DNA from: a bacterium
GTDB lineage: Bacteria > Patescibacteriota > Minisyncoccia > Minisyncoccales > UBA10102
Length of the DNA: 45,087 bases
Reading direction: 5' to 3'
Assembly: GCA_030647485.1 (NCBI GenBank)
Contig: JAUSJT010000004.1
Location: 1-45,087, forward strand
In this document: piece after piece, positions 1 through 45,087 of the stretch
Layout: every line of letters begins with the position of its first letter
Position numbering within the stretch: position 1 is the stretch's first letter
The notes under the pieces: generated by a model
The model's input: the letters and a program-made list of their open reading frames with translations, nothing else
Told to the model about the DNA's origin: nothing
The model's database searches: none
Program-made: the position numbers and the translations under genes

Positions 1-3000
1 GGCAACGTCGGCATCAACGATACAACTCCTGATGGACTTTTGGATCTTGATAGCTCCGCAACTGCTACCAATGTACTTGGCATTACAAATACAGCAATAT
101 TCACAGGAACAGGAACCTCATCGGTAGCACAAATTACCGCAAACTCTCTCACCGCTGGTACTGGTATTACTCTTTCTATTACCGGCCTCACCACAGGCAC
201 AGGACTTTCCATTGCAGGAGGAGGAGCGAACCTCGCGGCAGGAGGCGAACTCATAGACCTTGTCATGGGGCTGGCAACCGCAGGCAACGGCATGAACATC
301 ACTTCAACAGGAGCATACGCTGGAACAGGACTTCTTCTCCTGACCGCAGACTCTGCAACCGGAGGCACCATACAGGCAATCACTGCCGACGCCCTTACCA
401 CGGGAACAGGCCTTGCGGTTTCTTCAGATTCCAATGAAGCGCTGGCAGCAGGCAGACTTGCGAGCTTTGTCCATTCCGCAGTTGGAACAGCCGTGGTTGC
501 AAAGACCGGCAGCTTATTCTCTCTCACCTCATCAATTACAGAATCCGGCACTAGCACCCAAGACTTTGACGCGGCGTCCTTCGTACGCACCAGCATTCAC
601 GACACAGCCGGAACCCTTACTGCCACAGGTTCAGTGTTGTACATTGAGAACGTAGCAACCCAGACTGCCGCAACCCTTGCAGACACCACGAAAGGCATTG
701 AGGTAGTAATGGATGCAGACGGCACAGGAGACGGCATTGAGGTTACGCACAACGCTCTTACCGGAGTTGCCCTTGACGTCATATCCCTTGCAAACACAGG
801 TTCGGGGCAGGTGATCACAGCCAACTCGCTGACCACAGGCACCGGCCTAAGAGTTATTTCCTCCGGAGTCATTGCAACCACAGGAGAGCTTGTGGAGTTC
901 ACTGCTTCAGGAGCAACCACGACAACAGGAGCTGTGCGTCTTACAACCGCTGTTCTCTCAACCGGAACAGCCTTGCTCGTGCAGACCAACACTGCAGCCT
1001 TTACCACAGGAGGCAAGGCAATAGAGATTGACCTTGTTGCCGCAGTAGCAGGAAACGGTCTTACCATTGCAACCACCGGAGTATATACCGGCACTGGCCT
1101 TCTCACCATCACAGCCAACGGCCTTACCACAGGCACAGGTCTTGCCATCAGTTCAACCGCTACAGGGCTCACCACAGGCAGTCTGCTCTCGGTCACCACT
1201 TCAACCACTGGAGCTGTTGCCACGAATGGCGTTGTGTCCATATCCTCTTCTGGAGCCTTTACCTCAACCTCTAATGCAGGTCTCTTGAATGTTGCAGCCA
1301 CAGGGCTTGTGGGCACAGGCACCATGGTAAACATCAATCCCTCAAACGTCTCTCAACTTACCAACACCGCCCTGAACATATCCCAAACAGGCGTGACAAC
1401 CGGATACACCGGCACCTTGGTTTCCATCAGCTCAACCTCAACAACAGGAGCTGCCACGTTCTTTGCAATCACTGACAACGTTGCCACTGTTGCCACTGGC
1501 CAAGCAATTTCCATGACAGGCCTCACCACAGGCACAGGACTTTCCATTGCAGGAGGAGGAGCGAACCTCGCGGCAGGAGGCGAACTCATAGACCTTGTCA
1601 TGGGAGCTGCTACTGCAGGGAATGGACTTACGGTGAGCACTACAGGCGCCTACACAGGAACAGGATTGGTGGTTCTCACTGCGAACAGTTTGACCACAGG
1701 CATTGCGTTGAGCATACCTCACACTACCTCGGTCATTGCCAGCGGAGGATCTCTTGCCAGAATATCCTCCACTTCCATAGATACCAGCACAACCACAGGA
1801 GTGCTGCTTGACCTCTCTTCCACCGCATCTCTTGCCGGAACCCAGTTCTTACAAACATACTCTGGTTTAACTACAGGCATTGGACAGTCCATAGTAACTA
1901 ACGCCTTGACCACAGGAACAGCGTTAAATATCAGTTCCACATCTACTGCAGGAGGAGCAAGCGGAGTTTCAAAACTTCTCAACCTTGCAAGGTCAGGGGC
2001 TAATGCCCAGCTTGCGCACACCGCATACGGTCTGTACTCCGCGGTTACCAATACCAACGCAACTTCTGGCACCAATGTCGCGGGATACTTTTCCGCATCT
2101 GGTGCAACCACTGCAAACTACGCCATTCAGGTGGCGCAGAACAACTGGATTGGCGGCATAGACAGCGCAACAACCGGAGTAGTGCGAATGTTTAAGATAA
2201 ACGCTTCAGATCAAATTCAAGTGGGAGCTGCCTTAAGCATGGACGGGGGCATTACCCTTCCAACAGACGCGGGAGCCGTAACGTTGGTTGACCTGCCCCT
2301 TAGTCTTACCTCGTCAACTGCGAATTCCTATACCTTCAAAATAGGTTCCGACAATATCTTAACAATATATGGGGAGTCTGGCGCAACAGCAGGCCTTTTG
2401 TATAACGGTAGGGTGGGCATTGGCGACATTACTCCAGATGCTATCTTTGACATAGACGGAACAGCAATATCCGGTGGCATTGGAACAGTTCTCGTCACCC
2501 CAGGAGCCCATACCGCAGTCGTTGCAGAAGTGATTGATATATCTGTTGCTGCGCATACAAATACCATCACAGGAGCTATTACAACTCAAAGATTCACTAA
2601 CTTTGCACAGCCAGTCATCTCTGCTGCTTCTGGCCTTACCGTCACTACCGCAGCCAATATTGCTATCGCAGGAACTCCCAACCCAACAGGAGCGGGGCCA
2701 GCTACTATTACTAATGCATTTGGCTTAATGCTTGGAACCGCCCTTGCAACTGTTCCTGCGTATAGCGCTTCTAACGCAACTACTATTACCAGTGCCGCCA
2801 TGCTCTATGTTGCTGGTGCTCCTGTAACAGGAGGTAATGTTACAGTAACCAATGGCTATGCTCTCTGGGTAGACGGGGGAAAGACGCGATTAGATGGAGG
2901 AGGCACATCTGCCCAAGCTAGCGCAGCAGGCGGAGTATTAGAAATACAAGCGTCCACCGTTAATGGAAACAATGCCAGTAGCACTATTGCCATTGGAGCG

Positions 3001-4731
3001 TCAGTGTCTATAGGCGTGACAACCTATACGAACAATACCGCTACCCTAACAATGACTAATGCCGCAAGTATGTATATTGCAGGAATACCTGTGGCAAGTA
3101 CAAATGTAGCGTTCACAAATCCTGCCTACGCCCTCTGGGTGGATGCGGGAACGAGCAGGTTTGACGGCGCAGTAACCTATGGCTCCCAAGCTACATTCAC
3201 CGATTCGGATGCCACTCCTGATGTTTCTGCGGGTTCCCATTTTATAACCAACACCACGGCAGTAACCATTACCGACTTTGACGCGGGGGCTGGAACCTTG
3301 CAGGCAGGCCATATTATATATGTAGAGAGTAATGGAACCATTACCTATGATGTTGACGGGGGTCTTCTTGAAGCTGGGGCAGTTGACTTGGTGACTGCAG
3401 CAGGAGATCTTACTACTTGGATATACGATGGAGTTGATGACTGGATCCTTGTTTCCTGGATGAAGAATTCTGCCACCCAAACCGGCGCTGACGTTGCAGA
3501 ACTTTTCCCAAGCCAAGAGCAGCTTGAACCAGGAGATGTGGTGTCTGCTGACACCGGATATCCAGTGAATGTGAAAAAGAGCGTGGCAAAGTATGAGAGA
3601 CAGCTTCTCGGTGTTGTGTCCACCCAGCCCCATATTACGCTTGGTCAAGGCACCGAAGGCACCACCTATCCTATAGCTCTTGCAGGACGCGTGCCAGTGA
3701 AGGTTTCGCTTGAGAACGGCCCGATTGTCATTGGCGATCATCTTACTTCTTCTACTATTCCTGGAGTTGCAATGAAAGCTACGTCTACGGGGAACACCAT
3801 AGGTATTGCCTTGGGAGCATACGACGGCACACAGCTAGAAGCAAAGATTATGGTGTTTATTCAGCTTGGCTGGCAAGGAGGGAGCGCCTTGAGCGTGTAT
3901 CAAAACGCAGACGGCACTCTTTCTTATGAGGCTCTTACGGTTAAGGCAGGCTTTGAAGAGCTCGGTTTTACAATAACAGGGCAGGGAGAGCTTCAGGTTA
4001 ACAAACTTACGACACAAGAACTTTGCGTGGGAGCAACCTGTATCACCGAAACCACCCTCTTAAACTTAATGGGATTAAGTTCTCCACAGCCTGGCACCAC
4101 ATTGGCGGTAGAAGAACAGAATAGCCAGCTTGTAAACACAACTCCTCTCCAGACGCAGTTAGCCGAGCTGGGCTTGGTAGTAAACACCAACGGGGCATTG
4201 GAGGTAAACATCTTAAAAGCCCAGCGGGTGGAGATTACCAGTCCTTATGGCCTTACTATATATGATGTAGTGACGGGTCAGCCCCAGTGCGTGTTCTCGC
4301 AAGAAGGCCAGCTAAGAACTATTGCAGGCAAATGCGACGGCATTGTAGCCAACGTACAGCCTAGTGGAAGTGAGACTTCACCCGGAGGGGGCAGTCTCAC
4401 TTCGGCCCCAATAGAGGAGCCAGTAGCCCCAGCTCCAAGCCCAGTTAGCAGTGAAGTCGAACCTCAATCAGCAGAGGGCGGTTCGACTTCGACACTAATA
4501 GAGCCAGAACCAGCTCCCGCGCCAGTGCCAAGCCCTGAACCAATCCTAGAGCCTGCCTCAGTCTTAGAGCCAACTCTTGAGCCCACGCCTACGCCAAGTC
4601 CTGAACCAGCTCCAACCCCAGAGTCTGTTCTAGAACCTGCCCCAGCCCCTGCCCCAGAACCAGCTCCTGCCCCAGCTCCTGAACCAACCCCCGAACCTAT
4701 TCCATCAGAAACCTCAGCAGTCATTCAGTAA
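1..4731 (+). CDS. 5'-truncated giant repetitive surface/fibre-like protein with Pro-rich C-terminus
   Basis: Frame is open from base 1 (GNVGINDTTPDGLLDLD...). Many degenerate 'LTTGTGL/TGAYTGTGL' repeats, 'GRVGIGDITPDAIFDIDG' fibre-type motifs, a conserved 'ADVAELFPSQEQLEPGDVVSAD...GRVPVKVSLENGPIVIGDHLTSS' domain and a (P-E-P-A-P)n tail. Confidence 0.85.
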   Translation, partial: GNVGINDTTPDGLLDLDSSATATNVLGITNTAIFTGTGTSSVAQITANSLTAGTGITLSITGLTTGTGLSIAGGGANLAAGGELIDLVMGLATAGNGMNITSTGAYAGTGLLLLTADSATGGTIQAITADALTTGTGLAVSSDSNEALAAGRLASFVHSAVGTAVVAKTGSLFSLTSSITESGTSTQDFDAASFVRTSIHDTAGTLTATGSVLYIENVATQTAATLADTTKGIEVVMDADGTGDGIEVTHNALTGVALDVISLANTGSGQVITANSLTTGTGLRVISSGVIATTGELVEFTASGATTTTGAVRLTTAVLSTGTALLVQTNTAAFTTGGKAIEIDLVAAVAGNGLTIATTGVYTGTGLLTITANGLTTGTGLAISSTATGLTTGSLLSVTTSTTGAVATNGVVSISSSGAFTSTSNAGLLNVAATGLVGTGTMVNINPSNVSQLTNTALNISQTGVTTGYTGTLVSISSTSTTGAATFFAITDNVATVATGQAISMTGLTTGTGLSIAGGGANLAAGGELIDLVMGAATAGNGLTVSTTGAYTGTGLVVLTANSLTTGIALSIPHTTSVIASGGSLARISSTSIDTSTTTGVLLDLSSTASLAGTQFLQTYSGLTTGIGQSIVTNALTTGTALNISSTSTAGGASGVSKLLNLARSGANAQLAHTAYGLYSAVTNTNATSGTNVAGYFSASGATTANYAIQVAQNNWIGGIDSATTGVVRMFKINASDQIQVGAALSMDGGITLPTDAGAVTLVDLPLSLTSSTANSYTFKIGSDNILTIYGESGATAGLLYNGRVGIGDITPDAIFDIDGTAISGGIGTVLVTPGAHTAVVAEVIDISVAAHTNTITGAITTQRFTNFAQPVISAASGLTVTTAANIAIAGTPNPTGAGPATITNAFGLMLGTALATVPAYSASNATTITSAAMLYVAGAPVTGGNVTVTNGYALWVDGGKTRLDGGGTSAQASAAGGVLEIQASTVNGNNASSTIAIGASVSIGVTTYTNNTATLTMTNAASMYIAGIPVASTNVAFTNPAYALWVDAGTSRFDGAVTYGSQATFTDSDATPDVSAGSHFITNTTAVTITDFDAGAGTLQAGHIIYVESNGTITYDVDGGLLEAGAVDLVTAAGDLTTWIYDGVDDWILVSWMKNSATQTGADVAELFPSQEQLEPGDVVSADTGYPVNVKKSVAKYERQLLGVVSTQPHITLGQGTEGTTYPIALAGRVPVKVSLENGPIVIGDHLTSSTIPGVAMKATSTGNTIGIALGAYDGTQLEAKIMVFIQLGWQGGSALSVYQNADGTLSYEALTVKAGFEELGFTITGQGELQVNKLTTQELCVGATCITETTLLNLMGLSSPQPGTTLAVEEQNSQLVNTTPLQTQLAELGLVVNTNGALEVNILKAQRVEITSPYGLTIYDVVTGQPQCVFSQEGQLRTIAGKCDGIVANVQPSGSETSPGGGSLTSAPIEEPVAPAPSPVSSEVEPQSAEGGSTSTLIEPEPAPAPVPSPEPILEPASVLEPTLEPTPTPSPEPAPTPESVLEPAPAPAPEPAPAPAPEPTPEPIPSETSAVIQ

Positions 4732-4737
4732 TATGCT

Positions 4738-4854
4738 ATGAGAAAACTTTTTCTTCGTTCACCCATCATAATTATTCTTCTTGGGGTATCCCTTTTGCTC
4801 GGTGGTGGGCTTGGCTATGCCTTCTTTTTCGGGGTGCTCCCCGTTAGAAATTAA
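4738..4854 (+). CDS. 38-aa orphan signal-anchor peptide (possible remnant of a LamG-protein paralog)
   Basis: Translates to MRKLFLRSPIIIILLGVSLLLGGGLGYAFFFGVLPVRN*. Resembles the N-terminus of the ORF at 5149 (MKKRLFTIPVIAIIIFVLIGAGTAFSMIFFGG). Ends inside the left inverted repeat of the GIY-YIG unit. Confidence 0.45.
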   Translation: MRKLFLRSPIIIILLGVSLLLGGGLGYAFFFGVLPVRN

Positions 4855-5138
4855 TATATGATGTGGTACACTTATGTATTGAAAAGTAAAAAGGATAATC
4901 AATGGTATACAGGATATACCGAAGATTTGCGAAAAAGATTTTCAGATCACAACAAGGGCCTTGTCTATGCAACAAGAAAACGCAGACCTTTTACCCTCAT
5001 CTATTACGAAGCATGTATAGATGAACGCGATGCAAAAATGCGAGAGCAATATTTAAAATCAGGACAAGGTAAAAGGTATATTAAGAACAGGTTAAAATTC
5101 TTTTTCGCAAATCAATAATTTCTAACGGGGCTACCCCG
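4830..5138 (+). mobile_element. Putative GIY-YIG-bearing unit bounded by inverted hairpin ends
   Basis: Left end CGGGGTGCTCCCCGTTAGAAATTA (4830-4853). Right end TAATTTCTAACGGGGCTACCCCG (5116-5138), the near-exact reverse complement. Each end also folds on itself (CGGGG/CCCCG). Confidence 0.5.
4858..5118 (+). CDS. Small GIY-YIG nuclease domain protein
   Basis: 86 aa, MMWYTYVLKSKKDNQWYTGYTEDLRKRFSDHNKG...; classic GIY-YIG-like 'YTYVL...YTGYT.DL..R...H' motif. Confidence 0.88.
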   Translation: MMWYTYVLKSKKDNQWYTGYTEDLRKRFSDHNKGLVYATRKRRPFTLIYYEACIDERDAKMREQYLKSGQGKRYIKNRLKFFFANQ

Positions 5139-5148
5139 ATAAAAATCT

Positions 5149-6558
5149 ATGAAGAAGAGATTGTTTACTATTCCAGTTATTGCCATCATTATATTCGTCC
5201 TCATTGGAGCAGGTACTGCCTTTTCAATGATTTTTTTCGGGGGCACCAGCGTGAATCTCCAAAAAGGATTGGTAGGCTGGTGGAAAATGGATGGCAATGC
5301 CAAAGACGCAACCCCCAATAGTAATCATGGAACATTAGTTAACAATACAGTTCTAACAACAGACCGCAAAGGACAGACGGACAAAGCGTACAGCTTCCCC
5401 CAATCGGGGACTCTTGATTCTATAGGTCTGGGGACAGGCTCAATTCTAAACCCAGGAACAAGTGATTTCACTTATGCTTTTTGGGCTAACGGAACATCCT
5501 CTGGTTGGGGGGAAATTTTGAATAAAGCTAATGGTGATTATTCTGTCTTAACAGCTGGCTTTAATATCACTTTCAGGTCTGGCCCGCCTGCCTATATTGT
5601 ATATACGCATTCCGCCTATGACAATGGGGTGACGTGGTCAAATGTTACAAATATGACTGATGGTACTTGGCATCACTGGGCTATTGTCGGCAATAGAGCG
5701 GCAGGGACCGTTATATTATACAAAGATGGCGTGAGTCAAGGAGCGAATAGTCCTGGCGGCAGTTTTACCACGGCAAATATCACGACTTCTAGCCCAATGA
5801 ATTTTGGCAACCAAGTTCCATTCTGGACAAGCAGAGTATACACAGGTTCCATGGATGATGTTCGTATCTACAACCGCGCCCTGTCTGCAACTGAAATCAC
5901 CGCATTGTATGAATCCTACAACCCCGGCATCGTGATATCAGACCTCCAAAAAGGCCTTGTTGGAAACTGGAAAATGGACGGCAACGCCAAGGACTCAACC
6001 CCCAACAGCAACCACGGCACAGTAACAGGCGCAACTCTCACCACCGACCGCAAGGGCCAAACCAACAAGGCGTATAGTTTTAACGGAACGACTAATTATG
6101 TGAGTGTTCCTACGTCAAGTTCATTGCAAATTACAGGATCCGTTTCCATAAGCGTATGGGTTAATGCAGCTACCCAGGCAGGAGATGTCCGCATCGTGAA
6201 TAAAGAGAGCGCCGCGGATACTGATGGATACGCTCTTGGTTTGGCTTCAAACAATATTGCGGGGAAAATTGGCGATGGAACGAATTGTTATCTCAACTCG
6301 ACCAGCGCCGTTTCTACGGGTGCCTGGAATCATCTTGTTATGACGGGAGATGGCGTTACGATGAAAATGTATATCAATGGAGTACAAATTTCGCAAACAA
6401 AAAGCTGCGGTAGTGTAGCGTCAAATACTTCAATTCTCGCGATAGGCGCCCGTTACAGTGCTACCCAGTTTTTTACTGGAAGCATAGACGACGTTCGCAT
6501 CTACAACCGCGCGCTGTCTGCGACGGAAGTTTTGGCATTGTACGAAAGCTATCGCTAA
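5149..6558 (+). CDS. Signal-anchored protein with two tandem LamG/concanavalin-like domains
   Basis: N-terminal TM segment; two repeats of 'LQKGLVGxWKMDGNAKDxTPNSNHG...DDVRIYNRALSATE'. Confidence 0.88.
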   Translation: MKKRLFTIPVIAIIIFVLIGAGTAFSMIFFGGTSVNLQKGLVGWWKMDGNAKDATPNSNHGTLVNNTVLTTDRKGQTDKAYSFPQSGTLDSIGLGTGSILNPGTSDFTYAFWANGTSSGWGEILNKANGDYSVLTAGFNITFRSGPPAYIVYTHSAYDNGVTWSNVTNMTDGTWHHWAIVGNRAAGTVILYKDGVSQGANSPGGSFTTANITTSSPMNFGNQVPFWTSRVYTGSMDDVRIYNRALSATEITALYESYNPGIVISDLQKGLVGNWKMDGNAKDSTPNSNHGTVTGATLTTDRKGQTNKAYSFNGTTNYVSVPTSSSLQITGSVSISVWVNAATQAGDVRIVNKESAADTDGYALGLASNNIAGKIGDGTNCYLNSTSAVSTGAWNHLVMTGDGVTMKMYINGVQISQTKSCGSVASNTSILAIGARYSATQFFTGSIDDVRIYNRALSATEVLALYESYR

Positions 6559-6582
6559 AGCGCATGAATCCTCCGTTTCCAA

Positions 6583-6637
6583 CTAAATTCCATTTAGTTA
6601 TCCACAGCTAAACGTCCACAGCTAAACGAGATTTAAG
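6583..6637. repeat. Paired-hairpin repeat (15-10-15 family) with DnaA-box-like spacer, internally duplicated
   Basis: CTAAATTCCATTTAG-TTATCCACAG-CTAAACG(TCCACAGCTAAACG)AGATTTAAG; exact TTATCCACA at 6598-6606. Confidence 0.7.
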
Positions 6638-6709
6638 CACTAGCAAAACATTTGCACATAAACTTATAATAGAATGGCACTACTAAATCTCATTTAAGAA
6701 TAACAAGAA

Positions 6710-6796
6710 ATGATAAGGAAAAAGTTTGAGCAAGGTAATATTTATCACGTGTATAATAGAGGCGTTGAAAAACGCGACGTTTTTCTTCTGCTTTAG
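6710..6796 (+). pseudogene. Truncated N-terminus of a REP-associated Y1 transposase
   Basis: MIRKKFEQGNIYHVYNRGVEKRDVFLLL* parallels MKRVRFEKGKIYHVYNRGVEKRSIFLSEG of the ORF at 6967, then runs into palindromic repeats. Confidence 0.75.
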
Positions 6797-6840
6797 AATC
6801 CTGCCTAAGTCAATCCTGCCTAAGCCTCGCTCAATCCTGC

Positions 6841-6880
6841 CTAAGCCTCGCTTAGTTATCCCCACCTAAGCGAGGCTTAG
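6841..6880. repeat. Paired-hairpin repeat (15-10-15 family)
   Basis: CTAAGCCTCGCTTAG-TTATCCCCAC-CTAAGCGAGGCTTAG; arms are perfect reverse complements. Confidence 0.8.
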
Positions 6881-6931
6881 GTGGTAGCCAGGACCCTTTC
6901 TTTAAGATTATAATTATGAATATAAGAGAAT

Positions 6932-6950
6932 CCTAAGCCTCGCTTAGGCA
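6932..6950. repeat. 19-nt palindrome CCTAAGCCTCGCTTAGGCA
   Basis: Identical 19-mer recurs at 39227-39245, and inverted at 39204-39222, inside uvrC. Confidence 0.8.
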
Positions 6951-6966
6951 AGCTTAGACGATTGTT

Positions 6967-7686
6967 ATGAAACGGGTTCGATTTGAAAAAGGGAAAATTT
7001 ATCACGTATATAATCGAGGCGTTGAGAAACGGTCCATTTTTCTCTCCGAGGGCGATCGCTGGAGATTTCTTCAAGGTCTGTATTTATTTAATGATGAAAC
7101 TGGATCTGCCAATCTTTTGTATCGTCTTGAACAAGAAAAAGGCAAGATGCACTTTGGTATTTTGCGCGAGTATATGGCCCGGCACGGCGCTAAACGGAAA
7201 CCATTGGTTCGCATTATGGCAGATTGCTTGAAATCAAATCACTTTCATATGGCAATTGAAGAAACAACGGAAAACGGCATTTCAAGATTTATGCAGAAAT
7301 TGGGCACTGGTTATACAAAGTACTTTAATACTAAGTACGAACGAGTAGGTCCTTTATTCCAGGGCCCATTCAAGGCAGTAGAGGTGAAGAGCGATGAACA
7401 GCTTATGTATCTTCTTGCGTACATAAACGCAATCAATCCAGGACAGGAACTGGAACCGGAACTGAAGTCTGCCGCGCAAAACCCCGAAGAAATATTGAGT
7501 TTTATAGAGGATCATTTTCTGTGGAGCACGCACTTGGAATATCTTGGGAAGCGCGATTCTATTATCGTTGACAAGGGTATTGCAGGTGAGCTTTTTTCTA
7601 GCCCTGTACGATACAGGAAGTTCATAGCAGATATTATACGAGGTAAACAAAGATCGGGATTGCAGGATAATCTCCTGTTAGATTAA
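6967..7686 (+). CDS. REP-associated tyrosine (Y1/HUH) transposase, IS200-like
   Basis: KGKIYHVYNRGVEKR..., HUH motif in 'SNHFHMAIEE', 'YTKYFNTKYERVGPLFQGPFKAVEV'. Confidence 0.9.
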   Translation: MKRVRFEKGKIYHVYNRGVEKRSIFLSEGDRWRFLQGLYLFNDETGSANLLYRLEQEKGKMHFGILREYMARHGAKRKPLVRIMADCLKSNHFHMAIEETTENGISRFMQKLGTGYTKYFNTKYERVGPLFQGPFKAVEVKSDEQLMYLLAYINAINPGQELEPELKSAAQNPEEILSFIEDHFLWSTHLEYLGKRDSIIVDKGIAGELFSSPVRYRKFIADIIRGKQRSGLQDNLLLD

Positions 7687-7715
7687 TTTGTTGATAACTT
7701 AACCAGGCTAAGGAT

Positions 7716-8501
7716 ATGAGAGAGATGTTGGAAAAAGTGAGGAATGGGGTGCTTGGAACAAACGGAGTACTGGGCAGAGTAGGCAGGGGTATTTTAGACG
7801 TGGTGTTTCCGGTACGATGTGTTGGGTGTGGAGAAGAAGGACACTATATATGTAGGAGATGTGAAGGTTTTACAAGTGAAGCTGCTTTGATTTGCCCTTT
7901 GTGCCAGCAATCTAGCTTGACTGGAGAACGCCACGAGAATTGCAGGTCACTGTATGGGTTAGAGGGTTTGGCAAGCGTGTGGGAATACGAGGGGGTGGTG
8001 AAAAGTCTTCTTCATAATATAAAGTACAATGGCATGACCCATGCGATTGCAGAAACAGTTCAGAGCGCATATATAAGCATGGCAGGCGATACAATGCGAT
8101 TTAAAACATTTCTCTCTTATTTGTTTTCCAAAGACACCTGCATAACATATGTGCCAATGTTTAAGAGAAAAGAAAAGTTCCGCGGTTTTAACCAGGCTAC
8201 TGTATTTGCAAGAGAAATGGGAAAAGTAGTTAAGAGGGAGGCGGTTTCTTTACTCGAAAAAATAGTAGATACAAAACCGCAGGTAGATCTTACAAAAGAA
8301 GAACGGTTGCAAAACCTGAAAGGGGCCTTTCAAGTAAAATTCGAAATCCCTGCCTCGCCGGCAGGCAGGCGAATCCCCAAAAACGTTGTACTTGTTGATG
8401 ACGTCTGGACTACCGGTGCTACTATGAAAGAGTGTTGCAAAGTTTTGAAAAAGTCGGGAATCCAGCAGGTATGGGGTTTTACGGTGGCGAGAACACCTTG
8501 A
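7716..8501 (+). CDS. comF: ComF family phosphoribosyltransferase-like competence protein
   Basis: Zn-finger CVGCGEEGHYICRRC...CPLCQQ; PRTase motif VVLVDDVWTTGATMKEC. Confidence 0.9.
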   Translation: MREMLEKVRNGVLGTNGVLGRVGRGILDVVFPVRCVGCGEEGHYICRRCEGFTSEAALICPLCQQSSLTGERHENCRSLYGLEGLASVWEYEGVVKSLLHNIKYNGMTHAIAETVQSAYISMAGDTMRFKTFLSYLFSKDTCITYVPMFKRKEKFRGFNQATVFAREMGKVVKREAVSLLEKIVDTKPQVDLTKEERLQNLKGAFQVKFEIPASPAGRRIPKNVVLVDDVWTTGATMKECCKVLKKSGIQQVWGFTVARTP

Positions 8502-8514
8502 TAGAGAACTAAAA

Positions 8515-8694
8515 CCGAGCACCCAATTGAGTGCTCGGCACTGGCGATCTCGCACAGTACGAGATTCCGGCTTGCCATCCATTATTATTCTACCAACCCC
8601 GGGCATAGCTGTCAAATTATACCCCGGGGCATTTTATACGCTCACCACGGAGGGCTCGCTAAAATGCCCGTTGAAGACAAGCAGTTGTCTTCAA
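8515..8694. repeat. Composite intergenic array of hairpins upstream of dprA
   Basis: CCGAGCAC/GTGCTCGG (8515-8538), ATCTCG/CGAGAT (8547-8565), CCCCGGGG (8622-8629), GGGCATTTTA/TAAAATGCCC (8627-8669), TTGAAGACAA/TTGTCTTCAA (8671-8694). Confidence 0.75.
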
Positions 8695-8724
8695 CCCCCG
8701 CGGGTCCACTGCCAGGTAAACTAT

Positions 8725-9627
8725 ATGACTACAATTATACAAAGAGAAAATAAAAAGTATCCAAAGCTGTTGGCTCAGATTGGAGACGCGCCAAAGCAGC
8801 TGTATTATAAAGGTACTTGGGATGCTACGATTTTTGAACATTGTCTTGCGGTGGTAGGTACGAGAAAAATGACAACGTATGGCAAGCGCATGACAGAGCA
8901 GCTGGTAGGGGAAATTGCCAGCGCAGGAATCACCATTGTTTCTGGATTCATGTATGGTATTGATGCTGCCGCTCACAAAGCCGCGCTACGGGCTGGCGGT
9001 AGAACCATTGCGGTAATGCCATGTGGTATTGACATGATTCATCCTTCAGACCAAGCAGACCTGTACAAAGAAATTGTAGACATGGGAGGGCTTGTGCTTT
9101 CTGAATACGAAGGGAATTTTCAGCCTTTACTCTGGACATATCCAAAGCGAAACCGCATTGTGGCAGGCCTTTCTCAAGCAACGCTTGTGGTAGAGGCGGG
9201 AGAAAAATCTGGTTCTCTGATTACTGCACATTTTGCCAAGAAATACAGAAGAAAACTTTTTGTGGTGCCAGGCCCACTTACCAGCAGCGTATCAGTCGGA
9301 ATTATGCAGCTTATCAAAGAAGGGGCAGAAGTGGTTGGCGGCGCAAAAGATGTGCTGGATTTTTATCGCTCGAATCTTGGATTTTCTTTGCGCTTTATCC
9401 CGCCAGCTGGCGGGAGCCCTACGCGTCTGCAGAAAACCCAAGATCCTCGCTCTCTTTCTACTCTCGAAGAAAAAGTTCTAGAGGAGTTGCGAGCGGAGCC
9501 AAAAGAAGTTGACGAATTGGCTCGTTTGTTTGGCGCTTCAGCTGCTCACATTGGAAGCGTTCTCTCTTTTCTTGAATTATCTGGTGCGATAACAAATGAA
9601 AATGGAAAGTACGGTATCATTTCCTAA
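8725..9627 (+). CDS. dprA: DNA-processing protein DprA/Smf
   Basis: Rossmann-like core 'AVVGTRKMTTYGKRM...VSGFMYGIDAAAHKAALRAGGRTIAVMPCGID...LSEYEGNFQP...FPKRNRIVAGLSQATLVVEAGEKSGSLITA'-type sequence (YPKRNRIVAGL here). The ORF track start at 8527 is extended. Confidence 0.93.
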   Translation: MTTIIQRENKKYPKLLAQIGDAPKQLYYKGTWDATIFEHCLAVVGTRKMTTYGKRMTEQLVGEIASAGITIVSGFMYGIDAAAHKAALRAGGRTIAVMPCGIDMIHPSDQADLYKEIVDMGGLVLSEYEGNFQPLLWTYPKRNRIVAGLSQATLVVEAGEKSGSLITAHFAKKYRRKLFVVPGPLTSSVSVGIMQLIKEGAEVVGGAKDVLDFYRSNLGFSLRFIPPAGGSPTRLQKTQDPRSLSTLEEKVLEELRAEPKEVDELARLFGASAAHIGSVLSFLELSGAITNENGKYGIIS

Positions 9628-11159
9628 TGCTTATTAAAGTTTCATCTGCGGCAAATTCCGGTTTGGAAGCAATAGGAGTAGATGTTGAAGTAAGCGTTTC
9701 AAACAGGGGACTGCCCGGTTTTGACATTGTTGGCTTGGCGGGCAAAGCGGTAGAAGAAAGCAAGGAGCGCGTACGAGCTGCGATTGGCAACTCGCGCATG
9801 GAATTTCCACAGCGAAAAATCACGGTAAATCTTGCGCCGGCAGATATTCTTAAGGAGGGCTCTTTTTACGATTTGCCCATTGCCGTTGGCATTATGGCTT
9901 CTGTTCTTCAATACGAAGTTCCTAAAGACAGTTTATTTTTTGGAGAGCTTTCGCTCGACGGCTCTTTGCGCCACACCAGGGGAGCGGTGCTTATGGCGTT
10001 TTTTGCAAAAGAGCAGGGGCTGAAAAACATTTTTGTACCGTTTCCATCGGCAAATGAAGCGGCAATTATCAAGGGCGTTCATGTATATGCAGTAGAAAAT
10101 CTTTCACAATTGGCTGGGTTTTTATTAGGTAAAGTTGTATTGCAGCCCATCGTGTATGAGGAGCACGTTGAACACATTGAAGATATAGAGTTTGATATGG
10201 CAGAGGTGCTTGGCCAGGAGTATGCCAAACGAGCCATAGAAATTGCAGCTGCCGGAGGGCATAATATTTTAATGATAGGAAGTCCTGGTTCTGGAAAAAC
10301 TATGCTGGCGCGGGCATTGCCAGGCATTCTGCCGCACCTTAACGAAGAGGAGTCGTTAGAGGTGACAAAATTATATTCTGTTGCAGGGTCTATGCCTCCG
10401 CAAGGTTCGCTTATTACTACGCGTCCGTTTCGTTCTCCGCATCACACTATTTCTCAAATTGGGTTAATCGGCGGAGGTAGTAAGCCCCAGCCAGGCGAAG
10501 TGAGCTTGGCGCACAGGGGGGTACTGTTTTTAGATGAATTTAATGAGTTCCCTCGATCAGTGTTAGAATCTTTGCGCCAGCCCGTAGAAGACGGTGTGCT
10601 CACCATATCAAGAGCCAGAGAGCGGGTAACGTATCCATGCCGCTTTATGCTTGTGGCGTCATCTAACCCTTGCCCTTGCGGTTATTTAGGTCATTCAAAA
10701 AAACCGTGCGTGTGTTCTCCACGAGAAATAAGAAAATACAGAAAACGGGCATCCGGCCCTATTCTTGACCGCATTGATCTTCATGTGGATGTTCCAGAAG
10801 TTGATATTGAGAAATTTGCAGAAAATCAGAGAGCTTCTTCATTGTCCGAGCCGTCGTCTGTTATTCGAGAAAGAATAGCAGCGGTTCGCCGCAAGCAGAC
10901 AATGCGCCTTGAGGGGGAGCACATTTTTACCAACGGGGAGATGAAAAACTCTCACATCAAAAAATACGCGAAACTTTCTAGGGAGGCGGAGTTGATTCTG
11001 ACGAGAGCGGGGTTGCAGTATCAGTTGTCTGCCCGGTCGTACATGAAGTTAATAAAGATTTCACGCACCATAGCAGATTTGGCAGACGCAGAGCATATTG
11101 AGAGGGATCATGCGCTAGAAGCGCTACAGTATCGTCCAAAAACATACGAACTTGACTAA
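9627..11159 (+). CDS. comM: YifB/ComM family Mg-chelatase-like AAA+ ATPase
   Basis: VDVEVSVSNRGLPGFDIVGLAGKAVEESKERVRAAI...; Walker A GSPGSGKTMLARALPGILP; FRSPHHTIS; NPCPCGYLGH. Confidence 0.95.
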   Translation: MLIKVSSAANSGLEAIGVDVEVSVSNRGLPGFDIVGLAGKAVEESKERVRAAIGNSRMEFPQRKITVNLAPADILKEGSFYDLPIAVGIMASVLQYEVPKDSLFFGELSLDGSLRHTRGAVLMAFFAKEQGLKNIFVPFPSANEAAIIKGVHVYAVENLSQLAGFLLGKVVLQPIVYEEHVEHIEDIEFDMAEVLGQEYAKRAIEIAAAGGHNILMIGSPGSGKTMLARALPGILPHLNEEESLEVTKLYSVAGSMPPQGSLITTRPFRSPHHTISQIGLIGGGSKPQPGEVSLAHRGVLFLDEFNEFPRSVLESLRQPVEDGVLTISRARERVTYPCRFMLVASSNPCPCGYLGHSKKPCVCSPREIRKYRKRASGPILDRIDLHVDVPEVDIEKFAENQRASSLSEPSSVIRERIAAVRRKQTMRLEGEHIFTNGEMKNSHIKKYAKLSREAELILTRAGLQYQLSARSYMKLIKISRTIADLADAEHIERDHALEALQYRPKTYELD

Positions 11160-11161
11160 AA

Positions 11162-11201
11162 CTAAACCGAGTTTAGTTGTGGAGAACTAAACTCGGTTTA
11201 A
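11162..11201. repeat. Paired-hairpin repeat (15-10-15 family)
   Basis: CTAAACCGAGTTTAG-TTGTGGAGAA-CTAAACTCGGTTTAA. Confidence 0.8.
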
Positions 11202-11208
11202 GCAACAT

Positions 11209-11592
11209 ATGGCGGAACATAATACAATAGGGGAAGAAGGGGAAGAGACTGCTAAGAGGTATTTGGAGAGCAAGGGATATAAAATTATTGCAAGAAATTG
11301 GAAGACTAAACGAGCGGAAATTGACATTATTGCTTGTCTTAACCAGGGGTTTTTGGGGCTAGGCAAGAGCCTGCTTGTCTTTGTAGAGGTGCGGACAAAA
11401 CGTCATGAACAGTACGGCACGCCGGAAGAAACCATTGATTATGAAAAACGCATGAGACTGCGGCGAAACGCAACAGCATATATTCATCGAACAAAATACC
11501 GCGGTCCATACCGTATAGACGCCATTTGTTTGATTATTGGGAGCAACGGACTTCAACGTATAGATCACTACGAAAGTATTGTCGAAACTTAG
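11209..11592 (+). CDS. yraN: YraN family (UPF0102) endonuclease-like protein
   Basis: GEEGEETAKRYLESKGYKIIARNWKTKRAEIDIIA...LVFVEVRTKR. Confidence 0.9.
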   Translation: MAEHNTIGEEGEETAKRYLESKGYKIIARNWKTKRAEIDIIACLNQGFLGLGKSLLVFVEVRTKRHEQYGTPEETIDYEKRMRLRRNATAYIHRTKYRGPYRIDAICLIIGSNGLQRIDHYESIVET

Positions 11593-11627
11593 TCTCACTA
11601 AGGTGTGAATAACTTAACCTGGTTAAG
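11588..11627. repeat. Paired-hairpin repeat (15-10-15 family) overlapping the yraN stop codon
   Basis: CTTAGTCTCACTAAG-GTGTGAATAA-CTTAACCTGGTTAAG. Confidence 0.75.
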
Positions 11628-11655
11628 GATATAATGGTATACTGATACATTATAT

Positions 11656-13902
11656 ATGCGCAAGATTCTGAATTTTATTACGAGTATAAGCATTTGGGGA
11701 GTGGTGTTTCTGGTTCCTCTAGCTTTTTCCCCATGGACCTTTGAGGCGTTTGAGTTCAACAAGCTGTACCTTCTTTTCTTTCTGGTTCTTATAGGAACCA
11801 TTGCGTGGTTGGCAAAGATGGTGTTCGTGGACCGGGAGATACGACTCAAGAGAACTCCCTTGGATATTCCAATCATTCTTTTTGCAACCCTGGCGAATAT
11901 CTCGTCATTCTTCTCTTCTGACCGCTGGTCTTCTATGTTTGGGTATTATGGGAGGTTCTCTGACAGCGCAATGGCCTTGGGAAGCTTTGTGGGCCTTTAC
12001 TTCTTGATTATCAATACCGTAGAAAAGCCCCAGCGCCTTCTTAACTGGTTTTTGGGAGCTGTGGCTATTGTTATTGCTACAAGCTATCTCTCTTTGTTCC
12101 AGGTATGGCAGCAGTTTTCCGTCTCTGTGTGGCCGATGATAAAGCAGGTAGGATTTAACCCTGTTTCAGCAAGTCTGGAAGGATTCTCGGTTTTTCTTGC
12201 AGCCATTGCGGCTTTTTTGGCTTTTCAGAGCGTAAAACCAGAGGTACGGGTTTTTTCTAGGATAGGGTATGGAGTGCTTGCCTTGGGGGGCTTGGGGATT
12301 TTGCTTTTGGCAGATATCTCAAAAGCGTGGGTTGTGCTATTGCTTGGTCTCTTGTTCGCGCTTGTAGCCGGCTTCATGGTTCACTTTCGTGCTAGCAAAA
12401 AAGGAGGGATGTGGAATCTATGGTTTCCTTTCTCGTTATTGCTGTTCGCAGTCGTCTTCCTCTTTTCTCCTGCTTTTGTAAGCACGAGTATCCGCATGCC
12501 AGCAGTTCCTCAAGAACCAATGCTTTCCCAGGAATTATCCTGGAGTATTGCATGGAACACGGCGACAGAGGACATAAAGCATATACTGGTAGGATCTGGT
12601 CCTGGAACCTTTGCCATTGATTTTTCAAAATATCGGCCAGCAGAATTCAATACGGGAGGCCTCTGGCAGACTCGTTTTGACCGATCGCAAAGCCACTGGA
12701 GCGAAATACTCGCTACCACAGGATTTCTCGGCATTCTTTCATATATTCTTTTAATAGGATTTTTCTTGCTGGCTTCTTGGTTGCTGCTTTCTAAAAAGAA
12801 TATGTGGCCGTTCTTGGTAGTACTTCTTTCTCTTCTTGTTTCCCAGTTTGTCTATTATCAGACCTTGAGTCTTGGTCTTGCGTTTTGGCTATTTTTGGCA
12901 TTGGGCGTGTTGTCGTGGGAACGTCCAGTTCAAGAATTCGTGTTTTCTTTGCGCAAGTTCCCGGAGTTTGAGATTGGGGCAAAAGTGCTGTTTTTGGCTG
13001 TTGCTTTGGTGGCAGGAGGAATGTCGTACAATGCCGCGAGATTTTACCTTGCCGATACGCATTATCTCCTAGCGCAGAATACAGGCCGTTCAGGCTCAAA
13101 AGATCCTTCAGGCTCGATGAGAGGAGTAAATATTGCGAGGAGTATTGACCATGGGTTAGAGGCGATACGCCTGAATCCGTATCAGGCAGAGTATAAAATG
13201 TTTGCTAGCCGTTCGTATCTTTCTCGTGCATTGGCGGAATTGCAAAAACCAGAGAGTGAACGCGACCAAGCTGGAATTTCAAGAGACGTGCAGCTTGCCA
13301 TTGCTCATGCCACCAGAGCAACCCAGATGAGCCCAAAAAGGGTGGCAACATGGGAGACTCAGGGTTCTGTGTATCGGGATATCAAGCTTGCAGCCGGAGC
13401 CTTAGAGTGGGGGATCAGTTCTTTTGAAACAGCCATTGTTTTGGAACCCACCAACCCTATACTGCATACTGAATTAGGCAAGCTTTATGCAGCAAACGAA
13501 CAGAACGACAAGGCAAAGGAGCAGTTTGAGAAAGCAGCAGCGCTAAAAGCCGATTACGTGGAGGCGCAGCTGCAGCTTGCCCTTATCTTTGAGAAAGAGA
13601 AGGATGTGCCTGGCGCTATTGCAAAGATAAAAGCTATTGCGCTACAATATCCTTTAGACGCAGAGTCTTTGTTCCAGTTGGGGCGGCTGCAATACAACAA
13701 CGGGCAGGTTCAAGAAGCGGTTTCGCAGTTTGAGCAGGTTCTCTTGTTGGCTCCCGCGAATTCTAATGCTAGATTCGCCTTGGGCGTTGCCTTAGAAAAG
13801 CAGGGGAAGATTGAGCAGGCAGTACAAGAGTTTAAAAGGGTTTTAGAGCTCAACCCCGGGAACGAAGCAGTCCTGCAGAAGTTGCAGGGGCTGGAGAAAT
13901 AG
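11656..13902 (+). CDS. Polytopic O-antigen-ligase/Wzy-like membrane protein with C-terminal TPRs
   Basis: ~12 hydrophobic segments, 'LVGSGPGTFAIDFSKYRP' loop, TPR-like C-terminus (LGKLYAANEQNDKAKEQFEKAAALKADYVEAQLQLA). Confidence 0.8.
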   Translation: MRKILNFITSISIWGVVFLVPLAFSPWTFEAFEFNKLYLLFFLVLIGTIAWLAKMVFVDREIRLKRTPLDIPIILFATLANISSFFSSDRWSSMFGYYGRFSDSAMALGSFVGLYFLIINTVEKPQRLLNWFLGAVAIVIATSYLSLFQVWQQFSVSVWPMIKQVGFNPVSASLEGFSVFLAAIAAFLAFQSVKPEVRVFSRIGYGVLALGGLGILLLADISKAWVVLLLGLLFALVAGFMVHFRASKKGGMWNLWFPFSLLLFAVVFLFSPAFVSTSIRMPAVPQEPMLSQELSWSIAWNTATEDIKHILVGSGPGTFAIDFSKYRPAEFNTGGLWQTRFDRSQSHWSEILATTGFLGILSYILLIGFFLLASWLLLSKKNMWPFLVVLLSLLVSQFVYYQTLSLGLAFWLFLALGVLSWERPVQEFVFSLRKFPEFEIGAKVLFLAVALVAGGMSYNAARFYLADTHYLLAQNTGRSGSKDPSGSMRGVNIARSIDHGLEAIRLNPYQAEYKMFASRSYLSRALAELQKPESERDQAGISRDVQLAIAHATRATQMSPKRVATWETQGSVYRDIKLAAGALEWGISSFETAIVLEPTNPILHTELGKLYAANEQNDKAKEQFEKAAALKADYVEAQLQLALIFEKEKDVPGAIAKIKAIALQYPLDAESLFQLGRLQYNNGQVQEAVSQFEQVLLLAPANSNARFALGVALEKQGKIEQAVQEFKRVLELNPGNEAVLQKLQGLEK

Positions 13903-14062
13903 AATATACTATATGTAGGGAATTCCCCCGACCCCCCACTTTTCACAACCCTCGGTTTTGAATAATTTCCTACACGGGGGCATTCCAAAATTTCTTTGAG
14001 AAATTTTCAGTGCAACGTCGTTACTAATGCATTTATAATTAACTCATTAATTCACGCCCACT

Positions 14063-16393
14063 ATGCAGTCAGCAAATCTTTTAGAGGGGGTTCGCAAGGT
14101 CAGTCTATATCTCGTTCTTTTACTCATTCCACTGTGGTTCCTGCCCTTGACCCAGGATCCGCTCGTGTACCAAAAACAAGCTCTTTTAATTGTTTTGGTT
14201 TTTCTTGCGTTACTGTCCTGGCTGGGCCGTGCGGTCCAGCAAGGAGAGGTATCGTTCCGAGTGACATGGCTTTATCTTCCTATAGCCCTGGTTGTTGGCG
14301 CAGTAGGGGCTTCCACGATGTTTTCTTTGTGGCGGTATGGAAGTTTCTGGGGCTTTCCCCTTAACGTTGCAGACAGTTTTCTTACCATTGCGTTTTTCGC
14401 GCTCTTGTCTGTGGTGATTATGAATAGCGTGGAGCGGGTGGCTCAGCTTGCAAAGCCCCTATTTCTTCTCTTGGTTTCAGGAGCGGTTGCGGGTATATTT
14501 GCGCTTTTGCAGGCATACGGCGTGTTCTTGGTGCCTGCGGCTTTTGCAAAAGCAGCAACCTTCAATACCGTGGGAGCCATGAATAGCGTTGCTATTCTTT
14601 CTGCGGCGCTCTTGCCATTAGCTCTTGCGCTTGCGGTAGGCGCCCAGTCTTTGAAAAAGTGGGTCTTATGGGGAACCGTTGCGGCATTCTTTGCCGTTCT
14701 GGCAGTTATCAACTTCTTTGATGCCTGGGTTGCCTTGGCAGTCGGGCTCTTGATTTTGCTTGCTTTTGGCATGTGGAATTTGAAAAAGCAAGCGCAGTCA
14801 GGATGGGTTTCAGTTCCCATGGCGCTTATCATTGTTGCTTTGTTCTTCACCATGTTCAGATTCTCTTTACCAGGTTCTCCCCAGATGCCCGTGGAGGTAA
14901 GCCCAAGCATGCAGGGGGAGTGGGGAATTGCCAAAGAAGTGTTAAAAGAGCGTGCCATTACAGGATCTGGTCCCGGCACCTTTGTATTTGATTACGCAAA
15001 GTATCGCCCCGAGTCCTTGAATCAGACCGTATTTTGGGGGACGAGATTCTCAAGTGGAGCTTCAGAGATATTGGGATGGCTTTCCCAAAAGGGCATTCTT
15101 GGGGTTCTCTCTCTTATCTTCCTTATAGCCGCCTCGGTATTCCTGGGCGTGAAGGCGCTTTTGCGCTCTTCACAAGATAGTTCTTCCTGGATGATAGGCC
15201 TGGGGCTGTTGGCATCCTTTGGAGCAACGATTGCCGCATTTGTCTTGTATCCTTCTACGCTTGTTCTTTCTTTCGTATTCTGGGTGCTTGTAGGAGGGCT
15301 TGGGGTGTTTGTAGCCGAGAATGTTAAAAAGGTTCAAGTTGCTTCCCAATCTGTTGTTGCTTTAGGTTCCTCATTTGCATTCTTGCTCGTGTTAATATTC
15401 GGTCTTGGCCTTTTGTTTGTAGGGGGACAAAAGTATATTGCAGAAGCAAAGTATCTCCAGGGAGTACGGGCTTCACAGCAGGGAAACATACAGGGGGCAA
15501 TTGAAGGTGTGGCTGGTGCCGCGACCTTGAACCCTTCGGTGGATTTGTATTGGAGAGATCTTTCCCAGTTGTATCTTTCAAGGCTTAACGAAATAAGCCA
15601 GGATGCGTCATTGTCTCAAGATCAAAAGCGCGAGCAGAGCCAGGCTGTCATACAGAACGCAGTGAATGCAGTCCAGAAGGCGGCAGCGGCAGCTCCCGCA
15701 AACATCGCAAACTGGAATGTGCAGGGATTCGTGTACCGCAGTCTTATTGGAGTTCCCGGGGCTGATACTCTTGCATTTGCTGCGTATGAGAAGGCAAAGG
15801 AGTTGGAACCATCGTCTCCTTTCAGCTGGACTGAATTGGGAAGGGTGTATATTCTTCAGGCTCAAAGCTTGACAAGCCAGAAGGGGAAAGAGGTAGAGCG
15901 CGAGACCGCATTGGCCAAAGCATTGGAGAATCTTCAGAGAGCAATTGAGTTGAAAGCGGATTATGCTCCAGCCCATTTCTTGACTGCGGCGGTATATGAG
16001 CAGCAAGGGAAAGAAGACGAAGCCATTGCAAAGCTGGAAGAAACCAAGCAGGTTGCTCCAAACGACACAGGCTTGGCATTCCAGTTGGGTACCGTGTATT
16101 GGCAAAAGAAAGACTTAGACAAGGCCCAGGCAGAGTTGGAGCGCGCCATCTCGCTTAATGCAAACTACTCTAATGCCAGGTATATTCTTGGCTTGGTGTT
16201 TGACGCAAAGAAAGATAAGGCAAAGGCATTGGAACAGTTCAATAAAATCGCAGAGCTGAATCCTGACAACGAGGAAGTAAAGAAAATTATTGCAAATATT
16301 GAAGCAGGGAAGGCGCCTCTGGATGGCATTCAGGTAAGCCAGCCCCCTGTGCCAGAAGCGCCCCCCGAGATCCAGAAAGAGGAAGGAAGGTAA
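14063..16393 (+). CDS. Paralog of the preceding O-antigen-ligase/TPR membrane protein
   Basis: Same layout: polytopic N-terminus, 'ITGSGPGTFVFDYAKYRPESLNQ', C-terminal TPRs. Confidence 0.8.
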   Translation: MQSANLLEGVRKVSLYLVLLLIPLWFLPLTQDPLVYQKQALLIVLVFLALLSWLGRAVQQGEVSFRVTWLYLPIALVVGAVGASTMFSLWRYGSFWGFPLNVADSFLTIAFFALLSVVIMNSVERVAQLAKPLFLLLVSGAVAGIFALLQAYGVFLVPAAFAKAATFNTVGAMNSVAILSAALLPLALALAVGAQSLKKWVLWGTVAAFFAVLAVINFFDAWVALAVGLLILLAFGMWNLKKQAQSGWVSVPMALIIVALFFTMFRFSLPGSPQMPVEVSPSMQGEWGIAKEVLKERAITGSGPGTFVFDYAKYRPESLNQTVFWGTRFSSGASEILGWLSQKGILGVLSLIFLIAASVFLGVKALLRSSQDSSSWMIGLGLLASFGATIAAFVLYPSTLVLSFVFWVLVGGLGVFVAENVKKVQVASQSVVALGSSFAFLLVLIFGLGLLFVGGQKYIAEAKYLQGVRASQQGNIQGAIEGVAGAATLNPSVDLYWRDLSQLYLSRLNEISQDASLSQDQKREQSQAVIQNAVNAVQKAAAAAPANIANWNVQGFVYRSLIGVPGADTLAFAAYEKAKELEPSSPFSWTELGRVYILQAQSLTSQKGKEVERETALAKALENLQRAIELKADYAPAHFLTAAVYEQQGKEDEAIAKLEETKQVAPNDTGLAFQLGTVYWQKKDLDKAQAELERAISLNANYSNARYILGLVFDAKKDKAKALEQFNKIAELNPDNEEVKKIIANIEAGKAPLDGIQVSQPPVPEAPPEIQKEEGR

Positions 16394-16431
16394 GGGAGTT
16401 GACACTTCACCTTTGAAAAAAAAGTGAAGGG

Positions 16432-16460
16432 TTGACAAGAAATCCTTGCCGCTGTATACT
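16432..16460 (+). promoter_or_regulatory. Sigma70-type promoter for rpoBC
   Basis: TTGACA (16432-16437), 17-bp spacer, TATACT (16455-16460). Confidence 0.8.
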
Positions 16461-16540
16461 AGGGTTTAGCTTAAATTACTCCCGATTTATTACCTTGCAT
16501 TATCTTCCTTTGCAACGGAATTAAGGCAGTGGATTCATTC

Positions 16541-16564
16541 ACCCTTTTTGGGATTCAAAAGGGT
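16541..16564 (+). promoter_or_regulatory. Hairpin in the rpoB 5' leader
   Basis: ACCCTTTT-TGGGATTC-AAAAGGGT, perfect 8-bp stem 16 nt upstream of the rpoB ATG. Confidence 0.5.
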
Positions 16565-16579
16565 ATTTTATATTGAAGA

Positions 16580-19500
16580 ATGACCCAACCTCTCTACATC
16601 AAGAGTTTTAGCAAGGCAAAAGTTCATCTTGATTTTCCCTATCTTGTGGAAATCCAGCATGACAGCTGGAAGCGTTTCTGGAAACAAGACTTCAAGGAAC
16701 TTTTGCAAGAGCTTTCTCCTATACGTGATTACACGAAAAAGGAGTTTGAGCTTTGGTTTCTTGATTTCAAGCTTGGCGAGCAGAATTACAAGACAGATCT
16801 TGCCGCAAAAGAGAACGACGATTCCTTTGAGGCGCCCTTGAGGATTAAGGTCCGTCTCATCAATACAAAAACAAAAGAAATTAAAGAGCAGGAAGTGTTC
16901 CTTGCTGATTTTCCTTTGATGACAGAACGAGGCACTTTCATTATCAACGGGGTGGAGCGCGTCGCCATTTCCCAGCTCATCCGTTCTCCTGGAGCGTTCT
17001 TTACATCCCAGGTGGCACGGGCAAAGAAACTGTTTGGAGCGAAAATAATCCCAAACCGTGGCGCATGGCTGGAATTAGAAACTGAACCCTCCGGTTTTAT
17101 TGCAATTCGTATTGACCGAAAGAGAAAGGCTCCGGTCACTACGCTCTTGCGAGCTTTGGGGGTTCAGACAGAGGAAGAAATGTTGGCATTATTCAAGGAC
17201 GTAGACACGGGTGAAACCAAATACATTGAAGAGACCTTAAAGAAAGATTCTGCCAAGAACCAACAAGAGGCTTTAGTTGAGATTTACAGAAGATTGAGGC
17301 CGGGAGACTATGTTACTCCAGATACCGCAAAGGAACTTATATGGAACATGTTCTTTAACTTTGAACGGTATGATCTTTCTAGGGTGGGGAGGTGGAAAAC
17401 GCTTCAGCGTTTGCCTCAACTTCAGCCAAAGAACAAAACTCCCGAAGGGGAATATAGTATTGAAGACAGGGTGTTAAAACTCCAAGATGTGGTGGAAGTG
17501 GTGAGAGAGATAATCCGGTTGAATAACACTCCAGGAGCTTTGCCTGACCAAATAGATCATTTGGGGAACAGAAGAGTAAGGACATTCGCAGAGTTTTTGC
17601 AAAACAGGCTGCGCGTAGGATTCATGCGTATGGAACGCATCATCAAAGACCGCATGTCTACGTTAGACCCTTCTACCATTACTCCGGCCCAGCTGGTGAA
17701 CCCGCGGCCTGTCATGGCAATGATAAAGGAGTTCTTCACGTCTTCTCAAATCACACAGTTCATGGACAACGAGAACCCGTTAGCAGAGCTAGAGCACAAG
17801 AGGCGGGTGTCAGCCACTGGACCCGGGGGACTGACGAGAGAGAGGGCAGGGTTCGAGGTACGAGACGTGCAGCCTTCCCACTATGGAAGGATTTGCCCTA
17901 TTCAAACCCCAGAAGGCCCCAACATTGGCTTGGTGGGGCATTTGGCGTCGTTCGCAAAGATTAATTCGTATGGGTTTATTGAAACCCCGTACTTTAAAGT
18001 AGAAAAAGGGAAAGTGACCGACAAAGTTGAATATCTCAATGCATTTGAGGAAGAGCGGCACACCATTGCTCATGCAGGAGTTCTTCTAGACGACCATGGA
18101 AAGATTATTGCAGACAAGGTTGGGGCAAGAATCCACGGGGAGCCTGGCACTGCGTCAAGAGACCAGGTTGACTATATTGACGTATCTCCTAATCAATCCA
18201 TATCCGTGGGTACGGCCTTGATTCCGTTTTTGCGGAACGATGACGCGAACCGCGCGCTCATGGGCTCTAATATGCAGCGCCAAGCAGTCCCCTTAGTAAA
18301 GCCAGAGGCTCCATACGTTGGCACTGGATTGGAAGAGATTGTTGCCAAAGACTCGGGCCTTGCCATTGTGGCTAAAGAAGATGGCGTGGTCCTTGCGGTA
18401 GACGCTAGGCATATTGTTATCACGCCCCAAAAAGCAGGGGGGAAAGCGCACGAGTATGAGTTAAAGAACTTTGTGCGAACGAACCAGTATACTTCTTTCC
18501 ATCAAAAACCCATTGTTGCAAAAGGAGAAAAAGTGAAGACAGGGCAGGTCATAGCAGACGGAGGGGGAATCGATCATGGGCGTCTTGCCCTGGGACGCAA
18601 CCTGCTGGTCGCATTCGTGCCATGGCGGGGAGGGAACTACGAAGACGCCATTATTCTTTCAGAGCGTCTGGTCAAGGAGGACGCGTACACCTCCATTCAT
18701 TTGGAAGACTTTACGTGCGACGTGAGGGAAACCAAGCTAGGCCCGGAAGTCACCACAGGAGACATCCCCAACGTGGGAGAAGAAAAGCTCAAGGACTTAG
18801 ATGAGGAAGGCGTGGTGCGCATAGGAGCCCAAGTCCGACCTAACGATATTCTCGTAGGAAAGATTTCTCCAAAGGGAGAAGCAGACCTCACGTCAGAAGA
18901 GAGGTTGCTTCGCGCTATATTCGGAGAAAAAGCCAGGGATGTGAAAGACAGCTCCCTGAATATGCCCCATGGTAAAAGAGGGAGAGTGGTGAACGTGCGA
19001 GTCTTTACCAGGGAAGAGGGCCATAAACTGGATCCCGGCGTTATGAAGAGAATTCACGTGGAGGTAGCCGAGATAAGAAGGATTCAGCCTGGAGACAAGC
19101 TAGCTGGCCGCCACGGAAACAAAGGGGTGGTGTCTTTGGTGCTTCCGGAAGAAGATATGCCGTTCATGGAAGACGGCACTCCGGTTGATATCATATTGAA
19201 TCCTTTGGGAGTTGCGTCTCGTATGAATATAGGGCAGATTTTAGAGACTCACTTGGGATGGGCCGCCAAAAAGCTCGGATATTTGGCAGTTACCCCTGGA
19301 CTGGCAGGAGCGACAGAAGAAGATATTAAGGTGGAACTGAAGAAAGCCGGTCTTCCAGAAGACGGAAAGGTTGTTTTGTACGATGGAAGAGACGGCAAGG
19401 TGTTCCCCCAGAGAATAACGGTAGGCATCATATACATGATGAAGCTTATACATATGGTGGAGGATAAGATACACATGAGGTCTATTGGGCCGTACTCTTT

Positions 19501-19804
19501 GATTACGCAGCAGCCCTTGGGAGGGAAAGCGCAATTTGGAGGCCAGCGCTTTGGAGAAATGGAGGTATGGGCCCTGGAAGGATATGGCGCTGCCCACACT
19601 TTGCAAGAGATGCTCACTATAAAGTCTGACGACGTTCCAGGAAGAGCGGCAACATACGAGGCCATTCTGCGCGGGCAGAACATACAAACCCCTAACCTTC
19701 CTGCTTCTTTTAACTTGCTGCTAGCCGAGATGCGGTCATTAGGTCTGAATGTAGAAGTGAAAGAAAAAACAGTAAAGTCAAAGACTGAAAAAGAACAATC
19801 ATGA
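16580..19804 (+). CDS. rpoB: DNA-directed RNA polymerase subunit beta
   Basis: [86 protein letters not shown]. Confidence 0.99.
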   Translation: [1074 protein letters not shown]

Positions 19805-22800
19805 GAGTCACCGATCTAGAATCATTGCGCATTAAGCTTGCTTCTCCAGACGATATTTTGTCATGGTCCCACGGAGAGGTAACCAAGCCTGAAACCATCA
19901 ATTACCGCACCCAGAAGGCGGAGAAGGACGGTCTTTTTGACGAGCGTATTTTCGGCCCCGAAAAGGATTTTGAGTGCTACTGCGGCAAGTACAGAAAGAT
20001 ACGGTACAAGGGCGTGGTGTGCGACCGGTGCGGGGTTGAGGTAACCAAGTCTTCTGTCCGCAGAGAGCGCATGGGCCATATCAAGCTTGCCGTTCCTTGT
20101 TCCCATATCTGGTTTTTGCGCGGAGTCCCTTCCCGCATGGGATTGATTGTAGATATTCCCGCTCAATCTCTAGAACGCGTCATCTATTTTGCTTCCTATA
20201 TCGTAACCAAGGTTGATGAGAAAGCAAAGGAGAGGGCGCAAGAAGAGATTGAGTCTGAATTCAAACAAAAGACAAAAGGGGTTGCAGACAAGGAAAAGCA
20301 GCAGCTCAAGGAAGCAAAAGAGCGCGCCCGCCAAGAGCTTCTCTCGCTAGAGCCCAGGAAGGTATTGTCTGAAGTTGAATACCAGGCGCTGTCTTTGAAA
20401 TACGGAGAGGTGTTTGAAGCTGGAACCGGAGCTGAAGTGTTGCGCAAGATATTCTGCGAGGTGGATATGAAGAAAGCGATAGGGGTAATGAAAAAACAGC
20501 TTGAAGAAGCATCTCCGTTAAACAGAAAGAAGATTTTGTCTCGGCTACGAGTATTCCAAGGCATGGTGAATGCGGGTATTAGGCCAGAATGGATGTTCTG
20601 GACCATGCTTCCCATTCTCCCTCCTGATTTGAGGCCCATGGTGCAGTTAGACGGAGGACGGTACGCGTCTTCCGACCTCAACGATTTGTACCGGAGGGTC
20701 ATTAACAGGAACAACAGGTTAAAATATCTTCTTGAGATAGGAGCTCCTGATGTTATTGTGCGCAATGAAAAGCGTATGCTCCAAGAGTCGGTGGACGCCT
20801 TGATAGACAATTCCATGAGAAAGGGGACCATGACGCAGGCCACCACTGGGGGCAAACGTTTGTTAAAATCCTTGGCTGATATGCTCAAGGGAAAGCAAGG
20901 AAGATTCCGTCAGAACCTCTTGGGCAAGCGCGTAGACTATTCGGGGAGATCTGTTATCGTGGTGGGGCCGGAACTCAAACTAAATCAGTGCGGGCTTCCA
21001 AAGCAAATGGCCTTAGAATTGTTTAAGCCTTTTGTCATCCAGAAGGTATTGGAGAAAGAGCTTGCGTTCAACGTGAGGGGAGCGAACCGCTTGATTGAAC
21101 AGGAGACCGATGATATCTGGGCCATTGTGGAAGAAGTGGTGGCGAATAAGGTTGTGTTGCTGAACCGCGCCCCTACGCTTCATCGTTTGGGCATCCAGGC
21201 CTTTTATCCAATACTAGTTGGAGGAGAGGCCATACGGCTGCATCCTTTAGTGTGTTCTGCGTTTAATGCGGATTTTGATGGAGACCAAATGGCGGTCCAT
21301 GTTCCTTTATCCAAGGAAGCGCAAGACGAGGCAAAAGAGCTTATGCTTTCTTCTTTGAATCTATTCAAGCCTGCAACAGGAAATCCCGTGGTGGGGCCCA
21401 GGCAAGACATGGTGCTGGGGTGCTACTATCTTACTGGCTTGGACGATATGAAGGAGGGGACTCCTTTGAAAGTTTTTAGCTCTGAAAAAGAAGCTACTTT
21501 GGCGCATGAATTGTATGACCTTTCGTTGAGAGAGAAGATAAAAGTGCTGTATAGGGGAGAGATGACTGAAACCACGCTGGGAAGAATGATATTCAATGGT
21601 TTTCTTCCAGACGGCATGCCCTTTCTTAACGACCAAATAAATGCAAAGAAAATGGAAGGGTTGGTTGGTCTTATCTTAAGACGGTATGAAAAAGAGGATG
21701 CCCATGAAGTGTTAGACAAGATAAAAACATTGGGATTTGAATACGCGACCAAGTCTGGCATCACATGGGGCATGGATGATTTACTTGTTCCTCCAGAAAA
21801 GGCAGGCCTCTTGGAACAGGCAGAAAAAGAAATTGAAATTGTAGACTCACATTGGAAACGAGGCTTGCTGTCTCGAGAGGAGAGGAGCGTGAAGGTTATT
21901 GGAATATGGCAGGGCGTGAAGTCTGCCATTGAAAAGCTGGTGCCCAAGATTTTGCCTCATGGAGGTTCGGTGTTCTCCATTATTGATTCAGGATCGCGCG
22001 CCTCCTGGTCCCAGCCGGTTCAAATGGCAGGCATGAAAGGGCTTGTGATAAATCCTGCAGGCAGAATCATTGAACTTCCCGTAAAGAGCTCTTTTAAGGA
22101 AGGATTTGACGTGTTGGAGTACTTTATCGCGACACATGGAGCCAGAAAAGGAACCGCGGACACAGCTTTAAGAACGTCTACCGCGGGGTACTTGACCCGC
22201 CGTCTCATTGATGTATCTCATGACGTGCTTATCACAGAGGCAGACTGCAAGGATGACAAGGGTATTGTTATCACAAAAGCTGCGGCGCTTGCCTTGGGGC
22301 AGAACCTTGGGTTTAAAATAGCGAGCAGGTTCGCTCTTGAAGATATTGAGGGAGTTGTGAAAAAAGGAGAGGTTATTGATTTAGAATCTGCGCAGAAAAT
22401 AGCAGAAATGGATGAAGTGAAGGAAATCCGAATTCGTTCCCCGCTGTCTTGTAAGATTGCCCGCGGCATATGCCAAAAGTGCTATGGTTGGGATCTCGGC
22501 CTGAACACCGAGGTTGCTTTCGGGTCTGCGGTAGGCATTGTAGCAGCCCAGTCCATTGGAGAGCCAGGAACCCAGCTTACTATGAGAACTTTTCATACAG
22601 GAGGCGTGGCAGGAGGAGGAGACATCACCCAGGGTCTGCCAAGGGTGGAGGAAATCTTTGAAGGGAGAGTCCCTTCGGGCAAGGCTCTTATCGCAGAGGC
22701 GGAGGGAATAGTCCAAGAGATTTCTCTGGAGGGAGTCATTAAGATATTGTCTACACAAGATTCTTCCCCAAAGTTAAAGGCAGGTAAGAAATCTACCTCC

Positions 22801-23406
22801 GCTGAAGCTCCCGCCTTCGCCAAGGCTTTAGCGGGCAAGACGGTAGAAAAGGAAACAAAAGAGTATACCGCTCCTTTAAAAAGAGCTATTTGGGTGAAGG
22901 TGGGTGATCTTGTACAGCAAGGGCAGCAGCTTTGCGAGGGGCATGTGGACTTGGGAGAGCTGTTCAAGAGCGCAGGAAAAGAAGCAACCGAGAAATACAT
23001 TGTGCAAGAGGTGCAGCGCATTTATACCTCCCAGGGAGCTTCCATACACGACAAGCACATTGAGGTCATATGCCGTCAGATGTTCTCAAGAGTCAGGGTC
23101 AAGGATACGGGAGACAGTAAGTTCACCGAAGGAGAGGTTGTAGAGCGCCCCGCCTTTGTGGAAGAGAATAGAAAGTTAAAGAAACAAGAAAAGAAGCTCG
23201 CGTCTGCTGTGCAGTTGCTTTTGGGAGTGTCTAAAATCGCGCTTACCACCGAAAGCTTCCTCTCTTCTGCTTCCTTCCAGGAAACGTCCCGCGTACTCAT
23301 TCGAGCCTCTCTTGAAGGAAAAGAAGACAAACTGCGAGGATTAAAGGAGAATGTGATTATAGGGAAGCTCATTCCCGCAGGCCGTGGATTCAGACCGCAG
23401 GCATAA
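19801..23406 (+). CDS. rpoC: DNA-directed RNA polymerase subunit beta'
   Basis: Zn site CYCGKYRKIRYKGVVCDRCGVEV; catalytic FNADFDGDQMAVH; GEPGTQLTMRTFHTGGVA. Starts with an ATGA overlap on rpoB. Confidence 0.99.
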   Translation: MRVTDLESLRIKLASPDDILSWSHGEVTKPETINYRTQKAEKDGLFDERIFGPEKDFECYCGKYRKIRYKGVVCDRCGVEVTKSSVRRERMGHIKLAVPCSHIWFLRGVPSRMGLIVDIPAQSLERVIYFASYIVTKVDEKAKERAQEEIESEFKQKTKGVADKEKQQLKEAKERARQELLSLEPRKVLSEVEYQALSLKYGEVFEAGTGAEVLRKIFCEVDMKKAIGVMKKQLEEASPLNRKKILSRLRVFQGMVNAGIRPEWMFWTMLPILPPDLRPMVQLDGGRYASSDLNDLYRRVINRNNRLKYLLEIGAPDVIVRNEKRMLQESVDALIDNSMRKGTMTQATTGGKRLLKSLADMLKGKQGRFRQNLLGKRVDYSGRSVIVVGPELKLNQCGLPKQMALELFKPFVIQKVLEKELAFNVRGANRLIEQETDDIWAIVEEVVANKVVLLNRAPTLHRLGIQAFYPILVGGEAIRLHPLVCSAFNADFDGDQMAVHVPLSKEAQDEAKELMLSSLNLFKPATGNPVVGPRQDMVLGCYYLTGLDDMKEGTPLKVFSSEKEATLAHELYDLSLREKIKVLYRGEMTETTLGRMIFNGFLPDGMPFLNDQINAKKMEGLVGLILRRYEKEDAHEVLDKIKTLGFEYATKSGITWGMDDLLVPPEKAGLLEQAEKEIEIVDSHWKRGLLSREERSVKVIGIWQGVKSAIEKLVPKILPHGGSVFSIIDSGSRASWSQPVQMAGMKGLVINPAGRIIELPVKSSFKEGFDVLEYFIATHGARKGTADTALRTSTAGYLTRRLIDVSHDVLITEADCKDDKGIVITKAAALALGQNLGFKIASRFALEDIEGVVKKGEVIDLESAQKIAEMDEVKEIRIRSPLSCKIARGICQKCYGWDLGLNTEVAFGSAVGIVAAQSIGEPGTQLTMRTFHTGGVAGGGDITQGLPRVEEIFEGRVPSGKALIAEAEGIVQEISLEGVIKILSTQDSSPKLKAGKKSTSAEAPAFAKALAGKTVEKETKEYTAPLKRAIWVKVGDLVQQGQQLCEGHVDLGELFKSAGKEATEKYIVQEVQRIYTSQGASIHDKHIEVICRQMFSRVRVKDTGDSKFTEGEVVERPAFVEENRKLKKQEKKLASAVQLLLGVSKIALTTESFLSSASFQETSRVLIRASLEGKEDKLRGLKENVIIGKLIPAGRGFRPQA

Positions 23407-23418
23407 AGAGACAAAGAA

Positions 23419-23439
23419 TCGCCACGGGGGCGGTTTTTT
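23419..23439 (+). terminator. Rho-independent terminator after rpoC
   Basis: CGCCACGGGGGCGGTTTTTT. Confidence 0.75.
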
Positions 23440-23570
23440 GATAGAGTAGTGATATGCAAGAGATGTATTTTTTGATAGATAAGAATAATACAGACAAGTT
23501 TTAACATCGTCCACGACACGGAGCAGATTGACATGGACGAGTAAGAAAGATAGCATAAGCATACAAGAAG

Positions 23571-23813
23571 ATGAACATCAAGATTCATCCCCATGCAAGA
23601 GTACGGATGCAGGAACGTGGGGCTACAAAACAAGAAGTGATAGCCACCGTGCAGCAGGGAGAACAATTTAGGGCAAAGTTTGGGAGAACTGGATTTCGTA
23701 TGAACTTTCCGATACCAGCCAAGAAAGGTTATCGAACAAAGCAGCTTGAAGTATACGGACTCGAAGAAAATAATAAATTTACTGTTATTAGCATCATTGT
23801 AAAGTACTTTTGA
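23571..23813 (+). CDS. DUF4258-like protein (candidate toxin partner)
   Basis: MNIKIHPHARVRMQERGATKQEVIATVQQGEQF..., typical DUF4258 'H...RM.eRgi...ev..ti..G' pattern. Confidence 0.7.
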   Translation: MNIKIHPHARVRMQERGATKQEVIATVQQGEQFRAKFGRTGFRMNFPIPAKKGYRTKQLEVYGLEENNKFTVISIIVKYF

Positions 23814-23818
23814 TTACC

Positions 23819-24061
23819 ATGAAGGTTACCTACGATTCAAAATATAATATTGCATATATCGTACTGCGAGAGAAACGAACCAAGATAAAAACAATCAGCC
23901 TGAGTGACGAGGTTAATGTTGATATTGCTCCCGACGGTACCTTGTACGGCATTGAACTTCTCAACGCCAACAAACAACTCAAAACTAGATCAAGGGGCGT
24001 TGGCTTTACTATTTCCAATATTTCTACCGGCAAGAGCGTTGTCGTTCCCTTGGGAGTATAA
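23819..24061 (+). CDS. DUF2283-like protein (candidate antitoxin partner)
   Basis: MKVTYDSKYNIAYIVLREKRTKIKTISLSDEVNVDIAPDGTLYGIELLNA..., typical DUF2283 'YD...D.lYi.l...G.l.GIEil.A'. Confidence 0.8.
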   Translation: MKVTYDSKYNIAYIVLREKRTKIKTISLSDEVNVDIAPDGTLYGIELLNANKQLKTRSRGVGFTISNISTGKSVVVPLGV

Positions 24062-24098
24062 AACCAATTATATTCTTTCTTCTTAAAACACAAAGAAT

Positions 24099-24129
24099 CG
24101 TCCTGAGCGTTACCGAAGGACGGTTTTTT
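24099..24129 (+). terminator. Rho-independent terminator
   Basis: CGTCCT-GAGCGTTACCGA-AGGACG followed by GTTTTTT. Confidence 0.75.
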
Positions 24130-24182
24130 GTATGACAGTGCATAAGAATATTTGTTTTTGTTCCGAATTTCCTTTATACTGT

Positions 24183-26345
24183 ATGAATACCGTGGCAAAA
24201 AAGAACAGATCAAAACATACCAAGGCTCCCGCAAGGAAATTATTCTCTGTTTCAGAGTACGCGCAACGCACAATGTTTGGCATTGGCATGATTGCGCTGG
24301 CTGGCATATTCCTTTTCTCTTTTTTTGAGAAGGCTGGAGGGGCGGGCCAGCTGTTTTTCTCTCTCTTCTCTTTTCTTATGGGGAAAATAGTATTTCTGGT
24401 TCCTTTATTGTGCATATTGGCCGGTCTTGTGTTCTTGGGCATGAAAGGCATGAAGGCGGGTTCTTTATTTTTTGCCATGCTGTTGCTTCTCGTAGGAGTA
24501 GAGGGCATAGTGGGAAGCGCGGCACGGGCAACCAGCTTGGACGTGGAGGCAACCTCGGGAATGCTGGGCCTTATTCTTTCCTGGCCTGTGTTTGGCGCGT
24601 TCGGATTTTGGGTTTCTGAAATTATTTTTTCTAGCGTAGCCGTGGCTGCAGCTTCTATGCTTTGGCATTTGCTGGATCACAGCCTCGCAGCACCGAGCGC
24701 GTTTTTCAAGAATCCTGTGGTGAAGGTAAAGAAGATTGAAGAAGAGCCGAAGTTTGAGGTGAATGGAGTACAAGACGAGCCTAAGATCATGAATGGAAAT
24801 GTTGATAAGAACGTGGAAGTAAAAGAAGAAAAGTCCTCAAAAGCCCCAAAGCCCTTTGAGCCCCTTCCCGTGGTGGGGGATTATCAGTTTCCTCCTTTAG
24901 ATCTTTTGGAGGCGGAGCACGGCACTCCTAATGCGGGAGATGTGAAAATATACTCTGCGATTATCAAGAAAACGCTTGCGAATTTTGATATTCCCGTAGA
25001 AATTTCAGAGGTGAATATCGGGCCTGCGGTCACGCAATACGCATTCAAGCCCGCGGAAGGCATTAAACTATCCCGTATTGTGGCGCTGTCCAATGATTTG
25101 TCTTTGGCCTTGGCAGCCCATCCTATACGCATTGAAGCGCCCATCCCTGGGCGATCTCTGGTTGGCATTGAAATCCCAAATCGCGTGAGGACCGTTGTGC
25201 GCCTGCGCAATATTATGGAGAATATGCAGTTTAAAGATTCTGTGTCTCCTCTATTGATTGGGTTGGGTAAGGATGTGGCAGGGAATCATATATTCGCAGA
25301 CTTGGCTCGCATGCCCCACTTGCTTATCGCAGGGGCAACGGGTACGGGAAAGACCATAGGATTGAACAATATTATCTTAAGCCTTATTTACCGCAACCCT
25401 CCTTCTCGCCTTCGGTTTATCTTGGTAGACCCAAAGCGCGTGGAGTTTCCCGTGTATAACGAGCTTCCGCATTTGCTGACTCCTGTGATTCTTGATACCC
25501 AGCGCGCTATAAACGCATTAAAGTGGCTCGTAAAGGAAATGGAAAGAAGGTTCCAAGTTCTTTCCCAGGCGCGGTGCCGCGACATTGGGTCATATCATCA
25601 GATGAGCCAAACTACGGCTAAGAGTGCTGAAGAATTTGAGCCCATGCCCTATATCGTGCTTGTTATTGATGAATTAGCAGATCTCATGGCTTCTCGGGGC
25701 AAGGAGTTAGAAGGAATGATTGTACGCTTGGCTCAAATGGCTAGAGCCGTGGGTATTCACCTTGTGCTTGCAACACAGAGGCCTTCTGTGGAGGTTATCA
25801 CCGGCCTTATCAAAGCGAATATTACGAGCAGAGTTGCGTTTCAGGTCGCCTCGCAAGTGGATTCCCGCACCATATTAGATGGCGCTGGAGCAGAAAAGCT
25901 CTTGGGTCAGGGAGATATGCTCTATGTCTCATCGGATTTTACCCGGCCAAGGAGAATCCAAGGAGCGTACGTGTCAGATAAAGACGTAAAGAAGGTTGCG
26001 AGCTGGATTTCCAAGGAATCAAAAGATTTTGTTGCCGACCATATCGGAGAAGACGAATTAAGCCAGAGCGCACAGGAAGGAGTTTTGGCTCCGGGCGTCT
26101 CACAAACGTCTGAATCAGACGACCCTTTGTATGAAGAGGCAAAGCGGGTAGTGATTGAGGCTAAAAAAGCTTCAGCTTCTCTTCTTCAGAGGCGTTTGAA
26201 AGTTGGATATGCAAGAGCGGCACGACTTCTTGATATTTTAGAGGAGCGGGGAGTTGTGGGCCCAGGAGAAGGGGCAAAACCCAGAGAGGTATATGGCATT
26301 TCTCAAGAAGAAGGAGGAGAAGCTTCCAATTGGTTCAGTCCTTAA
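24183..26345 (+). CDS. ftsK: DNA translocase FtsK/SpoIIIE
   Basis: N-terminal TM segments; Walker A LLIAGATGTGKTIGLNN; IVLVIDELADLMASRGKELE; C-terminal winged helix YARAARLLDILEERGVVGP. MNTVAKKN start chosen over the extended ORF start at 24132. Confidence 0.95.
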   Translation: MNTVAKKNRSKHTKAPARKLFSVSEYAQRTMFGIGMIALAGIFLFSFFEKAGGAGQLFFSLFSFLMGKIVFLVPLLCILAGLVFLGMKGMKAGSLFFAMLLLLVGVEGIVGSAARATSLDVEATSGMLGLILSWPVFGAFGFWVSEIIFSSVAVAAASMLWHLLDHSLAAPSAFFKNPVVKVKKIEEEPKFEVNGVQDEPKIMNGNVDKNVEVKEEKSSKAPKPFEPLPVVGDYQFPPLDLLEAEHGTPNAGDVKIYSAIIKKTLANFDIPVEISEVNIGPAVTQYAFKPAEGIKLSRIVALSNDLSLALAAHPIRIEAPIPGRSLVGIEIPNRVRTVVRLRNIMENMQFKDSVSPLLIGLGKDVAGNHIFADLARMPHLLIAGATGTGKTIGLNNIILSLIYRNPPSRLRFILVDPKRVEFPVYNELPHLLTPVILDTQRAINALKWLVKEMERRFQVLSQARCRDIGSYHQMSQTTAKSAEEFEPMPYIVLVIDELADLMASRGKELEGMIVRLAQMARAVGIHLVLATQRPSVEVITGLIKANITSRVAFQVASQVDSRTILDGAGAEKLLGQGDMLYVSSDFTRPRRIQGAYVSDKDVKKVASWISKESKDFVADHIGEDELSQSAQEGVLAPGVSQTSESDDPLYEEAKRVVIEAKKASASLLQRRLKVGYARAARLLDILEERGVVGPGEGAKPREVYGISQEEGGEASNWFSP

Positions 26346-26369
26346 CTTTTCAGCGGGCTGTGTGCAACT

Positions 26370-27177
26370 GGCTGGGCGAAACCGGGTTTCGCCCAGCCCA
26401 TCGGGCAGTAATATTATGAGAAGAAAAATTCCATTCGTCGTAGGGAAAATCTACCATATTTATAATCGAGGTGTTGCTAAGTGCCAAATTTGCAATGGAG
26501 AAGCGGACTGCTGGAGATTTATGCAAGGATTATGTTTATTTAATGATACTAAGAGTACAAGCAGTATACTCTGGCATCTTGAGCGAGATCGAAGTAGACT
26601 CACTATGAATGTGTTGAAGCAATATCTTGTTGATCACGGGAAAAGTAGAGAGCCGCTCGTGCGTATTATGGCGTATTGCCTTATGGGTAATCACTATCAT
26701 CTTATATCTGAAGAAATCCAGGAGGGCGGAATTACAAAATTTATGCACAAGCTCGGCGTTGGATATGCAAATTATTTCAATAACAAACATAAGCGAGTGG
26801 GAAGTTTGTTCCAGGGCAGGTTTAAAAACGTGTTAGTTGAAACCGACCAGCAGCTTCTTTACTTGCTGGTCTATATTAACGTGTTGAATCCTGCTGAGTT
26901 TGTTGCGCCAAATTGGAAAGAACAAGGAATACCAAATATAGGAAAAGTGTTACAATACGCAGAGAGTTACATCTGGGGTACGCATTTGGAGTATTTAGGA
27001 AAGCGGAAGTCACTGATTATTGATAAAGGAATTCTTGATGAGATGCTTCCCACGCCAGAAGCGTATCTTGAATTAGTATGTGGTGTGTTGAGGGGAAAGA
27101 AATACGAAGCAGTAGCTGAACTTATGCTCGAGTAAGGTTTAGGCTTGGGCTGGGCGAAACCCGGTTTCGCCCAGCCC
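26370..27177 (+). mobile_element. REP-transposase unit bounded by cognate long hairpins
   Basis: Left hairpin 26370-26398 GGCTGGGCGAAACC-G-GGTTTCGCCCAGCC. Right hairpin 27147-27177 GGGCTGGGCGAAACC-C-GGTTTCGCCCAGCCC. The Y1 transposase lies between them. Confidence 0.75.
26416..27135 (+). CDS. REP-associated Y1/HUH transposase (second family member)
   Basis: MRRKIPFVVGKIYHIYNRGVAKC..., 'MGNHYHLISEE' HUH, 'YANYFNNKHKRVGSLFQGRFKNVLV'. The ORF track start at 26254 overlaps ftsK and is unlikely. Confidence 0.9.
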   Translation: MRRKIPFVVGKIYHIYNRGVAKCQICNGEADCWRFMQGLCLFNDTKSTSSILWHLERDRSRLTMNVLKQYLVDHGKSREPLVRIMAYCLMGNHYHLISEEIQEGGITKFMHKLGVGYANYFNNKHKRVGSLFQGRFKNVLVETDQQLLYLLVYINVLNPAEFVAPNWKEQGIPNIGKVLQYAESYIWGTHLEYLGKRKSLIIDKGILDEMLPTPEAYLELVCGVLRGKKYEAVAELMLE

Positions 27178-27189
27178 GAAAACACATGG

Positions 27190-28047
27190 ATGCAAAAAAC
27201 TCTGAACAAAAAAATATTGAACGGGGGGGGCGGATTTACTCTCATTGAACTGCTGGTGGTCATTGCGGTTATCGGTATGCTTGCTTCCATTGTGCTGGTC
27301 TCTCTCAAGGGCACGAGAGAAAAAACATCTATTGCAAAAGGGAAAAATCTTTCTTCTCAGATTGCTCATGTTCTCGGCATTGAGGCGCGCGGAATCTGGC
27401 ACTTTGAAGAAACAAGCGGTCCGTCCCTGGATTCCTCCGGATACGGAGGAAATGGAACATGGAATAACGTTCAAAGTAAGACGGTAGCGGAGTGTGGATT
27501 GGATTTAGGGGGGTGTCTGTATTTCAATGGGAATGCGAACGTAGATGTTGGCAGTTCTTCTGCTCAGGGCCTGCAGAACACCGTGACTGTTTCTGCCTGG
27601 GTGTATTATTCCGGGGACCCCTCTTGGAGAACATATTTTGGGAGAAAGAGTTGGGCTACGCAGCAGTTTTTCAATCTCGCGTACAATATTAATTGTGGCC
27701 CTACCGTCCCTTGGATGGTATACTACGGCAACTTCCAGAGTTTCTGTTGGGGTGATGATCTGCGGAATCAATGGGTGCATTTGGTTGTAACCTATGACAG
27801 TTCATTATCTTCGGCGAACTTCAAGACATATCAGAATGGTGTTGCAAAGCAAACAAGGAACTTTAACGGAATTGCAATCCTTGACGGTAGCGCCTCGTTG
27901 ATTGGAAACAGCGTTGACGTTCGTCCTTGGAATGGATATATAGATGAGGTTGCGATTTACGCAGCCACTTTCACTGCAGGCGAAATTCAGCAACTGTACG
28001 CGGAAGGCGCCCCGCGTCATCAAGTGGCCTCCGTTCCAGGGATGTGA
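27190..28047 (+). CDS. Type IV pilin-like (prepilin motif) protein with LamG domain
   Basis: [30 protein letters not shown] prepilin signal; then '[26 protein letters not shown]...[21 protein letters not shown]' LamG-like. Confidence 0.88.
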
Positions 28048-28060
28048 TAAGATAAAAAAG

Positions 28061-29056
28061 ATGGTGAAGAAAAAAGAACCAAAACAGTACGCTGGAGACT
28101 TGAAGGAAGCTATTGAGGAAATCAAGCAGCGTTTTGGAGAGGGGGCGATTATGAAGCTGTCAGAGGCAAAAGCAATGGACGTGGAGATCATACCCACGGG
28201 ATCTGTTTCTATTGATATTGCCTTGGGAGCCGGAGGAGTGCCCAGGGGCAGGGTTATTGAGATTTACGGTCCAGAAGCTTCGGGAAAGACGACTCTTGCA
28301 CTCCATATTATTGCAGAAGCCCAAAAGCAGGGAGGAGTTGGAGCGTTTATTGACGCAGAGCATGCGTTAGACCCTGAATACGCCAAGCGCATCGGAGTCA
28401 ACGTGAACGAACTTCTCATATCCCAGCCAGACTCGGGCGAGCAGGCCCTGCAAATCTTGGAAACCCTGGTGCGCTCGGGAGAGGTTGATGTCATAGTGAT
28501 AGACTCGGTGGCAGCCCTGACCCCAAAGACCGAGATCGCAGGAGAAATGGGGGAATTCCAAATAGGGCTTCAGGCGCGGTTGATGTCTGCCGCTCTCAGA
28601 AAGTTGTCTTCCATTGTTTCTAAAACAAAAACATGCGTCATCTTTATTAATCAGATCCGCATGAAGATTGGAGTTTTCTTTGGGAATCCGGAAACTACTC
28701 CGGGAGGGTTGGCTTTGAAGTTTTATGCCTCGGTCCGTATTGAGCTGCGGAGAATAGCGCAGCTAAAGCACGGGGATGAGATTACGGGAAATAGGGTTCG
28801 CGCAAAAATAGTGAAGAATAAGGTTGCGGCTCCTTTCAGGACCTGCGAGTTTGATATCTATTACAACGAAGGTATTTCGTATAACGCGGATATTGTAAAC
28901 GCGGGGATACGAGACGGTATTATCAAAAAACAAGGCAGTTGGCTTCAGTTTGATGTTGTGAAACTCGGGCAAGGATTTGAGCAGGCGAGAACCTTCCTTG
29001 GGGAGAATCCAAAAGTTGTAAAGGAAATCCGAGACCGTTTGCTCGAGAAAAAGTAA
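28061..29056 (+). CDS. recA: Recombinase A
   Basis: [77 protein letters not shown]. Confidence 0.99.
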
Positions 29057-29067
29057 TAAGAATATTA

Positions 29068-29265
29068 CTACTTTGAGGTAGCAGAGAGCAATCCTATATG
29101 TCTTGCTCTTTTGATTGCGTTTGCAACATGTCTCTGGTGAGAAGAACAGAGTCCTGTCTTCTCTTTTGAGCGTATCTTGCCGAGTCCGGAGATATAGTTT
29201 CTCAATAGGTAGGTATCCTTAAAGTCTATATCCTGTATATTTTTTTTGCACAGATAGCAGTCCAT
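29068..29265 (-). CDS. rpsR: 30S ribosomal protein S18
   Basis: CYLCKKNIQDIDFKDTYLLRNYISGLGKIRSKEKTGLCSSHQRHVANAIKRARHIGLL. Confidence 0.93.
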   Translation of the reverse strand: MDCYLCKKNIQDIDFKDTYLLRNYISGLGKIRSKEKTGLCSSHQRHVANAIKRARHIGLLSATSK

Positions 29266-29269
29266 GGTG

Positions 29270-29719
29270 TTAAAATGGTATATCTTTTACGTCTATTTCT
29301 TGGTTTTCTTCAATGATAGGAATTTCTTCTTGAATGGGCGCTTCTTCCTTTTCTTTTTTCTGATTTGATTCAGAGCTCATAGTTCCTCCACCTGACTTTG
29401 GGCCTAATTGCAGGCGGTCTGCAATGATTTCTGTTCGGTACTTTTTTGAGCCATCGGCTCCTTGCCAAGAGCGTGTCTCCAAGTGTCCTTCCACAAATAC
29501 GAGGCCTCCTTTTGCAAGATACTGGGATGCGATTTCCGCCAATCTGCGCCATGCTATCACGGTATGGTATTCTACTCGTTCTTGTTTTGTCCCCTGGCGA
29601 TCGGTCCATGCCCTATTGGTTGCCATGCGGAACGAGCATACTTGTTGTCCTCCTGGAGTAGTGCGGCTCTCTGGGTTATCGGTTAGTCTCCCCACTAAGA
29701 TGACAATGTTTACATTCAT
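29270..29719 (-). CDS. ssb: Single-stranded DNA-binding protein
   Basis: MNVNIVILVGRLTDNPESRTTPGGQQVCSFRMATNRAWTDRQG...; acidic C-terminal tip DVKDIPF. Confidence 0.96.
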   Translation of the reverse strand: MNVNIVILVGRLTDNPESRTTPGGQQVCSFRMATNRAWTDRQGTKQERVEYHTVIAWRRLAEIASQYLAKGGLVFVEGHLETRSWQGADGSKKYRTEIIADRLQLGPKSGGGTMSSESNQKKEKEEAPIQEEIPIIEENQEIDVKDIPF

Positions 29720-30177
29720 GGCTGTTTGAAGATTTCCTCTAGCTTTTTATCTATTTCTCCAAGATCTATACTTCTTGTTTCTGTTTCTTTCTGTTCTTGC
29801 GGAATTCTTAAAGCAGACATTCGCCCCGAGGACTCAGTCCCGAGGAATCCTAGGGATGGAACGAGATGCGGGGTCTTATTTTTTGTTTTTCTAGAGATTG
29901 AGATAAGGCAGAGAAAACGGAGAATCTTTGTATTCTCTTTGAGGTGTTTTTCCAGGTCTTGCATATGTGAAGCATCTATGGTGAATTTTAACATTGCAAC
30001 GGTACCCTCTTTATGGTTCTTGATAGGAGCTAAAAGCGCTTTCTTTCCTTTTATATCCTGGCTTAACAGAATCCCGCCTTTCCCCTGGATGAGGGAAACA
30101 ACGCTTTCCACAGCCTGGGTAAGTTGTTCTGTTCCAAGGTCTGCGGCAAAGATAAGAGTAAGCTCGTAATTTCTCAT
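29716..30177 (-). CDS. rpsF: 30S ribosomal protein S6
   Basis: MRNYELTLIFAADLGTEQLTQAVESVVSLIQ...; ATGA overlap with ssb; rpsF-ssb-rpsR order. Confidence 0.9.
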   Translation of the reverse strand: MRNYELTLIFAADLGTEQLTQAVESVVSLIQGKGGILLSQDIKGKKALLAPIKNHKEGTVAMLKFTIDASHMQDLEKHLKENTKILRFLCLISISRKTKNKTPHLVPSLGFLGTESSGRMSALRIPQEQKETETRSIDLGEIDKKLEEIFKQP

Positions 30178-30233
30178 ATCTTTATATATACCATTTCTTT
30201 TCTTAGGGGTCAACTCGTGGTAAAATAGGGTCT

Positions 30234-31649
30234 ATGAAGGTGAATCCCGGCATATTCCGTACATATGACATCAGGGGAAAGTACGGAGAGGAGATCTCGC
30301 AAGAGTTTGCGACGCAGCTTGCGCACGCCTTTTTAGTTCTCTATCCGCATATGAAAAAAATAGCAGTTGCGCACGATCCCGCGCCCAACTCTCCTTTACT
30401 TGCGGCAACTTTAAAAGAAGTTTTCCTACAGCAAGGTAAAGAAGTCATTGATCTTGGCTTGAGTCCTGATCCTCTATACTATTTCTCTTTATTTTTTTAC
30501 GGGTACGACGGAGGGGTAATGGTTTCCAGTTCTCACGTGATAGAGTTTAGCGGCTTTACCTTAACCGTGAGAAAGCCAGGATCTCCATACGTAGAAGATG
30601 TTGTTGAGGAAGAGTTAGAGAAAATTAAGGAATTGGTTGGAGCTGACGCAAAAACAAACATAGGAGAATCTCGCGGGAGCGTTACCGCCCTTGATCCCAG
30701 TAAAGACTACCAAGAATACGTGTCTTCGCGCATTCGTTTTGCGGCTCCCTTGAAGATTATTGTTGACTGTGGGAACGGAGCCATGGGATTTCTTCCAGAA
30801 CGTGTATTCAAGGCCTTAGGATGCGAAGTTATCACGCTCTATGGAGAATTTGATGGAACATATCCTAATCATATTCCCGATCCATACGTTGAGGCAAATC
30901 TCCAAGACCTCAAAAGGGCAGTGTTGAGAGAGCGTGCGGATGTTGGATTCGCATACGACGCAGACGGAGACCGCGTTGCCCTTATTGATAACCGAGGTAG
31001 GGTTGTGTCTGGAGATTTTTGCCTTCTCATGCTTGCTTTGCAAGCTATAGAAAAGAAGAAAGGCCCTGTAGTGCATGATATGAGGGTGTCGCAGGCGTTT
31101 CTTGATGAGGTGCGAAAACAGGGCGTGGAAACGTATTTTGCGGTTTCCCACCATAACGCCATTATACGCAAGCTAAGAGAGGTGAATGGGGTGTTCGGGG
31201 GGGAAGTAACCCTCCACTTCCTGTTTCCTTCAGATTACTACTTGTGCGATGACGCGCTGTTCGCTTCCTTAAAGCTGGCTGAAATTATGTCAGATAAAAA
31301 AGACTTCGCGGCGTTTGTTGATACCCTACCTCGATATGTTGCAAGCCCGGAGCTTTTCATTGCGACTCCCGATGACAAAAAGTTTTTGATTATTAATAAA
31401 CTCACCTTATACCTAAAAGAACATGGGTATGATGTTGTTGATGTGGACGGAGCGAGGATTCAATTCAAGAACGGATGGGCTTTGGCGCGCGCTGCAAACA
31501 CCTCGCCCTTCATCAAATGCCGCTTTGAAGGAAAAACAAAAGAAGACCTTTTTGTAATAGAGAAAGAATCCTTGGAGCTGTTCAAAAAACTCGGAATCCC
31601 CGTAGAGAAGAAACACTACGAAGAACTGGGATTAGAGTCAACTACTTGA
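30234..31649 (+). CDS. Phosphomannomutase/phosphoglucomutase
   Basis: FRTYDIRGKYGEEIS; DCGNGAMGFLPERVFKALG; FAYDADGDRVALIDNRG; NGVFGGEVTLHF. Confidence 0.93.
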   Translation: MKVNPGIFRTYDIRGKYGEEISQEFATQLAHAFLVLYPHMKKIAVAHDPAPNSPLLAATLKEVFLQQGKEVIDLGLSPDPLYYFSLFFYGYDGGVMVSSSHVIEFSGFTLTVRKPGSPYVEDVVEEELEKIKELVGADAKTNIGESRGSVTALDPSKDYQEYVSSRIRFAAPLKIIVDCGNGAMGFLPERVFKALGCEVITLYGEFDGTYPNHIPDPYVEANLQDLKRAVLRERADVGFAYDADGDRVALIDNRGRVVSGDFCLLMLALQAIEKKKGPVVHDMRVSQAFLDEVRKQGVETYFAVSHHNAIIRKLREVNGVFGGEVTLHFLFPSDYYLCDDALFASLKLAEIMSDKKDFAAFVDTLPRYVASPELFIATPDDKKFLIINKLTLYLKEHGYDVVDVDGARIQFKNGWALARAANTSPFIKCRFEGKTKEDLFVIEKESLELFKKLGIPVEKKHYEELGLESTT

Positions 31650-31763
31650 CTCCAGCGGGTATTCTAGCAATTCGTCCTCGAATTGCGTTGCAGAATGCCC
31701 AGGGGTTTACCGAAGGTGAGCTACATATTGACATAGGAGGTTAAAAGTTTACAATACAAGTAT

Positions 31764-32024
31764 ATGAAAAGACAATCAAAAAAATCTGTGGAAGTACAGA
31801 CAAAATATGGGAAGCACGTGTGTCTTTTTGAGCCAGATGATCAAGAAGGATATATCGTAACTGTTCCGGGATTGCCTGGTACAGTAACATGGGGTAAAAC
31901 TACCGCACAGGCAAAAAAAATGGCTCAAGAAGCAATTGAGCTCTGCGTTGAGTGTCTTGCCCGAGAAACACTCATGCTAAAGAAGAAGACAACGAAAGGA
32001 TTGATGAGGTTGTCTGTTGCATGA
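31764..32024 (+). CDS. hicB: HicB-like antitoxin
   Basis: 'GYIVTVPGLPGTVTWGKTTAQAKKMAQEAIELCVECL', HicB pattern; ATGA overlap with hicA. Confidence 0.85.
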   Translation: MKRQSKKSVEVQTKYGKHVCLFEPDDQEGYIVTVPGLPGTVTWGKTTAQAKKMAQEAIELCVECLARETLMLKKKTTKGLMRLSVA

Positions 32025-32251
32025 GTATTATCCCAATCATTACTCCAAGGCAAATTCTTTTACTCCTGCTCAAAGCAGGGCTTAAAATTATTGGCCAGAA
32101 AGGAAGTCATATTCGTTTGAAGCATCCTGTCACGGGTAAACAGACTACCGTTGCCATGCATGCGAAAGATTTATCTAGGAGTTTGATTACTACAATTTTG
32201 AAACAAGCTGGGATTTCTATTCAAGAGTTCCTCCGCTTATTAGGAAAGTAG
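32021..32251 (+). CDS. hicA: HicA-like toxin (mRNA interferase)
   Basis: 'LLLKAGLKIIGQKGSHIRLKHPVTGKQTTVAMHAKDLSRSLITTILKQAGIS', HicA pattern with GSHIRL and the catalytic His. Confidence 0.9.
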   Translation: MSIIPIITPRQILLLLLKAGLKIIGQKGSHIRLKHPVTGKQTTVAMHAKDLSRSLITTILKQAGISIQEFLRLLGK

Positions 32252-32255
32252 AAGA

Positions 32256-33248
32256 TTAAAAAGACAGGAGACCGATTTTTTCTCGCACTTCCTCCATGGT
32301 ATTTTGAGCAGTAGACTGTGCTTTCTTTTGCCCTTGCCGCAGGATTTCTTGGATATATAATTCTCTTCTTTTTAATTCCTCGTATTTTTTCCGAAAAGGC
32401 TCAAGTTTCTCAACGAGAAGTTCTCCCAGCGCTTTTTTAAAAGGAGCATATCCTTTCTTTTGGAATTTCTTTTCTACTTCTTTGATTGACTGTTCACTGA
32501 AAAGGGAAAAAATGACCAGGAGGTTTGAAATCCCTGGTTTCTCTGCAGGATTAAAAACGATCTGTTTCCCTGAGTCTGTTACTGCGTTTGCAATCTTTCT
32601 GCGAATGGAATCTGGATCTTCCAGCATTCCTAGTTGGCTATCCGGGGGATCGGATTTAGACATCTTTCTTTTAGGATCTTGCAAGGAAAGGATCTTTGCC
32701 CCCATCTCTAGGGAAGGGACCATGGCCTTGGGTACAGGAAAGGTATCGCCGAATTTCTGGTTAAATCTCTTTGCAAGATTTCTGGAAAGTTCAAGGTGCT
32801 GAACCTGATCCTTTCCAATCGGAACCCCCTCTGTCTTATACAGTAGAATATCCGCAGCCTGGAGAACGGGGTAGTTTAACAGCCCCATATTCGCACTTTC
32901 TTTTCCTTTCTTTTTTGATTTCTCTTTGTATTGGGTCATCCGTTCCAATTCTCCCACAGGGACTATGGTACTTAATATCCAGGCAAGCTCTGTGGGTTCT
33001 TTGATCTGGGATTGGACAAAGATGGTGGACCTTGCAGGATCCAAACCCAAGGCAACGAGTTCTATTGCCTTCTCTATGGTTGAGTTTCTAAGGATTTTAG
33101 GATCTTGGGGTTGGGTTAACGCATGCAGGTCTGCAATGAAAAAGAAGCATTCGTTGTCCTCTTGGAGCTTGACCCAATGCCTGATTGCTCCCAGATAGTT
33201 GCCAATATGGTAGGCTCCTGTAGGTTGTATGCCGCTCAAAATCCTCAT
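32256..33248 (-). CDS. trpS: Tryptophanyl-tRNA synthetase
   Basis: MRILSGIQPTGAYHIGNYLGAIRHW; KMSKSDPPDS signature. Confidence 0.96.
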   Translation of the reverse strand: MRILSGIQPTGAYHIGNYLGAIRHWVKLQEDNECFFFIADLHALTQPQDPKILRNSTIEKAIELVALGLDPARSTIFVQSQIKEPTELAWILSTIVPVGELERMTQYKEKSKKKGKESANMGLLNYPVLQAADILLYKTEGVPIGKDQVQHLELSRNLAKRFNQKFGDTFPVPKAMVPSLEMGAKILSLQDPKRKMSKSDPPDSQLGMLEDPDSIRRKIANAVTDSGKQIVFNPAEKPGISNLLVIFSLFSEQSIKEVEKKFQKKGYAPFKKALGELLVEKLEPFRKKYEELKRRELYIQEILRQGQKKAQSTAQNTMEEVREKIGLLSF

Positions 33249-33255
33249 ACGTGTA

Positions 33256-35001
33256 TTATACTTCAATGATGACGGGCAGCACCATAGGCCGCCGTTCGGT
33301 CTTAAGGAACAAGAAATCCGTTATCTTGTTCCTTACGTTGTCTCTCACATACACCCAGTTCACGGCTCCTCCTGTTCCCACGGATTTGTTTACAATATCA
33401 ATGACGTGCCTGCGAACCTGGTGCAAGAGATCCTTTGATTCTCGGAGATAGACAAAGCCCCGAGAGATGATGTCTGGAGATCCTTTCACTTCTCCTTTCT
33501 GGCGGTCCACCACGACAATAATTACAAACATGCCATCTTTAGCCAGGCTTTGGCGATCTCTCAATACTACTTCTCCAACGTCTCCTACTCCTAGTCCGTC
33601 CACCATGACGTAGTTTGCGGGCACCAACCTCTTCTCAATGACAATTTGATTTTTAGTAAGGCTAACTACGTTGCCGTTCTCTGGAACGATGACATTTTTT
33701 TCTGGCATCCCCGTGTTGCGCGCGAGCAAGGCATGGTTTACCAGCATGGAGAACTGGCCGTGAATAGGAATGAAGAACTTGGGCTTTAAGTACCCTATAA
33801 TCTCTTTCAGCTCTTCCTGATTTGCGTGCCCTGATGCGTGGATATCCATCATCTTGTAATGGAACACGTTTGCTCCCTGGCGGTAGAGGTTGTCTTTCAC
33901 GTATTGCACGGTCCGTTCGTTGCCTGGGATCACAGAAGAAGAGAAGATGGCCGTGTCTCCCTTTCGGATCTTTAGAAGCTTGTGCTCTCCGGTGATAATG
34001 CGCATTAAGACGGCCCGTTCTTCTCCCTGGGCTCCGGTGCACGCAATAGTTATCTTGGGGTCTGGGCTGTTCAGGATTTCTTTCGTGGTCACAATGGTGC
34101 CTTTCTTTGCCTTGATGTATCCTATCTGTCTTGCGATTTCCACATTTGTCTTCATGGAGAATCCTTCTAAGGCAACCCTCCTTCCGTATTTTTCAGAGAG
34201 AGTGATGATTTGCTGCACTCGATTAAGCAGAGATGCAAAGGTTGCGGTAATAATTCTTCCCTCCGCTTTTTTGAAGACCTCGTCCAAGTTCGCCATGATA
34301 TGCTTTTCTGACAGAGAATGGTTTGGCTCTTCCGAGTTCGTGGAGTCGGACATAAGCAAGAGAACGCCCTCCTGTCCCATGTGCTTGAGCCTATCATAGT
34401 CAGTGGAGGGTTCATTCACTGGAGCGTCGTCAAACTTAAAGTCTGATGTATGGACAATGGTGCCCACGGGGGTGGATATGGTAAAGCCGAAGTTGTCTGG
34501 AATATTGTGGTTCTGGCGGAAGGGTTCAATGTCAAAGGGGCCCAAGCGAAAGCGCTTTTTGTCTTGAATGAGAGCAATGTTGAGTTTCCCCTTGTTTGGG
34601 AAATCTTCCTGGCGCCGCAGGATGATTGCTTTTGCTATCTCTCCCGCAAAAAGCGGGGGATTCCCTAGTTGAGGGATAAGATAGGGTATGGCTCCGATGT
34701 GGTCATAATGTCCATGGGTGATGAGAACTCCTACAATATCTTTCTCCCTTCCTTTGAGGGAAGTAACATTGGGTATGATGTAGTCAATACCTGGCATGTC
34801 TTCTTCCGGCATGCGGAACCCCATGTCTATGATGAGGATTTTCCCTTCGTATTCCAACACCATCATGTTTCTGCCGACCTCTCCTAGTCCCCCCAAGGGG
34901 GTAATGTGCACAGCTCCTTCTTGAGTTGGCCTGTTGTGAAGTAATGGTTCAGCTTTCTGAACGCGCATTCCCTCGTTTCTTCTTACTGCTGTTCGCTCCA
35001 T
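33256..35001 (-). CDS. rnj: Ribonuclease J
   Basis: Metallo-beta-lactamase motif LITHGHYDHIGAIPYL; RNase J motifs 'IPIHGQFSML' and 'DGLGVGDVGEVVLRDRQSLAKDGMFVIIV'. Confidence 0.95.
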   Translation of the reverse strand: MERTAVRRNEGMRVQKAEPLLHNRPTQEGAVHITPLGGLGEVGRNMMVLEYEGKILIIDMGFRMPEEDMPGIDYIIPNVTSLKGREKDIVGVLITHGHYDHIGAIPYLIPQLGNPPLFAGEIAKAIILRRQEDFPNKGKLNIALIQDKKRFRLGPFDIEPFRQNHNIPDNFGFTISTPVGTIVHTSDFKFDDAPVNEPSTDYDRLKHMGQEGVLLLMSDSTNSEEPNHSLSEKHIMANLDEVFKKAEGRIITATFASLLNRVQQIITLSEKYGRRVALEGFSMKTNVEIARQIGYIKAKKGTIVTTKEILNSPDPKITIACTGAQGEERAVLMRIITGEHKLLKIRKGDTAIFSSSVIPGNERTVQYVKDNLYRQGANVFHYKMMDIHASGHANQEELKEIIGYLKPKFFIPIHGQFSMLVNHALLARNTGMPEKNVIVPENGNVVSLTKNQIVIEKRLVPANYVMVDGLGVGDVGEVVLRDRQSLAKDGMFVIIVVVDRQKGEVKGSPDIISRGFVYLRESKDLLHQVRRHVIDIVNKSVGTGGAVNWVYVRDNVRNKITDFLFLKTERRPMVLPVIIEV

Positions 35002-35053
35002 ATATAGGTTGAGTAATTAGATAATTATATAGATGTAATGAGAATTACATTAG

Positions 35054-35135
35054 TGCCCTCGGTGGGACTCGAACCCACAAGCCTTGCGGCATAGCGTTCT
35101 GAACGCTACACGTATTCCGATTCCGTCACGAGGGC
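35054..35135 (-). tRNA. tRNA-Leu (CAG), CCA not encoded
   Basis: Minus strand GCCCTCG...TAGCG-TTCAGAA-CGCTA (anticodon CAG), long variable arm, GTGGG-TTCGAGT-CCCAC, CGAGGGC-A. Confidence 0.9.
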
Positions 35136-35144
35136 TTAATTCTG

Positions 35145-35552
35145 TTAGGAGATAATCTCAAAAGTATCGTGATCCTTTTCAAATTTTATTCGATAAGAAT
35201 CAAAGAATCCTTCTTCCCCAAGCAGGAGTCCTACGGTGGGGCTTTGTATAAAACACACAGGAATTTTAATAGGTCGATCTATACCGTCTACTTTTATTTC
35301 TACCTCTGGCAAATAATAACTAGCAATGGTACCGCTAATACCTGTAAACTTCCTCTCTTTTGCTTTCGAGAGATCAATTTCTAACAATTCAGCGATTTCC
35401 AAGTTGAAGAGGGAACAGTCTGCACCCGAATCAACGAGTGCATCAAAAGCTCTTTTTGTCTTGGGTCCAAATACCTCTATTCTTATGAGAGGTCTTTTAA
35501 CCCATTTAAGTGTTTTTTCGGGAGGGAAGAAAGAGGTATAGCGATATTTCAT
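35145..35552 (-). CDS. Retropepsin-like aspartic protease domain protein
   Basis: 'FDALVDSGADCSLFN' (D-S/T-G-A active-site loop) and 'TVGLLLGEEGFFDSYRIKF'. Confidence 0.7.
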   Translation of the reverse strand: MKYRYTSFFPPEKTLKWVKRPLIRIEVFGPKTKRAFDALVDSGADCSLFNLEIAELLEIDLSKAKERKFTGISGTIASYYLPEVEIKVDGIDRPIKIPVCFIQSPTVGLLLGEEGFFDSYRIKFEKDHDTFEIIS

Positions 35553-35755
35553 ATTGTGCCGAGTGGCATATAGAAAGCATCTCCAGAGAACACCTTTAAA
35601 AAGATACCATCTTTTGGTCCCATTTTTTGTGCTACCTCTTTTAAAGTATTTCCATCTCCAAGTACTTTCTTTTGATCGCGAGACAATGCAACCCACTTAT
35701 TCGCATATGACTTAAGCAGTTTTCTAAAGTCGTAATTTACGTTTTGTGTTTTCAT
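35549..35755 (-). CDS. DUF5678-like small protein
   Basis: 'KWVALSRDQKKVLGDGNTLKEVAQKMG...GIFLKVFSGDAF'; ATGA overlap with the downstream protease-like gene. Confidence 0.65.
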   Translation of the reverse strand: MKTQNVNYDFRKLLKSYANKWVALSRDQKKVLGDGNTLKEVAQKMGPKDGIFLKVFSGDAFYMPLGTI

Positions 35756-35793
35756 GAGTATATTATATCAGATAAGAAGGAATCTTGCAACCT

Positions 35794-37707
35794 TTATTTC
35801 AACACCCTTTTTGTCTCTATATACCAGCTTTTCATTCCTGCAAAGCGCTGAGACGGATCTCCTACGATATGCTCTTTAATGCCCTTTACTTCCTGCGCCG
35901 CTTCATACGTATACGGCATATCATACAAGAATAAAGCAGGAACGTCTTTGAGGAGCAATGCCTGAAGGCTTTCATACATTGTAGCGCGCGCTTGTTCGTC
36001 AAGTTCTTTCCTTATTGATCCTAAAAGCTTGTCTGCCTCTTTTGATTCATAGGAAGAAAGGTTTAGGCCAGGGTCCTTTTTTTGGGAAGAATGCCAGAAC
36101 GGGAAAGGATCGGGTATTTTCCCCACTATTTCTCCAAAGAGAAGCGTTTGATAATTCCTTGGCTTTATAACATCCCGTTCCAGTTCTACCTGGGGATATG
36201 TTTGAATAATAGTTTCAATGCCTAGCTCGTTCCATTGCGCCTGCAAGAATTTTGCAACATCGGTAAGAGGGGATTGGTCAAGCGTTGTTATAGTAATGGT
36301 TAAAGGTAAATCCTCTTTAAGTTTAACTCCGCAAAGCTCGTTGAGTTTTGCCCTTGTTCCTGCTTTGACCGCTCCTGTTCCCTTGGTTAGCCCTGAAGAG
36401 GTCAGGATTTCCGCCCTGTACTTTTCCTGGAATTTTATCACTGCTTTCTCGGTAAGAGCTCCAAATATTCCTGTGATGCTTTCTTCGGGGTACACCCCAG
36501 GATCCCTTGCCAGGCATTCTTGGAGCTTGCGTACTTCAGCCCCCTGGCTGCCCTTCACGAGATCAACGCGGAATTCTCCTATGGGATTCTGTTGCTGTAC
36601 GAGTTTGCCGTCCTTTTGCGCGTATCCTTCTCTGGCGAACAGAGAAAGAGCCTTTTCAATGTCTTTTCTTTGTGGTTGTTCAGGGGTCTTAAATCCAAAG
36701 AGGTCTGCTCGTACCGGAGAGTCTACCACGGTTCCGTCCCCTTTTAACACTTGCTCATTAAGAAGGTTTTTATCAATGGCGTAGTTTAACGCTTCTCGTA
36801 TATTCTTTTCTTTCACAACTGCCTGCTCTTTGGAAGCATCAAGATTAAAGAAAAGGGCAAAATACCTGGCAAGCGGGAATTGGTAGGTTATAGTGCGCTT
36901 GGAGAATTGTGTAGTGATAGAGCTTTCTTCCTTGTCAGAGAATGCGAAGAGGATTGAACCAATGAAGGGATCTTTTCCGTGGTATGCGCGGTATCGCTCC
37001 AGCCGTATCGTATTTACCCGTCCTGATTTGTCCTGTGAGATTTTCTCTAGCTTGTATGGTCCTGTCCCGATGGGCTGGAGGTTGTAGAAAGAAAGGGCAA
37101 AGTTTTCAGGATTAATGTTTTCCCAAATATGCGCGGGGATGATCTTTAATGTCAGCCGATCGGGAAACGCGGCGTAGGGCTGCGAAAGCGAGAACCGTAC
37201 TGTTTGAGCATTTACCTTCTCCACCTCAACTCCTACCCAGTTTGCTCGTATAGGGCTCTTATATTTTGGATCTTGTATGGTCTTTATTGTGAATACCACG
37301 TCATCTGCGCTGAACGGGTATCCGTCATGCCATTTCACATTTTCTTTCAGGTTGAATGCGAATACCTTCCCGCCTTCCTGAATCTCATAATCCTGCGCAA
37401 GGTCAGGTACTAGCACTCCTTCCTCATTATACTCCAACAGCCCCGAGAATAGGAACTGCACCAAATCTCGGTCCGCATCGTTCACGTCAGAGTACACAGG
37501 ATTCAAGAATCTGGGAGATCCTACGATATGTTCTTGGAGGAGTCCTCCATAAGCCGCAACTTCTTTGGTGAGCCTCAAATAGGATCCTTGTATAAGATTT
37601 CCAGAGCTTATGAGAAACACTGCGATGGCGAACAACGCCACCAGTTTCTCTCTACGAGAAAGAACCTCGGGAAGTTTTTTCCATTGAGAAAATGAAGGAA
37701 GTCGCAT
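35794..37707 (-). CDS. Peptide/oligopeptide ABC-transporter substrate-binding protein with nested peptidoglycan-binding-like domain
   Basis: SBP family 5 features (AQDYEIQEGGKVFAFNLKENVKWHDGYPFSADDVVFTIKTI); internal 'VKGSQGAEVRKLQECLA...GIFGALTEKAVIKFQEKY' PG_binding_1-like. Start MRLPSFSQWKK chosen. Confidence 0.85.
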   Translation of the reverse strand: MRLPSFSQWKKLPEVLSRREKLVALFAIAVFLISSGNLIQGSYLRLTKEVAAYGGLLQEHIVGSPRFLNPVYSDVNDADRDLVQFLFSGLLEYNEEGVLVPDLAQDYEIQEGGKVFAFNLKENVKWHDGYPFSADDVVFTIKTIQDPKYKSPIRANWVGVEVEKVNAQTVRFSLSQPYAAFPDRLTLKIIPAHIWENINPENFALSFYNLQPIGTGPYKLEKISQDKSGRVNTIRLERYRAYHGKDPFIGSILFAFSDKEESSITTQFSKRTITYQFPLARYFALFFNLDASKEQAVVKEKNIREALNYAIDKNLLNEQVLKGDGTVVDSPVRADLFGFKTPEQPQRKDIEKALSLFAREGYAQKDGKLVQQQNPIGEFRVDLVKGSQGAEVRKLQECLARDPGVYPEESITGIFGALTEKAVIKFQEKYRAEILTSSGLTKGTGAVKAGTRAKLNELCGVKLKEDLPLTITITTLDQSPLTDVAKFLQAQWNELGIETIIQTYPQVELERDVIKPRNYQTLLFGEIVGKIPDPFPFWHSSQKKDPGLNLSSYESKEADKLLGSIRKELDEQARATMYESLQALLLKDVPALFLYDMPYTYEAAQEVKGIKEHIVGDPSQRFAGMKSWYIETKRVLK

Positions 37708-37714
37708 GAATGGT

Positions 37715-37933
37715 TCAGAACAAAAGGTTAGAGAGGGAAAGCGCGATGAAGAGAATGCCAAGGATAACGGTAGCTGCGTACAGCTTTTGCTGGATTCCTC
37801 TTCTTGTAGCAAAGAACGTCCCTTCGCCTCCCCCGAAAGAAGATCCTAAGGCCGTGCCTCTTTGTTGTAAGAGAATTGATGCTACGAGAAGGACTGCAAC
37901 AATAATTTGAGCGTATAGTGAATAAGAGTTCAT
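37715..37933 (-). CDS. secG: Preprotein translocase subunit SecG
   Basis: 'IIVAVLLVASILLQQRGTALGSSFGGGEGTFFATRRGIQQKLYAATVIL'. Confidence 0.9.
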   Translation of the reverse strand: MNSYSLYAQIIVAVLLVASILLQQRGTALGSSFGGGEGTFFATRRGIQQKLYAATVILGILFIALSLSNLLF

Positions 37934-38271
37934 AATTTTCCCCGCCCCAGAAGAGACAGGATAATGCTAGCTCCCCCTATTGCGAGGACTGTCCATGCCA
38001 AAGGAACGAGGCCTACGATATGCAGTTCGGGGAATACGATGTCTAATCCCCAGACTACTCCAAGCAATATAGCTCCCAGTACGATGATTTTTAGAAGAAA
38101 AGACAAAAGGCCAAGCACAGGTTTGACAACGATAAGGATGATTCCGAGAGCGCCTGCCATCATGAAAAAGGTCTGCCAGGATCCCTCAAAAGACACTCCT
38201 GGGATGAATTTCGTTGCTGCCCAGAGTCCTCCTATCCCTGCAACGAGGGAGAGAATTATAGTTTGAACCAT
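37930..38271 (-). CDS. Phage_holin_4_2 (YvlD-like) small membrane protein
   Basis: Four TM segments, 'WAATKFIPGVSFEG...LGIILIVVKPVLGLLSF'. Confidence 0.75.
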   Translation of the reverse strand: MVQTIILSLVAGIGGLWAATKFIPGVSFEGSWQTFFMMAGALGIILIVVKPVLGLLSFLLKIIVLGAILLGVVWGLDIVFPELHIVGLVPLAWTVLAIGGASIILSLLGRGKL

Positions 38272-38283
38272 TGAGCTATGATA

Positions 38284-39618
38284 TCACGAGGATTTAAGTG
38301 CGTCAACCTTTCTAAGTTTCCTGTGATAGGTGACGGCAAAGCGATGGGCTTCGTCGCGCACGTGCAAAAGGAGGTTAGAAACCTCCTGGGGAAGGTTTCG
38401 GAGCAAGACCGGGTCTGCTTTCCCTGGAGAAAAGAGCTCATTATTCCGTTTTGCCAAAGCAACAACCTTAATTTTTTGCAACTTAATCTCATTAAGGTGT
38501 GGATAACTTAATTCCATTAAGTTTGAAATGGCTTTGAGGGCAGAAGAAAGCTGGCCTTTTCCTCCGTCAATGAGCATAAGATCGGGGTAGGGCCATTCCG
38601 TGTGTTTGAGGCGTCGGGAGATGAGCTCTTGCATCATGGCAAAATCATTCGGTTTGCCAGTGATATGGATCTTGAATTTTCGGTACCATTCTTTTGCGGG
38701 TTTTCCTTTTAGAAAGGTTACCATAGATCCCGTAGACTGTTTGCCCTGGATGTTGGATATGTCATACGCTTCTATTCTCGTATACCCTGACCAGGGTTTT
38801 GGGAGAGGAACATCCTGTGAGGGTTGCCAGCGCACTGCGTGAGATAGCACATTCTCTAAGGAGAAAATCTGGTCTCGCAATACTGCTGCTTTTTCAAAGT
38901 CTTGTTCTTTGCTTGCTTGCGCCATTGATTTCTTAAGGTTTTTGAGAACAGAGGTTCTACCTCCCCTAAGAACTGCAGCAAGGTTCTTAATATTCTGTTT
39001 GTATTCTTTTGGGTTAGGATTGGGCCCTGGGCACAGATCAATATGGCAATAAGGACAAGGGAGTATGGGATGTTTCTTTGCGGTGTAGTAAGGGAATGCC
39101 CGTCTCAAAAGGCGCAAGACCTGTTTGATTGCCTTTCCCTCAACGAAAGGCCCGATGTAGTTAAAATTCAAGTTAGTGTCCAAGCGGCTAGTGCCTAAGC
39201 TAGTGCCTAAGCGAGGCTTAGGCATTCCTAAGCCTCGCTTAGGCAGAAATCGCTTAGGCAGAAAGGGTTGATGGGTTAGAAATACTCGAGGGAATTTCTC
39301 TTTTGTGATGGCGACATAGAAATACTTCTTGTCGTCCTTCCACATAACGTTGTACTTTGGCTGGTGTGATTTTATAAGTTGGGATTCAAGTAATAGAGCG
39401 TCAATTTCAGATTGAGTTTCAAAGTATCCTACTCTGGTTACTTGGGATATGAAAAGATTGTCTCGGTATGAGGCTTTGGCAAAGTGGTTTTTTACGCGGT
39501 CTCGCAGGTTTGCAGCCTTTCCGATATACAAGATTTCTTTTCCTCCCAAGAAAGTATATACTCCCGCAGTTTTTGGGATTGGGTTGATGTTTTTTTTGGC
39601 GATATACCTGAATTTCAT
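38284..39618 (-). CDS. uvrC: Excinuclease ABC subunit C (short; lacks a recognisable C-terminal (HhH)2)
   Basis: N-terminal GIY-YIG 'KTAGVYTFLGGKEILYIGKAANLRDRVKNHF'; UVR-like 'MAQASKEQDFEKAAVLRDQI'; 'IEAYDISNIQGKQSTGSMV'; ends at 'RDEAHRFAVTYHRKLRKVDALKSS'. Confidence 0.93.
   Translation of the reverse strand: MKFRYIAKKNINPIPKTAGVYTFLGGKEILYIGKAANLRDRVKNHFAKASYRDNLFISQVTRVGYFETQSEIDALLLESQLIKSHQPKYNVMWKDDKKYFYVAITKEKFPRVFLTHQPFLPKRFLPKRGLGMPKPRLGTSLGTSRLDTNLNFNYIGPFVEGKAIKQVLRLLRRAFPYYTAKKHPILPCPYCHIDLCPGPNPNPKEYKQNIKNLAAVLRGGRTSVLKNLKKSMAQASKEQDFEKAAVLRDQIFSLENVLSHAVRWQPSQDVPLPKPWSGYTRIEAYDISNIQGKQSTGSMVTFLKGKPAKEWYRKFKIHITGKPNDFAMMQELISRRLKHTEWPYPDLMLIDGGKGQLSSALKAISNLMELSYPHLNEIKLQKIKVVALAKRNNELFSPGKADPVLLRNLPQEVSNLLLHVRDEAHRFAVTYHRKLRKVDALKSS
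38482..38521. repeat. Paired-hairpin repeat (15-10-15 family) inside uvrC coding sequence
   Basis: CTTAATCTCATTAAG-GTGTGGATAA-CTTAATTCCATTAAG; contains exact TGTGGATAA. Confidence 0.8.
39204..39245. repeat. 19-bp perfect inverted repeat inside uvrC
   Basis: TGCCTAAGCGAGGCTTAGG-CATT-CCTAAGCCTCGCTTAGGCA. Confidence 0.85.
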
Positions 39619-39664
39619 AGTGCCATTATAACAAATTTATTTACGTCAAGAAGTCGTGAGGGAA

Positions 39665-39975
39665 TAAAAAGCACCTACTGAGACAATGTCTGTCTGAGAC
39701 AATGTCTGTTCGGTGCGAAAATGAGTGCAGAGAGGGAGATGGGAGCGGGGTTGCCTTAAGGAGGTTATCGGCTCCTCTGCTCTGTGCTTTTTTTAGGTAA
39801 GCACGGTATGGCCTTTTGCACGGAGCCAATTGTCGTCCAAACAAAGCGTCTGAAGGCTTGAATCGACTGGTACTGGCGCGGTGTTCCTCTTTTTGCGCTG
39901 GCCTTCGCCCTAAAAGAGGAGTGGTGCCGCACGGTTCCGAGGTCATCTCATCTCCCCCTCTCATAATAACAAAGA
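39665..39975 (-). ncRNA. Candidate structured non-coding RNA of unknown class
   Basis: uvrC-uvrA intergenic. Long-range 5'/3' pairing GAGAGGGGGAGATG (39949-39962) with CATCTCCCTCTC (39730-39741, both read on the minus strand). Internal stems. Minus-strand TTGTAC-N17-TAATAT upstream and GCACC...GGTGC-TTTTT at the 3' end. Confidence 0.35.
39671..39716 (-). terminator. Terminator-like hairpin containing a tandem 16-bp duplication
   Basis: GCACC...GGTGC followed on the minus strand by TTTTTA; loop holds 2x CTGAGACAATGTCTGT (39678-39693, 39694-39709). Confidence 0.5.
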
Positions 39976-40025
39976 ACAGCTTATATTATCTTTACACCCT
40001 AATTCGTACAATACAATAGCTAGCC

Positions 40026-40054
40026 TTGATTTCTTTTATGTTTGAATGTATACT
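40026..40054 (+). promoter_or_regulatory. uvrA promoter
   Basis: TTGATT-N17-TATACT; -10 ends 9 nt before ATG. Confidence 0.65.
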
Positions 40055-40063
40055 AACGTCCTA

Positions 40064-42874
40064 ATGAAGACTAGGGACTCTATTAAAATCCGGGGAGCGA
40101 GAGTGCACAATTTAAAGAATATCAATGTTGATATTCCCAAGAATAAACTTGTGGTTATAACCGGGCTTTCGGGTTCTGGCAAAAGTTCTCTTGCATTTGA
40201 CACTTTGTATGCAGAAGGGCAGAGGAGATATGTAGAGAGTTTGTCTGCGTATGCCCGCCAGTTCTTGGGGGTTATGGATAAGCCGGATGTAGACAGTATT
40301 GAGGGTATTTCCCCTGCCATTGCCATTGACCAAAGAAAGGGATCACATAATCCAAGGTCCACGGTAGGGACCATTACGGAGGTATATGATTATCTCCGTT
40401 TATTGTTTTCCAGGATAGGAATTCCTCATTGCCCCAAGTGCAAGCGGGTGGTAAAACGCCAGAGCCCCAGTCAAATTGCCTTGCAGGTTGCCAGTTTGTC
40501 TCCTGGTTCTGAAGTTATGATTTTAGGTCCCGTAATCCGAGACAAAAAAGGAGAGCATCGGGGCATTCTGGAAGAAATACAGAAGGGAGGGTTCGTGAGG
40601 GTGCGTGTTGACGGTATTGTGTACCGCATAGAGGAAGCGTTGCAAAAAGAGCTAGACCGCAAGAAGAAGCACTCTATAGAAGTAGTGGTGGACCGTATTG
40701 TTGCGGGCACTGACTTGGACCGTCCTCGTTTGGTGGATTCTCTTGAGACCGCGCTCAAGCTTGGAAAGGGCATTGCGATTGTTGCCCGAATCGGAAAGTC
40801 AGATACAGTGTTCTCCGAGCACTTTGCATGCGAAAATTGCCACATCAGTTTACCTGACATTGAGCCTCGTCTGTTTTCTTTTAATTCTCCTTTTGGGGCG
40901 TGTTCTGCGTGCCAGGGGTTGGGAGCTAAGCTTCAGGTTGACCCTGCGTTGGTTATTCCAAACCCCCGTCTTTCTCTCGCAGAAGGCGCTGTGTTCCCTT
41001 GGGCGCATGCGTCTCATAAGATAGGAAGACAGGGGTTCTTTTGGTGGAAGCTGGAAGAAGTTGCAAAAAAGTACGGGTTTTCTCTAGATACTCCGGTGCA
41101 AGATTTATCAAAAAAATCCATTGACTTGGTACTCTATGGAGATAAAGGGTTTTCCGCCGAAGGCGGACCAGCCTCTGGCTGGGAAGGAGTGATTCCATGG
41201 TTGGAGCGTAGATACCATGAAACAGATTCTGACTGGGCCAGAGAAGAGATTGAACAGTACATGATAGAGAAGGTCTGCGAAGAATGCCGAGGCAAGAGAT
41301 TGAAGCCCGAAGTGCTGGCTGTGTTGGTGGGAGAGAAATCCATTGATGATATTGTGAGCATGCAGGTTAACGACCTTCAGAAATTCTTTAGGACTCTCAA
41401 GCTTTCAGAGCACGATAGAAAGATTGCGTCCCTCATTATTAAAGAGATCCTTAACCGTGTACAGTTTTTGGTTGACGTGGGCTTGGAGTACTTAACTTTG
41501 GGAAGAAAAGCAGGAACCTTGTCTGGGGGAGAAGAGCAAAGAATACGGCTGGCTACTCAAATAGGGTCAAAGCTTACCGGGGTGCTCTACATATTGGATG
41601 AGCCTTCTGTTGGTTTGCATGCAAGAGATCAGCATCGCTTAATAGCAACGCTTCATGAGTTGAGGGAATTGGGAAACACCATTGTGGTGGTGGAGCACGA
41701 TCCCCAAACCATACTTGCCGCAGACTGGGTCATAGACATAGGCCCTGGGGCAGGCAAGCAAGGGGGCAAGGTTATGTTCCAGGGAACTCCCAAAGCGTTA
41801 TTGAAATCAGCCACTCTTACTGGGGAATATCTTTCTGGCAGAAAGAGCATAGATATGAAGGGGTCTGCTCCTGCGGCAAAGCAGAGGTACCTGGTTGTGA
41901 AAGGAGCTAAGGAACATAATCTAAAAGATATTGACGTAAAGATTCCTCTAGAGAAGCTAGTATGCGTCACTGGAGTTTCAGGGTCTGGGAAAAGTTCTTT
42001 AGTAAACGACATCCTCGCAAAGGCGTTGCTTAAACATTTCTTTCACGCAAAAGATGAGCCAGGAACATATGACAAGATTGAAGGGCTTGAGCTTTTGAAT
42101 AAGGCAGTGGTGGTGGATCAGTCTCCCATTGGAAGAACACCCAGGTCTAATCCTGCCACATATACAGGAGCTTTCTCTGCTATTCGGGATTTATTCAGCT
42201 CTACCAAGGAGGCAAAGATACGGGGGTATGCTCCAGGCCGTTTCTCTTTCAATGTAAAGGGAGGAAGATGCGAGGTGTGCGAAGGCCAAGGGTTAAAGAA
42301 AATTGAGATGTATTTTCTTCCTGACGTGTATGTGGAATGTGAGGAATGTCAGGGGCAAAGGTATATGAAAGAGGTTTTGGAAGTGGATTATAGGGGGAAG
42401 AGTATTGCGCAGGTGCTCGGCCTTTCCGTGGAAGAGGCGTTAGAGTTCTTCAAGAATATTCCTTCTTTGGTGCAGAAATTTCAGACCCTCAAGGATGTGG
42501 GCTTGGGATATGTGCAGGTGGGGCAGTCAGCTCCTTCTTTGTCTGGGGGAGAAGCGCAGAGGGTAAAACTTGCGACAGAACTTTCCAAGAAGTCCACAGG
42601 CAAAACCATCTATATATTAGACGAGCCAACAACTGGGCTGCATTTTGAAGATATAAAAAAACTATTGTATGTTCTGCGGGAGCTGGTAAAGAAAGGTAAT
42701 ACAGTTATAGTTGTTGAACACAATTTGGACATTGTACGAAATTCAGACTGGGTAATAGATCTGGGTCCCGAAGGAGGAGAGAGGGGAGGAGAGATTGTTG
42801 CAGAGGGGATTCCAGAAGATATTGCAAAGGTAAAGAAAAGCTACACTGGGCAATACTTAAAGATGATCGTTTAG
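40064..42874 (+). CDS. uvrA: Excinuclease ABC subunit A
   Basis: GLSGSGKSSLAFDTLYAEGQRRYVESLSAYARQFLG; Zn motifs CPKC...C, CEVCEGQG; LSGGEAQRVKLATELSK. Confidence 0.99.
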   Translation: MKTRDSIKIRGARVHNLKNINVDIPKNKLVVITGLSGSGKSSLAFDTLYAEGQRRYVESLSAYARQFLGVMDKPDVDSIEGISPAIAIDQRKGSHNPRSTVGTITEVYDYLRLLFSRIGIPHCPKCKRVVKRQSPSQIALQVASLSPGSEVMILGPVIRDKKGEHRGILEEIQKGGFVRVRVDGIVYRIEEALQKELDRKKKHSIEVVVDRIVAGTDLDRPRLVDSLETALKLGKGIAIVARIGKSDTVFSEHFACENCHISLPDIEPRLFSFNSPFGACSACQGLGAKLQVDPALVIPNPRLSLAEGAVFPWAHASHKIGRQGFFWWKLEEVAKKYGFSLDTPVQDLSKKSIDLVLYGDKGFSAEGGPASGWEGVIPWLERRYHETDSDWAREEIEQYMIEKVCEECRGKRLKPEVLAVLVGEKSIDDIVSMQVNDLQKFFRTLKLSEHDRKIASLIIKEILNRVQFLVDVGLEYLTLGRKAGTLSGGEEQRIRLATQIGSKLTGVLYILDEPSVGLHARDQHRLIATLHELRELGNTIVVVEHDPQTILAADWVIDIGPGAGKQGGKVMFQGTPKALLKSATLTGEYLSGRKSIDMKGSAPAAKQRYLVVKGAKEHNLKDIDVKIPLEKLVCVTGVSGSGKSSLVNDILAKALLKHFFHAKDEPGTYDKIEGLELLNKAVVVDQSPIGRTPRSNPATYTGAFSAIRDLFSSTKEAKIRGYAPGRFSFNVKGGRCEVCEGQGLKKIEMYFLPDVYVECEECQGQRYMKEVLEVDYRGKSIAQVLGLSVEEALEFFKNIPSLVQKFQTLKDVGLGYVQVGQSAPSLSGGEAQRVKLATELSKKSTGKTIYILDEPTTGLHFEDIKKLLYVLRELVKKGNTVIVVEHNLDIVRNSDWVIDLGPEGGERGGEIVAEGIPEDIAKVKKSYTGQYLKMIV

Positions 42875-42884
42875 ATATAAAATT

Positions 42885-42918
42885 AAAGACCCCCATCAGT
42901 TTCTGATAGGGGTCTTTT
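42885..42918. terminator. Terminator hairpin between uvrA and the HD gene
   Basis: AAAGACCCCCATCAG-TTT-CTGATAGGGGTCTTTT. Confidence 0.75.
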
Positions 42919-42958
42919 GGTCTCCCCATTTTGAAATATGTGGTATAATGCAAAAAAC

Positions 42959-43633
42959 ATGAAAGAGATTACTCTTCAAGATGTAAAAAAGAATCCTCAC
43001 GTCCTCGCTTTTATTTCAGAGACCGAAAAGTCGCTTAAGGAGCTGAAATATACGAATCACGGCCTTTCTCACGCAAATTTGGTTGCAGACCGCGCCAGGA
43101 CAATTGCAAAAGAAGTTGGGTTAAAACAAAGAGATCAGGAGCTCGCGGCAATTGCAGGATTCTGCCACGACATGGGGAATTTTATCGGCCGTACACAGCA
43201 TCATTACTGGGGATCCTTACTATTTTTGCAGGTCTTTCAGAATATAATGATACCAGAAGAAATCGCAATGGTATCTCAGGCAATTGCAAATCATGACAAG
43301 GCAGAACACGAAATGCATTTTGTGAATAAAATTTCTGCGGTGGTAGTGCTTGCAGATAAATCCGACGTGCGAAGATCGCGCGTGGAACCTCAGCTCATAA
43401 AAACAATTAATACAGACATTTACCAAAGAGTGAATTACGGGGCGACGTTTTCAAAACTCGGTCTTGAAAAGAAAAAGAAGCGCGTGGTCCTGGAGCTTAC
43501 AATTGATACAGATTTTGTTCCTGTGATTGAGTATTTTGAGATTTTTATAGATCGCATGTCTTACTGTCGTCAGGCGGCAGAATACCTTGGGTGGAAATTT
43601 GGCCTTGTCATTAACAAGTTCAAACTTCTCTAA
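42959..43633 (+). CDS. HD-domain phosphohydrolase-like protein
   Basis: 'NHGLSHANLVADRARTIAKEVG...AAIAGFCHDMGNFIGRTQHHYWG...ANHDKAEHEM' HD-like metal ligands. Confidence 0.8.
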   Translation: MKEITLQDVKKNPHVLAFISETEKSLKELKYTNHGLSHANLVADRARTIAKEVGLKQRDQELAAIAGFCHDMGNFIGRTQHHYWGSLLFLQVFQNIMIPEEIAMVSQAIANHDKAEHEMHFVNKISAVVVLADKSDVRRSRVEPQLIKTINTDIYQRVNYGATFSKLGLEKKKKRVVLELTIDTDFVPVIEYFEIFIDRMSYCRQAAEYLGWKFGLVINKFKLL

Positions 43634-43639
43634 CGGGGC

Positions 43640-43668
43640 TTGACAAAATTGTTTTTGTTCTCTATAAA
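43640..43668 (+). promoter_or_regulatory. Strong sigma70-type promoter
   Basis: TTGACA (43640-43645), 17 bp, TATAAA (43663-43668). Confidence 0.75.
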
Positions 43669-43703
43669 AGAAGTAGTTTAGCTCTTTAGGGGGGGGTATT
43701 CAT

Positions 43704-44117
43704 ATGGCAATAGCGCAAGTGAAGCGTGTGCTCGGTTGGTTTATGAGCGTTCAATACACTCATACCCGAATTGGCATTCTATGCCCAGTGTTTCGATGGG
43801 CTTATGGAATAAAGGACGGGATAGGTGGTGGAACGTTATACACCAGTCCCATTCACGGAACCCTGGTGTTTCAAGTTGCGAGGGAAGATGAAGAGGATGC
43901 CTTGGCATTTCTATCTGTAGACGCGGCCCTTCGAGCAATCGCTACGTATGGGTGGGGAGAGCCGCCCCATATCAGAGATGTCTTCACAGATGTTACTGGC
44001 GCCCATGAAAAATTCCTGGATATACGGGAAAACAGAGAAGGAATCACGGAAATTTTCACTGCCCTTACGGAAAAGTGGAAAACGCTCGTGCGCAATGAAC
44101 AAGCCTTGGCCATCTAA
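43704..44117 (+). CDS. Hypothetical protein
   Basis: 137-aa ORF with its own promoter, G-rich SD-like tract and downstream terminator; no recognised family. Confidence 0.65.
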   Translation: MAIAQVKRVLGWFMSVQYTHTRIGILCPVFRWAYGIKDGIGGGTLYTSPIHGTLVFQVAREDEEDALAFLSVDAALRAIATYGWGEPPHIRDVFTDVTGAHEKFLDIRENREGITEIFTALTEKWKTLVRNEQALAI

Positions 44118-44136
44118 TTTTCTTCTTTGGTCCGGC

Positions 44137-44168
44137 GAAGCCTTCTCGATTGAGAAGGCTTCTTTTTT
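44137..44168 (+). terminator. Rho-independent terminator
   Basis: GAAGCCTTCTC-GATT-GAGAAGGCTTC-TTTTTT. Confidence 0.9.
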
Positions 44169-44175
44169 GCCCTAG

Positions 44176-44204
44176 TTGACATTTTTTTCGTTGTCAGGTA
44201 GAGT
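44176..44204 (+). promoter_or_regulatory. groES promoter
   Basis: TTGACA-N17-TAGAGT. Confidence 0.7.
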
Positions 44205-44215
44205 ACAGACAATAA

Positions 44216-44242
44216 TTAGCACTCAAAGGTCTAGTCTGCTAA
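44216..44242 (+). promoter_or_regulatory. CIRCE-like (HrcA) operator
   Basis: TTAGCACTC-N9-GTCTGCTAA; consensus TTAGCACTC-N9-GAGTGCTAA, 2 mismatches in the right arm. Confidence 0.75.
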
Positions 44243-44275
44243 ACTTAAATATTATCATTATTACATTATACTCGT

Positions 44276-44578
44276 ATGAGAATACAGCCATTATCAGATC
44301 ACGTGTTGATTGAGCCTCTGAAACAAGAGGAGAAAACAAAGTCGGGCATATTGTTGCCAGATACCGCAGAAAAGGAAAAGCCAGAACAAGGCAAGATTAT
44401 TGCAGTGGGCCCCGGTAAGAAAACAGAAGACGGCAAGCTCATCCCTATGGAAGTAAAAGAGGGGGATGTTGTGTTGTTTACAAAATACGGCCCCAATGAA
44501 GTTAAGATTGAGATTAATGGGCAAGAGAAGGAATATCTCATTGCAAGAGAAGAAGATATTTTAGCAATTATTCAATAG
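44276..44578 (+). CDS. groES: Co-chaperonin GroES
   Basis: IQPLSDHVLIEPLKQEEKTKSGILLPDTAEKEKPEQGKIIAVGPGK...DVVLFTKYGPNEVKI. Confidence 0.97.
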   Translation: MRIQPLSDHVLIEPLKQEEKTKSGILLPDTAEKEKPEQGKIIAVGPGKKTEDGKLIPMEVKEGDVVLFTKYGPNEVKIEINGQEKEYLIAREEDILAIIQ

Positions 44579-44582
44579 CTTC

Positions 44583-45087
<505 letters not shown>

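Follow-up and report, generated by a model that had tools for sequence, protein, structure and literature searches.

Palindromic elements lodged within protein-coding genes have been known since 2000. The Rickettsia palindromic elements (RPEs; Ogata et al. 2000, 2002) are palindromic repeats lying in frame in unrelated housekeeping genes (summarized in PMC10969869). REPs, singly or as dimers, have been described in frame in uvrA, uvrB, ligA, a tRNA synthetase gene and other informational genes (Di Nocera et al. 2013; PMC3733652). The REPs and the RAYT transposases are reported to coevolve (PMC2817692). In vitro, RAYTs reportedly cut single-stranded REPs at CT dinucleotides next to the hairpin and carry out strand transfer (PMC8266576). 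Here we analyze a 45,087-nt stretch of presumably patescibacterial DNA (the window), whose uvrC gene contains a palindromic insert. This insert is probably a REPIN-like mobile palindrome of the family accompanying a RAYT-type Y1 transposase, housed with its frame kept in a UvrC loop that is predicted to be disordered, with insertions of this kind being old and later rewritten.

The uvrC palindrome consists of positions 39204-39222 and their exact reverse complement at 39227-39245, with 4 nt between them, and is the longest perfect inverted repeat of the window when loops of up to 10 nt are considered. In 300 mononucleotide shuffles of uvrC the arm never exceeded 10 nt, as against the 19 observed, and the folding energy of the corresponding RNA is -53 kcal/mol versus -27.5 for shuffled sequences (z = -8.3). 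The original prediction had described this 19-bp repeat with the correct sequence and coordinates, and had rightly placed the inserted peptide FLPKRFLPKRGLGMPKPRLGTSLGTSRLD ahead of the conserved TNLNFNYIGPFVEGKA; the partial copies that it had noticed on both sides of the palindrome prove to be in-frame tandem duplications of 15 nt and 12 nt (Table 1). Both duplicate a piece of the palindrome together with some flank, and both preserve the frame. Comparable edge duplications occur at another gene of the relative G022 (MMPKR-MMPKR, 15 nt), and LGNSLGN in an ATP-pyrophosphatase-like gene of the same genome as the window resembles the LGTS-LGTS margin of uvrC. As each arm of the uvrC repeat forms a hairpin of its own (CCTAAGC-GAG-GCTTAGG), the feature is a pair of REP units, namely two inverted 17-nt units of the form CCTAAGC-NNN-GCTTAGG, set head to head at a spacing of 21 nt and with GAG or CTC in the loop. 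Neither this reading of the arms as hairpins nor the second in-frame REPIN of uvrC (Table 1) was part of the original prediction.

Table 1. Positions of features in the window, and palindromes flanking transposase homologues in relatives (G numbers denote genomes)
Feature	Position or genome	Strand	Details
Truncated 5' transposase copy	6712..6798	+	MIRKKFEQGNIYHVYNRGVEKRDVFLLL*; 72% identity to residues 2-26
Two truncated REP copies ahead of the intergenic pair	6797..6834	+	AATCCTGCCTAAGTC, AATCCTGCCTAAGCCTCGCTC
Intergenic-form REP pair	6840..6881	+	25-nt register; spacer TTATCCCCAC at 6856-6865
REP unit 5' of transposase, same as a uvrC arm	6932..6948	+	CCTAAGCCTCGCTTAGG
Y1 (HUH) transposase, RAYT-like	6967..7686	+	PF01797, E = 1.2e-5; N91-H92-x-H94 motif; candidate catalytic Tyr116
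Diverged palindrome where the transposase would have its downstream REP	7698..7712	+	CTTAACCAGGCTAAG, preceded by GATAA
Second-family REP unit	4065..4079	+	CTTAATGGGATTAAG; read in frame within a 1563-aa ORF (40-4731)
uvrC, 444 aa	38284..39618	-	GIY-YIG, UVR and RNase H domains
Second in-frame REPIN of uvrC	38482..38521	-	CTTAATGGAATTAAG-TTATCCACAC-CTTAATGAGATTAAG; encodes LMELSYPHLNEIK, about residues 366-379
Hallmark spacer between the units of the second uvrC REPIN	38497..38506	-	TTATCCACAC
Margin duplication	39187..39210	-	12-nt GCTAGTGCCTAA x2 (LGTS-LGTS)
In-frame REP-unit pair in uvrC	39204..39245	-	CCTAAGC-GAG-GCTTAGG / CCTAAGC-CTC-GCTTAGG; 21-nt register, 4-nt spacer; encodes PKRGLGMPKPRLG
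Margin duplication	39235..39264	-	15-nt TCGCTTAGGCAGAAA x2 (FLPKR-FLPKR); first copy overlaps REP unit
Transposase flank palindrome	G001		TTA-loop CCTAAGC
Transposase flank palindrome	G003		CTTGGTCGGGCCAAG
Transposase flank palindrome	G007 and G022 (G022: upstream)		CTAAACGAGATTTAG
Transposase flank palindromes	G013, two gene copies		CTTGCCTCCGGCAAG and CTTGCCCTCGGCAAG
Transposase flank palindrome	G020, downstream flank only		CTTGGCTTAGCCAAG
Transposase flank palindrome	G016, 54% homologue		AGACAGGCTAAGCCTGTCT-type

Apart from its inserts UvrC appears intact, with all three of its domains recovered in a family-library scan. The first insert comprises residues 119-147, between predicted strands at 111-115 and 152-158. 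An AlphaFold2 model built with 27 homologues has a mean pLDDT of 83, with residues 121-150 reaching only 43-51, and the insert is accordingly predicted to sit in a disordered loop. The element probably gives UvrC nothing and is merely tolerated. The second REPIN has a single open frame among six, which is the one used. A second family of units, CTTAAYNNNRTTAAG, has 29 exact copies in the genome to which the window belongs (G000; 0.63 Mb at 98.7% completeness, a size that suggests a member of the Patescibacteria) and none in the reversed control, and some of these copies lie in frame in other ORFs. In uvrC of G001 there is a REP at the place matching the second element (LPKLSLGSS), and uvrC of G022 and of G024 have longer inserts there. 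The G024 gene also has a REPIN with a TTATCCCC...CACACC spacer that seems to have been invaded by further palindromes with the frame still kept.

The transposase encoded at 6967 matches PF01797 above the curated cut-off, and its NHFH motif and Tyr116, for which a catalytic role is predicted, are kept in close homologues. Its AlphaFold model (pLDDT 45) was unusable, and phmmer found no relatives of it in the PDB. The 19-mer of uvrC has an exact copy at 6932-6950, separated by 16 nt from the ATG of this gene, and six matches to it are found when up to three mismatches are allowed, against 0.01 expected. The REPs upstream of the gene are clear and the palindrome downstream is diverged. Further upstream, the first 28 codons of the transposase are found again as a truncated copy, whose end coincides with the start of the REP cluster. 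The genome has several further Y1 paralogues; those at 26422-27120 of the window and at G000:C2:52825-53499 have palindromes of their own on both sides (GGCTGGGCGAAACC-type and CCTGTGCAT-type). Because the downstream palindrome is diverged and there are several such paralogues, this transposase is a candidate for the cognate partner of the REPs.

Homologues of the transposase with 70-76% identity are encoded in G001, G003, G007, G008, G013, G020, G022 and G024. The close homologues with flanks at hand (the contig of G008 starts within the gene) are mostly bracketed by palindromes peculiar to their own genome. Among the relatives, palindromes are clear on both sides of the gene in G001, G003, G007, G013 and G016. 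Judged by sequence, this arrangement of palindromes and transposases in the relatives is the REP/RAYT (REPIN) architecture. The flanking palindromes are also found within genes: the TTA-loop type of G001 in 16 or so genes, CTTGGTCGGGCCAAG of G003 in rnhB, uvrC and an ATP-pyrophosphatase-like gene, and CTAAACGAGATTTAG of G022 in pth, cca, ileS, dprA, tsaD and others. Hence, of the link that the original prediction had drawn between the uvrC insert and the transposase-associated palindrome, the general part has good comparative support, as the unit recurs genome-wide and the transposase-flanking palindromes of relatives likewise lie in frame in genes. The specific part, with the 6967 transposase as the mover of the uvrC copy, does not stand equally firm, the spacer being 4 nt in the coding pair versus 10 nt in the transposase-side pair and the downstream palindrome having diverged; mobilization by this enzyme is what we infer.

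Within G000 the CCTAAGC unit is present at 11 exact places, with more at one or two mismatches; CCTAARYNNNRYTTAGG units with one mismatch number 20 as against 2 in the control, and the CCTAAG units are mostly paired. The spacer of the intergenic pair, TTATCC[AC]CAC, is matched exactly at two places of the window, one in that pair and the other in the second uvrC REPIN. In its longer form, AGTTATCC[AC]CACCT, it is matched exactly 104 times, in 15 of the 25 family genomes, and never in the reversed control. The 51 unique spacer-bearing elements examined comprise 39 distinct stems, and 88% of their adjoining 15-nt units form at least five of six stem pairs, compared to 3.6% of random 15-mers. The core of this spacer, TTATCCACA(C), is identical in sequence to the textbook consensus DnaA box. 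A GTAG or CGTC tetranucleotide beside the stem was not consistent, being found within 12 nt of the units in 6 (GTAG) and 3 (CGTC) of the 51 spacer-bearing elements. G022:C1 also has recurrent copies of a different inverted-pair element, CCTAAATGAAATTAAGG...CCTTAATTTCATTTAGG, whose spacing is 20 nt (e.g. 112254-112290 and 118926-118962).

The in-gene copies were collected from ORFs spanning each copy, followed by alignment of orthologues, and in-frame elements were thereby found in tsaD (at two sites), pth, cca, ileS, argS, rnhB, dprA, ligA, a Mur ligase-like gene, the ATP-pyrophosphatase-like gene and uvrC. Other than uvrC, which was identified by the family-library scan, these genes are presumably what their names say, being named from recognizable sequence and known family features. 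The codon at which the element starts, defined relative to conserved neighbors, is identical across genomes of different genera: in G000, G001 and G022 for pth and for the first site of tsaD, in G001, G022 and G003 for cca, in G000, G022 and G024 for ileS, and in G000, G001, G022 and G003 for the ATP-pyrophosphatase-like gene. At these sites many relatives have a short loop with the insert absent, and such loops serve as empty sites for the purpose of comparison. For uvrC itself the empty-site comparison proposed in the original prediction showed relatives that lack the insert or have other versions of it, with the reservation that the nearest uvrC has only about 65% protein identity. Thus, the 19-mer does recur elsewhere in the genome and relatives without the insert do exist, the reverse of the two outcomes that the original prediction had named as counting against it.

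Other repeats were also seen in such loops. In further genomes of the family and of the order, at the uvrC loci L025, L030 and L032 and in the tsaD, pth, rnhB and ileS orthologues of G012, G013, G014 and G024, these tolerant loops contain short-period tandem repeats (for example AAATACTAAATACT or AAACTAC) that encode NTKYKILNTK or NYKLKTTN peptides. The cca gene of G000 and dprA of the window (8527-9627) have other palindromes, two copies of GGAAACCAGGTTTCC and CCCGCCAGCTGGCGGG respectively, in loops where relatives carry REPs.

The forms observed in genes can be understood from their reading frames. In the CCTAAGC family none of the six frames is open in the intergenic 25-nt form, and the 21-nt form has exactly one open frame on each strand; the bias of genic copies of the CCTAAG family toward the 21-nt form follows from this closure, and the forms seen in genes are therefore accounted for by the persistence of open ones in loops that tolerate them. 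Stems of other types can leave the 25-nt form open, and uvrC of G003 holds CCTTGGTCGGGCCAAGTTATTCACAACTTGGCCCGACCAAGG in frame. A strict partition, with the 21-nt form exclusively genic and the 25-nt form exclusively intergenic, holds in G000 and G001 and fails in G022 and G003; G022 has six 21-nt pairs outside ORFs of at least 150 aa.

A comparison of 22 alignable in-gene elements showed that those in different genes of one genome have a mean identity of 0.908 (61 pairs), as against 0.742 for those in the same gene of different genomes (19 pairs). When genome labels were shuffled within sites the maximum in 5000 trials was 0.897 (p = 0.0002), and an earlier run with 18 hand-listed elements gave p = 0.0004. 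G001 contributes much of this signal (0.965), the values without it being 0.825 versus 0.737, and the p value covers the full set only. The loops of G000 are mixed, with CTC in uvrC, tsaD, ligA and the ATP-pyrophosphatase-like gene, TTA in pth and TTC in ileS, such that the pth and ileS copies differ from the current CTC type. In G018 the best transposase match has 34% identity and the genome has one REP-like match. The corresponding stretches of its uvrC, ileS and ATP-pyrophosphatase-like genes have 5-10 of 17 positions paired, versus 16-17 of 17 in element-bearing genomes. As far as sequence can tell, the in-gene elements are decayed in this relative without a close transposase homologue, an argument that concerns one genome, with remnants recognized by position and partial similarity only.

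Sites that are shared between genomes and yet filled with genome-specific sequence speak for turnover at apparently old insertions in preference to one recent insertion. In the course of events that we envisage, a RAYT-type transposase would have made old insertions at the shared codons, of which only open forms in dispensable surface loops would have persisted. The sequences at the occupied sites would later have been rewritten lineage by lineage, either through RAYT-catalyzed swapping of REPs as single strands or through conversion using excised REP single strands. Such rewriting in place would make the in-gene copies track the current REP type of the genome. Given the reported cleavage and strand transfer by RAYTs, exchange of hairpins between sites would be chemically plausible by analogy. 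A bolder version of this proposal is conceivable though on balance doubtful: RAYT-catalyzed cassette exchange would let later REP types replace pairs already lodged at tolerant codons of essential genes, so that unrelated housekeeping proteins gain and change the same peptide in step according to transposase specificity, with the DnaA-box-like spacer TTATCCACA marking the mobile form. The most serious competitor, which we consider rather unlikely, is that the REPINs of each lineage inserted repeatedly and independently into a few tolerant loops with no exchange, the shared positions reflecting survivorship and some target preference. It retains appreciable weight because unrelated stems share these loops (CTTGG-type in G003, CTTAC-type in G024, GGAAACC-type in cca of G000); the positions in uvrC, dprA and ileS are also shifted by a few codons between some genomes, and the nearest published parallel, recB of two Xanthomonas species with different REPs at about the same site, was left unexplained (PMC3733652). 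Against it, a start codon identical in three or four genomes, as in pth, cca, the first tsaD site and the ATP-pyrophosphatase-like gene, or in three for ileS, would be rare under random insertion into a loop of about ten codons, and the G018 remnants at shared sites suggest old insertions.

Gene conversion or slippage of the ordinary kind between short repeats, in which replication template switching and RecA-type recombination homogenize the palindromes with no role for a transposase, is an unlikely explanation. The 12-15 nt margin duplications, with their breakpoints in hairpin loops, do resemble replication slippage, and processes of this type also maintain perfect palindromes; but the repeats measure only some 40 nt, each genome has REP types that match the palindromes flanking its own RAYT, and the elements decay where a close RAYT is missing, albeit in one genome. 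That host selection maintains the inserts as adaptive modules of the protein or the RNA, for instance a regulatory mRNA hairpin in repair and tRNA-maintenance genes, seems improbable. The RNA hairpin is very stable, and informational genes are enriched for inserts, as they are for the REPs of other bacteria (PMC3733652); yet the peptides vary with genome and reading frame (PKLSLGAPKLSLG, PWPDQENPWSGQ, NLARPSLLKLGRAK), many relatives are without any insert, and the UvrC insert is predicted to be disordered. An assembly artifact or chance low-complexity sequence might be suspected as the genomes are probably metagenome-derived, but this is scarcely credible for elements that recur at homologous codons with intact frames in independent assemblies, including the single-contig G022, and with zero counts in reversed controls. 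Old insertion followed by rewriting is thus the reading that we favor. In this lineage the palindromes pair with the transposase type of each genome, the codons can be traced across genera and one relative has decayed elements, which makes the question of how in-gene palindromes arrive and stay alike testable in vitro and by comparative genomics. There is also a practical warning: where proteins predicted from this lineage contain PKLSLGAPKLSLG-like stretches, these probably represent mobile DNA and not a conserved function.

With respect to the RPEs, the elements described here share in-frame insertion into unrelated protein-coding genes. The RPE families are about 100-150 bp long with a conserved peptide of their own, and the sources consulted name no transposase for them, whereas the cores here are of 38-42 bp and recur beside a transposase; the distinction drawn here is one of size. 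The elements also resemble the REP/REPIN-RAYT systems of Pseudomonas, Stenotrophomonas and Escherichia (PMC2817692, PMC3116915, PMC8266576), with which they have in common a Y1 gene beside palindromes (clear on both sides in several relatives, and in the window clear upstream and diverged downstream), inverted REP pairs, and covariation of REP and transposase types between genomes. The short perfect stem with a 3-nt loop is also reminiscent of the S. maltophilia REP, which has an 8-bp stem and a 3-nt loop. Unlike those systems, they have no consistent GTAG/CGTC tag and instead have the spacer common to dozens of stems, their copy number is in the tens rather than the hundreds, and many copies lie in frame within genes. 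A literature search for RAYTs in Patescibacteria returned nothing relevant, and the text of the survey of Di Nocera et al. suggests that this lineage was outside it (PMC3733652). Relative to that survey, many sites are here common to several genera, the sequences are genome-specific, and the resemblance within genomes is measurable. The present case therefore differs from prior ones in its other tag, apparently in its phylum, and in its many shared in-gene sites; in-gene REPs as such were already known, and the apparent novelties are the occurrence of such a system in this lineage, its spacer, and the many sites that are shared while the sequence at them is genome-specific.
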